This document shows, one piece after another, positions 1-42,541 of a stretch of 42,541 nucleotides of DNA. Both the position numbers and the translations under genes were made by a program. Source of the stretch: a virus. Position 1 is the first letter of the stretch. Each line of letters begins with the position of its first letter. The notes beneath the pieces were generated by a model. The model did not search any database, was not told the DNA's origin, and saw only the letters and a program-made list of their open reading frames with translations. Where the stretch lies: positions 1 to 42,541 of IMG/VR virus record IMGVR_UViG_3300042934_000099; one strand, written 5' to 3'.

Positions 1-45
1 ATTAGGTGGTAATGGTCTGTTAGGTCTATTTGGTCTTAATGGCAT
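1..45 (-). CDS. Start of a proline/arginine-rich small protein, cut by the window edge
   Basis: Fifteen codons are visible, beginning MPLRPNRPNRP and continuing past the left edge of the window. An AGGAAGTG ribosome binding site precedes the ATG, and the start follows the stop of the upstream gene by 16 bases, as in the rest of the operon. The alternating Pro-Asn-Arg repeat is all that can be seen. No function can be assigned, and whether this is a real gene depends on the sequence beyond the edge. Confidence 0.4.
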   Translation of the reverse strand, partial: MPLRPNRPNRPLPPN

Positions 46-61
46 ATTAATTCACTTCCTT

Positions 62-319
62 CTATTTATTTTCATTTATATTTTTGTTAATATTAGTGCT
101 AGTATTCGTTTTTTCGTAACCATCTGGAGAATATGCAAATCTTAGATAAGATTCGCAAAGAATCCCGCAAATAATAAACAAAGCTATTATTACAACAGAT
201 AAAGAAATTACAACTACTTTTTGTGTTTTCATCCATCCATAAGAAATATTAGTAGCATCTTGTAACATTTTTCTATAAAAAATTATTTCTTCATTATCTG
301 TATTTTTGTTATTTTCCAT
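62..319 (-). CDS. Small single-pass membrane protein, possible lysis-region protein
   Basis: An 85-residue protein with a charged N-terminal segment (about 1-33), one strong hydrophobic helix (about 34-57, VVVISLSVVIIALFIICGIL) and an Asn/Thr/Lys-rich tail. It lies downstream of the tail fibres and the ComEA-like gene, where Firmicute phages often carry holin and lysin genes, but one transmembrane segment and position are weak evidence for a holin. The N-terminal part (EEIIFYRKMLQDATN) could form a short coiled coil. Its Asn/Thr-rich low-complexity tail resembles the linker of the neighbouring ComEA-like protein. Function unknown. Confidence 0.6.
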   Translation of the reverse strand: MENNKNTDNEEIIFYRKMLQDATNISYGWMKTQKVVVISLSVVIIALFIICGILCESYLRFAYSPDGYEKTNTSTNINKNINENK

Positions 320-357
320 TTTCGTTTTCCTCCAAAATCAATATTTCATTTTTGTTA

Positions 358-693
358 TCACTCTCTTTCCGCACTAATTTTATCTTGTATTTTTTTAATA
401 AATTGCTCAGAAATATGAGCTTTTTCCAAACTCCAAATATTTTCATATGGTCGATTTTTAATTATACTATCTGATTTTTTATTTCCAATTCCATCTATAC
501 TCATTAATTCTTCTTTGCTTGCTACATTTATATTTATCTTTTTATTCACTTTTTCTTTTATATTTATTACATTTGTATTGGTATTTGTATTTTGAACTTT
601 TAAATTTGAAGAGATAAATAAAAAAGCTACTATTAAAATAGTAACTAATAAAAAATATACAATATTAACTTTTTTTACATTATTGTTCTTCAT
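358..693 (-). CDS. Membrane-anchored ComEA-like helix-hairpin-helix protein
   Basis: A 111-residue protein with a short basic N-terminus, one membrane anchor at about residues 10-28 (VYFLLVTILIVAFLFISS), an Asn/Thr-rich linker (about 33-50) and a C-terminal helix-hairpin-helix domain. The motif ININVASKEELMSIDGIGNK followed by SDSIIKNRPY matches the ComEA consensus (vNiNtAs..eL..lpGIG...a..Ii..R). In bacteria such proteins bind double-stranded DNA on the outer face of the membrane during transformation. The predicted orientation here would also put the DNA-binding domain outside the cell. The family call is good; the phage role is not known. Confidence 0.8.
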   Translation of the reverse strand: MKNNNVKKVNIVYFLLVTILIVAFLFISSNLKVQNTNTNTNVINIKEKVNKKININVASKEELMSIDGIGNKKSDSIIKNRPYENIWSLEKAHISEQFIKKIQDKISAERE

Positions 694-702
694 TTATCAA
701 TC

Positions 703-2118
703 CTAATTTCCAAAAGCTATATAATTCCAAAATTGTTGTCCATTTATTACTGGTAATTTAAAACCTCCATAATATATGTTTGAATTATTTAAAACATATA
801 TATCAGTCCATTGAGAATCATGGTCAAGACTATACGATCCTAATGCAGTCTCATAATATTGATTACCTGTAAGTTGTGAACTATAATAACCTAAACTTGG
901 TGATGAAGTATACATTATAATAATTGAAGGTGTAAATGGAAGATCACTAACAGTAATATATGCCGAAGTAATTGTTTGGATACCTGATTGATTTACCGTA
1001 TTGAAAGTTGTGGAATCAGAATTATGATAAGTTACAGTTCCACTTTTTACTTGCATTCCGCCTAAACTTTGTATTGTAGCACTTCCTTGCACTCCAAAAA
1101 TATTTGCAGTGCTAAGTATATTACTTGAGATTAATTCGGAATCTCCTAATATTGTTTGATTCCCACTCAAATACTGTAATGCTGAAATAACTTGATTTGT
1201 AGTTCCAGGTGTATATGTTTGTGCACCTTTGCTTGGGATAGTTCCTGTTATATCTCCTGCATCTGTGGTAGCTGTATATGGTGCCAAAATCTTATCGGGT
1301 GTTGCTGTTCCTCCACCTCCTTCACCCTGTAATATAAAATTTCCTGTTGTTGCATTATATCTAAATGTATAGATACCATTAGCTTTTAAATTTGTTATAG
1401 CTTGACCATTAGCTTTTTTTAGCAATATAGCAGTTAATGAATTTATCTTTATACTTGTAGTTCCTGTACTATCTGCATTTATTTTTAAACATAGTGGGAA
1501 ACCATCTATCAAGTTTGAACTTGTTATACTTGAAGCATTAATGGTATAAATATTTCCATTATTAGACGTAGTATAAGTTCTAAATAAGTTATCTATGGAT
1601 TTATTTATCTCTTTTTGATTCCCTCCGGTTATATACAAAAGAGTAGTATTTGTGTTTATTGCTCCATAATCATATGTCAAATTGGAAAGTTCTACAGTTA
1701 CATTTGCTGCATTCCCTACAGCTGCTATAATTTGATAGTTCCATGAATAAGCTCCGCTAGTTGCTGGTGCAAAATAATCTCCATAACTTCCAGCGCTTCC
1801 GTATGCGTATAATATTTCTCCATCATCGGGATCCTGCGCAAACAATCCAATTTCACAAATATAAGTAGCATCTATTACATTATCATTGTTAATCATGCCA
1901 GAGATAGTGGCAGTCTTAGCTTCTGTATTTGGTGTAATAGATTGAATACCAACATCGTATTGAGGATCTATTAAAGCAAGTAATGTTTCTGGGTTTTGAG
2001 TTCCTATTAACCCACTTCCTATTTGCATTTTAGTAAAGTGTAATTGTGTTCCTGCTTGTGCTTTAGCATATAAATTCCTACCTTTATTTGTAATTGACAA
2101 ATTATTAAATTGTGCCAT
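703..2118 (-). CDS. Tail fibre protein with N-terminal collar-type domain
   Basis: A 471-residue virion protein. Residues 1-150 match the phage tail-collar fibre family seen at the N-terminus of baseplate-attached fibres: start MAQFNNLSITNKGRNLYAKA, then TKMQIGSG and CEIGLFAQDPDDGEILYAYG. The middle carries a fibre module common in clostridial phages (DAGDITGTIPSKGAQTYTPG, then SGNQTILGDSELISSN and NIFGVQGSAT). The C-terminal 110 residues are Tyr/Ser/Asn-rich and are the likely receptor-binding tip. It starts at ATG after a GGAG-type binding site and is preceded by a terminator-like hairpin. Confidence 0.85.
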   Translation of the reverse strand: MAQFNNLSITNKGRNLYAKAQAGTQLHFTKMQIGSGLIGTQNPETLLALIDPQYDVGIQSITPNTEAKTATISGMINNDNVIDATYICEIGLFAQDPDDGEILYAYGSAGSYGDYFAPATSGAYSWNYQIIAAVGNAANVTVELSNLTYDYGAINTNTTLLYITGGNQKEINKSIDNLFRTYTTSNNGNIYTINASSITSSNLIDGFPLCLKINADSTGTTSIKINSLTAILLKKANGQAITNLKANGIYTFRYNATTGNFILQGEGGGGTATPDKILAPYTATTDAGDITGTIPSKGAQTYTPGTTNQVISALQYLSGNQTILGDSELISSNILSTANIFGVQGSATIQSLGGMQVKSGTVTYHNSDSTTFNTVNQSGIQTITSAYITVSDLPFTPSIIIMYTSSPSLGYYSSQLTGNQYYETALGSYSLDHDSQWTDIYVLNNSNIYYGGFKLPVINGQQFWNYIAFGN

Positions 2119-2139
2119 AATTATCTCCTTTCACTAAAA

Positions 2140-2185
2140 AAGACAATAAAAAAAGACCTTCTAAAAAGTCATTAATTATTGCCTT
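2140..2185 (-). terminator. Terminator-like hairpin between two tail genes
   Basis: AAGACAATAA (2140-2149) pairs with TTATTGCCTT (2176-2185) with one mismatch, and an inner GAC/GTC stem lies between them. Read on the minus strand, the stem is followed by TTTTTT. It lies directly upstream of the fibre gene start, so it may attenuate fibre expression or protect the message rather than end the operon. Confidence 0.6.
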
Positions 2186-2194
2186 AGTTTTAAA

Positions 2195-2398
2195 TTATTC
2201 AGTTATTGTAGTATTAGTAGTTTCAACTGTAGTTTTAGGATAATATTGATCTAATAAAGCTAACAATTGGTCAGCTTCATCACTTGTTAAATAGTTTTTT
2301 AACAACCATGTAGCAATAACAGTTTCGTAATAAGCTCTATCATGTTTTGTATAATTGTTTTTTATATCATAAGCTAAAACATTGTAAAAACTTTGCAT
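2195..2398 (-). CDS. Small phage protein between fibre genes
   Basis: A 67-residue acidic protein (MQSFYNVLAYDIKNN, then TSDEADQLLALLDQYYP) ending in a Thr-rich tail. I start it at the ATG at 2398: a GAGGAGG site lies 8 bases upstream, whereas the GTG three codons earlier overlaps that site. Size and position between two fibre genes resemble the short XkdX-type proteins of Firmicute tail operons, but I see no diagnostic motif. Possibly a fibre assembly or connector factor. Confidence 0.65.
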   Translation of the reverse strand: MQSFYNVLAYDIKNNYTKHDRAYYETVIATWLLKNYLTSDEADQLLALLDQYYPKTTVETTNTTITE

Positions 2399-2420
2399 TT
2401 GTAGCACCTCCTCTCACCTC

Positions 2421-2732
2421 CTAGTTAGGTAATGTTGTTTGAATAACCATTTCAATTAAAAAATCAACTAATTGTTTTTGGCTATTCATTTTTTTATTAA
2501 AATAATAATCTCTACCAATCAAGAAATAATCTCTTGCATCTTCTAACCCAATAAGATTTATTGTATCCTCTTGATTTAAATTAATAGTATCTGTCTCTAA
2601 TATAATGTAGTTGCTACCACCATTAAAACTAGCTATTGTATCACCATATATCATAGTTCCATCTATTCTTGTTACATTTTCTATCTTTGATGTTATTTTA
2701 TTGTCCACTCGCGAAAATACATAACCTGTCAT
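2421..2732 (-). CDS. Hypothetical tail-region protein
   Basis: A 103-residue protein, mostly predicted beta strand in its first 70 residues (MTGYVFSRVDNKITSKIENV) and helical at the C-terminus. It sits 11 bases downstream of the giant fibre gene and is co-directional with it. I recognise no family. The context suggests an accessory or tip protein of the fibre/baseplate. Confidence 0.65.
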   Translation of the reverse strand: MTGYVFSRVDNKITSKIENVTRIDGTMIYGDTIASFNGGSNYIILETDTINLNQEDTINLIGLEDARDYFLIGRDYYFNKKMNSQKQLVDFLIEMVIQTTLPN

Positions 2733-2743
2733 TATATCGCCTC

Positions 2744-5700
2744 CTAGGTTGTGGTAATGAGTACATTAGGAATAATTGTCCTCGATTGTGCTGTTAAATT
2801 TTTAATTGACATTTGATTAGTTTTTGTAGTATCCGTTGGGTCTAATATTTTTTTTACTCCAAACTTAACATATTGTTCATCATAACTTCCAAAGCTAGCA
2901 GCTTCTAAATGTGATAGTGTTGTATACACCATTGTAACTTGTCCAATACTTGGTGTCACTGATAATGTTGAAGTATTTAGTTGCCAAATAAAATCTAATG
3001 CTACTGGTATTATATTTAATGCGCTTAAATCTGTTTTTAATTGTGTCATACTTAAATTTGTAAAATAAGTCTGTAAATCTGTATTGGAATTTGAACCAGT
3101 CCAACTTTGTGTTATATCTCCAGTAAATTTATGCCAACCTGTTCCATTGTGATATAACCAATTTGTACCATTGTCAAATGTTGTCAGCGTTTTGATTGAT
3201 GTATTAGTTGGTGTTGTAAATGGCATTGTTAATGAAGAAATTGTATCTATTGTAGTTAAACTATAATTGCTATTCCCAGTTGTTTGTGTATATAAAGGAA
3301 CATTAATTGTGTTATAAGAAATCCCAAATGCACTAGTTGGTATTGAATAATTAGATGTTGTCAATGCTATTCCGTTCATTATTTTTAATTCATCTACATT
3401 CCCTGTCATATAATATGGAGCTGTTCCTGTTTTTTGAACTCCAATGTAACAAGGATATACATCAGAGCTAACTAAAGAAGAAGTTGTAAATGTGCCAGTG
3501 AGTGTCGTAGATTGTAAAACTCCATCTTTAAATATATACATATTAGAACCTTTTCTTACAATTCTAATGTTATACCAATTATTAGCAGATACTATTCCAT
3601 CAGATGTGACAAATTTATATTGCAGTGTACTAGACAAAACTCTTTGTACTATTAAACCTCCTGTTGATGATAAATAAATCAACAGGTAATGATCATTATT
3701 TGTTGAATAAACATCTAGGATTCCATATTGATTTGTGCTAGGTAATGAATTCACACGAAATCTAAAATCTATTGTAAAATCATTTATCCCAAAATTAAAA
3801 TCCGAACTTGCTGGAATAGTTAAATAACTACTACCATTAAAATAAGCTGAACCATTTCCGAATACTTTATTGGTTGTATCTAATGTAACCCCAGAATTAG
3901 TAATTGTATGTCCTAATTCATCTTTAAATGTTCCTTCGTCCATGTGTAATAAAGCTTTAGTATAAATATCTAATTGTGCTTTATTATTCCCAATTAGTAT
4001 TTTTGCACTATCTTGCAAAGAATATTTGCTAACGTCAGAAAAATCTAAATGAGTATCTGTTACAGTAGTTCCTGCAATAACTTCTTGTATTCCCATTAAG
4101 AATTTATCTGCTGTACACGGAGGATATTCAAAAATTGTTTCTGTCCCTGGTGCTATTGTTGCTGGTGCACCACTTGCTTTTAAAATATTTCCATCTGTTG
4201 CAACTATGCCAGCTATATTAAAGTCTGCATGAGTATAACCACTTCCACTTGCTACAATTGGTCTGCCTGTTGCATAACTAGAATTGTCAACTATATGGTT
4301 ATTTATACTAGATGCATCACTACTACTTCCACCAGCTACGTTTACTATTGTGGTGTCATTTATGGAATCATCACTTAAACTAACTCCACCAATGAACTGC
4401 AAGTTGCTTCTTTGTATAAATGTTGTGATAGAATCTTTTATTGTATGTCCTCCACCAGTTCCGCCATATTTATGCCAAGCTGTGCCATCATAGACATTAA
4501 TAGACCTATCTGTACTTAATAAATACATTTCGTTAATTGATATATTTGTAGTTGGTAAAGTGTCTACTTGATAATAATCTTTTTTGCCCATATCAACTTT
4601 ATATCTTACATTAGATTTAGTAAAATATAAGTCTGTTCCATCAAACTCGAATTCTCCATTAACAAGTCCTGCTGATATCGCACCAGATGGTAATAAACTT
4701 GCATCTCTTAATTTAATACTAGCCATTTGTAAAGCAAGTGGACCATAACCACCGTTTAGTGTGCTCGCTCCACCTACACCAACATTAGCATATAAAATTG
4801 CTACAAAACTAAAAGCACCTGCACCACTTACTATCGGGCTAGAAGTAGTATTTACAATAACACTTGCTAAAGTAGACATTCCACTTGAATTAGTATTCAA
4901 AACTGGAACACTAGTTGTAGTCATAGACAAATTACCAAATGTAGTTGTTGCGGTATCCGAAACTGTAACCTGTCCTATAATTTGGTCCGCTGTATATGAT
5001 ACATTCAAAAAACCACCAATAGCTAAACATACATTATTTAAAGCATCTACCTTGCAAGAAACTCTGTTCAAAATAAAAGAACCCTTCGCAGTCGAATTAC
5101 TGTAAAAGGCTCTTGCGCTTGTTCCACTGGATGCAACATTAACTGTGCCATCTTCAAAAAGAATTTTAGAACTTGCATTTGTATTTGACCAATTAATAGC
5201 ATCCCCACCGCTCGAATATACGCTAGAACCAATTAATTGAAAGTTTTGCAAGTTTGTTCCTTGAAATGATAATGTATTGCCCGAATTAGAATTAAATAAT
5301 ATATTTTCGCAAATTACTGTTCCATTAAAATCTATAATATGATTTCCTGTTATAGTAGTTGTAAATTTAGTAGCACAAGTTAAATAAACATTAGCTTTAA
5401 ATGTTAAGTTTTCTGTATAATTCCCTGGGAAAATAAAAATGGCAGTTCCGCTTGTAGCAGTATCTATAGCTTTTTGAACTGTTAAATATGGCTTGTTGGC
5501 ACTACCGTCATTGTTATTGTCACCATTTTTACCTACATATATATAATTAGTTGGTTTTACATTTACTATTCCATCTAGTTTTGAAGCATATTCCTTGGTC
5601 ATTAATCCATCAATAGTTGATGTTGCTTTTGGAATTGCTTCTAAGCCCACATCTTCCCATTCAGTTCCATTCCATCTGTAATAAGTTGGAGCATTGTTTA

Positions 5701-6238
5701 AACCTACTTCAACTGCAACCGTCCAGCCTTTTTGTGGTGTTGGATAAGTTGTGGATAAATCTGAATAAGCGTGTACGCCTTCTTTCCAATCTAATCCAGA
5801 TACTACAGCAGCTATTTTATTATCTGTTTCTGCTTGAGTGTATTTGTCATCCCAAATAGGCTTATTTGTTGTTATGATATTATTTATTGTATTTTCTGCA
5901 TTCTGTGCTCTAGAAATTTCATTATCTATTTCATTTTGCAAAGAATTTTCTTTTAACTTTGCTCTATTAGATTCACTAGCTATGTCGGCTGTTAATCCTG
6001 TTTCAGCATTTTGTGCTCTAGTCATTTCATTAGTTGTAGCTTGTTCCATATTAGAAAGTCTATTAGATAAAGTTAGTTGACCATTTCTAGCATTTTCAAC
6101 TTCTGTTCGTAAATCTTTATCTTTTAAATTTCCTGCTAGCCCTGTCCTTGCTTCTCCTGCTACTACCATTACAACTTTATCAGTGTCTTGAGGTATTGTT
6201 GTAGGAAAGTTTTGCATATAAGTAAAAGTATTAGGCAA
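2744..6238 (-). CDS. Large tail fibre with beta-helix and LamG-like domains
   Basis: A 1164-residue virion protein with a TTG start 7 bases after an AAGGAGG site. Residues 1-140 are coiled-coil repeats (SNRLSNMEQATTNEMTRAQN) typical of trimeric fibre shafts. About residues 225-500 look like a pectate-lyase-type beta-helix: a DUF1565-like entry (YIYVGKNGDNNNDGSANKPY) followed by repeated short strands. About residues 735-950 form a concanavalin-A/LamG-like fold with GNGSAYFNGSSYLTIP, FTIDFRFR and GNVDELKIMNG. The C-terminal 200 residues contain TTGNSNYSLTTIDTISSLT, a module that recurs in the small gene at 29829. Host-surface glycan recognition is the likely role, inferred from the folds. Confidence 0.85.
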   Translation of the reverse strand: MPNTFTYMQNFPTTIPQDTDKVVMVVAGEARTGLAGNLKDKDLRTEVENARNGQLTLSNRLSNMEQATTNEMTRAQNAETGLTADIASESNRAKLKENSLQNEIDNEISRAQNAENTINNIITTNKPIWDDKYTQAETDNKIAAVVSGLDWKEGVHAYSDLSTTYPTPQKGWTVAVEVGLNNAPTYYRWNGTEWEDVGLEAIPKATSTIDGLMTKEYASKLDGIVNVKPTNYIYVGKNGDNNNDGSANKPYLTVQKAIDTATSGTAIFIFPGNYTENLTFKANVYLTCATKFTTTITGNHIIDFNGTVICENILFNSNSGNTLSFQGTNLQNFQLIGSSVYSSGGDAINWSNTNASSKILFEDGTVNVASSGTSARAFYSNSTAKGSFILNRVSCKVDALNNVCLAIGGFLNVSYTADQIIGQVTVSDTATTTFGNLSMTTTSVPVLNTNSSGMSTLASVIVNTTSSPIVSGAGAFSFVAILYANVGVGGASTLNGGYGPLALQMASIKLRDASLLPSGAISAGLVNGEFEFDGTDLYFTKSNVRYKVDMGKKDYYQVDTLPTTNISINEMYLLSTDRSINVYDGTAWHKYGGTGGGHTIKDSITTFIQRSNLQFIGGVSLSDDSINDTTIVNVAGGSSSDASSINNHIVDNSSYATGRPIVASGSGYTHADFNIAGIVATDGNILKASGAPATIAPGTETIFEYPPCTADKFLMGIQEVIAGTTVTDTHLDFSDVSKYSLQDSAKILIGNNKAQLDIYTKALLHMDEGTFKDELGHTITNSGVTLDTTNKVFGNGSAYFNGSSYLTIPASSDFNFGINDFTIDFRFRVNSLPSTNQYGILDVYSTNNDHYLLIYLSSTGGLIVQRVLSSTLQYKFVTSDGIVSANNWYNIRIVRKGSNMYIFKDGVLQSTTLTGTFTTSSLVSSDVYPCYIGVQKTGTAPYYMTGNVDELKIMNGIALTTSNYSIPTSAFGISYNTINVPLYTQTTGNSNYSLTTIDTISSLTMPFTTPTNTSIKTLTTFDNGTNWLYHNGTGWHKFTGDITQSWTGSNSNTDLQTYFTNLSMTQLKTDLSALNIIPVALDFIWQLNTSTLSVTPSIGQVTMVYTTLSHLEAASFGSYDEQYVKFGVKKILDPTDTTKTNQMSIKNLTAQSRTIIPNVLITTT
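3222..3298 (-). repeat. Fibre copy of a short module shared with 29950-30026
   Basis: This 77-base stretch encodes TTGNSNYSLTTIDTISSLTM in the large fibre. It aligns without gaps to 29950-30026, in the same orientation, with roughly 70% identical bases by eye and 16 of 22 identical residues in the encoded peptide. The two copies are 27 kb apart. See the finding on the small ORF upstream of the terminase. Confidence 0.6.
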
Positions 6239-6250
6239 GTTAACACCTCC

Positions 6251-6988
6251 TTAAATTACTATTTTGTTACTGTTTTGGTCTAAAACATAATTACCATTTT
6301 CATCTAGCATATAATTTATTAACAATGGCTGGGATGATAAAGCTAATGTTTCAGTCTTAATTTGGCTTACAACTATAGAAGAATAATTATTTAATTGCAT
6401 TTTTTCTGATTGGTCAAAATCCATTGTCCAAGTTTCTGTTTTACATACATTAACAACCATAGCGTGGTAAATATCAAAATCTATTTTAGAACGTCCAATG
6501 TAATTTACTCTAACGCCCTCAGGCTTGGGAATAATATAATTATGTTGGATTAATTGCTGTTGGATTAAGTCTACATATCCAGTTATATAAGCATTAAAAC
6601 TCATATCCTGGTTATCTTGTAGTTGTAAATCTAAATCATTGTCATTTCCAAATATGTTATCCCAAATTGTATACATACTTTGAATGGTTCCATCCCAATT
6701 ATTCATAGCTACTTTAGTTTTCAAAACAAGTCTGTAATATTCATCCTCTAGAATTGGACTATATCCATACATTGGTTGAAAAGGTAATTCTCTTTTTCTT
6801 CCTATTATTTGCCCTAACATATCAAGCTGATTCCCGATTGCATAGTCTAAATCAAAATTTACATCTAAAGATTTAACTACATTATAAGCACTGTCTATTT
6901 TATTTAAATGTGTGCTTAACCAGCTTATAAATTTTGGTTTGTCTCTATGCTGTGAGGTTATATTATCTAAATATTTATCTATTGCCAT
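6251..6988 (-). CDS. Baseplate protein, DUF2612 family
   Basis: A 245-residue protein. The longer reading frame extends to 7042, but that extension overlaps the upstream baseplate J gene; the ATG at 6988 (MAIDKYLDNITSQHRDKPK) follows an AGGAGG site and is the better start. NQLDMLGQIIGRKRELPF, then EDEYYRLVLKTKVAMNNWDG and an aromatic-rich C-terminal half, is the DUF2612 pattern. This family follows baseplate J in simple contractile tails and is thought to link the wedge to the fibres. Confidence 0.85.
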   Translation of the reverse strand: MAIDKYLDNITSQHRDKPKFISWLSTHLNKIDSAYNVVKSLDVNFDLDYAIGNQLDMLGQIIGRKRELPFQPMYGYSPILEDEYYRLVLKTKVAMNNWDGTIQSMYTIWDNIFGNDNDLDLQLQDNQDMSFNAYITGYVDLIQQQLIQHNYIIPKPEGVRVNYIGRSKIDFDIYHAMVVNVCKTETWTMDFDQSEKMQLNNYSSIVVSQIKTETLALSSQPLLINYMLDENGNYVLDQNSNKIVI

Positions 6989-6999
6989 AATACAACCTC

Positions 7000-8172
7000 C
7001 TAAACTACATTTGCAGTTATATAGTTTATATTGCCTCTGCAAACTTCATTAAAATTTATAGATATATCTGTAGTACCTTGGCTTTGACTATGTTTAGCGG
7101 CTGTTATGCTAGTAATAGAAAAACTAGGATTGCTTAAGTCTGACATAGCACTCAAAGCTGTTCCCCATAATGCTGATAGTGTTAAATCAGCCCCAATTTT
7201 CATAGAGTTTAAATAAGCTTGTAATTTAGTTTTAATTGTATCTGTAGTAGCTGTTGTATATCCTTCTAGAGACTTAATATTAATAGTTACATCTATATCG
7301 ATATACGTAGGTCTATAAAATCTAATTGGCGTTATTTCACCTTTAGAATCAGTTATATCTATAGATACATTCCCATTGGCATAACAGCCTATTCCTTTAT
7401 GACTAAATATAGCCTGTGCAATATCTTCATTTGTTCCATTTTCTACTATCGCAGTTATGGAATGTGGTGGTAATCCTCTTGAATCTGTTTGCCCTGTGTC
7501 GTTTTCATATACTTGTGACCTTGTAACTCCTTCGAGTTGTGCTATTGCTCCAATTGTACCTTCTAACATTGTATTGCTTGGTTGCGCTGTGCTTTTTGAT
7601 TGTCTTATTCTTAATGCGCTATCAGTTTCTATATAAGAACCTAGAGTTGCATATCCAGAGTTATAAACTCCATTCCAACCATAAGTTTGATTATATATAC
7701 CGATTAAGTCTCCAGGATTAGCAACAATAGGTCCAGCAACTTCACAGGTTGCAATTACATCAATTGAGCCAGTATTTGGAATAGTTATACTTGGTAGTAA
7801 ATCCCACTTAATATTATCTTTCCCGTATATAATTCCATTATTTATTATAGTTCCAGCTGTTCCAGTTACGGTTACTGTACACGTGCTATAAGTCTCGGAT
7901 TTTCTTTTTATTCCATTTATTTTGACAATACTATCGAGTGCAGCTTTGATGGCTGTATTGGGGGCTCTGTTGTTATAGACTAATTGTGCAACTTGCAAAA
8001 CATCATACATATATTCAGAAATTGTTGCTATCCATTGGTAATCTTGACTATCATTTTCTAAATATATATCTTGTCCGAATATATTTTTACATTCTGTAAT
8101 TAATTGATCTCTTAAATTGTAATATGTGTCAATGTGTAACCCAGAATCGTCTATATAAGGCGGTATATACAA
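7000..8172 (-). CDS. Baseplate J-like wedge protein
   Basis: A 390-residue protein of the Mu gp47/baseplate J family, which forms the baseplate wedge together with the gp25-like protein encoded just upstream. Visible hallmarks are the N-terminal IWATISEYMYDVLQ-like helix (here QWIATISEYMYDVLQVAQLV), a central beta domain opening with TVTVTGTAGTIINNG, and SALRIRQ followed by the AQLEGVTRSQVYEN segment. Length is normal for the family. The order gp25-like, J-like, DUF2612, fibre is the standard wedge-to-fibre order. Confidence 0.9.
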   Translation of the reverse strand: MYIPPYIDDSGLHIDTYYNLRDQLITECKNIFGQDIYLENDSQDYQWIATISEYMYDVLQVAQLVYNNRAPNTAIKAALDSIVKINGIKRKSETYSTCTVTVTGTAGTIINNGIIYGKDNIKWDLLPSITIPNTGSIDVIATCEVAGPIVANPGDLIGIYNQTYGWNGVYNSGYATLGSYIETDSALRIRQSKSTAQPSNTMLEGTIGAIAQLEGVTRSQVYENDTGQTDSRGLPPHSITAIVENGTNEDIAQAIFSHKGIGCYANGNVSIDITDSKGEITPIRFYRPTYIDIDVTINIKSLEGYTTATTDTIKTKLQAYLNSMKIGADLTLSALWGTALSAMSDLSNPSFSITSITAAKHSQSQGTTDISINFNEVCRGNINYITANVV

Positions 8173-8186
8173 TTTTAATCCCTCCT

Positions 8187-8549
8187 TTACAAAGTATTTG
8201 AAATTGTAACAATACCATAGGTTGTATTTACTTTAGCAGTAAAAGTGTAAGTTCTATCTTCATTTGAAGAACTAGAACTATATTCTATTATTTCTGTTAC
8301 ATCTGTTGTATTTAAAATTCTTTCTCTTATAAGAGAGTCTATAATTTGTAAATTATTTTTTGTAGATTTTGTTCCTAATATTTGTTGAAACAATGGGAGT
8401 CCATCTTCTGTATCTTCAAACCATTCACCTTTTAGGAGTTTTAATCGTGTTTGAATCGCTTGGCCTACTGCATAATTACCATAAGTAAGATTTTGAGAAC
8501 CGCGGCCAAATGTCATATCTCCATTAGCATCTAAAATTCTGTACCTAAT
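8187..8549 (-). CDS. Baseplate wedge protein, gp25/gpW-like, probable ATT start
   Basis: The N-terminus most likely reads (start)RYRILDANGDMTFGRG. Homologues known to me begin with a similar M-x-Y-R...GD-x-x-FGRG. The first ATG (8516) would cut off this conserved start, and its only upstream purine run is 2 bases away. The codon 7 bases after the strong GGAGG site is ATT (8547-8549), and no ATG, GTG or TTG lies in frame between the preceding stop and 8516. I therefore place the start at ATT. The body (VGQAIQTRLKLLKGEWFEDT, then LPLFQQILG) is typical of small gp25-like baseplate proteins. If ATG 8516 is used, the product is 109 residues; from ATT it is 120. Confidence 0.8.
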   Translation of the reverse strand: MRYRILDANGDMTFGRGSQNLTYGNYAVGQAIQTRLKLLKGEWFEDTEDGLPLFQQILGTKSTKNNLQIIDSLIRERILNTTDVTEIIEYSSSSSNEDRTYTFTAKVNTTYGIVTISNTL

Positions 8550-8586
8550 AAAAACACCTCCTTAAAATTGGCATAAAAATAACACC

Positions 8587-9189
8587 TTAATGATTCGGTG
8601 CTGATGTAGTGCCACCGTCAGAAGGCGCTGTGTGAGTATGTTGATTAAAGTCTATTCCATTTATTTTTACTGAGTTAGCTACTAAATTTATATCATTATC
8701 TTTTAATTCAATATAAGCTGTTCCTTGTGAATTTCTTAATTGACATGAATCAGTTGAATAATTTTGGATTCTGTTAGGTTGTGAATATAAACCAGGAATA
8801 CAAATTGCATCCGATAAATCATGTCTTCGCTTTTCGATTTGATTTTGGATTCCTCCGTTACTCCACCATGCATCATAACACATATCTAAAAATATAATTA
8901 GACATTCATCGCCTTGTTTAATAGGCATAGTTAAAACATAATCGCCAGCCTTTGGGAATATTATTGGAACATCTAAAAGTAAAGGTAATTGGACCCATTG
9001 ATTAGTATAATCTTTATTATTTACATTCTCTCTTATAGTAGGTTGAACTGTTACTGTTTGTTCAATAGGATCAAAACTTTGAATTACCCCCGGCATAGCT
9101 ACACGAATATTATTTTTTGCATCATCTTTAAAACTTCTGAAAAATTCTTCATCCGTTCCTATTATTTCTCTTATATTTCTATATCCCAT
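8587..9189 (-). CDS. Baseplate spike, Gp138-like
   Basis: A 200-residue protein with the N-terminal OB-like domain of the Gp138 family (VAMPGVIQSFDPIEQTVTVQ, then GDECLIIFLDMCYDAWW), followed by a short beta-stranded spike and the C-terminal tip NQHTHTAPSDGGTTSAPNH. The H-T-H motif near the tip resembles the metal-binding histidines at the end of phage membrane-piercing spikes. The gene lies directly after the hub gene, matching its expected assembly partner. Confidence 0.85.
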   Translation of the reverse strand: MGYRNIREIIGTDEEFFRSFKDDAKNNIRVAMPGVIQSFDPIEQTVTVQPTIRENVNNKDYTNQWVQLPLLLDVPIIFPKAGDYVLTMPIKQGDECLIIFLDMCYDAWWSNGGIQNQIEKRRHDLSDAICIPGLYSQPNRIQNYSTDSCQLRNSQGTAYIELKDNDINLVANSVKINGIDFNQHTHTAPSDGGTTSAPNH

Positions 9190-9198
9190 AATTGCCTC

Positions 9199-11172
9199 CT
9201 AACTCGAAACTGATGGGATCGTTCCGCCTAATTGATCTATTGTCCCAAAATCACAATACCATTCATTTCCTCTTGTATTTCCAGTATAAGTAACACTTAT
9301 AACTCTATAAATACCGTTCTTATCTAGCCCTCTAAAGGTAAATTGATTATTAGCAGTTGAAGTTGAATTATTACCACTAACAGAAGGTAATTGTCCTCCG
9401 TCTGCATCTATTAAAGCTTTTGGCCTAGCTATTTTATAGTCTCCATAAATTGGACCATATGAGACTTGTTCGTCTGCTGGTTTCCCTGATGATCTAGCTG
9501 CATAAATATCATTATTTCCACCATATATTGCTACATGATAAGTTACCCCATTTCCATCAAACCAAAATACTAAGTCTCCTGCAAATGCTGCTCTAACATC
9601 AATATTAATTAATCCAGTTGCATTACATCCTTGCCATTGTGTTTCTGTATCTCTACCTATTGTTAACCCTGCTGTAGCAAAACAATGTTGTGCAAATGAT
9701 GAACAATCATAATAAGTTAGTCCATTTACCACTTCGCCATCAGAGCCATAGTTATATCTAATGCTAGGATCATCACAAAGTCTTTTAGCTTCTGCAATTA
9801 TTGTGTTTCTAACATTATTTAAAGATGTGCCTGTTTCTGACGTTGATGCTGTTGCCTGCGGAACTGAGTTATTATTATTTATTTGAATTTGTTTTGCTCT
9901 AACTAAGTTATTGTTAACATGAATAAGTGTATTTAGCTTAATCATTGGATTTAATAAACATTGTCCATTTATTCCAAAGTCAGTTTGTTGGGGTGTCCCT
10001 ATAAGACCACTAGATGGACTTAATTCAAATATTTCATCTTTTGGCAAATCATCTAAATGTATAAGATTTAATTCGCCATTGTCCATATAGTATTGTAAAT
10101 CATAACTTTTAGCAATTTGTCTTATATAATCGGAAGTTTTTCCGAACATAACCTTACCTCTAGTAAGCTTCTGGCCTTGTAATTTATCAGAAATGTTTCC
10201 TATGTCAACTGGATTTTCAGCTTTATTTGCTATATGATCTACTATGTCTCTGGCTGTTTGCCCTCTTGCTAATGAGTAATTAGCTATGTCAAAGTTAATT
10301 GCTCTATCACTGTCTAAAGCTATAATAGTAAGTTTAAAAGTATTTCCGCTTTCTCTTTCTCTTATAGTTTGCAGAATGTCTCCATCAAATATCAATCCAA
10401 ATTGTTGAGAGCCTTCATAACCAGCTTCTACAGTTACCCTAACGCCTGTCATCATAATGGCGTTTTCTGTTTTAGCTGTTAAATTATAAATAACTATTTC
10501 ACTTGTATTAGGCTGCATCTGTATAGTTTTTACTATTTTAAATGTACAATGTAATTCGGAAACATCTATCCCATTTCCACTAGAATCAATTACAACTATT
10601 CGATATTTTCTGCCAAATAAATAGTCTTTTATTTTCTCACTATTTTTTACTACTTCATAATTGGTTGCTTCTATGTTTAATACATCTGAATTACTATTTG
10701 AACTAGCTAGTGAACCTGTTGGCATAGTGCCTGTAAATTGACTAAAATAAGTATTCGCCGATTGTGTTCTTTCTGATAAAGCTTCAACACCTGCACGTTC
10801 CCAACTTTTACAAAAAGCAATTGTCAAATCATCAACGCTTCCATTGCCTTTCATAAAATCATCTAAAGATATATTTGTTTTTGAAATCCATTGTTTCTCT
10901 GTGCCTAAATTAGAAACATTTATCCCAGTTAATTCAGCCCAAAAGAAATCCATTTGGTGTTGAAAATCTATCCCATAAGCTTCTAAAGCAGTTCTTCGTT
11001 CATAACTCCATTGAAATAAACCGTATCCTATTCTATTTCCTTCTTCTACTAAATTAAGTTGAAAATCACTTTCTCTTTTAATATTCCCCATAACGGCGGC
11101 ACATGATTTTTCTGGCAATCCTTTATTCCTTAAATAACTCCAAACTTGTTCTTGAACACTAATTTTTATCAC
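9199..11172 (-). CDS. Baseplate hub with N-terminal lysozyme and inserted NlpC/P60 domains
   Basis: A 657-residue multidomain tail protein. Residues 1-145 resemble the phage tail lysozyme family (SCAAVMGNIKRESDF, IGYGLFQWSYERR). About 165-430 form a gp27-like hub (GRKYRIVVIDSSGNG, IFDGDILQTIRE, LARGQTARDIVDHIA). About 455-590 are an NlpC/P60 cysteine peptidase with catalytic Cys in YYDCSSFAQHCF and His in VTYHVAIYGG. The last 50 residues (GIYRVISVTYTGNTRGNEWY) look like the hub's closing segment, so the peptidase is inserted into the hub. The nominal GTG start at 11172 overlaps the AGAGG site; an ATT three codons on has better spacing. It would act on peptidoglycan during DNA entry. Confidence 0.88.
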   Translation of the reverse strand: MIKISVQEQVWSYLRNKGLPEKSCAAVMGNIKRESDFQLNLVEEGNRIGYGLFQWSYERRTALEAYGIDFQHQMDFFWAELTGINVSNLGTEKQWISKTNISLDDFMKGNGSVDDLTIAFCKSWERAGVEALSERTQSANTYFSQFTGTMPTGSLASSNSNSDVLNIEATNYEVVKNSEKIKDYLFGRKYRIVVIDSSGNGIDVSELHCTFKIVKTIQMQPNTSEIVIYNLTAKTENAIMMTGVRVTVEAGYEGSQQFGLIFDGDILQTIRERESGNTFKLTIIALDSDRAINFDIANYSLARGQTARDIVDHIANKAENPVDIGNISDKLQGQKLTRGKVMFGKTSDYIRQIAKSYDLQYYMDNGELNLIHLDDLPKDEIFELSPSSGLIGTPQQTDFGINGQCLLNPMIKLNTLIHVNNNLVRAKQIQINNNNSVPQATASTSETGTSLNNVRNTIIAEAKRLCDDPSIRYNYGSDGEVVNGLTYYDCSSFAQHCFATAGLTIGRDTETQWQGCNATGLINIDVRAAFAGDLVFWFDGNGVTYHVAIYGGNNDIYAARSSGKPADEQVSYGPIYGDYKIARPKALIDADGGQLPSVSGNNSTSTANNQFTFRGLDKNGIYRVISVTYTGNTRGNEWYCDFGTIDQLGGTIPSVSS

Positions 11173-11185
11173 CTCTTTTGGACAT

Positions 11186-11223
11186 AAAAAAAGGCCTTGA
11201 TATAATTATCAAAGTCTTTTTTT
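11186..11223 (-). terminator. Strong bidirectional terminator closing the moron cassette
   Basis: AAAAAAAGGCCTTGATA (11186-11202) pairs with TATCAAAGTCTTTTTTT (11207-11223), a 17-base imperfect stem with an A/T run on each side, so it can work in both directions. On the minus strand it follows the stop of the TM2-protein gene (11235) by 11 bases. Confidence 0.85.
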
Positions 11224-11234
11224 GTGTTTTTATT

Positions 11235-11669
11235 TTATATTAACGGATTTCCATCTGAATCTTTTATTACATTACAAAGAATTAAAATAAATTCTACAAA
11301 AGCCCATATTCCAGTAATAATCCATGTTATTCCTACTGTTAAAAATCCTAGAACAAATAAAATTATAAAAGCAATCCCTATTCCAGTATATCCAAGGTAA
11401 AATCTATGTATGCCAATTCCTCCTAAAAAGAAAGCAAATAATGCAGCTGCTATTTTAGATTTAGGATTAGAATTTGTAATATTATTTTCAGATTTTAATG
11501 TTTTTAAAGATATTCCACAACTTAAGCATACATCTGATTTAGGACTAACAGGTTGACCACATTCAGGACAATAATTATTCCCCTTGTTTCTTTTTGTGCC
11601 ACATTTTACACAAATTACGGCTTTATCGTTCAAATATTTTTCTCCGCATTCCCTACAATACATTTTCAT
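11235..11669 (-). CDS. Zinc-ribbon and TM2-domain membrane protein, cargo gene
   Basis: A 144-residue protein. The N-terminal 55 residues hold two zinc ribbons (CRECGEKY...CVKCGTK and CPECGQP...CLSCG). About residues 70-130 are a TM2 domain: KSKIAAALFAFFLGGIGIHR, with the conserved GGIGIHRFYLG core, then a second hydrophobic segment ending in W-x-F-V-E. TM2 proteins are widespread small bacterial membrane proteins of unclear function. They are not virion parts, so in the tail operon this is most likely cargo. It is downstream of the secreted cell-wall-binding gene and shares its promoter and terminator. Confidence 0.85.
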   Translation of the reverse strand: MKMYCRECGEKYLNDKAVICVKCGTKRNKGNNYCPECGQPVSPKSDVCLSCGISLKTLKSENNITNSNPKSKIAAALFAFFLGGIGIHRFYLGYTGIGIAFIILFVLGFLTVGITWIITGIWAFVEFILILCNVIKDSDGNPLI

Positions 11670-11688
11670 TACTCCTTTATTTTGAATA

Positions 11689-12396
11689 TTATCTTCTTAC
11701 TTGTCCATTATATCCACTTACATAAAAAGCGTCTATTTGCTGATTAGAATTTGTTGAATAAGCAGCAAAATAATATTCTCCCCATTTATTAACTATCGCA
11801 TCTGAATTTATAGAGTATGAATCTTTGATTTCTCCTTTAAAAGCTTCATTAGCTATATTTTTACATTGATCGAATGTGTATTTTCCATTTATTAATTGAT
11901 TAACATCTAATCTCACCAATATTCCTTCTGTTAATTGAAAGGTTTTTCCTGTATTTGGAACATAATAATAAGTAGATGTTCCATACTTCCATGTTCCTTC
12001 TGGCATAAATCTATAAGCTTGACTGTTTTCATAAACTATTGTGTCTAAATAACGAACCTTTTCTTTTGAATATTGTTCCACTTTATTTTCTGATTGATTT
12101 AATTCTTCTGGAACTGATGTAAGAGTTTTAGAACCATCCCAAGAACCATCATTTTGAAAATAATACCATGTTCCATTAAAGGGCATCCATCCAGTTACCA
12201 TATTCCCTTCTGGATTGAAATAATACCACTTACCATTATAATTAAACCATTCTTTTTTCAATGTGCCATCCGAATTTGCATATGTCCAAATATTATTATT
12301 TTGTTTCCACTCTGCATGAACTGGAACATTTATCCCCAAGACTAAAGCTGCAACCATTATAAAGCTTAATACTCTTTTAATACTCTTCATACTCAA
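11689..12396 (-). CDS. Secreted protein with cell-wall-binding repeats, cargo gene
   Basis: A 235-residue protein with a clear Sec signal peptide (basic SMKSIKR, hydrophobic core VLSFIMVAALVLGINV, probable cleavage after VHA at about 28). Two to three choline/cell-wall-binding repeats follow at about 29-90 (GKWYYFNPEGNMVTGWMPF, then GTWYYFQNDGSWDG). The C-terminal 130 residues (YRFMPEGTWKYGTSTYYYVP, then YTFDQCKNIANEAFKG) match no family I know. It would be exported and held at the wall of the host, not packaged. It has its own sigma-A-like promoter upstream, interrupts the order plug-hub of the tail genes, and is probably expressed in the lysogen. Confidence 0.85.
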   Translation of the reverse strand: MSMKSIKRVLSFIMVAALVLGINVPVHAEWKQNNNIWTYANSDGTLKKEWFNYNGKWYYFNPEGNMVTGWMPFNGTWYYFQNDGSWDGSKTLTSVPEELNQSENKVEQYSKEKVRYLDTIVYENSQAYRFMPEGTWKYGTSTYYYVPNTGKTFQLTEGILVRLDVNQLINGKYTFDQCKNIANEAFKGEIKDSYSINSDAIVNKWGEYYFAAYSTNSNQQIDAFYVSGYNGQVRR

Positions 12397-12422
12397 CCCT
12401 CTTTCTACTAATTTATAGCATA

Positions 12423-12451
12423 ATTGTATATTATTCTATTGAATTTATCAA
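12423..12451 (-). promoter_or_regulatory. Sigma-A-type promoter of the cargo cassette
   Basis: On the minus strand TTGATA (12446-12451) and TACAAT (12423-12428) are separated by exactly 17 bases, each hexamer differing from consensus at one or two positions. The -10 box lies 27 bases before the ATG at 12396, in the only sizeable gap of this part of the tail operon. Confidence 0.75.
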
Positions 12452-12459
12452 CTTTTAAT

Positions 12460-12792
12460 TTAAATTGTATCTCCCCAAGCTAATATAAATGATGTACCGA
12501 GATTATATTCATTTGGGTTATCATCTGTAATTGAGTTATCTACTTTAATTAAATAAGCTGATCCAATCTTTAAATAACTATATTGTGCTAATAAATTTGC
12601 TCCTGTCACTAAATTAACCGAAGCCAAAAGACTTGTATTGTCGGAGTTAAATATATCTAATACCCAGTATTCTGCCTCTGTATTGTATCTAAGAAAGAAA
12701 TTAAGCTTTATTTTTTTGCCATCTATAGGTATTGTGCTAGTAAAAGTTTGATTAGGTGTATTTGATAGTGGTATTGTGCAATAATTAGCCAT
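12460..12792 (-). CDS. Baseplate plug protein
   Basis: A 110-residue protein. I use the ATG at 12792 (MANYCTIPLSNTPNQTFTST), which follows AAGGAGG; the longer frame to 12915 only overlaps the previous gene. The pattern IPLSNTPNQTF, LNFFLRYNTEAEYWVLDI and NLVTGANLLAQYSYL is the phage baseplate plug family, small beta proteins that plug the hub/tube interface in simple myoviruses. Plug and hub genes are normally adjacent; here the cargo cassette separates them. Confidence 0.8.
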   Translation of the reverse strand: MANYCTIPLSNTPNQTFTSTIPIDGKKIKLNFFLRYNTEAEYWVLDIFNSDNTSLLASVNLVTGANLLAQYSYLKIGSAYLIKVDNSITDDNPNEYNLGTSFILAWGDTI

Positions 12793-12802
12793 AACTTCCT
12801 CC

Positions 12803-13348
12803 TTATCCGAATATTGATGATAGTATACTTTGGTCAGCTTGTTCTGGCTTTTGAACTCCTTCATTTGTGCTATCTGTTTTTTGTGCCCTTGCAGAAACTT
12901 TAACAGTAGTAACATTAACTACTATTAATTCTTTCAATGATATTGTAGCTTTTAAAGCATATGGGGTGTTCTTATCATCTGGTACCACAATAGATTCTAT
13001 AAGCATATTTTTATAAGTTCCAAGTCTTGTGTATACGTCAATTGGTATTCTATCACTTTGCAATTTTTGAATTATTGTAAATGCATTAACCGACCTACTT
13101 GTGGAATCGCCATTATTAAAACTTTCAAGACTAGTTGCATATAAAGAAAGGTCTTGCATAACATCACTCATACCAATTTCAAAAGTCAGTGTCCTTGGTT
13201 CCATATACGCATGATCACTTATACTTGCGCCTGTTTGTACTGGGTGCTCTGTTATGCTTAATTTACTTTCATGATCTATATTAAAATATGCATCAAACAT
13301 ATAGTTGCCTTGTGCGGTTGAAAAATATGTTAAAGCTATATCTTCCAT
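12803..13348 (-). CDS. Dit-like / tube-initiator baseplate protein
   Basis: A 181-residue protein whose first 130 residues are beta-rich (YFNIDHESKLSITEHPVQTG, then ISDHAYMEPRTLTFEIG, then LQSDRIPIDVYTRLGTYKN). This is the pattern of the Dit-like baseplate proteins encoded directly after the tape measure in simple contractile tails. The C-terminal 45 residues are polar and probably flexible. It overlaps the tape-measure stop by one base, which suggests coupled translation. Confidence 0.75.
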   Translation of the reverse strand: MEDIALTYFSTAQGNYMFDAYFNIDHESKLSITEHPVQTGASISDHAYMEPRTLTFEIGMSDVMQDLSLYATSLESFNNGDSTSRSVNAFTIIQKLQSDRIPIDVYTRLGTYKNMLIESIVVPDDKNTPYALKATISLKELIVVNVTTVKVSARAQKTDSTNEGVQKPEQADQSILSSIFG

Positions 13349-14970
13349 TAATTAATCACCCCTTGCAAGTTCCTAGTAAAGATACCATTATTATTAACTT
13401 TGCTAGAGATTGTATTCGCTGCCGAATTTGCATCACCTGTGCCATATACATTAAAGTTATTGGTTTGTGAAACCTTATTATTGCTATTTGAGGTTGTCGT
13501 ATTACTATTAGATGAATTAGAAACTGCATAATTAGGAATAGTAGCATTAGAAAATTGGTCAGCTTTTAATTGTATGTCTTTTGAAAATGAGGTTATATCA
13601 CCTTTTATAATGTCTTTTAAAGGCGCAATAAAACTTTCTATCCCTTTAGTTATAGGATTATTCACAAATTCATCTTTCAACTCTTTGAAAAAGTTAATTA
13701 CGCTTTTGATTTTTTCTTGTACATATTCAAATTTTTTGGCTATCGCATCTATAAAAGTACCTGTTAAAGATTTTCCGCCTTTTAAATATGTTATAAAATC
13801 ATCTATTGCAGCTATTAAAAGAACAATGGCACCTACAGGCCCTGTCATTATCGCTAAACCTATCAGTCCAATAATTTTAAGAATGTTTTGTAGTGGTTTT
13901 GGAATATGTTCTGCAATAAAACTTATTATTTTAGTTATTCCATTTATTATAAAGCCTAATACTTCTCCAATTGTCATTAGTATTCTTAAAGCAATTCCTA
14001 AAGTCGAACCTAAAACTTTTGCAATGTCTGGAATAGTTTTTATAAGCCAATCATTAAAACCTTTCATATTTTCCCTAACGCTATTTAAAGGTCCAGCCAT
14101 ATATTTTAATATATAATTGCCTATCCACTGGAAAGCTAAACTTCCAAGCTGTTTTAATCTAGAGAACTCTAAACCTAAACCTTGTACGACTTTCAAATTT
14201 TGCTGAAACTCTGGCGGTAATTGCAAGTTTTTAGAATCTTGTCTTAACTGGTTAAATTGCTTTAACAGAGTAGGACTAAACCACAAATCTTGCATTGATG
14301 CGCCCATAGTTTTTAATGCCATATCTACTTCTTTAGCATTTTCTTTTGTAGTCCATAATTGCCTAGATAATTTTTCGTTTTCTATATCCTGCTTAGCTAA
14401 ATCACCTATTCCAGACATTAATTTTGCTATTCCTGCAACTACGGCTACTACCGCTGTAGCAACTAAAGCAAATTCAGCTACAGCACCTAAAGAGAATTTA
14501 GCTACATTGGCTGTTCCCTCTTCTGCTAGGCTTTTCGTTGCATCTTTAACGCTTAAAGCTTGTTCTACTAAGTTTGTAGTTTGTAATGCAGTACTATTAT
14601 TGGGTTGGTTAGTTTTAGTTTTTATAGGTTCAGAGTTTGCTTGATTTGGGTTTTTCGTTGCATTTTTAAATTGTTCATTAAATTGAGCATATAACTTCAT
14701 TAAGCTAACTATATCTTTTGTCATATTAGCAAAAGGAGTTCTTAACTCTGGTGTTAACTTTCCTACGCCTTGGCCAAAAGTATTAAACAAAGAAAAAAGA
14801 TCTTTCAAAGTATCGCTTGACTCTAAAAAACCTTTCTTATTATTTTCATTAAACTTTTTTATGTTATCTTCTGCATTATTCATAGAAGAATTAGCTTTAT
14901 TAAAAGAATCTTCATCAATTTGGAAACCTATTCCAATTAGGTATTGCTTAATTAAATCAATTGCTGCCAT
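13348..14970 (-). CDS. Tail tape measure protein
   Basis: A 540-residue protein starting immediately after the frameshifted chaperone stop. It is mainly alpha-helical, with a hydrophobic segment at about 165-195 (FALVATAVVAVVAGIAKLMS) and a second hydrophobic region at about 330-390 (ILRILMTIGEVLGFIINGIT-like), both usual in tape measures. The Asn/Ser-rich C-terminus precedes a short NFNVYGTGDANSAAN segment. At roughly 1.5 angstroms per residue it predicts a tail of about 80 nm, short for a myovirus. Confidence 0.85.
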   Translation of the reverse strand: MAAIDLIKQYLIGIGFQIDEDSFNKANSSMNNAEDNIKKFNENNKKGFLESSDTLKDLFSLFNTFGQGVGKLTPELRTPFANMTKDIVSLMKLYAQFNEQFKNATKNPNQANSEPIKTKTNQPNNSTALQTTNLVEQALSVKDATKSLAEEGTANVAKFSLGAVAEFALVATAVVAVVAGIAKLMSGIGDLAKQDIENEKLSRQLWTTKENAKEVDMALKTMGASMQDLWFSPTLLKQFNQLRQDSKNLQLPPEFQQNLKVVQGLGLEFSRLKQLGSLAFQWIGNYILKYMAGPLNSVRENMKGFNDWLIKTIPDIAKVLGSTLGIALRILMTIGEVLGFIINGITKIISFIAEHIPKPLQNILKIIGLIGLAIMTGPVGAIVLLIAAIDDFITYLKGGKSLTGTFIDAIAKKFEYVQEKIKSVINFFKELKDEFVNNPITKGIESFIAPLKDIIKGDITSFSKDIQLKADQFSNATIPNYAVSNSSNSNTTTSNSNNKVSQTNNFNVYGTGDANSAANTISSKVNNNGIFTRNLQGVIN

Positions 14971-15602
14971 CTATATACCTCCTTCCCTCATTTTTTGAGC
15001 ATCCATAGAGCGCTTTCGGTTTTCTTCTGTTACTGCTAGTACTTCATGAGCATCTAATAAATCATCAAGAGAATATGTTCCGTCAAAAGTTTCACGCTGT
15101 TTCCACATTCCGGCTATAACAGGAGCAAATAAAAATGCATCTACATTCTCTAGTTTGGATGGAATGAAATCTATTTCTTGTTTAGAAACTGAAAGAGGTT
15201 TCCTGAAAAAAAACCTTTTAAACTAAAAACTAATGATTGTATAGTTAGATTCATGACTAATGCTCCATCGTATTCTATATCATTAACTCCCCAAGAACCA
15301 TTTTCATTAAGAATTGGTGTTCTGCCTGCATTTAGATTTTCATAAACCACTTTTAATGCAGATTCTTGAATAGATTGAAATTCTTCTTCAGATAAACTGA
15401 ATAAAGACTCTGCTAATTCATTTAAATTTAAATCTTCTATTTTAAAATCTTCTTTTTGATTTGTATTAATATTATTAAAAATAGGAGTTAAAATTTTCAT
15501 AAGTCTAAAAAGAATATATGAACTTTTTTTTGCATCCATTTTTTTTATTGTAAATTTGCGTTTGTTAATTTCTATATTTTTTTCTATCTCTGGTATATTC
15601 AT
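14971..15602 (-). CDS. Long tail assembly chaperone made by -1 frameshift
   Basis: After a run of eight T residues (minus strand) in the short chaperone frame, the -1 frame stays open for about 78 codons. It encodes KQEIDFIPSKLENVDAFLF, IAGMWKQRETFDGTYSLDD and HEVLAVTEENRKRS, ending at TAG 14971-14973, one base before the tape-measure ATG. The total is 632 bases, which becomes 211 whole codons after one -1 step. The extension has no start codon or ribosome site near its beginning. This is the gpG/gpGT arrangement of long-tailed phages. Confidence 0.8.
15171..15602 (-). CDS. Short tail assembly chaperone (gpG-like)
   Basis: A 143-residue mostly helical protein (MNIPEIEKNIEINKRKFTIK, then ILFRLMKILTPIFNN, then LSEEEFQSIQESALKVVYEN) between the tail tube and the tape measure, the fixed position of tail assembly chaperones. 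Its last 13 codons lie after the T8 slippery run and are replaced in the frameshifted form. Expected role: to hold the tape measure soluble and recruit tube subunits. Confidence 0.8.
   Translation of the reverse strand: MNIPEIEKNIEINKRKFTIKKMDAKKSSYILFRLMKILTPIFNNINTNQKEDFKIEDLNLNELAESLFSLSEEEFQSIQESALKVVYENLNAGRTPILNENGSWGVNDIEYDGALVMNLTIQSLVFSLKGFFSGNLFQFLNKK
15206..15215 (-). promoter_or_regulatory. Probable -1 ribosomal frameshift site (GG followed by T8)
   Basis: On the minus strand the codons read AAA GGT TTT TTT TCA. The T8 run (15206-15213) allows both P- and A-site tRNAs to re-pair after slipping one base back, which fits the XXXYYYZ heptamer rule with all T. The site lies 13 codons before the 0-frame stop, as in other G-GT genes. 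I did not identify a clear downstream pseudoknot. Confidence 0.75.
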
Positions 15603-15620
15603 AAATCAAATCCCCCTTTA

Positions 15621-16049
15621 CTATGATTCTGTTATTTCTGCCGCCATAAGTGTCCAAGTCACATGTTGGCCTTGTGATTGGTAAGGTCTATCTGCTAATT
15701 TTTGAGGAGAAACTCCTGTACAAATTGTTTCATCACCTAAATTGTTAGACTTTATTGTAACATTCATGCTAGCCCATTCAGATGCCCTTGCAGTGTCTAT
15801 ATAGTTGTACCATCTTAAAAGTTGCTTATGAAATTCACTTGTTTGTTGTACAGTTATTGCAACAGTACCATTTTTAGCAATAATTTTAGATATCATAACT
15901 GTTCCATCTGCTGCTACATCATGTGCGGTTCTTTCTCCCGACATAGCTGTAGAAATTGTTCCTATTCCTGCGCCTGTACTTGTCCAAGCACCCACACTTG
16001 GATGATTACACGAAACTGTTACATCTTCAAAACTATAAGTATTAAACAT
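15621..16049 (-). CDS. Tail tube protein, DUF3277 family
   Basis: A 142-residue beta-sandwich-type protein with the DUF3277 pattern: NTYSFEDVTVSCNHPSV at the N-terminus, MSGERTAHDVAADGTVMISK in the middle and QTSEFHKQLLRWYNYIDT. It directly follows the sheath gene, as in other simple myoviruses. The inner tube formed by this protein carries DNA during ejection. Confidence 0.9.
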   Translation of the reverse strand: MFNTYSFEDVTVSCNHPSVGAWTSTGAGIGTISTAMSGERTAHDVAADGTVMISKIIAKNGTVAITVQQTSEFHKQLLRWYNYIDTARASEWASMNVTIKSNNLGDETICTGVSPQKLADRPYQSQGQHVTWTLMAAEITES

Positions 16050-16060
16050 TGTGCTACCTC

Positions 16061-17170
16061 CTATCTATTAACATACACGCTTATTGCGACATGTTGTATT
16101 GCGCCAGCTAATTTTACAAGTATATAAATTGGTGGTGATTTTCTTGCTTCTCTATCCACTTGTGATTGGTCAGCAATAGAACCAGCTAATATTTTATATC
16201 CTCTTGGTAAAGAATCACCTTTTTGTACTCCTAAAATTCCTTCTGTATTCCAAACACCCGGAGCAATAAAGCCTATTGTTCTTGCTGTTTCCAATGGTGC
16301 AGTAATATAATTTAATAAATTATTCATTCCGTCATCAGTTTGAGCAATCTTATTTTCACTAGTCAAACCATTCATAACCGCAGCTTGAATATTATTAGTA
16401 AGCATATCTAAATTAATGACTTCGTCAAAAAAAGTTCCATCCGCCATCTTCCCGTCCTCGAAAAGATTGTAAATAGAACCACGATTTATATATATATTTC
16501 CATTTAAATTTTTAATTATTGATACTTGACTTGATGTTAAGTTTTCTGCTGAAACTCCAACTAATGGTTTATAAGCTAATGTATAAGCAGAATTGGCGGT
16601 AGAATCATTCGCACCCATTGCGTAACCCATAACCGCCGATGTTGCATCGCCTGTAGTTGAATATTGGCCTAAACTTCTATGGATCTTATTATTTTTTAAA
16701 GTTTCCATTACATTTCCTGTTGTTCCTGCTAATACATCAGAATCACTTGTTGTATAAAAATGAGTTGAAACTGGTGTGCAAGCTTCAATGTAGTTTGCCA
16801 CAGCAATTATATCAGCTTTTGCAGCCCCACATACTTCGCATGTATACCATTCTGTATTGGCTGTTCTACACGCTGTTACTGCTTGTACTGCTGTTTCACT
16901 TCCTGTTGTATCCCATCGACCTATAATTACTTTTGTAGGTCTTTTAGGTTGTGAAAAATACTTTTGTGCTGCTAAATACTCTGGTTCTGTTCCTTCCCAA
17001 TCATCGGCATCCATGTCTGACATTTTGGAATATGTCTTTACTCTTGTTGCAGTACTTATTACAGTAGACGGTCCAACAATTAAGCCTACATTAAAGTTTG
17101 TTCTTACTGTTGAAACAGGTCCTACTGTAACATTTATATTAACTATGTCATTTAGTGATAAAGTTGACAT
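16061..17170 (-). CDS. Contractile tail sheath, DUF3383 family
   Basis: A 369-residue protein of the DUF3383 sheath family. It opens with MSTLSLNDIVNINVTVGPVS and carries KMSDMDADDWEGTEPEYLAA, QPKRPTKVIIGRWD and a C-terminal IYILVKLAGAIQHVAISVYV, which is the strand exchanged between subunits in sheath proteins. It proves a contractile tail. Length is short but normal for this minimal sheath type. Confidence 0.9.
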   Translation of the reverse strand: MSTLSLNDIVNINVTVGPVSTVRTNFNVGLIVGPSTVISTATRVKTYSKMSDMDADDWEGTEPEYLAAQKYFSQPKRPTKVIIGRWDTTGSETAVQAVTACRTANTEWYTCEVCGAAKADIIAVANYIEACTPVSTHFYTTSDSDVLAGTTGNVMETLKNNKIHRSLGQYSTTGDATSAVMGYAMGANDSTANSAYTLAYKPLVGVSAENLTSSQVSIIKNLNGNIYINRGSIYNLFEDGKMADGTFFDEVINLDMLTNNIQAAVMNGLTSENKIAQTDDGMNNLLNYITAPLETARTIGFIAPGVWNTEGILGVQKGDSLPRGYKILAGSIADQSQVDREARKSPPIYILVKLAGAIQHVAISVYVNR

Positions 17171-17183
17171 TGTTTAATTCCTC

Positions 17184-17741
17184 CTATCTATTTGGTATTA
17201 CTTGTATATCTGTTGAATTTATATAAGGTACTTGTGTTTCTCTTATAACTGCTTCATTAAATGTGCATGAAAAGTCTGTTCTTTCCCACCATTGTGCATT
17301 ATAAAGTTCTGGCAAACGTGTTGGCATAGCAACATCCGTTATAAGAAAAAGGTTTTTTTCTCTAAATTTGAGCATATAATCATAACTAAAAATTGAATAT
17401 CTTATTATGTCTGCATTGTCATAGCCATTAGGTCCATAGAATGTAAAATTTATTTCATGAACTCTTGTGTAACCAGTGTTTTTAATTAAATATTCATCTG
17501 TTACATCTTCTGGTTTTTGATAAACTATGTTTAATTCTCTTGCCAGTTTATTGTCTTGCGGAACTACACGAATAAAAACTATATCATCAGATATTTTCCG
17601 GCTTGGTTGTCCATCTAATGGCCATGTAGACCTTACTTTCCCTTTTCCTTGAGAAGTAGTAGGATCAATATTAAGCATTTGGCAAGTTATAGCAACAAAG
17701 AAATCTTTTAATTCTTGTAATTTTAAAACTTGTTCTGCCAT
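17184..17741 (-). CDS. Neck / tail terminator protein (LIC_12616-like)
   Basis: A 185-residue protein matching the phage neck terminator family: helical start, then RKISDDIVFIRVVPQDNKLA, TRVHEINFTFYGPNGYDNAD and ELYNAQWWERTDFSCTFNEA. It caps the tail tube at the head end. It overlaps the previous gene by one base and lies next to the sheath gene, the expected order. Confidence 0.8.
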   Translation of the reverse strand: MAEQVLKLQELKDFFVAITCQMLNIDPTTSQGKGKVRSTWPLDGQPSRKISDDIVFIRVVPQDNKLARELNIVYQKPEDVTDEYLIKNTGYTRVHEINFTFYGPNGYDNADIIRYSIFSYDYMLKFREKNLFLITDVAMPTRLPELYNAQWWERTDFSCTFNEAVIRETQVPYINSTDIQVIPNR

Positions 17742-18124
17742 TAGTCACTCGCCTTCCTTTGCCCTATAGCGAAATAATAACCATAATCACTATATTCGTT
17801 AACTTGATATATCTTATATCTATCTCCATGCCATTCTATTTCGTCAGAAAGCCCAGCTTCTTTTTGAGGTGTTTGTGTTTCATCAGCGCTTCTAGAGTTA
17901 TATAAAATTTGTGTTGTATGAATTGCTATTTCTCCGCCTATTCTATCACCTTCGGGAACAAACTCTATTTGTTTCGCATTAGCTATGCTTATAACTCCTA
18001 TCATTGTGATTTCATTTTCTGTGGTTACAAACTCACCATTGGGAGCCCAATCACCAGTTTTTCTATAAACTTTAATTGATTGTGCAAAAGCTGGATCTAA
18101 TACAATGGAAGACATATCTAACAT
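17741..18124 (-). CDS. Head-tail joining protein
   Basis: A 127-residue beta-rich protein (DPAFAQSIKVYRKTGDWAPN, then DEIEWHGDRYKIYQVNEYSD) in the slot of head closure/stopper proteins, between the connector and tail terminator genes, with one-base overlaps to both neighbours. The final WHG-x-RYKIYQV segment is common in small head-tail adaptors. Family assignment is by context and general pattern. Confidence 0.65.
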   Translation of the reverse strand: MLDMSSIVLDPAFAQSIKVYRKTGDWAPNGEFVTTENEITMIGVISIANAKQIEFVPEGDRIGGEIAIHTTQILYNSRSADETQTPQKEAGLSDEIEWHGDRYKIYQVNEYSDYGYYFAIGQRKASD

Positions 18125-18735
18125 TAAATATCACCATCCTTTACAACATAAGTAATAGATTTTCTGAATTCGCCAGTATCTATTAATGGTTGATTACTTC
18201 CTTTTCCTTTGAAGAATTTCCCCCAAGGCGACATCCATCCATCAATAGTTGATTTTGCATTTTCAGCCCAATTATTCGCTGGATTCGTAAACCAATCTCT
18301 TGCTATATTCTGTCCTTGCATACCCACTTTTTCTAATTCTGGTTGAACATTTCCACCATCTAAAGCTACATTAACTGTATCTTTCATAAGTTCAATTATT
18401 TGTTCTTGATTTTCTTTATATTCAATTGCAGGTTCTAAAACTGGTCTTGGTGGAACTCTAAACAATGGGGAACCATGTTCATGTACATACATTTCATAAG
18501 CAGCACTATAACCTTTTTCATTTACATCGTGTTGCATTTCTTTAATCATGTCGTTATTTCTTACACCATTAGTGTGAATATACATTAATTGAGCATTAGT
18601 TATTTTGCTGTCTGGGTGTTCTGTACTATCTGGAATACCAATACATACAGTCTTTTTTGCTAAATCTGCAAGAGATTTTTTAATATCTGCGGTCATATCT
18701 TTAGTTATACTTACATTTGTAAACCCATTTAACAT
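18124..18735 (-). CDS. Neck / head-tail completion protein
   Basis: A 203-residue protein: CIGIPDSTEHPDSKITNAQL at about 32-51, GSPLFRVPPRPVLEPAIEYK in the middle and SNQPLIDTGEFRKSITYVVK at the end. The P-x-R-P-F/V-L-xPA segment and the terminal LIDTG-x-(L/F)-xxSI motif are typical of the HK97-gp10-like and virion morphogenesis families that complete the tail end at the head. Good fit to its position. Confidence 0.75.
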   Translation of the reverse strand: MLNGFTNVSITKDMTADIKKSLADLAKKTVCIGIPDSTEHPDSKITNAQLMYIHTNGVRNNDMIKEMQHDVNEKGYSAAYEMYVHEHGSPLFRVPPRPVLEPAIEYKENQEQIIELMKDTVNVALDGGNVQPELEKVGMQGQNIARDWFTNPANNWAENAKSTIDGWMSPWGKFFKGKGSNQPLIDTGEFRKSITYVVKDGDI

Positions 18736-18746
18736 AAAAAACCTCC

Positions 18747-19244
18747 TTAATGTACAACCATTCCACCTTTTCCCATAAACTTACCTATTGTAGCTAATTG
18801 AGTCCCATAAGATGTAAGTAACCAATTAGCCCATCCGTCTATGCTACTTGCAATAAGATTATAGTCAGTACTTACAGATACATCACCAACACTTTTAGAA
18901 ACATCTAATCCTTTAGCTTGACCAGCTTGTAAAACTCCTGCTGCTCCACTATTAGGGTCTGCTATTCCTCTTATATATAAAGTAAGAAAATGTGCTATAA
19001 ACCAGCCCATAGCTAAAGACCATGATGTATGCCATCTAGATTCTTTTATAGCTGCATGCGCTAAATTTAAATATAATGTTTGTACTTCTTGCGGAACTAT
19101 ATAATTTCCATTTGAATCTTGCCCGAATTGAGGATATTGGGTATATAAATTTGTAAGTGTAAATTCTGGATTATCTCCGGCCTTGATATTTGATGCATTA
19201 TTTATTATCTGTGATGCATATATTTCAGAGTCTGTGTTATACAT
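18747..19244 (-). CDS. Head-tail connector, DUF4054 family
   Basis: A 165-residue protein with the DUF4054 pattern: FTLTNLYTQYPQFGQDSNGN, helices carrying YLNLAHAAIKESRWHTSW and AMGWFIAHFLTLYIRG, and a Gly-rich end. DUF4054 proteins attach below the portal as adaptors. The gene lies between a small capsid-associated protein and the neck protein. Confidence 0.8.
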   Translation of the reverse strand: MYNTDSEIYASQIINNASNIKAGDNPEFTLTNLYTQYPQFGQDSNGNYIVPQEVQTLYLNLAHAAIKESRWHTSWSLAMGWFIAHFLTLYIRGIADPNSGAAGVLQAGQAKGLDVSKSVGDVSVSTDYNLIASSIDGWANWLLTSYGTQLATIGKFMGKGGMVVH

Positions 19245-19255
19245 TATTTAATCAC

Positions 19256-19579
19256 CTACTCTTTAGATTTTGATTTTGTAGCTTTTGCAATTACTTCCTC
19301 TGAAGTTTTAAGCAATTCTTTCTTTTCTTCTAAAGCTTTTATTTCTTGTCTTAAAGCCTCTAACTTTTCTTGTCCTTTTAAAACTTCTTCGCTTTGTGAA
19401 GATTTTTCAAAAGGTTTTAATGAACCATCTTTAATTGCTTTTTTGTAATATTCATTTTTTGCAACCCAATCTGGTAACTCACAAAAACCTATTTTGGTTT
19501 TGTGAATTTTTAAATTTCCATGGCTATCTTTTTCTCCATTATCAAATCCTAAAACTTTATCTGCTAATACTCTTATCAT
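19256..19579 (-). CDS. Small capsid-region protein with C-terminal coiled coil
   Basis: A 107-residue protein. The first 45 residues (IRVLADKVLGFDNGEKDSHG) look like a small globular fold; the rest is a Glu/Lys-rich coiled coil (KLEALRQEIKALEEKKELLK). It is encoded between the major capsid and the connector, after a terminator-like hairpin. Similar proteins sit in this slot in many phages without a known role. Confidence 0.65.
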   Translation of the reverse strand: MIRVLADKVLGFDNGEKDSHGNLKIHKTKIGFCELPDWVAKNEYYKKAIKDGSLKPFEKSSQSEEVLKGQEKLEALRQEIKALEEKKELLKTSEEVIAKATKSKSKE

Positions 19580-19598
19580 TTCTTTTCCTCCTAAAATA

Positions 19599-19632
19599 AA
19601 AGACTGAAAGATAATTAAATCTTCCAGCCTTT
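19599..19632 (-). terminator. Terminator-like hairpin after the major capsid gene
   Basis: AAAGACTGAAAGAT (19599-19612) pairs with ATCTTCCAGCCTTT (19619-19632), with a 6-base loop; the minus-strand stem is followed by TATTTT. It starts 26 bases after the capsid stop codon. Its position fits partial termination that makes capsid mRNA more abundant than downstream tail mRNA, or 3' end protection. Confidence 0.7.
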
Positions 19633-19657
19633 GAAATTGTTATTTATTCTATTAAGA

Positions 19658-20707
19658 TTAAATTCCATCTGTGTAAGCAGCACATGTATAGTACAAGTAT
19701 TTAACTTGTGAAAACTGTGATGCAAAGATAGTTTCATATGAAGCACTTGTTGTATTTGGTGCCGTCATAACTCTGCTTAATGGAACTGGTAAATCTATAT
19801 TAACTCTGTTAGGCGCTTTAACATATGCAACCATTCTTTGAGTTCCGCCTACTCCAGCAGATGTACACCATCTACAAGGATAAATCTCTAATTCTCTTCC
19901 TTGGTTTGTAGCTATATTGTTTTCTAACAAGTAATTTAAAATACTTTGAGTTCCAGCAAGAGTAACTGGTGTATTAGCAATATAAGAATAGTTAGCCCAG
20001 TCAATTAAGATTCTATTAGCCATACCACTTAAATCATAACCAGAGTTTGTTACTGTGTTAGTAAGAAGTTGGTTAATATCATTCATTATTTCAACTGGTG
20101 TTTTATTAACCCATAATGCAGAACCGCTCGCACCATTTACAGCGCCTGTTGCAATTATGTTAGGGTTATTAATTAATCCATATGTTCCAGTTTTGCTGAT
20201 ACCTACATATACATTACGATCAATCATCTTACTGTGATTTAATCTAACACCATCATCTAATATCTGTGATAAACTCTTACCTATTTGTTGAAGTTTTAAT
20301 TCATCAAATAAAGGAGCTCTTAATATTTCTGAGAATGTATGCACTTTGAATACATCTTTTGAAATATTTGCTTGAGATACTGGAATATTAGTTGTTTCAG
20401 AACCTATAATTGAATCTTCATCGCTTCCAGTTGTTGCATAATCAACAAATACATTGGAAGTTATAGAAACCCATCCACCACCTGGCAACATATCAATATC
20501 TCTAGGAGCTGTTAAACTTGTTAAAGGTTCCAATAATCTAGTATCTTGTTTTTCAAGTTCACCAGCTAAGAAAGCTAAGCCTCCACTAGTTCCACTATCC
20601 ATTCCAGGTCCATAAGCAGCGCCAGGGGCTTGTGCCATTACAACCCCACGTTGTCCAGAACTCATAATTGAGTCCATTGTTTGTTTTGTTATTGCATTCA
20701 TATTCAA
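19658..20707 (-). CDS. Major capsid protein, DUF2184 family
   Basis: A 349-residue HK97-fold protein of the DUF2184 type: GTSGGLAFLAGELEKQDTRL near residue 40, PGGGWVSITSNVFVDYATTG at about 75-95, DDGVRLNHSKMIDRNVYVGI in the spine helix region, and RMVAYVKAPNRVNIDLPVPL near the C-terminus. The order protease/scaffold, decoration, capsid fits. The expected N-terminal cleavage site cannot be read from sequence. Confidence 0.9.
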   Translation of the reverse strand: MNMNAITKQTMDSIMSSGQRGVVMAQAPGAAYGPGMDSGTSGGLAFLAGELEKQDTRLLEPLTSLTAPRDIDMLPGGGWVSITSNVFVDYATTGSDEDSIIGSETTNIPVSQANISKDVFKVHTFSEILRAPLFDELKLQQIGKSLSQILDDGVRLNHSKMIDRNVYVGISKTGTYGLINNPNIIATGAVNGASGSALWVNKTPVEIMNDINQLLTNTVTNSGYDLSGMANRILIDWANYSYIANTPVTLAGTQSILNYLLENNIATNQGRELEIYPCRWCTSAGVGGTQRMVAYVKAPNRVNIDLPVPLSRVMTAPNTTSASYETIFASQFSQVKYLYYTCAAYTDGI

Positions 20708-20713
20708 ATCCTC

Positions 20714-21277
20714 CTATGCATTAAGTTGAGTTAATAAAGTTATTTCTGTAATACCCGAATCATCTTTTTTGCCTGTTGTCCATCTTGCATTTGTTAATTG
20801 AACTGCTGTTCCTCCTGCTGGTGTAGCAGTAGCAACCAAAGATCCTACTTTTGAAGTAGTTCCATCAACTGTAACTATATAAACAAGTCCGTTTGCTGTT
20901 GGAGTTCCCTCAGTACAAAATACTGTAGTTGTTCCCTGTTGTAGTACATCACATGGAGAATTAGGTTCAAATTGTCCTGTTCCTACATTAGCGCCATATC
21001 CATAAGACATTGATTGTTTAACTTCTGAGACTGCAATACCTCCAAAGTTAGCTACTGTTGCAGTGCTTACACCTGTCCCAGATGCTCCAAACAAAGAATA
21101 AGTATTATCAGAATTTGTTACAACACATGCGCCAAAAGGGATATCCGGTTGTGTTTCTTTTGCATCACCATCTAAAATTGATTTAACTGGTCTAGAATTT
21201 ATTTTATTGTAAGGATTACGAGAAATTTTACCCGCATATCCTAGATTTAAAGATTTTTGTATAACTGTTCCTGGCAT
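20714..21277 (-). CDS. Capsid cement / decoration protein
   Basis: A 187-residue beta-rich protein (LNLGYAGKISRNPYNKINSR, then DIPFGACVVTNSDNTYSLFG, then GGIAVSEVKQSM). This resembles the structural cement proteins encoded next to DUF2184 capsids, with the recurring pattern of P-F-G-x-x-V followed by a Gly-rich beta barrel and G-I-A-V. Its likely role is to stabilise the capsid lattice after expansion. Confidence 0.75.
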   Translation of the reverse strand: MPGTVIQKSLNLGYAGKISRNPYNKINSRPVKSILDGDAKETQPDIPFGACVVTNSDNTYSLFGASGTGVSTATVANFGGIAVSEVKQSMSYGYGANVGTGQFEPNSPCDVLQQGTTTVFCTEGTPTANGLVYIVTVDGTTSKVGSLVATATPAGGTAVQLTNARWTTGKKDDSGITEITLLTQLNA

Positions 21278-21305
21278 AATTTTTCCTCCTTTTATTTAAA
21301 CAAAA

Positions 21306-21980
21306 TTATTTATTATGTTTCATCTTTTCCCCAGCTTCTTTCCAAGCATTACAACTCTTTTCGGCTGCTTGGGCTGTGCTAAGTCTTTGGTTCATAGCTG
21401 CATCCATTGCTGATTTTTTATTATTTGCTACAACATTTAAAATATCTGCATAGCCATTATAACTATTAGACCTAGCATCATGAACTACAGATTTAAATTG
21501 TTTAGCCTTTTCAAGTCTTGTTTTTTCATCTGGAATAGACATTATAATTGGTTTCATGTCTTGTACGAACTTTCTTAATGCTGCATCTGCTGCTTTACCT
21601 TCTGTTTCTTCTTTCTTTTCTTCCTCTTTTGTTTCGGGTTCTTCATCTTGAACCTCAGTATCTCCAAGATCTTCTTCTATTGAATCCATTATTTCTTCGG
21701 CTTCGTCTGGCTCTTTTTTAGATTCCTTCAAACTAGCAACATCTTCTTGAAGTGACTTTATTGCATCAAATAATTGCTTAAACATATCATTTTCTTGTTC
21801 TTGATTATCTGGATCTTGATCCTTAACTTCTTTTTTAGGCTCTTCTACTTTCATGTTTTCCTCCTCTTCTTCATTCATTGCATCCATTGCTTCTGCAATA
21901 TCTTCTGGTTTAGTATCTTGTGCTTGTGCTAGCACTTGTAGCCCCATAGCCGCAAGTATATTTTTTGTGATTTTTCCCAT
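21306..21980 (-). CDS. Nested capsid scaffold protein from an internal start
   Basis: Within the protease gene and in the same frame, codon 191 is ATG (21978-21980). It is preceded on the minus strand by ATAGGAGGTAAAAAATAT, a full AGGAGG site with 9-base spacing, in a region that otherwise encodes an unremarkable linker. The product would be 224 residues (MGKITKNILAAMGLQVLAQA...), exactly the scaffold part without the protease. This mirrors the lambda C/Nu3 arrangement. Confidence 0.7.
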   Translation of the reverse strand: MGKITKNILAAMGLQVLAQAQDTKPEDIAEAMDAMNEEEEENMKVEEPKKEVKDQDPDNQEQENDMFKQLFDAIKSLQEDVASLKESKKEPDEAEEIMDSIEEDLGDTEVQDEEPETKEEEKKEETEGKAADAALRKFVQDMKPIIMSIPDEKTRLEKAKQFKSVVHDARSNSYNGYADILNVVANNKKSAMDAAMNQRLSTAQAAEKSCNAWKEAGEKMKHNK

Positions 21981-22550
21981 ATATTTTTTACCTCCTATTG
22001 TTGTTTGAATTGTTTGATTAGGTTTTGAATCATGTATAGCAACTTTGCTACCAGCCCTACCGTTTTGTACAACTGCAACATGATTTCCAATTATATTTTT
22101 TTGTTCATATTTACCATCACCGATTTTTTGCCAAATACAATCATATCCACATGAAACTTCACGCTTTATATTGTTTTGTATTTCTGATAAAAGACCAGCA
22201 TCTTTTATAATTAAATCCGCAATAAGAAAATCCCCATCACGTCTTATGTTTTGCATATGCCCTCTTTCAAGCATTGGTGTAGTTGTTATATCAAGATTTT
22301 CTGTAGGGTGCGTATTTGTAACTGATTTACCCTCAAAGCTTGACATTGTCGCTTCACTGAATAATTCCTCTGGACTTCTATAAACTTTGCATAAAGTTCC
22401 ATATGGCTCATTAAAATCTGATGGGAGCTCTTGCCCATAGTATTCCATCCAACCCGTACGCCCTATTGGTACATTTAAACACGTGAGATAGCCTTCTGGA
22501 CTAATAGACATATTGTCGCTTATCTTGTCACCATAATAAGTTAATTTCAC
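21306..22550 (-). CDS. Capsid maturation protease with C-terminal scaffold, DUF2213
   Basis: A 414-residue protein. Residues 1-180 are the DUF2213 protease: EGYLTCLNVPIGRTGWMEYY at the start, the probable catalytic His in GKSVTNTHPTEN, and the probable catalytic Ser in IKREVSCGYDCIW. About residues 191-414 are a Glu/Lys-rich scaffold with an acidic coiled coil (FDAIKSLQEDVASLKESKKE) and a helical end. Protease-scaffold fusions of this kind cut themselves and the capsid during maturation. An internal start for the scaffold part is visible (separate entry). Confidence 0.88.
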   Translation of the reverse strand: MKLTYYGDKISDNMSISPEGYLTCLNVPIGRTGWMEYYGQELPSDFNEPYGTLCKVYRSPEELFSEATMSSFEGKSVTNTHPTENLDITTTPMLERGHMQNIRRDGDFLIADLIIKDAGLLSEIQNNIKREVSCGYDCIWQKIGDGKYEQKNIIGNHVAVVQNGRAGSKVAIHDSKPNQTIQTTIGGKKYMGKITKNILAAMGLQVLAQAQDTKPEDIAEAMDAMNEEEEENMKVEEPKKEVKDQDPDNQEQENDMFKQLFDAIKSLQEDVASLKESKKEPDEAEEIMDSIEEDLGDTEVQDEEPETKEEEKKEETEGKAADAALRKFVQDMKPIIMSIPDEKTRLEKAKQFKSVVHDARSNSYNGYADILNVVANNKKSAMDAAMNQRLSTAQAAEKSCNAWKEAGEKMKHNK

Positions 22551-22578
22551 TTTCTCACCTCCTTCTAACGAACGTTTG

Positions 22579-23013
22579 TTAGTTTGAAGGTGTAAAAGTA
22601 ATTGTTACATTTGCTGTTCCTGTTAAAGTTGGAATAAATTTTATATAATTAGCTCTTATTCCAGATATAGAATAACTTTTAGATGTAGCTGATGTTGTAA
22701 CTATTGCAGGAAAATCTTCCATTGCAGAACCATCAGCCTTCATTTTATCCATTTGAACAAAAGTTCCAGCATTGGTTTCTTTGGTGAATAAAGCTATAGA
22801 AAATGTTCCAGTTCCACTATTAACTACAACTTCTAAACTTCCGCCTGCATAGCTTGTCATATCAATTACTGTTGCGCTAGCTTCTGCAACTGATGCTGAT
22901 ATAGCACCTCCAAATAATACTTTTGTTGTGCCTTTTTGTAGTTTTGTTGGTAGTGGATAAGTGTTACTTACACCTTTTCCATTAGCTGTGATTTGAAAAT
23001 TTCCATCTAACAT
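22579..23013 (-). CDS. Probable capsid fibre or decoration protein
   Basis: A 144-residue protein rich in Thr, Ser, Ala and Gly with predicted beta structure (ITANGKGVSNTYPLPTKLQK, then GGSLEVVVNSGTGTFSIALF, then ANYIKFIPTLTGTANVTITF). It looks like an immunoglobulin-like or carbohydrate-binding beta-sandwich, as in head decoration proteins. It lies just upstream of the protease/scaffold gene. Family not recognised with certainty. Confidence 0.6.
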   Translation of the reverse strand: MLDGNFQITANGKGVSNTYPLPTKLQKGTTKVLFGGAISASVAEASATVIDMTSYAGGSLEVVVNSGTGTFSIALFTKETNAGTFVQMDKMKADGSAMEDFPAIVTTSATSKSYSISGIRANYIKFIPTLTGTANVTITFTPSN

Positions 23014-23049
23014 TCTTTTAAATCCTCCTTTATTTTTTATTAATTTTGC

Positions 23050-23094
23050 GCATAAAAATAAGCCTTATTGCTAAGACTTTACCTATTTTTATGC
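23050..23094 (-). terminator. Long AT-rich hairpin between head genes
   Basis: GCATAAAAATA (23050-23060) and TATTTTTATGC (23084-23094) form a perfect 11-bp stem. CTTA/TAAG (64-67 and 72-75) can form an inner helix. It lies between the small gene at 23147 and the decoration gene at 22579-23013. No long T-run follows the outer stem, so it could be an mRNA processing or attenuator structure rather than a strict terminator. Confidence 0.55.
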
Positions 23095-23146
23095 AATTTG
23101 ATTTAATTAACGCATAAATCAGACGAGATAAAGGATCACCGCCTTT

Positions 23147-23290
23147 CTATTTCTTTTTAATAGAATCTTTGCTTTTCCCTGCTTCTTTATAGGCTATTGC
23201 TTTTGCTTGGCTTGGTTTATGACCTGCTCTTTCTAATTCTGCTATATTATTAGATATTGTCTTTTGACTAGAACCTTTTTGCAATGGCAT
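23147..23290 (-). CDS. Short basic phage head-region protein
   Basis: A 47-residue lysine-rich protein: [19 protein letters not shown], then [20 protein letters not shown]. The pattern MPLxKG-xSQ-xx-ISxNI...G-xxxxQAxAIAxxxAGK is a widespread small phage family of unknown function found near head genes. A GGGAG site precedes the ATG. It is too short for many gene finders but has clear family resemblance. Confidence 0.75.
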
Positions 23291-23314
23291 TTAATTCACT
23301 CCCTTACATTTAGG

Positions 23315-23617
23315 TTAATTGTAATGTTCTATTAACATATATTTAATTTCATCAATTGTTAATTCTCTTGGACTTTTTATAATATTAAATTCTTCTTTAC
23401 CATCATATAAAAATTTTACATTTACTGATTCAAAACTAGAATCTTCATTATAATTGAAATGTAATTCTATTAATTTTATTTTTTCTTTTTTGAGACCTTT
23501 ATCAAGTTCAGTTAATTCATTCATTATTTTTTCTTTACTTGTATTTGAAATATTAATCTGTGGTAAAAACGAACTCACTAAACCAGTTATTGTTCCATCC
23601 CATTTCTTTTCTTCCAT
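23315..23617 (-). CDS. Hypothetical protein in head region
   Basis: A 100-residue protein with an initial WDGTITGLVSSFLPQI segment, a helix (EKIMNELTELDKGLKKEKIK), beta strands, and a final helix (LTIDEIKYMLIEHYN). It resembles the C-terminal half of no family I know. It precedes the short basic protein and follows the 165-residue unknown, in tight co-directional array. Confidence 0.6.
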   Translation of the reverse strand: MEEKKWDGTITGLVSSFLPQINISNTSKEKIMNELTELDKGLKKEKIKLIELHFNYNEDSSFESVNVKFLYDGKEEFNIIKSPRELTIDEIKYMLIEHYN

Positions 23618-23634
23618 TGCCTTTATCCCCCCTT

Positions 23635-24132
23635 TTATTTGCCTCTATGAAAGTAATCATTTAAAGTAGCTATTCTTTGCATTTCTAATATATCTTCTTC
23701 AGTTAATTGGACATTAGTAGATACTATATATGGTTGAGTTTTATTCTTTTCATTCTCCAATTGCGCTAATTCTGTATACCATTGAGGTGGAATTATTACT
23801 TTTGCTTCTATTCTGCGATTAATGCCTTGTTTTATTTCTTCTATACGTTGTTCTATCCAAATAAAGTGTGGAGTTATTCCTATTGGTGGTCTTTTGGTAT
23901 TTGTTTCGCATTTAGTGTTCTTTATATAATCTCGCATCTCATGCTCTAAGATAAAAAGCTGTATGTCATCAATAGTTAAAAGTTCCTTATTTGATTTAGC
24001 CTCAAAACTTTTAACTATTCCAAATAGCTTATAATTAATTATAAAAAGATTCTCTTTCCCTATTCCCCCTGCCACTGGGTATATGCTTTTAGGTTCAATT
24101 GTTATATGTTCAAAAATTTCATCATCTACCAT
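23635..24132 (-). CDS. Hypothetical protein in head region
   Basis: A 165-residue protein with an N-terminal beta part (FEHITIEPKSIYPVAGGIGK), a central TPHFIWIEQRIEEIKQGINR helix and IPPQWYTELAQLENEKNKTQ. The motif P-H-x-x-W...R-x-x-E-I-x-x-(A/G)-I-x-R-x(7-9)-IPxxWxxEL is common in small phage proteins encoded near the minor head gene. No function is known to me. Confidence 0.65.
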   Translation of the reverse strand: MVDDEIFEHITIEPKSIYPVAGGIGKENLFIINYKLFGIVKSFEAKSNKELLTIDDIQLFILEHEMRDYIKNTKCETNTKRPPIGITPHFIWIEQRIEEIKQGINRRIEAKVIIPPQWYTELAQLENEKNKTQPYIVSTNVQLTEEDILEMQRIATLNDYFHRGK

Positions 24133-24236
24133 TATCTCTTCCCCTTCCTATTAATCCACAAGTTATAAGAACTATATGCAATAACGCCAACTCCTAAGAT
24201 GTCCGATATTAATATTAGAATAATCCATATTAACAT
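24132..24236 (-). CDS. Tiny single-pass membrane protein
   Basis: A 34-residue peptide, mostly one hydrophobic helix (MLIWIILILISDILGVGVIA) followed by a short basic tail ending RKGKR. A GGGGTGA site precedes the ATG, and the stop TAA overlaps the ATG of the next gene by one base, supporting translation. Function unknown. Confidence 0.55.
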   Translation of the reverse strand: MLIWIILILISDILGVGVIAYSSYNLWINRKGKR

Positions 24237-24250
24237 GGAGTTTCACCCCT

Positions 24251-24409
24251 TTAAACTTTCTCAGTTATATTTTTATAAAATTGAATCATCAAAATAAAGT
24301 AAGCAAGAAAAAGTATTAATTTTAAACTCAATATATTATTATTAAATAAATTTATTATCATTAATGCTGTCCATGCAATCATGCAAAATTTATAAATTGC
24401 TTTATACAT
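24251..24409 (-). CDS. Tiny membrane protein
   Basis: A 52-residue protein with two hydrophobic helices (about 10-23 and 30-45; KFCMIAWTALMIINLF and LILFLAYFILMIQF). I start it at the ATG at 24409, which has GAGGTGA 5 bases upstream; the frame to 24436 begins inside the previous gene. Two membrane segments in so short a protein recall holin-like peptides, but it lies among head genes, so I leave the function open. Confidence 0.55.
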   Translation of the reverse strand: MYKAIYKFCMIAWTALMIINLFNNNILSLKLILFLAYFILMIQFYKNITEKV

Positions 24410-24419
24410 ATAAATCACC

Positions 24420-24548
24420 TCAATCCCAAAATACAAATTTAATTAATTTATATATACCAAATGCAATACCACTAAAAACACTAAAGAATCCAATAATGGC
24501 AAAACACTCCATAACTATAAGAAGTTTTTCAAATTCTTTCCCAAACAT
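24420..24548 (-). CDS. Tiny single-pass membrane protein
   Basis: A 42-residue peptide: MFGKEFEKLLIVMECFAIIG, then a continued hydrophobic stretch and IYKLIKFVFWD. It starts one base within the stop of the upstream Cys-rich peptide gene (TAATG), and a GGAGGGC site lies upstream. Function unknown; one of a run of tiny membrane proteins in this interval. Confidence 0.55.
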   Translation of the reverse strand: MFGKEFEKLLIVMECFAIIGFFSVFSGIAFGIYKLIKFVFWD

Positions 24549-24682
24549 TATTTATGCCCTCCACATTTTTTTAAATAATTATTATTTCTAATTAATGACA
24601 ACATCATAGGGCAATTGTTCTTGCTTTCTTTACAACTTGGACATATATTTTCTTCTTTAGTTCCATACTCTATATTTTTCAT
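24548..24682 (-). CDS. Tiny Cys-rich protein
   Basis: A 44-residue peptide with four Cys: EENICPSCKESKNNCPMM and, near the end, KKCGGHK. A CPxC pair plus two further Cys suggests a metal site, though spacing fits no classical ribbon. An AAGGTGAATTA site precedes the ATG, and its stop overlaps the next start, so it is likely translated. Confidence 0.55.
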   Translation of the reverse strand: MKNIEYGTKEENICPSCKESKNNCPMMLSLIRNNNYLKKCGGHK

Positions 24683-24712
24683 TTAATTAATTCACCTTCT
24701 TTCAGACAAAAT

Positions 24713-24737
24713 AAAAAGACTAGCTTTTGCTAATCTT
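24713..24737 (-). terminator. Intrinsic terminator-like hairpin
   Basis: AAAAAGACTAGC (24713-24724) pairs with GCTAATCTT (24729-24737) around a TTTT loop, and the minus-strand stem ends in CTTTTTATTTT. It lies 145 bases after the stop at 24882, and the tiny-peptide cluster begins 31 bases further on. The intervening AT-rich 24738-24881 contains no open frame I can support. Confidence 0.7.
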
Positions 24738-24881
24738 CTATTAATCAATTTCGGGAAATCAAAATTTAGCGAAATAATTATTCATATTATTCATTTTATA
24801 AAGTGTTTTCCTATATAATTTTGATACTTTTATTCATTTATGCATTTTATAGTGAATATTTATACTTTTTATTTGTGTATA

Positions 24882-25088
24882 TTATTCATTCCAGTTTTTC
24901 AAACTCGTTATAAACCAAAGTTGTCCATCATAAGAATATTCTCTTTTGGCTAAGCAATACCTTTTCCCTTTATACTTCATTCTAAAAGTTTCAAGGTATT
25001 CATTTTGGCATCCAAAGCATTGCACTTTGTACTCGTTGACCTTTTCCCATTTTAATATTTTTGCTATAAGTATGTAAATAAATCTCAT
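24882..25088 (-). CDS. Small hypothetical protein
   Basis: A 68-residue protein starting with a hydrophobic stretch (MRFIYILIAKILKW) and containing C-F-G-C (VQCFGCQNEYLETFRMKYKG) plus a third Cys. The C-terminus is aromatic and charged. It directly follows the minor head gene. No family recognised. Confidence 0.55.
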   Translation of the reverse strand: MRFIYILIAKILKWEKVNEYKVQCFGCQNEYLETFRMKYKGKRYCLAKREYSYDGQLWFITSLKNWNE

Positions 25089-25108
25089 AATATCAAACCC
25101 TTTCTATA

Positions 25109-25966
25109 CTAAGCTACAGTTTTGAGAACTTCTTCAAACTGTTTCCTTGTCATTCTAACTATTTGATTATTCCAATATACTTTATGTGGCCATGTTATAA
25201 AATCTAGTCTTATAATAGGCTCTGGATAACATCTACAATTGTATATATTGCCTGGATGGTAATACCCTACATTCTTTTCACCTGCTAAAGCTTCTGGGCT
25301 TGGAGGATTGTTCCAAAATATAATTACATCATCCATTTTACTATGGCTATCTCTAACCCTTATGTCTTCGCTAGTTCTCCATATATAAGCTTTAATTCCT
25401 AGGTTATCACATCTAGATTTAGTCAAAGCTGTACTTGTTTTACTTGTTTCAGTTCTAGCTATCAAATCAGCTTTAGCCTTTAACATTTCCGGGAATCTTT
25501 CTTGTAAGTCTTCCGCTATCTCTGAGGCTCTTCTACCGTTTATAGATTCTCTAGCTACTATATCTGTTATTTCAACTCTTATTCGCTCTGGCATACTCTT
25601 AATAAGCCTAGCATTTCTTTCTGTCTGCTCTCTAATAGATATTCCTATTGGTGTAGTATCTATCTCATGCTTTAGGGCTTCGTATATCTGTCTACCCTTA
25701 GAATTAACATTTGCTGCTGTTCTCCAAGTCTTTCCAGCATCAGTAAAAAGTGAAGTAACCATCTTCTTAGCAGAAGCATAAGCATATTTGTTAAATTCTT
25801 CTGACTTCATGAACTTTTTAAGAGTGTTTAATATACTAGTTAAATCATTTTTACCTTTTAATTCTTTTTCTAGCTTTCTCATTATTACTCTTAAGCTTCT
25901 TTGATATGTTAATTCAATTCTACGTTTTGGCTCCCATAAATCTTTTGCAGTTTTATTTATCTTCAT
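25109..25966 (-). CDS. Minor head protein, MuF / SPP1 gp7-like
   Basis: A 285-residue protein of the phage head morphogenesis (MuF) family. The C-terminal domain is clear: GRRASEIAEDLQERFPEMLK, ADLIARTETSKTSTALTKSR, then RVRDSHSKMDDVII and the metal-site-like HPGNIYNCRCYPEP. The N-terminal half is helical. Such proteins sit under the portal and assist head assembly or DNA delivery. The gene directly follows the portal gene, with a 3-base gap. Confidence 0.9.
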   Translation of the reverse strand: MKINKTAKDLWEPKRRIELTYQRSLRVIMRKLEKELKGKNDLTSILNTLKKFMKSEEFNKYAYASAKKMVTSLFTDAGKTWRTAANVNSKGRQIYEALKHEIDTTPIGISIREQTERNARLIKSMPERIRVEITDIVARESINGRRASEIAEDLQERFPEMLKAKADLIARTETSKTSTALTKSRCDNLGIKAYIWRTSEDIRVRDSHSKMDDVIIFWNNPPSPEALAGEKNVGYYHPGNIYNCRCYPEPIIRLDFITWPHKVYWNNQIVRMTRKQFEEVLKTVA

Positions 25967-25969
25967 GGA

Positions 25970-27613
25970 TTACCACCCACGCTTTTTCTTTAAATCTTCT
26001 AATATTCTTAGGTGATCTTCTTCATCTTTGAGTATTTCAGATAGATACTTAACCGCTTCTTCGTCTCCTTGTTCCTTACTTCTCTCTATATCTGCTTTAT
26101 AAGTATCAATTGCCATTCTTTCACTTTCTATTTCAATTTTCAGAGTGTCTGGAGTTGTATCCATGGCATTTGATGTATATGAATCGTTTGTGTTATTATA
26201 ATTCTCATATGGTGGCATATCTCCCATTGGGTTTGTGTCCTTATCTGCATTGGCTATGTCTTCATCTGATATATTAGTGAACATATTAGTTGTATAACTT
26301 ATTTCATGAAGTTCTGCCAAAGCTGTTTGTTGTGAAATTATTCCACTGTTAAATACTGTGTCTATTGCTGTAACTTTCTTTCCTACTATTTCTGCAACTT
26401 CATCATCAGAAGGAGTTTTGATAGGATTGAACTTAATTCCTAAATCATCTGGCACCATTCCAAATTCACTCATAAACATAACAGGTAATAGTTTTTCTAT
26501 CTTAGGTTTTAAAACAGATTCTTGTTGTTGCCCTATCATATCATAATACATATTTTCATCAGATTCACCTGTTGCGTTCATTCCAGCTGGTGCACGTCCA
26601 AAAAGCTTAGTAACAGGAATGTCACAAGCCCCAGATACATCAAGCATAAATGATTCGTATATATCATTAAGTCCAGCAAAGGTATAATTTAAAGCTGATA
26701 TCTCGTCTTTATCTCCTATTAGCATCATAGCACTACTACTTCTCATTTGATTTTGTGCTGTTTTAACATTGTAAAAGTCTTGTTGAGTTTGTGTGTCCGT
26801 CATAGCTAACATTTGGTCTAATCCATCAACTTTGTTAACTAAAACATTAGCTTGAAATATCAAAGCTGCTATATTCCAACTTGTATTATCTCTTTTAGCC
26901 ATTTCATCATATACATGTTCCATTTCACTAGCTCCCCAGTGCATTTCTGCTTGGTCTTCCCAAAAAGGGAGCTTTCTCCCTAAGAATCTAATCACTCTTG
27001 AATGATGAACTTTTTGTTTTAAAGCTCCATTAATATCTTTTATTTCGTAAAACTCTGGAAGTCCAAAGTCTGGATCACTTATATCTGTTATTAGTTCTAT
27101 TCCTGGATATATACCGCTCCACCTATCTAATATCATTAAACCTTTAAAAGAATTAGGCATTACATCCTCTATGTCTAAAGGTTCGTCCAATATATCTTCA
27201 TGTCCTTCTATAAGCATTATAGCACCAGCACCACCGTATAATCTTCCCCAAGTTAATCCTTCAACTATCTTTTCTTTTATACGGGTTCTTTGTTCAAGTT
27301 TATCAAATCTATCTTGTGCTTCTGGTTTTAAATTTGCTGAAAGAGAAAACCAATTCTTGCACATATCTTCTGGAATAGTATTTATTATCTTCTTAGCTAT
27401 CCAAGAGTTACGGTATAAGCTATTCATCAAATTATAATTACGTGTTATACGTTGTATTGGGTATTGAGTTCCTTCTAATAATGAATTTGAACCCACTCCC
27501 AATCTTGCTAATGGATTTTGAAAACTATCTTGAACTTGTTTTCTTGGAGGATTAGAAGTTGTCTCATAATCCTTTTTATTCACTTTGTTTTTATATCTTC
27601 TGTTTCTGCTCAA
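25970..27613 (-). CDS. Portal protein (DUF1073-type) with half-ferritin-like tail
   Basis: A 547-residue portal, the dodecameric ring that docks the terminase and the tail. Family marks are NLMNSLYRNSWIAKKIINTI, EDMCKNWFSLSA, GRLYGGAGAIMLIEG, HHSRVIRFLGRKLP and the long helix region ending DIPVTKLFGRAPAGMNATGE. After an Asn/Asp/Thr-rich linker (about 455-490), residues 490-547 read IESERMAIDTYKADIERS and EILKDEEDHLRILEDLKK, the two-helix pattern of bacterioferritin-type proteins with an E-x-x-H in the second helix. The portal call is firm; the ferritin resemblance is a pattern match. Confidence 0.9.
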   Translation of the reverse strand: MSRNRRYKNKVNKKDYETTSNPPRKQVQDSFQNPLARLGVGSNSLLEGTQYPIQRITRNYNLMNSLYRNSWIAKKIINTIPEDMCKNWFSLSANLKPEAQDRFDKLEQRTRIKEKIVEGLTWGRLYGGAGAIMLIEGHEDILDEPLDIEDVMPNSFKGLMILDRWSGIYPGIELITDISDPDFGLPEFYEIKDINGALKQKVHHSRVIRFLGRKLPFWEDQAEMHWGASEMEHVYDEMAKRDNTSWNIAALIFQANVLVNKVDGLDQMLAMTDTQTQQDFYNVKTAQNQMRSSSAMMLIGDKDEISALNYTFAGLNDIYESFMLDVSGACDIPVTKLFGRAPAGMNATGESDENMYYDMIGQQQESVLKPKIEKLLPVMFMSEFGMVPDDLGIKFNPIKTPSDDEVAEIVGKKVTAIDTVFNSGIISQQTALAELHEISYTTNMFTNISDEDIANADKDTNPMGDMPPYENYNNTNDSYTSNAMDTTPDTLKIEIESERMAIDTYKADIERSKEQGDEEAVKYLSEILKDEEDHLRILEDLKKKRGW

Positions 27614-27633
27614 TCTAATAAGCCTCCTTTCTA

Positions 27634-29079
27634 TTATTTAATATCAGTACGATTCTTATAGCTTTTTAATATCATATCAACAAGCATTGCTGTTGTATCT
27701 GGTGCATCATCATGCTCATTCTTTCCTTGCATAACATAACTAGTTAAATTATCCATGAACTTATCATAGTCGCTGTTATGGTGATAATCTGAACGGAAAT
27801 ATATATTTTCTTTAATTTGTCCGCTTGCTAATAATATCTTTGTTTCTTTATTGGCTGTAGTAAATACTGGATCAAATCTTGTATAGACACCTTGTTCACG
27901 ACATTTATTCTTTAAACTTCTGCAATAAACTTCTCCAGCTCCATTACTTTCAATTCTACATTTTTGGACATTGTATTTATCTAATATACTTATAGTAAGT
28001 GGCTCCGTTACGTCTACAGGTGATTGGGTAAAAATACAATCTATAATATAAACTTTTTTGTCAATTATGCTAGCAACTAACATACAATAAAAATCTGCTC
28101 CTTTATCAGCTAAATCTATTACTGCTGCTATGCCACTACTTTGTTTGTCTTCAATTTCTGCTAAAGTAAATCTGTTTAAGCTTTCAATAGGGAATAATAA
28201 TCCTTCTGCTGGTTTAGGGTTTTGTTGATACATAGATTCAAATACAAATGAATTTTGTTTCTTAATAGTTAGCAATCTTTCAAGACTATGTTTACTTTCC
28301 CACAAAGCTGTCCCTTCTTCTCGAGGATCTTCTTCTGTTGGTGGTCCTATTTTAATCGCTGGGAATATAACTACATACCAGTTTTCTTTTTCTCTTTTCA
28401 ATATTGTTCCTGCTAAATCATCTTGATGCCATCTAGTTAAAGTAATTAATTGTTGGCTTTCATTATGTAGACGAGTTTTAAATACTGTATCATACCAGTC
28501 TTGCACATTTTGTCTTATTGTTGGACTCCATGCATCTGCTGCATCTTTATAAGGGTCATCTATTATTCCTATATCTACAGGTCTACCAGTTAAGCCGCCA
28601 CCTACACCTACAGTAATAAAACTTCCTCTATGATTAACGACTTCAAACTCTTCTGAATTTCTTAGCCAGTTACTATCTCCTCTAAAGCCTTTCCCGGTCA
28701 ATCTAGTTTCTAGATATACTTGCTTATATTCTTCACTATCAATTATTCTTTGAACATCTCTGTTAAATTTACTTGCAAAACTATGGTTATAAGATGCCAG
28801 GGCAATTCTTAATTCTGGATTATCTCCTAAAAGTTTAGCAGGTAGTCTTCTACTACATAATTCTGATTTACCATGTTGAGGTGGCATAAATACCATAAGG
28901 TTTTTAATCTCTCCTCTAGAGAATTTATCAAGTGCATTTGCATATCTTCTATGATGATCGCTTATTTCATAATTTGAGAATGTCCATTTAGTAAAATCAA
29001 TTAAACGTTCTGTTGCTTTTTCTTTTTCTTCAAGTTTAAGTAATTCTTCTAATTCTAATAATTCATTATCTGTTAGCAT
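27634..29079 (-). CDS. terL: Terminase large subunit
   Basis: A 481-residue packaging motor. The ATPase domain has Walker A PPQHGKS (66-72), coupling and Walker B IIDDP (172-176), and TLTRWHQDDLAGTI after it. The C-terminal RNase H-like nuclease has its first acidic residues in AAVIDLADKGADFYCM and a late DDAPDTTAMLVDMIL containing the last. It fits the terminase_6/T4-gp17-like type. It translocates DNA into the prohead through the portal and cuts concatemers. Confidence 0.95.
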   Translation of the reverse strand: MLTDNELLELEELLKLEEKEKATERLIDFTKWTFSNYEISDHHRRYANALDKFSRGEIKNLMVFMPPQHGKSELCSRRLPAKLLGDNPELRIALASYNHSFASKFNRDVQRIIDSEEYKQVYLETRLTGKGFRGDSNWLRNSEEFEVVNHRGSFITVGVGGGLTGRPVDIGIIDDPYKDAADAWSPTIRQNVQDWYDTVFKTRLHNESQQLITLTRWHQDDLAGTILKREKENWYVVIFPAIKIGPPTEEDPREEGTALWESKHSLERLLTIKKQNSFVFESMYQQNPKPAEGLLFPIESLNRFTLAEIEDKQSSGIAAVIDLADKGADFYCMLVASIIDKKVYIIDCIFTQSPVDVTEPLTISILDKYNVQKCRIESNGAGEVYCRSLKNKCREQGVYTRFDPVFTTANKETKILLASGQIKENIYFRSDYHHNSDYDKFMDNLTSYVMQGKNEHDDAPDTTAMLVDMILKSYKNRTDIK

Positions 29080-29087
29080 AGCATCAC

Positions 29088-29582
29088 CTATTCCTCTAAT
29101 TTCTTTTTAAGCTCGCCTATGCGTTTTTGTCTTTCTTCTGGTGTCATATCTGTATTTACATTTACATTAGTTTCACCACTATGTTGAATTTCTTGTTTGT
29201 CTCTCCACTCTTTTGGTTTCCTGTTCTTTAACCAAAATATTTGTGCTGAAGTACTTCCTTGGACTTCTTTCTTGACTACTTTCGTAACTTGAAGTTCATA
29301 TTCTCCGCTTTCTTGATTTAAAACTCTTTCTTTTGTTATTTCATCATATGAATATCCTAATGCATTTTTATATAAGGCATTTTCAACATGTCTGTCTGAA
29401 ATTTCTTTGTTTACCTTTAGGGCCTCCGAAAACTCCGAATGAATCTTTTTATATTCATAGAATGTACTAGGAGAAATACCTAAATTATGTGCTATTTGTT
29501 CATCTGTCAACCCGTCTCTTGCGTATCCTTCAACTACTATTAAATTATCTTTTATATATTCTTCGTATTTTGATTTAGCCAT
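29088..29582 (-). CDS. terS: Terminase small subunit
   Basis: A 164-residue DNA-binding protein. An N-terminal helix-turn-helix (EGYARDGLTDEQIAHNLGIS, then PSTFYEYKKIHSEFSEALK) is followed by a helical oligomerisation region (VENALYKNALGYSYDE) and FWLKNRKPKEWRDKQ, a hallmark of Firmicute small terminases. It recognises the packaging site and loads the large subunit. The gene order terS-terL is standard, with an 8-base gap. Confidence 0.9.
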   Translation of the reverse strand: MAKSKYEEYIKDNLIVVEGYARDGLTDEQIAHNLGISPSTFYEYKKIHSEFSEALKVNKEISDRHVENALYKNALGYSYDEITKERVLNQESGEYELQVTKVVKKEVQGSTSAQIFWLKNRKPKEWRDKQEIQHSGETNVNVNTDMTPEERQKRIGELKKKLEE

Positions 29583-29622
29583 ATCTCATTCTCACCACCT
29601 CCACTATGTTTATTTAATATAT

Positions 29623-29790
29623 TTATTTTTTTAAATTCCTATCTTTTAACGTAAACTCGATTACTAATATAAACAAATAAGTGCAAATAGTTTCTATCAA
29701 ATCATTTCTATATATTGTCACGCAACTATAAACCATTGCTATTGTTTGTAGCAATTTGCAAATTTCATTCTGTATTTTCTCAAAACTCAT
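29623..29790 (-). CDS. Small hydrophobic protein upstream of terS
   Basis: A 55-residue protein: MSFEKIQNEICKLLQTIAMV, then a moderately hydrophobic C-terminal helix (TICTYLFILVIEFTL) and a basic end. AAGGGGAAATAG precedes the ATG. It occupies most of the gap between terS and the small ORF at 29829. No family recognised; membrane association is possible. Confidence 0.5.
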   Translation of the reverse strand: MSFEKIQNEICKLLQTIAMVYSCVTIYRNDLIETICTYLFILVIEFTLKDRNLKK

Positions 29791-29814
29791 TTCTATTTCC
29801 CCTTTTATTAAATT

Positions 29815-29840
29815 AAAAAAGAACCCTATTAAGAGTTCTT
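29815..29840 (-). terminator. Hairpin overlapping the end of the small pre-terminase ORF
   Basis: AAGAAC (29819-29824) pairs with GTTCTT (29835-29840); on the minus strand the stem is followed by TTTTTTAATTT. It overlaps the last four codons of the ORF at 29829. A short but T-rich intrinsic terminator in front of the terminase genes. Confidence 0.6.
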
Positions 29841-30056
29841 AGTGCTTTCTAGTATTCTTTCTATCAATTCTTCGTCTGTTTCATCCGGCCTTCTTGTAAG
29901 TATTTTTGGGTTTTCTAAAATATCTTTTATCCTTTTCTTTTCGTTTAAAGGTATTGTTAAGCTTGTTATTGTATCTATAGTAGATAAACTAAAATTAGAT
30001 ACTCCTGTTGTTTTTAAATATACTGTTTTGATTGGTTTTTCTTCTCGCATTCTCAT
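29829..30056 (-). CDS. Small protein carrying a fibre-like module, upstream of terminase
   Basis: A 75-residue protein from the ATG at 30056. The GTG at 30062 overlaps the AAAGGG site and is a poor start. It contains KTTGVSNFSLSTIDTITSLT, nearly the same as a segment of the large fibre (TTGNSNYSLTTIDTISSLT), followed by a charged helical part (LNEKKRIKDILENPK, then PDETDEELIERILEST). I know no family. It is flanked by terminators on both sides, so it would need its own promoter or read-through. Confidence 0.55.
   Translation of the reverse strand: MRMREEKPIKTVYLKTTGVSNFSLSTIDTITSLTIPLNEKKRIKDILENPKILTRRPDETDEELIERILESTKNS
29950..30026 (-). repeat. Second copy of the fibre-shared module
   Basis: Partner of 3222-3298; same orientation. 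The 5' part (29966-29990, minus-strand sense TTTATCTACTATAGATACAA) is best conserved. Similarity at both base and protein level points to common ancestry of the two segments rather than chance. Confidence 0.6.
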
Positions 30057-30094
30057 TTTCACCCTTTCTTTTTAACAATAAGTACATGAAAAGC

Positions 30095-30120
30095 AAAAAG
30101 ACCTTTCGAGAGGTCTTTTA
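30095..30120 (-). terminator. Bidirectional intrinsic terminator
   Basis: AAAAAGACCT (30095-30104) and AGGTCTTTTA (30111-30120) form a stem around TTCGAG; on the minus strand it is followed by TTTTTGC. It ends any transcript coming through the non-coding region 30121-30471 before the late genes. Confidence 0.8.
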
Positions 30121-30471
30121 ATCTCTATCATATTAAAAATTCCATTTGATCTATAAAGGTCGCAACTTTATAGATAATATTATATAAATACTTTTAATCT
30201 ACTTATTACCTCAACGCCTTTTAAACTTAATCATAAAACAAACCAGTAGCCACTATATTTCGTGGATGGAGGGATTTTCACATCCTTTCAAAATATTTGT
30301 TAGTCAACTACTGGTTCATTAAAGGTATAAAAGGGTAATTGAGAATTTATGAGAGGTTACAGGTTTTCTTCTGTTCCCACTTACTATTTTATCTCATTTT
30401 AGCAAGATAATTATTCGTGTTTTATTCCTTTTTTATTCCACCAAAACGCTTATTTACTTATACCATATAAA
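30121..30471. other. Structured non-coding region between regulator and late genes
   Basis: No open frame over about 10 codons with a ribosome site exists here on the minus strand. AACCAGTAG (30241-30249) and CTACTGGTT (30308-30316) are perfect complements 58 bases apart. Between them CCAC/GTGG (50-53, 62-65) and GGATG/CATCC (64-68, 81-85) offer alternative or stacked hairpins. A 10-bp perfect hairpin follows at 30149-30158/30166-30175. The region is bounded by terminators at 30095-30120 and 30472-30503. Candidates are a small RNA, a leader controlling late genes, or the terminase recognition site (cos/pac). The sequence alone does not decide. Confidence 0.55.
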
Positions 30472-30503
30472 AATGCACCACATTATAATTTATGTGATGC
30501 ATT
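30472..30503 (-). terminator. Intrinsic terminator after the late-regulator gene
   Basis: AATGCACCACAT (30472-30483) pairs with ATGTGATGCATT (30492-30503) with one mismatch; on the minus strand it is followed by TTTTATATGG. It begins 9 bases after the stop codon at 30513 and closes the middle operon. Confidence 0.8.
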
Positions 30504-30512
30504 AATTGTAAT

Positions 30513-31034
30513 TTAAGAAACTCTTCCCCATCTATCAAAGTCAGCAATTAACTCTATAAGTTTCCATTTCTTTTTATTTATTTGAGATTGTGACCAATTC
30601 ATTTTAATACCTATCTGTTGCTCACCCATTCTTTTTTCATATTTCATTTTAAGCAATTCCTTATATACGCCTTTTATTGGTTCTAGTGCATCTTGCATAT
30701 AACAATAATCCAATTCTATTTGGTCAATTTGTTCTAATAGTTTTTCTCTTTCAAGCTTCTTCTCTGCCATTCTCTTGATCTTGAATTCTGTTAACCTCAT
30801 TGCTTCTTTTTCAGCATAAGATGAACCATCACCACTTGATTGTACTCTTTCCTCATATGATATAGGTTTAATTCCTGGTTCAATGCTTATATTACAATTT
30901 CTTAAGTCTTCATCTATAGCATTTATTTGCTCATTTAAAAGGTTTATTCTATTATTTAATGAATTAATAAGTTTGTCCTTTTGAAAGTATACACGAACTC
31001 TATTTTCAGTTATCCTAAATAGTTCTTTATCCAT
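30513..31034 (-). CDS. Probable late-gene regulator with sigma-region-4-like HTH
   Basis: A 173-residue protein. Residues 20-120 are charged helices with coiled-coil character (INLLNEQINAIDEDLRN, then KRMAEKKLEREKLLEQIDQI). The C-terminus has MKYEKRMGEQQIGIKMNWSQ followed by SQINKKKWKLIELIADF, a helix-turn-helix of sigma region 4 type. This architecture, and its place as the last gene before the terminase block, match the ArpU/RinA-like late activators of Firmicute phages. DNA target not visible. Confidence 0.7.
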   Translation of the reverse strand: MDKELFRITENRVRVYFQKDKLINSLNNRINLLNEQINAIDEDLRNCNISIEPGIKPISYEERVQSSGDGSSYAEKEAMRLTEFKIKRMAEKKLEREKLLEQIDQIELDYCYMQDALEPIKGVYKELLKMKYEKRMGEQQIGIKMNWSQSQINKKKWKLIELIADFDRWGRVS

Positions 31035-31045
31035 GTTATTCCCCC

Positions 31046-31321
31046 TTAATCACAATCAATTGGTCTATGCATATAATGACGTTCTTTCTTTTTGATATAT
31101 GTTTTAAAGTTATCTGTAAGTTTAGTTACTCTCTCTAATGTGGCTTTTTCTTCCTCTAATTCTTTCTTAAATTTATCATATTTATCAGCTGTGTATTCTA
31201 CTCCCTTTATAGCTTTATTTACTGTGTTCATAACGCTTTGGTTTATATCAACTTTTTGTTCCAATGAATGTTTAATTATCATCCAATCTTTATAAGTTAA
31301 TTCTCCTGTTAATTTACTCAT
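31046..31321 (-). CDS. Small coiled-coil phage protein
   Basis: A 91-residue helical protein: MSKLTGELTYKDWMIIKHSL, then KYDKFKKELEEEKATLERVT, with a basic end. I start at the ATG at 31321, which has AGGGGG 7 bases upstream; the longer frame to 31354 starts far inside the previous gene. Phage proteins of this size with L-T-x-x-x-x-x-I-x-xAL near the start and a central coiled coil are common in this region; function unknown. Confidence 0.65.
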   Translation of the reverse strand: MSKLTGELTYKDWMIIKHSLEQKVDINQSVMNTVNKAIKGVEYTADKYDKFKKELEEEKATLERVTKLTDNFKTYIKKKERHYMHRPIDCD

Positions 31322-31544
31322 TGTTATCCCCCTTAAATTTCTCTTTTGAAGCATCTAAAGTCATTAATATATCAAATATTATTGATTGAGCCATTTTCAT
31401 TCCTTCAATCAGTTTAATTTTTGGATTTTCTTTTTCCCATAACTCCGTTTGAGTTGTAATAATATCATATACAAAACTTACTGTTCTTCTATCAAATTGA
31501 TTATTTATATCTTTAGTTTCAGGCAAAATATTCATCCGTTCCAT
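31314..31544 (-). CDS. Small hypothetical protein
   Basis: A 76-residue helical, slightly acidic protein (MERMNILPETKDINNQFDRR, then FVYDIITTQTELWEKENPKI). It overlaps the next gene by 8 bases, which suggests coupled translation. No family recognised. Confidence 0.6.
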   Translation of the reverse strand: MERMNILPETKDINNQFDRRTVSFVYDIITTQTELWEKENPKIKLIEGMKMAQSIIFDILMTLDASKEKFKGDNNE

Positions 31545-31556
31545 ACCTTAGTCCTC

Positions 31557-32135
31557 CTATAACCCTTCATATAATATTTTTATCAAGCCTTTTATTGATT
31601 CATAGTTATAAAGCTTACGTTCATTCTCTTTTATGATTTGTTGAACTTCTGCAAATTGATATTTTAGGCTTTCAAGTTCTTCTGTTAATTTTTTATTTTC
31701 TTCTTTAAGATTCTCATTCTCTTTCATATATTCTTTTATTGATATACTTTGATTATTTAATAGTTCTTTGTAATCTTCTGTCTCTTTCTTATACTTTTTT
31801 AAGTATTCTTTTTTAGTATCTTCTAATTCTTGCTGTAACAGTTTTAAATGTTCTTGATATTCATCATAATTAGAAGCTGATATTTTTTTAGATTCTTCTA
31901 ATTCCTTTTTTAATATTTCAATAAGCTTTTCTTCCTGTTGTTCTGCGTGTTCTAATTGTTCCTCTGCATAATTTGGTGTATGAGTTGGCTTTCCTTGTAA
32001 TGCTAATCCATATTCATACATAGCTCTTTTTTGGCAAATAGATGTATTACAATAAAAATCGCATCCGCCTTTATCATAATGTTCACATCCTGTAACATTA
32101 CACTTTAACCATTCAATTATAATTTTGTCTTCCAT
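31557..32135 (-). CDS. Cys-rich head plus long coiled-coil protein
   Basis: A 192-residue protein. Residues 10-40 contain six Cys (LKCNVTGCEHYDKGGCDFYC, then TSICQKRAM), likely a small metal-binding knuckle. About residues 58-180 form an almost unbroken coiled coil (EEKLIEILKKELEESKKISA ... LKEENKKLTEELESLKYQFA). Plausible as a scaffold- or adaptor-like early protein; function unknown. Confidence 0.65.
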   Translation of the reverse strand: MEDKIIIEWLKCNVTGCEHYDKGGCDFYCNTSICQKRAMYEYGLALQGKPTHTPNYAEEQLEHAEQQEEKLIEILKKELEESKKISASNYDEYQEHLKLLQQELEDTKKEYLKKYKKETEDYKELLNNQSISIKEYMKENENLKEENKKLTEELESLKYQFAEVQQIIKENERKLYNYESIKGLIKILYEGL

Positions 32136-32138
32136 TCT

Positions 32139-32329
32139 CTATCCCTCCACAATCTTAAATCTATCAGTAAAGTATGTTGTAATCTCTCCTAAATCATTTT
32201 TAAGTTCGTAATGATTAGGATATATACTTTGCCTTCTGTTAACCCAAGTATTTTAATTTTGTTATTTCTTGTTGTTTTATCATTTATACAGATAGCTGTC
32301 ATTTCTTTGTTATTTTGCATATCTAACAT
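32139..32329 (-). pseudogene. Small phage gene broken by a frameshift in a TA repeat
   Basis: The first frame reads MLDMQNNKEMTAICINDKTT ... LGLTEGKVYI and then runs off to a stop (TAG, near 32190) with an unlike tail. The -1 frame continues YPNHYELKNDLGEITTYFTD and RFKIVEG. Joined, they give a common small phage family (AxCIN...LTxGKVYxV...YxIxNDLGExxxYFxxRFK). The switch falls in GTATATATCC; losing one TA would restore a single 63-codon frame. The ATG overlaps the upstream stop. Genuine mutation, sequencing error or recoding cannot be separated here. Confidence 0.65.
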
Positions 32330-32658
32330 TATTTATTCGCCCCCTTAACTCTTGGTCTAAATGGTAGCTTCTCTAAATGAAATGGATATCTTTCCATTAC
32401 TTCCTCTGCTGTTATTCCTTCAAGCTGTAGCATTCCTAATGCAGATTGCAACATATCGCAAAATTCTTCTATTGCATGAAATTTATCTTTCTCTTTTCTT
32501 GTAAATGTAAACTCACGAAAAGCACATCTAAACTCTGTTTCTTCTTCGATAAATTTATCATATTGTTCTCTTTTACTTATTCCAGTTAAATCTATATTTT
32601 TAAGATGAATACCATCTTTAAAAGCATTGTTTTGTGCTATTTCAAATCCGTGTTCCAT
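32329..32658 (-). CDS. MazG-like nucleotide pyrophosphohydrolase-related protein
   Basis: A 109-residue helical protein. REQYDKFIEEETEFRCAFRE at about 30-49 gives the E-E-E-x-E helix, and HAIEEFCDMLQSALGMLQLE at about 65-84 gives the second acidic helix (E-E-x-x-D) of the MazG/all-alpha NTP-PPase superfamily. It ends in HLEKLPFRPRV. Such phage proteins are thought to hydrolyse nucleotides or alarmones, though activity is not shown for this subfamily. It starts right at the end of the DUF3850 gene. Confidence 0.7.
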   Translation of the reverse strand: MEHGFEIAQNNAFKDGIHLKNIDLTGISKREQYDKFIEEETEFRCAFREFTFTRKEKDKFHAIEEFCDMLQSALGMLQLEGITAEEVMERYPFHLEKLPFRPRVKGANK

Positions 32659-33153
32659 TTATTTTCCCTCGCTTCCGAATAAATTCTCCATATGAATTTG
32701 TCTATATAAATCCGATGTAAATACCCAATCGCCTATATCCTTATGACCAAAATCAGCATCATTAGTAGTATAAAAGCATTCTCCCTTATCTAAATCTATC
32801 CTGTTAACTATGCTTTCAAAATATCTGTAATCTTCATCTATCATATAAGCTGTATCGCCTAATTGAAATTCTTGTTTAGGCTTTATATCCTCTAAACCTA
32901 ATATGCAATATCCATCTTGTATGCCTTGTGGAAATTCTTCATGTGTTATTTTATATTTAATTTTTTTGGCTATTTCATTGCCTGTATAACCTTGAAAACT
33001 ATTCCCAACCATATTTTCCTGTTCATATTCCTTTAATACCAAGATATCTCCAACTTCATAATCTGAATCATCTTTTCTTATTTCAAAGTCTTTTATTCCT
33101 TCTTTTTGCAATTTAAAATATTTAGGTGATATTTTCTTTTTAATTTCTTTCAT
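32659..33153 (-). CDS. DUF3850 (ASCH-like) protein with C-terminal extension
   Basis: A 164-residue protein. The N-terminal 95 residues match DUF3850/ASCH (PUA fold): SPKYFKLQKEGIKDFEIRKD, YEVGDILVLKEYEQEN, QGYTGNEIAKKIKYKITHEE and GYCILGLE. The C-terminal 65 residues (QLGDTAYMIDEDYRYFESIV) form an extra beta domain. ASCH folds often bind RNA or modified nucleosides. A second DUF3850 protein lies at 34339. Confidence 0.75.
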   Translation of the reverse strand: MKEIKKKISPKYFKLQKEGIKDFEIRKDDSDYEVGDILVLKEYEQENMVGNSFQGYTGNEIAKKIKYKITHEEFPQGIQDGYCILGLEDIKPKQEFQLGDTAYMIDEDYRYFESIVNRIDLDKGECFYTTNDADFGHKDIGDWVFTSDLYRQIHMENLFGSEGK

Positions 33154-33245
33154 TTACTCATTCCCTTTCATTTTGATATTGATAGCCATATGAGAGAGGA
33201 ATTTTGCACTTGTATTGCTTTTATTCCTCTTTCTCTGTTTAATTT

Positions 33246-33353
33246 TTACATTAACCATGTAATTAATTTAAATAATCCATATCCGCTCACACCAATTATT
33301 GCAATTACTCCTATTATTGCTAATTTACATAATATATCAATAGCGTCTCTCAT
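33246..33353 (-). CDS. Tiny single-pass membrane protein
   Basis: A 35-residue peptide, MRDAIDILCKLAIIGVIAII, then GVSGYGLFKLITWLM; nearly all one hydrophobic helix. A GGGAAC site lies before the ATG. Similar tiny membrane peptides occur at 24132-24548. Whether it acts in host takeover or superinfection exclusion is unknown. Confidence 0.5.
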   Translation of the reverse strand: MRDAIDILCKLAIIGVIAIIGVSGYGLFKLITWLM

Positions 33354-33388
33354 TTTTGTTCCCTTTCTTATAACTCAGCTTATATTTA

Positions 33389-33619
33389 TTATCTAATTCT
33401 AAATGTTTTTAAATCATCTATTCTTATTGAATTGTAGCTTGTACCGCCATAGTTAAATTCAATATAATCCTTTATAATTTCGTCATCATCTGGACAATTG
33501 GGTCTATTTATATTTTCATCTATATTTAAGATAATAGGTTCTTCCATATCATCCTCGAATATAATTAAATATTTTGTTTGTGGTGTTTTTATATCTGCTA
33601 TAAGTTCATTTGTTAACAT
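33389..33619 (-). CDS. Small acidic hypothetical protein
   Basis: A 76-residue acidic protein (LIIFEDDMEEPIILNIDENI, then DDDEIIKDYIEFNYGG), mostly beta by pattern. It has a GAGGTATAACT site before the ATG. High negative charge is a feature of DNA mimics, but the length and lack of recognisable family make that only a possibility. Confidence 0.6.
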   Translation of the reverse strand: MLTNELIADIKTPQTKYLIIFEDDMEEPIILNIDENINRPNCPDDDEIIKDYIEFNYGGTSYNSIRIDDLKTFRIR

Positions 33620-33646
33620 AGTTATACCTCATTTCTTTTTTAATAA

Positions 33647-33772
33647 TTAATTCCTAATTGGGCAACATCCTTTATGCTCATTACAATTTTTACAACTGCA
33701 ACTACATTCTAAAAATAAAACATCTTTATTTTCTGTGCTTATTAAATACGTACATGGTTTATATTCTTTCAT
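33647..33772 (-). CDS. Tiny Cys-rich protein
   Basis: A 41-residue peptide with eight residues of the C/H type: LECSCSCKNCNEHKGCCPIR contains six Cys and one His, plus Cys7. AAGGAGAATAATT precedes the ATG. Likely a small zinc or iron-sulphur peptide. Neighbours are a regulator and an acidic protein. Confidence 0.55.
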   Translation of the reverse strand: MKEYKPCTYLISTENKDVLFLECSCSCKNCNEHKGCCPIRN

Positions 33773-33816
33773 AATTATTCTCCTTTCTTTCTTAATTTAT
33801 TAGTATTGCGTAAGAA

Positions 33817-34239
33817 TTAATCTTCTACGATATGTTCCAATGCTCTAATCAATACCTTTTTTAAATCTTTGTCTGCATTTTCCCAATTGCAAGATGCTTC
33901 TATATCATTAGGACATATATTTAACTCAAATAGTTGTACACACCAATCTTCATATACTGTATATATATTAATCTGATTATGAGTTCTTATTATGTTAATT
34001 AATTCTTCTATACTTAACTCTTCATAGGTTTCTCCTGATTCCTCTTTTATCTCAATTACATCATTTGGCGTTATGTCTAAATACCTACATATCTTTTCTA
34101 AATGATCCATATCCATTTTTTCAAATGAATTTGTGCAATATCTATTAATTGTACTTTTATTAATTCCTGTTCCTTCTGAAACCTCCTGTTGCTGTATATT
34201 TTTTGTCAGTAAAATCAAATCTAAATTTAATTTAATCAT
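33817..34239 (-). CDS. Cro/C1-type HTH regulator
   Basis: A 140-residue protein. Residues 1-62 form an HTH_26/Cro-C1 domain: LDLILLTKNIQQQEVSEGTG, then INKSTINRYCTNSF (recognition helix), then LEKICRYLDITPNDVIEIKE. The C-terminal 75 residues are acidic and helical, perhaps an effector or dimer domain. The gap upstream (34240-34338) holds an inverted repeat GAGGA..TCCTC that could be an operator. Could be the phage's Cro-like switch or a late accessory regulator. Confidence 0.8.
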   Translation of the reverse strand: MIKLNLDLILLTKNIQQQEVSEGTGINKSTINRYCTNSFEKMDMDHLEKICRYLDITPNDVIEIKEESGETYEELSIEELINIIRTHNQINIYTVYEDWCVQLFELNICPNDIEASCNWENADKDLKKVLIRALEHIVED

Positions 34240-34338
34240 TTATCAATTTTTCCTCTCTTTATTTATTACACAATACTTGAGGAACATGCCCTGGTCCTCC
34301 ACCTTAATTTTTAATAAGTGCTGCACAATATCTACATC

Positions 34339-34644
34339 TTACGCATTACTTTTTAACGATAAGACCACATAATCTTTATCCAATCCATACTCTCCACCTT
34401 GTAATATATAAGTTATCTTTCTATAAGCTTTCCTGCCTGTATACATTCCATGAGCATATTCATGTAATACCAAATTATCACCAACTTTATAATCTCTATC
34501 ATTTTTTCTTAGTTCAAAATTCTTAGTACCATCTAATATTGATTTAAAGTATCTTGGTAATATTTTTAATTCATGAGTTGTATTTTCTTGAAAATCCTCT
34601 ATTTCTAAAGGCTTTGCTGTAAATGTCTTAATGCCTTCACTCAT
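34339..34644 (-). CDS. DUF3850 (ASCH-like) protein
   Basis: A 101-residue protein with the DUF3850 core: THELKILPRYFKSILDGTKN, FELRKNDRDYKVGDNLVLHE, MYTGRKAYRKITYILQGGEY and DYVVLSL. Its first 22 residues are a less conserved leader. It is a divergent paralogue of the N-terminal domain at 32659. The ATG overlaps the end of the upstream gene by 4 bases. Confidence 0.85.
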   Translation of the reverse strand: MSEGIKTFTAKPLEIEDFQENTTHELKILPRYFKSILDGTKNFELRKNDRDYKVGDNLVLHEYAHGMYTGRKAYRKITYILQGGEYGLDKDYVVLSLKSNA

Positions 34645-35177
34645 TGCTCTACCTCACTTTTAATGATAATTCCGATACTTTTAATAGATGTTTTATTATT
34701 ATATTTAAACGTCCATTCATTCTTTAAATCATTTGAAAACATTTTTCTTGACTGAATAGTACATTTATCTCCATCAAAAGAAATAGACTTAAATCTTGTA
34801 CAATAGTCAGCATATTCACTAAATGCTTTTAGGACTTTTTTGTATGTTTTATACTGCACCCCTTCTAAAATTTCATATCCTAACCTTTCCTTATTTATTA
34901 CCGAAAAAGATTCGTTGAAGTAATTACATAGTCTTTTAGTTCCTATTTCTCTTATTACTACACAACCACGATCATTGTCTATTTTCTCTACAAACCCAAT
35001 CATGAAATCATTAGGTACTATTGATGTGTTTGCGAAAACTAAATCACCATATTGTAATTTTGATGGTTCAAGCATATAAGATTTAACATATTCATCTTTT
35101 TCTTTAAATCCGCTATACATTAAACCAGGAATAATTCTTGATACTATTACCATTAAAATTCTTTCTTTATCTGTCAT
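34641..35177 (-). CDS. Hypothetical protein with beta-barrel-like middle
   Basis: A 178-residue protein: MTDKERILMVIVSRIIPGLM, then LEPSKLQYGDLVFANTSIVP, then NDFMIGFVEKIDNDRGCVVI, which looks like a small SH3/OB barrel, and a C-terminal beta part. The pattern G-D-L-V-x-A-xT...G-F-V recurs in phage proteins of unknown function. Not recognised further. Confidence 0.6.
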   Translation of the reverse strand: MTDKERILMVIVSRIIPGLMYSGFKEKDEYVKSYMLEPSKLQYGDLVFANTSIVPNDFMIGFVEKIDNDRGCVVIREIGTKRLCNYFNESFSVINKERLGYEILEGVQYKTYKKVLKAFSEYADYCTRFKSISFDGDKCTIQSRKMFSNDLKNEWTFKYNNKTSIKSIGIIIKSEVEQ

Positions 35178-35228
35178 AATTAACCCCTTTCTGCACCTTA
35201 CTATGCTTCGTCAATTACATTTCACGCA

Positions 35229-35335
35229 CTAGCCTATTGCTAAATATTTATCATCCTTATCTCTTTCTTCAATCCAAATGTGTTCATTTATATCCAGTTT
35301 TTACATGGTGGAGTTAAACTTTTATTTTCATTCAT
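35229..35335 (-). pseudogene. Possible remnant of a ~35-codon gene with a frameshift
   Basis: ATG at 35335 overlaps the stop of the upstream gene (ATGA) and opens MNENKSLTPPCKNWI before a stop. One base out of frame, at the A5 run, the sequence continues LDINEHIWIEERDKDDKYLA and IG before TAG 35229-35231. The two halves together look like one short phage protein. The evidence is only pattern continuity; the segment may be non-coding. The rest of the gap 35178-35228 holds nothing I can identify. Confidence 0.35.
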
Positions 35336-35763
35336 TCTTTTAATTCCTCCTTTGCTATTTCTAATGCTACATATAACGCCATAGACCAAATTAAATCAAT
35401 TAAATCCAAGCTATTTATTCTTCTTATTATTAGCTGAGTTCCGTTGCTCATTCTCTTTTTTAAAGTAACTTGGAATCCTTCAAATGTTTCTATATCTATT
35501 AAGTAATCATTATCATGTATAAATTCTATTAATTGCCCTAGTGATAATACTTGAATAGCTGTTGTTTTAAAATATTCCCAATCTCCTTCAATGTCGCTTT
35601 CTAAATCAATGTTTAGACATAATATATTGCAATATCTTTTATCTTTTTCATAATCCCTTTTATCAACATATAAGTCTCCTTCATTGCATTTCCAATATTC
35701 CGAAAATACTTTTTGTACTTCTTTGGACTGATTTAAAAGCCTTTCTGCACTTATATATTCCAT
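35332..35763 (-). CDS. Hypothetical phage protein
   Basis: A 143-residue protein: SAERLLNQSKEVQKVFSEYW, KCNEGDLYVDKRD, LGQLIEFIHDNDYLIDIETF, and a helical end (LWSMALYVALEIAKEELKE-like). The Q-L-x-EFI-x-D motif with downstream hydrophobic helix is frequent in Firmicute prophage early regions, function unknown. It begins one base before the stop of the AbrB-like gene is complete, so the two are probably co-translated. Confidence 0.65.
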   Translation of the reverse strand: MEYISAERLLNQSKEVQKVFSEYWKCNEGDLYVDKRDYEKDKRYCNILCLNIDLESDIEGDWEYFKTTAIQVLSLGQLIEFIHDNDYLIDIETFEGFQVTLKKRMSNGTQLIIRRINSLDLIDLIWSMALYVALEIAKEELKE

Positions 35764-35919
35764 TTACTTATCCCCTTCCACCTTAGTAATTAAAACTTGG
35801 CCTTGCTTTATGGCTTTTATATCCGCACTATCTCCGATTTTTAAGCCTAACGTTTCAAGCATTGGTTTACTTATTACAATAATTGCTGAACTTCCTAGCT
35901 TTCTTATCTTTCTTTTCAC
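35764..35919 (-). CDS. AbrB/MazE/SpoVT-type DNA-binding protein, GTG start
   Basis: A 51-residue protein with a GTG start 6 bases after GGAGG. KRKIRKLGSSAIIVISKPML, then LGLKIGDSADIKAIKQGQV, is the swapped-hairpin beta-barrel fold of AbrB/MazE proteins (RK-x-G-x-S-x-x-x-x-x-P...L-G-L-x-x-G-D). No toxin gene follows, so it is more likely a regulator than an antitoxin. It is the first gene after the promoter at 35971 and may control its own operon. Confidence 0.8.
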   Translation of the reverse strand: MKRKIRKLGSSAIIVISKPMLETLGLKIGDSADIKAIKQGQVLITKVEGDK

Positions 35920-35970
35920 CCTATAACCTCCTTTTAAAAATCTTTTCTAATCTCTTTTTTCTATAATCTT

Positions 35971-35980
35971 ATTATATCAA
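35971..35980 (-). promoter_or_regulatory. Extended -10 promoter of the middle operon
   Basis: The minus strand reads TTTTGATATAATAAG: a perfect TATAAT (35971-35976) with TGn directly upstream. No good -35 hexamer is visible at 16-18 bases, as is common for extended -10 promoters. It lies 52 bases before the GTG of the AbrB-like gene and overlaps the T-tail of the preceding terminator. Confidence 0.55.
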
Positions 35981-36007
35981 AAGGTATCTGAAATAGATAC
36001 CTTTTTT
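35979..36007 (-). terminator. Bidirectional terminator after ssb
   Basis: AAAAGGTATCT pairs with AGATACCTTTTTT around GAAAT (stem 35983-35989 with 35995-36001). It lies 53 bases after the ssb stop and separates the early from the middle operon. The minus-strand T-tract is only four bases, so read-through is possible. Confidence 0.8.
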
Positions 36008-36060
36008 CTTAAAAAATTTTATAAAAAAAATAGAGAGTTTATAAAATCATCTTATTTTGG

Positions 36061-36465
36061 CTAAAATGGTGAGTCACCATCGTCGATTGGTGTTATATCT
36101 TCTTCAAAATTCCCACCAGTAAAAGTATCTGAATTAGGTACATTATTATTTGATTTGCTTAAGAATTGTACCTCTGTAGCTAAAACCTCTGTTACATAAC
36201 GTTTAGTTCCATCTTTTGCATCGTATGACCTAGTTTGTATTCTTCCGCTAATAGCCATTTGACTTCCTTTAGTCATATAATTAGCTGTGCTTTCTGCTTG
36301 TTTGCCCCATATTACAACTGGTACAAAGTCAGCTTCTTTCTGTCCTGTCTTAGTATTGTATTTATCTACTGCTAGGGTTATTGATGTTACACTTGCCCCA
36401 CTTCCTGGAGTAAATTTAAGTTCGGGATCTTTTGTTAATCTTCCTATAAGTACAACTTTATTCAT
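36061..36465 (-). CDS. ssb: Single-stranded DNA binding protein
   Basis: A 134-residue SSB. The ATG at 36465 (MNKVVLIGRLTKDPELKFTP) has AAAGGAG with a 10-base gap; the ATG three codons earlier is only 2 bases from it. The OB fold continues with ITLAVDKYNTKTGQKEADFV, VVIWGKQAESTANYMTKGSQ and MAISGRIQTRSYDAKDG. The tail is short and ends DDGDSPF, the acidic D-D-x-x-F-type tip that recruits replication partners. It works with the helicase encoded at the right edge. Confidence 0.95.
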   Translation of the reverse strand: MNKVVLIGRLTKDPELKFTPGSGASVTSITLAVDKYNTKTGQKEADFVPVVIWGKQAESTANYMTKGSQMAISGRIQTRSYDAKDGTKRYVTEVLATEVQFLSKSNNNVPNSDTFTGGNFEEDITPIDDGDSPF

Positions 36466-36625
36466 TATCTGCATTCTCCTTTGTTTCTTTTAATATTGCA
36501 CATAAACTACCTTGATTTGTTTCGCTGTCTATCACATCGCAAGCTCTATCTAAAGGGCAATCTTCACAACATATTGGTTTAAAAATATTTAATAATTTCC
36601 CTGCTATTTCTTTCTTACTCTCCAT
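36458..36625 (-). CDS. Small Cys-rich protein before ssb
   Basis: A 55-residue protein: MESKKEIAGKLLNIFKPICC, then EDCPLDRACDVIDSETNQGS, with five Cys. The CC-x2-C-x5-C arrangement plus a later Cys suggests a metal site. It overlaps the upstream gene by 11 bases and ssb by 8, and its start and the ssb start share a nearly identical 20-base translation signal. Confidence 0.65.
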   Translation of the reverse strand: MESKKEIAGKLLNIFKPICCEDCPLDRACDVIDSETNQGSLCAILKETKENADNE

Positions 36626-36938
36626 TTTCTGCATTCTCCTTTTCTTCTTTTTCTGCCTTAACTACTATTACTGGATATTCTGTTATTGCCTTTATATCCT
36701 CGTGTATTTGGTTTAATTTATCCTTAATGATAACTATATCGTCATTGGTCTTTAAAATGTGCTGTGGAACAAATTTCAAAGCATCTTCAAACTTTGTGCA
36801 ATAGGCAACTGGTTTTATAATTTCATTTCCTACATTTTCTGCTTTTGTAAGTCTACTTTCTTGAACAATACCTTTCTTACTAACTATAAATTGTAAATTA
36901 TCACTTGTTATTAAATATTCTCCTATACTAATTTTCAT
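36615..36938 (-). CDS. Hypothetical early protein
   Basis: A 107-residue protein: MKISIGEYLITSDNLQFIVS, KPVAYCTKFEDALKFVPQHI, then a helical end with Lys/Glu repeats. This resembles a common phage family that opens (I-x-x-x-Y-x-I-T-S-D-x-x-Q-(F/Y)-I) and has Y-x-x-x-(L/F)-E-x-AL; function unknown. It overlaps the small Cys-rich gene by 11 bases. Confidence 0.65.
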   Translation of the reverse strand: MKISIGEYLITSDNLQFIVSKKGIVQESRLTKAENVGNEIIKPVAYCTKFEDALKFVPQHILKTNDDIVIIKDKLNQIHEDIKAITEYPVIVVKAEKEEKENAENGE

Positions 36939-36941
36939 TTA

Positions 36942-37820
36942 TTAAATTCCTTCTTCCTTGATTAAATTTATAAATTCTTCTGTTGCTGTTGCGATTTGAG
37001 TTATATTAGTTGCTTGTTCTTGGATTGTAATTGCATTTTGTTCCATTGATTGAGTCATTTCTTCTATGTCTCTATTTATATCTGTAATACGTTCAATTCG
37101 AGTAATATTGCTTTGTTTCAAAAACTTACTATCTTCATTTGCTTTACTAGCTTTTTCTAAAGTAATTGTTGTCATTGATTGAATATCTTTGATAATATTC
37201 TTAATTTCAGTGCTTGAATTATTTGCTCTTGATGCTAAATTCTTAACTTCTGTAGCTACAACCGCAAATCCTTTTCCGGATTCTCCTGCTCTTGCAGCTT
37301 CTATACTTGCATTTAGTGATAATAAATTAGTTTGATCTGAAATATCTTTGATTGTTTCAACTATCTTATTTATATCTTGGACCATATTATTTAGTTCATT
37401 TACGCTATCAAATGTATTTGTAATATTCATTCTAAAATCATTCATTATAGGTCCATTTTCTAAAGCTGATTCATAAGCTAAATTTACCTTTTCACTTATA
37501 TGAACCATAGTTGCAGCCATTTCCTCATTATTGGCTGACATTTCCTCTGATGAACTCGCTTGATTAGTAATATTGTTACTTATATTTTCTACGCCTTTTA
37601 AAAAATATTCATTTGTCTTTTTGACTTGGTCAATGTATTTCTTAAATTCCTTTTCTTTCTCTTCAAGCTTTTGTTTATAGTCTTTTGATTCTTTCATTAA
37701 ATCCTTTGCTGTATCTTTTGTTATGTCTATATCTATTCTTAATCCTTCATTCTCAATTTCTAATTTCTTTATGTCTTCTTCATATCTAGCTAACGCCTCT
37801 TTTCTTATAATTTTATACAT
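36942..37820 (-). CDS. Cytoplasmic methyl-accepting chemotaxis-type signalling protein
   Basis: A 292-residue protein without signal peptide or membrane helix. Residues 10-75 are a charged coiled coil. About 85-292 are an MCP signalling domain with the hairpin tip [20 protein letters not shown], then [20 protein letters not shown] and [12 protein letters not shown]. This tip is the segment that docks CheW and CheA in bacterial chemoreceptors. The N-terminal sensory part is missing or reduced to the coil. It lies in the early region between ssb-linked genes and a DUF1064 nuclease, with the same direction and spacing as its neighbours. Interaction with the host array is an inference. Confidence 0.9.
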
Positions 37821-37841
37821 TGTAATTCCTCCCTTTATTTT

Positions 37842-38015
37842 TTATTTACCCTTCTTTATTAATTTCCCTTTCATACAAAATCCATTTATTGCTCTTTTCC
37901 CACATCCGCCATAGCATATCTTTTTCTTTTCACAATACCTGCAACCTACCCATGTTCTTCCTAATACATCTTTAAAAAATTTAATTTTGCTTGTTTTATT
38001 ATGCTTTATATTCAT
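37842..38015 (-). CDS. Small Cys-rich basic protein
   Basis: A 57-residue protein with CRYCEKKKICYGGCGKRAI and a further Cys near the end. The C-x2-C-x5-C-x3-C spacing suggests an iron-sulphur or zinc site. I start at the ATG at 38015, directly after the DUF1064 stop; a longer frame to 38063 overlaps that gene. No family recognised. Confidence 0.6.
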   Translation of the reverse strand: MNIKHNKTSKIKFFKDVLGRTWVGCRYCEKKKICYGGCGKRAINGFCMKGKLIKKGK

Positions 38016-38016
38016 T

Positions 38017-38436
38017 TCATTGTTTACCTTTCTTTGCATTTCTTCTTTTCTTTTGAAGTTCATAGAAATCTATAAATCCATATTGATCTCCATATTTCAA
38101 ACTTCTAGCTACAATGCTTAATTTAAAATCTCTATATTTCCAATGAAACAATTTAATTCTTAACTCTCCTTGCTGAGTTGTCATTCCTTTTACATCTATA
38201 TATTCAATAGAATTATCATTATGGTATATTTTAAAATCTGGCGTGTATGTGATGGCCCTATAAGTTTTGTTTTGCTTTTTAAATCCCTCTATAAGGGTAA
38301 ATGTTGGCTGTAATTCAAAGCACTTTATTTCGCCTCTAGCTTGTCTTAATTTTAATGACTCATAATAATGCGCTTCATCTTTACTATCAAAAGCTATGCC
38401 ATCTATTGTTATCTTTTGACTATTATATTTGCTCAT
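38017..38436 (-). CDS. DUF1064 nuclease-like protein
   Basis: A 139-residue protein of the DUF1064 family: MSKYNSQKITIDGIAFDSKD with EAHYYESLKLRQARGEIKCF, then YTPDFKIYHNDNSIEYIDVK and HWKYRDFKLSI. The FDSKxEAxYY, TPDF and (I/V)DVK motifs place it in the PD-(D/E)XK group and give the usual catalytic E, D and (D/E)xK residues. Proposed role: Holliday-junction or recombination nuclease during replication. Confidence 0.85.
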   Translation of the reverse strand: MSKYNSQKITIDGIAFDSKDEAHYYESLKLRQARGEIKCFELQPTFTLIEGFKKQNKTYRAITYTPDFKIYHNDNSIEYIDVKGMTTQQGELRIKLFHWKYRDFKLSIVARSLKYGDQYGFIDFYELQKKRRNAKKGKQ

Positions 38437-38445
38437 TTATTCCTC

Positions 38446-38595
38446 CTAATATTTACTTCCCATATTCTTTTTATAATAACTTGCCTTCCTTTTCCCATGC
38501 CTTTCTTTCATATACCCTAATATTTCACCTTCTCTTATTTCTCTTCTTTTAGCTATATCTTTTATAGTTTTATCTTTCCATTCTTTTGCTGTCAT
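38446..38595 (-). CDS. Small basic HTH-like protein
   Basis: A 49-residue basic protein (MTAKEWKDKTIKDIAKRREI, then REGEILGYMKERHGKRKA). The TIKDIAKRREIREGEILGYM stretch could form a helix-turn-helix. GGTGAAAAATAA precedes the ATG and the stop lies 10 bases before the next gene. No family certain. Confidence 0.5.
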   Translation of the reverse strand: MTAKEWKDKTIKDIAKRREIREGEILGYMKERHGKRKASYYKKNMGSKY

Positions 38596-38627
38596 TTATT
38601 TTTCACCTCACATATTTTTTATTCTTC

Positions 38628-39164
38628 TTACTCTTCATCTCGAATAATTTCTATTTCCTTAGGAACAAAAACTAATAACTTATCATGGCTTTCTGAATCC
38701 TCTGAATAATAAACGTCCTCTGTGTCTGAACAATAATACTCTTCACCAGAAATTATTGATTGAATAACAACTTTAGTATCTTTTGGATATTCTTTTATAA
38801 ATTCTTCTAGTTGTCCTATAGTCCATTCATTTTTATTTTGTTCTATGAGTTTTACTTCTTCATAAGTTTTTTCAAAAATATCGGGTTTGCATGGATAAAA
38901 TTTTCTATCATCTGTTGAAAATGGTTCTTTAATAATACAATCACCAATGTCAGCTTTCATTTCGCCTTCTTTAGTTTTAATAATTAGATTGCCTACTTGA
39001 CAAGTCCCGTTACACAAATCAATTCGGAATGTGTTTTCTTCAAGTGTAGGACGTTGATTTTCTTTCTCGTTATTAGTTAGAAAATCAAACATTTCCCTTT
39101 GATTTTTCCCATCCCATTTCACATATTCTATTTCAATTGGTTTCTTTTTTGCTTTTTTAATCAT
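38628..39164 (-). CDS. Conserved phage protein with PGDYG-like domain
   Basis: A 178-residue protein. KKKPIEIEYVKWDGKNQREM opens a widespread phage family, followed by NLIIKTKEGEMKADIGDCII and FYPCKPDIFEKTYEEV, where most relatives have EGxMxAxxGDYIIxG and YPCxPxIFxxTYE. The C-terminal 65 residues (GQLEEFIKEYPKDTKVVIQS) are an added domain seen in other small phage proteins. Function unknown. Confidence 0.75.
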   Translation of the reverse strand: MIKKAKKKPIEIEYVKWDGKNQREMFDFLTNNEKENQRPTLEENTFRIDLCNGTCQVGNLIIKTKEGEMKADIGDCIIKEPFSTDDRKFYPCKPDIFEKTYEEVKLIEQNKNEWTIGQLEEFIKEYPKDTKVVIQSIISGEEYYCSDTEDVYYSEDSESHDKLLVFVPKEIEIIRDEE

Positions 39165-39168
39165 ATTC

Positions 39169-39348
39169 TTATTCCTCCACTTCTTGAACTTCTTTTAATG
39201 ATTCCAAACTTTCTTTAAACCCTGTTAACTTGTTTATTAAAGCTTTTTCTAGTTCCTTTTTACCTTGTTTCCCTGCTATGCCTATTTTATATTTAGTATC
39301 ATATATCTTTGCACATATACGGCACTCTAATAACTCTAAATCATCCAT
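39169..39348 (-). CDS. Small hypothetical protein
   Basis: A 59-residue protein: MDDLELLECRICAKIYDTKY with a C-x2-C pair, then a helical half (KELEKALINKLTGFKESLES). It overlaps the upstream gene end by 13 bases and starts in frame with a GGAGAAGCAATT site. Function unknown. Confidence 0.55.
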   Translation of the reverse strand: MDDLELLECRICAKIYDTKYKIGIAGKQGKKELEKALINKLTGFKESLESLKEVQEVEE

Positions 39349-39515
39349 AATTGCTTCTCCTCCACATCCTCAAACTTTACATTGAATCTCTTCGCATCAT
39401 GTGAATTTAGTTCTATACAAATACATTCTTGCATCAATTCATCAATTGCAACTATTTCTAAATTGATTCCTGTTACTTTTTTAGATTTTATAGCTTGTCC
39501 TGTTATATATTCCAT
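39336..39515 (-). CDS. Small hypothetical protein
   Basis: A 59-residue protein: MEYITGQAIKSKKVTGINLE, then CICIELNSHDAKRFNVKFED. I use the ATG at 39515, 9 bases after AAAGG; the nominal start three codons earlier is TTG. Beta-rich by pattern. It overlaps the next gene by 13 bases. Confidence 0.55.
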   Translation of the reverse strand: MEYITGQAIKSKKVTGINLEIVAIDELMQECICIELNSHDAKRFNVKFEDVEEKQLWMI

Positions 39516-39517
39516 AT

Positions 39518-39655
39518 TTAGCAACCTTTCTTTTTAGTTTTATTTCTATTTCTAATCCGCTTGTTGTATCTATCAATTTGCCTAGCTTCTAAACTCAATC
39601 TATAAAGTACATTCTCATATGCAGTATCCATTATTTCACTATAACTTCTAAGCAT
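39518..39655 (-). CDS. Small basic protein
   Basis: A 45-residue helical protein ending in a very basic tail (MLRSYSEIMDTAYENVLYRL, then NKRIRNRNKTKKKGC). GGAAGTAAGT precedes the ATG, inside the end of the upstream gene. The basic tail suggests nucleic-acid binding. Support is mostly context. Confidence 0.45.
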   Translation of the reverse strand: MLRSYSEIMDTAYENVLYRLSLEARQIDRYNKRIRNRNKTKKKGC

Positions 39656-39950
39656 ACTTACTTCCTTTACCTCTCCCGATATCATCAATATCGTTTAATT
39701 CAGAGATTTTAAATCTTATTCTTTGCCATTCTCCATTTTCCCATACATAAAACTTTTTATTCTTATCCATACAATCTGCTATATTAAAAGCTATGTTATA
39801 TGTTAATTCTCCATTGCTGATTTTTTGTATTGTTATTGTTTTTAAATTCATCTTTTTAACTTTTCCAATAGTGGTTTCAGTGATTTCCTTCTTGTCATGG
39901 AATGTTCTTTCTACAATTTTAATTTTGTCTCCTTCCTCCATAGTTACCAT
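39648..39950 (-). CDS. Hypothetical protein
   Basis: A 100-residue beta-rich protein (MVTMEEGDKIKIVERTFHDK, then FYVWENGEWQRIRFKISELN). The opening resembles small barrel domains with G-D-x-(V/I)-x-(V/I). An alternative ATG at codon 4 (39941) is equally placed relative to AAAGGATGG. Function unknown. Confidence 0.55.
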   Translation of the reverse strand: MVTMEEGDKIKIVERTFHDKKEITETTIGKVKKMNLKTITIQKISNGELTYNIAFNIADCMDKNKKFYVWENGEWQRIRFKISELNDIDDIGRGKGSKYA

Positions 39951-39958
39951 CCTTTCAT

Positions 39959-40306
39959 TTAAGAATTTTTATACTCAACTTTTAACCATGCCAATTTTGA
40001 TCTAAGAATTTCAATTTCTGACCTGAGATTATTAATAGCATCTAATGCTACAAAATAAGAACTTTCTGCAACATCTCTTTCCAGCCTTAATTGTGATACT
40101 TCTTCATTCCCTTTAGCCAATTCCATCACTAAAGTAGTAGGATATTTTTCTAACTTTAATTTTAAAATTTCCTGTGCTTGTCTTACTCTATAATTCTTTT
40201 CTGTTTGTGCCTTTTTAAGTCCTAAGGTTTTTAATTCCGTATTCCCTCTTGTTAATGCTTGTCTACATTGGTCCAGTTGATTAAATACTAATTGTGGATT
40301 GCTCAT
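39959..40306 (-). CDS. Conserved coiled-coil phage protein
   Basis: A 115-residue helical protein: YRVRQAQEILKLKLEKYPTT, then LVMELAKGNEEVSQLRLERD, and SSYFVALDAINNLRSEIEIL. The E-KYP-x-T-L-(V/I)-x-(E/D)-L-x-KGN-x-x-V-xxLRL-x-RD pattern is conserved in early-region proteins of Firmicute phages. Function is not known to me; the long helices suggest oligomerisation. Confidence 0.7.
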   Translation of the reverse strand: MSNPQLVFNQLDQCRQALTRGNTELKTLGLKKAQTEKNYRVRQAQEILKLKLEKYPTTLVMELAKGNEEVSQLRLERDVAESSYFVALDAINNLRSEIEILRSKLAWLKVEYKNS

Positions 40307-40791
40307 ATTGCTTCTACCTCTTTCTTCTTTACAGATTGTATAAGCTCTTTGCCCTTTTTACCTCTTTTAAACCTATAATAAATAGTATTTTGTTTTAATC
40401 CGCTAATATCTGACCATTTTGAAATTGTATGTTTTACTCCATTTATTTCTAAAATATTATTATTAGTTCTGTTATTTTGTTGTTCTTTATTAGTTATCCA
40501 TCTACAATTGCTTGGTTCATAGTTCCCATTAACATTTTTTCTGTCTATTGTTAAGTTTTCTTTATAACCATTAGATAATGACCATGCTTTAAAATTATTA
40601 AACCCATTTTCTCCTAGCCATTCATCGCAAATCTTTATTCCTCTCTCACCATAATTTTTATATTTTTTATTTTTTGTATAATAACATCTACATAACCACA
40701 TTGAAGTTTTTCTTTTTGAGTTAGATTTTTCTTTTTTAATTATTATCAACCTTCCAAATCTTTCTCCTATAGAACAGTTAGTTTTACTCAT
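40303..40791 (-). CDS. Free-standing HNH homing-type endonuclease, internally shortened
   Basis: A 162-residue protein. IGERFGRLIIIKKEKSNSKR opens the usual phage HNH family; NYGERGIKICDEWLG, SNGYKENLTIDRKNVNGNYE and PSNCRWITNKEQQNN carry the nuclease core; ISKWSDISGLKQNTIYYRFK is a C-terminal HTH of NUMOD type. Relatives have about 45 more residues between the WLCxC motif and the RCYNxxNKxYKNYG motif; here MWLCRC runs directly into YYTKNKKYKNYG. The catalytic segment is intact by eye. It is not inside a recognisable intron. Confidence 0.85.
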   Translation of the reverse strand: MSKTNCSIGERFGRLIIIKKEKSNSKRKTSMWLCRCYYTKNKKYKNYGERGIKICDEWLGENGFNNFKAWSLSNGYKENLTIDRKNVNGNYEPSNCRWITNKEQQNNRTNNNILEINGVKHTISKWSDISGLKQNTIYYRFKRGKKGKELIQSVKKKEVEAI

Positions 40792-40928
40792 TCGCTCTCC
40801 TCCATTTCTCTTTTGAAATCTATTGCAGCTTGATGTAATGCTGCATTTATATTTAAATAATTTAATGTTTCTTTGCTTTCTTGGACTATTTCCGCTGCTC
40901 TTTTAGCTAGTTTTATATTAATGTCCAT
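40788..40928 (-). CDS. Small helical hypothetical protein
   Basis: A 46-residue protein, MDINIKLAKRAAEIVQESKE, then LNINAALHQAAIDFKREMEE. Its stop overlaps the start of the HNH gene (ATGA) and its start overlaps the stop of the upstream gene (TGATG). These overlaps make translation likely. Function unknown. Confidence 0.6.
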   Translation of the reverse strand: MDINIKLAKRAAEIVQESKETLNYLNINAALHQAAIDFKREMEESE

Positions 40929-41071
40929 CAATCACACTTCCAATCCAGCTTAATGTCCTTTAATACTAAAGCTAATTCACTATAAGTTAATCTTTTTGCA
41001 AACTTTTTACCGTTCTTTTCATCTGTTAATATAATAGTAACTTCACTAAATTCATTCTTATTATTTTTCAT
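40928..41071 (-). CDS. Small hypothetical protein
   Basis: A 47-residue protein: MKNNKNEFSEVTIILTDEKN, then FAKRLTYSELALVLKDIKLD. It is preceded by AGGAGGAATGA. Alpha/beta by pattern, no family. It is one of a run of coupled small genes downstream of the helicase. Confidence 0.6.
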   Translation of the reverse strand: MKNNKNEFSEVTIILTDEKNGKKFAKRLTYSELALVLKDIKLDWKCD

Positions 41072-41075
41072 AGCT

Positions 41076-41435
41076 TCATTCCTCCTTATAATTTTTATCA
41101 TAATAATTGAAAATACACTCTGTATGCTTTTGATAATATCCTAGTTCTTGTTGAATCCTATTTTTTAATAGAAATATTGCTGTTTGCATTTTTTCTGATT
41201 TTGTAATTTCTAAATAGTCCTCAATATCAGTTTTAAAAGTATATGTCCAAATTAATTTTTGTGGATGATGAATCTCTTCTAAACCTTTCTTCCAAAATCT
41301 TCTCCCATGTTGCCAAAATTCTTTAGCCTTTGAATGTAAATAGTTTTCTGTTTCATTAGTCACATCATAAAATTTAAAATATGGTTTTCCATTTGGATTT
41401 TCTAAATCAATTGTTATTTCAACTACTCTTTGCAT
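41076..41435 (-). CDS. Hypothetical replication-region protein
   Basis: A 119-residue protein. It begins MQRVVEITIDLENPNGKPYF and has KAKEFWQHGRRFWKKGLEEI, rich in aromatic and basic residues, then a helical region. It starts 2 bases after the helicase stop. No family recognised; position suggests a helicase- or replication-linked role, which is only context. Confidence 0.6.
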   Translation of the reverse strand: MQRVVEITIDLENPNGKPYFKFYDVTNETENYLHSKAKEFWQHGRRFWKKGLEEIHHPQKLIWTYTFKTDIEDYLEITKSEKMQTAIFLLKNRIQQELGYYQKHTECIFNYYDKNYKEE

Positions 41436-41437
41436 TT

Positions 41438-42127
41438 TTACCTCCCTACAAAATCAAGATTTTTAATTTTTTGCATTTTATCTGAATAAAAGAATTTTAA
41501 TGTTCCAGTTTTTCCGTTACGTTGCTTTGCTATTATCCATTCCATTATGTTTTTATCTTCTGTTTCCTTGTTGTAATATTCATCACGATATGCAAATACT
41601 ATTAAGTCTGCATCTTGTTCTATGTTCCCGCTTTCTCTCAAGTCTGACATCATCGGTCTTTTATCTCCTCTAAGTTCTACACTTCTTGATAGCTGGCATA
41701 GTAGAATAACATTTATATCTATTTCTTTTGCTAGTAATTTAAGTTGCCTTGTTATTTCTCCAATATCTACGCTTCTATTCCCTGTAGTTGGTATATCCAT
41801 TAATGTAAGATGATCTATAATTAATACATCTAAACCATAGGCTTGTTTTATTGACTTGGCTTTAGCTTTTATAGTTAAAATGTTTTGGTAGCTGCTACAA
41901 TCAGTAAAAATATTATTTCTTTGTGCTAATTCACTAAATGTAATAGCTATTTTTTCAAATTCTCCACTAGATAATTTCCCAGTTTGAAGTTTTTGCGATT
42001 CTATATCACTCATATAAGATAATCTTCTAACTCCAAGCTGTTCTTCTGTCATTTCCATTTCTACTATGGCAACTTTTTTATTTTCTTTGGCTAGTCCATC
42101 TGCCATATTTAAAGCCATAAGCGTTTT
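41438..42127 (-). CDS. dnaB: Replicative DNA helicase (DnaB-type), 3' exon
   Basis: This exon encodes the C-terminal 229 residues of a RecA-fold helicase. Seen are the end of Walker A (KTLMALNMADGLA), the catalytic Glu strand VAIVEMEMTEEQLGVRR, Walker B LDVLIIDHLTLM, motif H3 ILLCQLSRSVELRGDKRP with MSDLRESGNIEQDADLIV, and H4 WIIAKQRNGKTGTLKFFY. The reading frame could be started at ATG 42139, but that ATG lies in the P9 stem of a group I intron. I infer that the exon begins with AAA (Lys of GKT) at 42127. The 5' exon is outside the window. Confidence 0.88.
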   Translation of the reverse strand, partial: KTLMALNMADGLAKENKKVAIVEMEMTEEQLGVRRLSYMSDIESQKLQTGKLSSGEFEKIAITFSELAQRNNIFTDCSSYQNILTIKAKAKSIKQAYGLDVLIIDHLTLMDIPTTGNRSVDIGEITRQLKLLAKEIDINVILLCQLSRSVELRGDKRPMMSDLRESGNIEQDADLIVFAYRDEYYNKETEDKNIMEWIIAKQRNGKTGTLKFFYSDKMQKIKNLDFVGR

Positions 42128-42541
42128 CGTATAATCCATATTTTCATATGGTACAGACTATCTCTTAATCCTTTAAGGATTCCTTGCGCTTCGAACGGTA
42201 GCTTATCTTCCGTCCTACGAGTTAAACTCTAGTCGTTACACCTTCCTATTTCTAGGCTTGGCACGGTATTAGCATATTGCATCATTATAATTTAGATATT
42301 TGCCCATCTATCTTTGCTTCTAACTCTTTCAATTGTTCTATGATGAACATTATATATTTGAGCTAAAACATTTGAAGATAATTTGCTTTTTCTTATATCC
42401 AACACTTTAGACTTATCAAGTTTAATATTTGATTTAAGCTGATTATTTTCTTGCTGCGACATAAGTTCTAAATTATTCAAATTATTATCTCTTTTAACTA
42501 AGTTTTTATGGTTTATAGTCATATTTTCAGGAATATCACCT
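42128..42541 (-). ncRNA. Group I intron, 3' part, inserted in the helicase P-loop
   Basis: Minus-strand elements in order are: HNH ORF; GCTAATACCGTGCCAAGCC-like P3/P6 region (about 42255-42275); P7 5' strand GACTA (42230-42234); an ACGG/CCGT helix (P8 or P7.1 type); an AATCC/GGATT hairpin (42173-42187 region); P7 3' strand TAGTC (42156-42160); and P9 CCATAT-GAAA-ATATGG (42136-42151), a 6-bp stem with a GNRA loop. The last intron base would be G at 42128. The 5' half (P1, P2) lies beyond the edge. Confidence 0.85.
42292..42541 (-). CDS. Intron-encoded HNH homing endonuclease, 5' end cut by window edge
   Basis: Read from the edge, the frame starts GDIPENMTINHKNLVKRDNN, then LNNLELMSQQENNQ: the second half of an HNH nuclease motif (G-x-I-P-x-x-x-x-x-N-H-K-x...D-N-x-x-NLE-x-x-S-x-x-EN). 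A C-terminal HTH of homing-endonuclease type follows (VLDIRKSKLSSNVLAQIYNV, HHRTIERVRSKDRW). The ATG at 42522 is internal to the HNH motif and is not the start. It lies wholly inside the intron and would promote its spread. Confidence 0.85.
   Translation of the reverse strand, partial: GDIPENMTINHKNLVKRDNNLNNLELMSQQENNQLKSNIKLDKSKVLDIRKSKLSSNVLAQIYNVHHRTIERVRSKDRWANI

Follow-up and report, generated by a model that had tools for sequence, protein, structure and literature searches.

Soluble chemoreceptors function in the chemotaxis of bacteria other than the host considered here (PMC6829392, PMC7542364). In Rhodobacter sphaeroides, TlpT and TlpC, which we liken to the phage protein described below on the basis of their published description, are soluble receptors that form cytoplasmic clusters together with CheA/CheW and are able to override the cluster at the membrane; unlike the phage gene, the genes for these proteins are located with or near the host chemotaxis genes, are essential for host chemotaxis and have no phage context (PMC6829392). 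YfmS of Bacillus subtilis, also denoted a soluble chemoreceptor (PMC7542364), is a chromosomal orphan receptor represented by 286 residues in a YfmS-CheW model (PDB 9a72), whereas the protein analyzed here is encoded in a phage replication block. TM14 of Thermotoga maritima (PDB 3g67, 3g6b) is likewise cytoplasmic, has no membrane span and consists of the hairpin only, but its gene belongs to a bacterial chromosome. The hairpin fold and the soluble, sensorless format are already known from TM14, and YfmS probably shares this format; what is new is the carriage by a phage of a sensorless receptor with a swapped N-terminal cassette.

Receptor genes are present in jumbo-phage records as well, but the encoded proteins are about 560-610 aa long and contain membrane spans and a sensor region. 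The jumbo Vibrio phage vB_VmeM-Yong XC31 carries an MCP-like gene for a 610-aa protein (L209:1726-3558) that is annotated as a hypothetical protein, and a jumbo-sized, 394-kb IMG/VR contig (L039, IMGVR_UViG_3300021400_002728) carries a two-span, full-length MCP gene (4924-6609) directly upstream of an SSB-like gene (6711-7157), a neighbor that it has in common with the receptor gene described here. The best PHROG match of the latter, PHROG 8572 (1.5e-39, residues 37-286), is a profile of 533 positions, twice the length of the phage receptor, with no function assigned; thus, phage proteins resembling MCPs had been grouped into a family before, although without a name. A search of the open-access literature, with most subscription papers outside its scope, retrieved no study of a phage-encoded chemoreceptor. 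Phages are known to reprogram transcription, quorum sensing and pili of their hosts; if the reading proposed below is correct, a single small soluble protein would make it possible to test viral control over bacterial movement, and chemoreceptor-array biology would gain a useful natural receptor that is sensorless and has an exchangeable input.

The window, that is, the whole stretch of 42,541 nucleotides analyzed here, is a linear and possibly incomplete IMG/VR virus record (42.5 kb, 30.7% G+C) with terminase, portal, head, sheath and baseplate genes; we take it to be a contractile-tailed phage that probably infects clostridia (see below for the host). The receptor gene (36942..37820, minus strand) extends over 292 codons from an ATG at 37820 to a stop codon ending at 36942, and a probable ribosome-binding site, GGGAGG, can be read from the sequence 7 nt upstream of the ATG (37828..37833, minus strand). 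The gene is internal to, and tightly packed within, the replication/recombination block of the phage, with all the neighbors listed here on the minus strand. Only 3 nt past the receptor gene lies a gene for a 107-aa protein with a weak match to PHROG 154 (36615..36938), and the same side includes the single-strand DNA-binding protein, SSB (36061..36474; Pfam 6.1e-34, PHROG 44). Upstream are a small Cys-rich ORF with CxxC pairs (37842..38063), for which no Pfam or PHROG match was found, and a DUF1064/Holliday-junction-resolvase-type gene (38017..38436; Pfam 2.3e-46, PHROG 190 4.3e-48). The tight spacing suggests that the receptor gene belongs to an operon, and its position points to early expression; a promoter consensus scan gave scores close to the shuffle mean. 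No tyrosine or serine recombinase, integrase or ParA-type ATPase was detected in this linear, possibly incomplete record.

The 292-aa product was identified as a soluble, sensorless MCP signalling protein on the basis of the ORF, Pfam, AlphaFold, Foldseek and dN/dS analyses. Residues 130-283 match the Pfam MCPsignal domain (PF00015; 125.7 bits with a cut-off of 34.6, E 2.3e-36), and this match was recovered again when the whole record was searched; coiled-coil profiles, such as SMC, also give weak matches. A Kyte-Doolittle scan revealed no hydrophobic segment in this protein or in its phage homologues, hence no membrane span, and MCPsignal is the sole Pfam domain, with no recognised sensor domain, ligand-binding domain or HAMP. 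The protein accordingly shows none of the features of a membrane chemoreceptor of the Tsr/McpB type (spans, ligand-binding domain, HAMP) and all those of a sensorless soluble chemoreceptor of the TM14 type (hairpin, no span, no sensor domain), although its N-terminal coil may still have some function of its own. The AlphaFold2 model (45-row alignment) consists of two helices, residues 2-177 and 179-289, with a mean pLDDT of 91.9 and a pTM of 0.57, a value not unusual for long flexible hairpins, so that the receptor is predicted to be a bare antiparallel two-helix signalling hairpin. In a Foldseek comparison with the PDB, the best matches of this model are chemoreceptor signalling domains, including 3g67 (TM-score 0.83 of target length, about 21% identity) and the YfmS-CheW model (30% identity in the structural match); given that the matched TM14 chain comprises 213 aa, the N-terminal coil of the phage protein is longer. 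A BFVD fold search with the same model yielded generic coiled coils only, at 8-19% identity.

The hairpin tip (residues 157-196; 37233..37352, minus strand), the region through which known receptors touch CheA, CheW and neighboring receptors, was aligned with 55 bacterial receptors drawn from searches of clostridial genomes. All receptor positions that are invariant in this set are kept in the phage protein, namely N165, L167, N170, A171, E174, A175, A176, A178, G179, G182, G184, F185, V188, A189, L195 and A196. The single unusual tip residue is T190, which is D or E in 82% of the 55 receptors and is common to all three phage copies of the gene (see below). Over the tip, identity to the bacterial receptors averages 78% for the phage protein, compared with 80% among the receptors themselves; the corresponding values for the arms are 15-19% and 19-24%. 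By this measure, the tip of the phage protein resembles receptor tips as closely as these resemble each other. An initial sequence-only reading of the window had described a soluble signalling domain that lacked the membrane and ligand-binding parts, retained an almost perfectly preserved CheA/CheW-contacting tip and was located in the early region of a phage. The Pfam match and the hydrophobicity scan bear out the former two statements, and the gene is indeed flanked by the resolvase-type gene and the SSB of the replication/recombination block; as for the tip, that reading was to be abandoned if the contact residues differed in a careful alignment, and the alignment revealed no such difference.

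The receptor gene is present in two further IMG/VR phage records, in the same slot as in the window. The L003 protein (IMGVR_UViG_3300048929_000275) is 97-98% identical to the window protein over residues 62-292 and 33% identical over residues 1-61, whereas the L006 protein (IMGVR_UViG_3300030019_000550) is 38-42% identical, with 82% identity over residues 157-196 and about 35% in the arms. In all three records, a Holliday-junction-resolvase-type gene is located above the receptor gene, and one or two small ORFs separate the latter from the SSB below. The type of resolvase varies, with DUF1064 in the window and RecU in L006; the L003 protein in this position, for which no Pfam match was found, looks RuvC-like by inspection. 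The small Cys-rich ORF is 94% identical to its L003 counterpart, and the 107-aa gene adjoins the receptor gene in L003 too, whereas in the related clostridial locus L150 it is present and the receptor is absent. The receptor gene thus behaves as an accessory gene (moron), being internal to a phage block and absent from a relative with the same flank; moreover, it was found at only three of the 39 related phage SSB loci (the window, L003 and L006) and is therefore dispensable. In the parts compared, the L006 record has little in common with the structural module of the window, mainly a tail-fibre protein at 62% identity, which implies that the receptor gene either persisted or moved among different phages.

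Whole-protein and alignment patterns, run against viral contigs to find further members of the family, recovered L003 and L006 alone. The loci retrieved by tip patterns (about 110, repeat loci counted; the tip scan covered 80 of its 169 matches) carry mostly two-span receptors. Phage matches to the receptor in GenBank are partial, and most of them lack annotation or look bacterial; one of these, in Microcystis MaAM05, is a 508-aa protein without obvious spans that adjoins metabolic genes and is possibly a contamination. The three phage proteins group together in the phylogenetic tree (clade support 0.993), and given the weak support of the neighboring branches (0.68-0.85), we name no donor.

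Comparison of the window with L003 over residues 62-292 gives a dS of 0.30, a dN of 0.011 and a dN/dS of 0.036, lower than the dN/dS of the 107-aa gene (0.20) or the SSB (0.11); judging from these substitution rates, the signalling part of the receptor is under strong purifying selection. In the same pair of records, a block of about 200 bp that starts slightly before the preceding small ORF ends and runs to approximately codon 56 is unalignable at the nucleotide level, and both its flanks are well conserved. This block (37655..37853, minus strand) comprises the ribosome-binding site and codons 1 to ~56, which encode the N-terminal coil, and would represent an exchangeable cassette; the simplest reading of this one sequence pair is a swap by recombination.

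Because no relative emerged from a megablast search of the window against phages, homologues of the tail sheath in clostridial genomes were used to place the host. Six genomes of a single family encode proteins that are 54-76% identical to the sheath; on the basis of G+C content and receptor content, we take this family to be Clostridiaceae. The two closest host-like genomes contain 53 and 57 MCP matches (a few of these being fragments of one gene), and each of the six encodes 3-11 CheW-domain matches. Receptors of the 36H-like and of the 44H-like type occur in these genomes, alongside many receptors of 200-390 aa that appear to be soluble. Thus, partners for the phage protein exist in such hosts, and the abundance of small soluble receptors implies that it could act through or beside these. 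Among about 600 clostridial genomes (391 Clostridia and 207 from the family of the sheath relatives, partly overlapping), with the best few candidates scored per genome, we detected no close copy of this receptor, the best chromosomal relatives being ~32-37% identical.

A motif scan using the methylation consensus as quoted in PMC6829392 identified two 10-residue motifs in the N-helix (residues 88-104; 37509..37559, minus strand), one an exact match and the other matching at 9 of 10 positions, with Glu pairs 87 and 80 residues ahead of the tip Glu. The same scan found no strict motif in the C-helix of the window protein; the L006 homologue has four strict motifs, two per helix. The Glu pairs at these methylation-type sites suggest that host CheR/CheB could still tune the phage receptor. 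The length class is less clear-cut. With 36H and 44H profiles built for this analysis, which separate host receptors by 45-180 bits, the window protein scores 105.9 and 123.9 bits, respectively, and the phage proteins fall between the profiles, with differences of 13-30 bits. The heptad count gives arms of 126 residues in 36H and 154 in 44H receptors; the C-helix ends 112 residues past the tip in the window protein and 108 in L006, so that the phage arm (112 residues) is shorter than either. Assignment to the 36H class, suggested by a gapless HMM alignment to the N-arm of Escherichia coli Tsr, was dropped because the host 36H/44H control gave equivocal scores. Because the protein fits neither length class tested, it cannot be taken for granted that it mixes freely into membrane arrays, and given that receptors differing in length are reported to form no mixed units (PMC9855816), docking in the host membrane arrays is not guaranteed; it may instead associate with host soluble receptors, belong to a cytoplasmic cluster of its own or act by interference.

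We consider it reasonably likely, from the sequence features described above, that the phage receptor docks by its tip on host CheA/CheW and actively biases or jams the Che pathway. The protein would be made early, dimerise, associate through its tip and join host CheA/CheW complexes; being sensorless, it would fix these complexes in one state or displace host receptors, and the resulting shift in CheA output would, in the course of infection or lysogeny, alter the swimming bias or some other output under Che control. As the protein is shorter than membrane receptors, there could be room for it beneath the membrane array, or else it could join the soluble receptors of the host; tuning by CheR/CheB could occur at the Glu pairs, and the swappable N-terminal coil would set the partner, location or signalling state. 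A stronger version, in which a constant hairpin on CheA/CheW is combined with an exchangeable coil that senses a phage- or infection-specific signal and the virus thereby drives host movement rather than just silencing it, appears tentative and somewhat unlikely.

The sequence-only reading had proposed interference with, or retuning of, host chemotaxis, which is still the leading hypothesis and is partly supported, by the domain, the tip, the format and the genomic position. Its alternative, a coiled coil reused for another assembly task, could take the form of a phage scaffold, for example, a replication/recombination organiser that does not use the Che pathway. The SSB and resolvase-type genes that accompany the receptor in all three records, the poor fit to host length classes and the weak matches to profiles such as SMC are compatible with such a role, but conservation between the window protein and L006 peaks at the tip, a pattern of working receptors that a scaffold does not need, and the methylation-type motifs persist. 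Coiled-coil reuse is weakened by the fact that conservation centers on the tip that faces CheA/CheW rather than extending along the coil, and we rate the scaffold as distinctly improbable. A sensorless protein with an intact tip could also act purely by titration, soaking up CheW/CheA or capping receptor trimers and thus turning chemotaxis off with no signalling of its own; Aer2so of Shewanella, a foreign soluble receptor, lowers swimming of E. coli, perhaps by competition (PMC9855816). We find this unlikely: the conserved arms (97-98% identity and a dN/dS of 0.036 between the window and L003) and the methylation-type motifs exceed the needs of a tip-only decoy and, given more than 50 receptors and several CheW copies in host-like genomes, titration would require high expression. 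Finally, many other MCP records in IMG/VR are ordinary two-span receptors resembling host DNA, so a bacterial gene present by chance, through contamination, misassembly or as a functionless passenger, has to be considered. This origin is extremely improbable here: the gene is internal, packed among phage genes with 3 nt to the next one, and has chromosomal relatives that are ~32-37% identical at most; its occurrence in the same slot in two independent records and its low dN/dS indicate that it is not there by chance.

Elsewhere in the replication block, a probable group I intron (42135-42375, minus strand) was detected in a local search with the Rfam model Intron_gpI (E 7e-7, below the gathering score), together with an HNH endonuclease ORF (42292-42522); the intron apparently splits the DnaB helicase gene (DnaB ORF, 41438-42139), and a nearby stretch of 41 bp (42230-42270) is shared, without mismatch, with an ncRNA of Streptococcus phage MissG1. 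A second HNH endonuclease ORF of this block (40303-40791, minus strand; PHROG 3377, 1.6e-46) is probably another mobile element.
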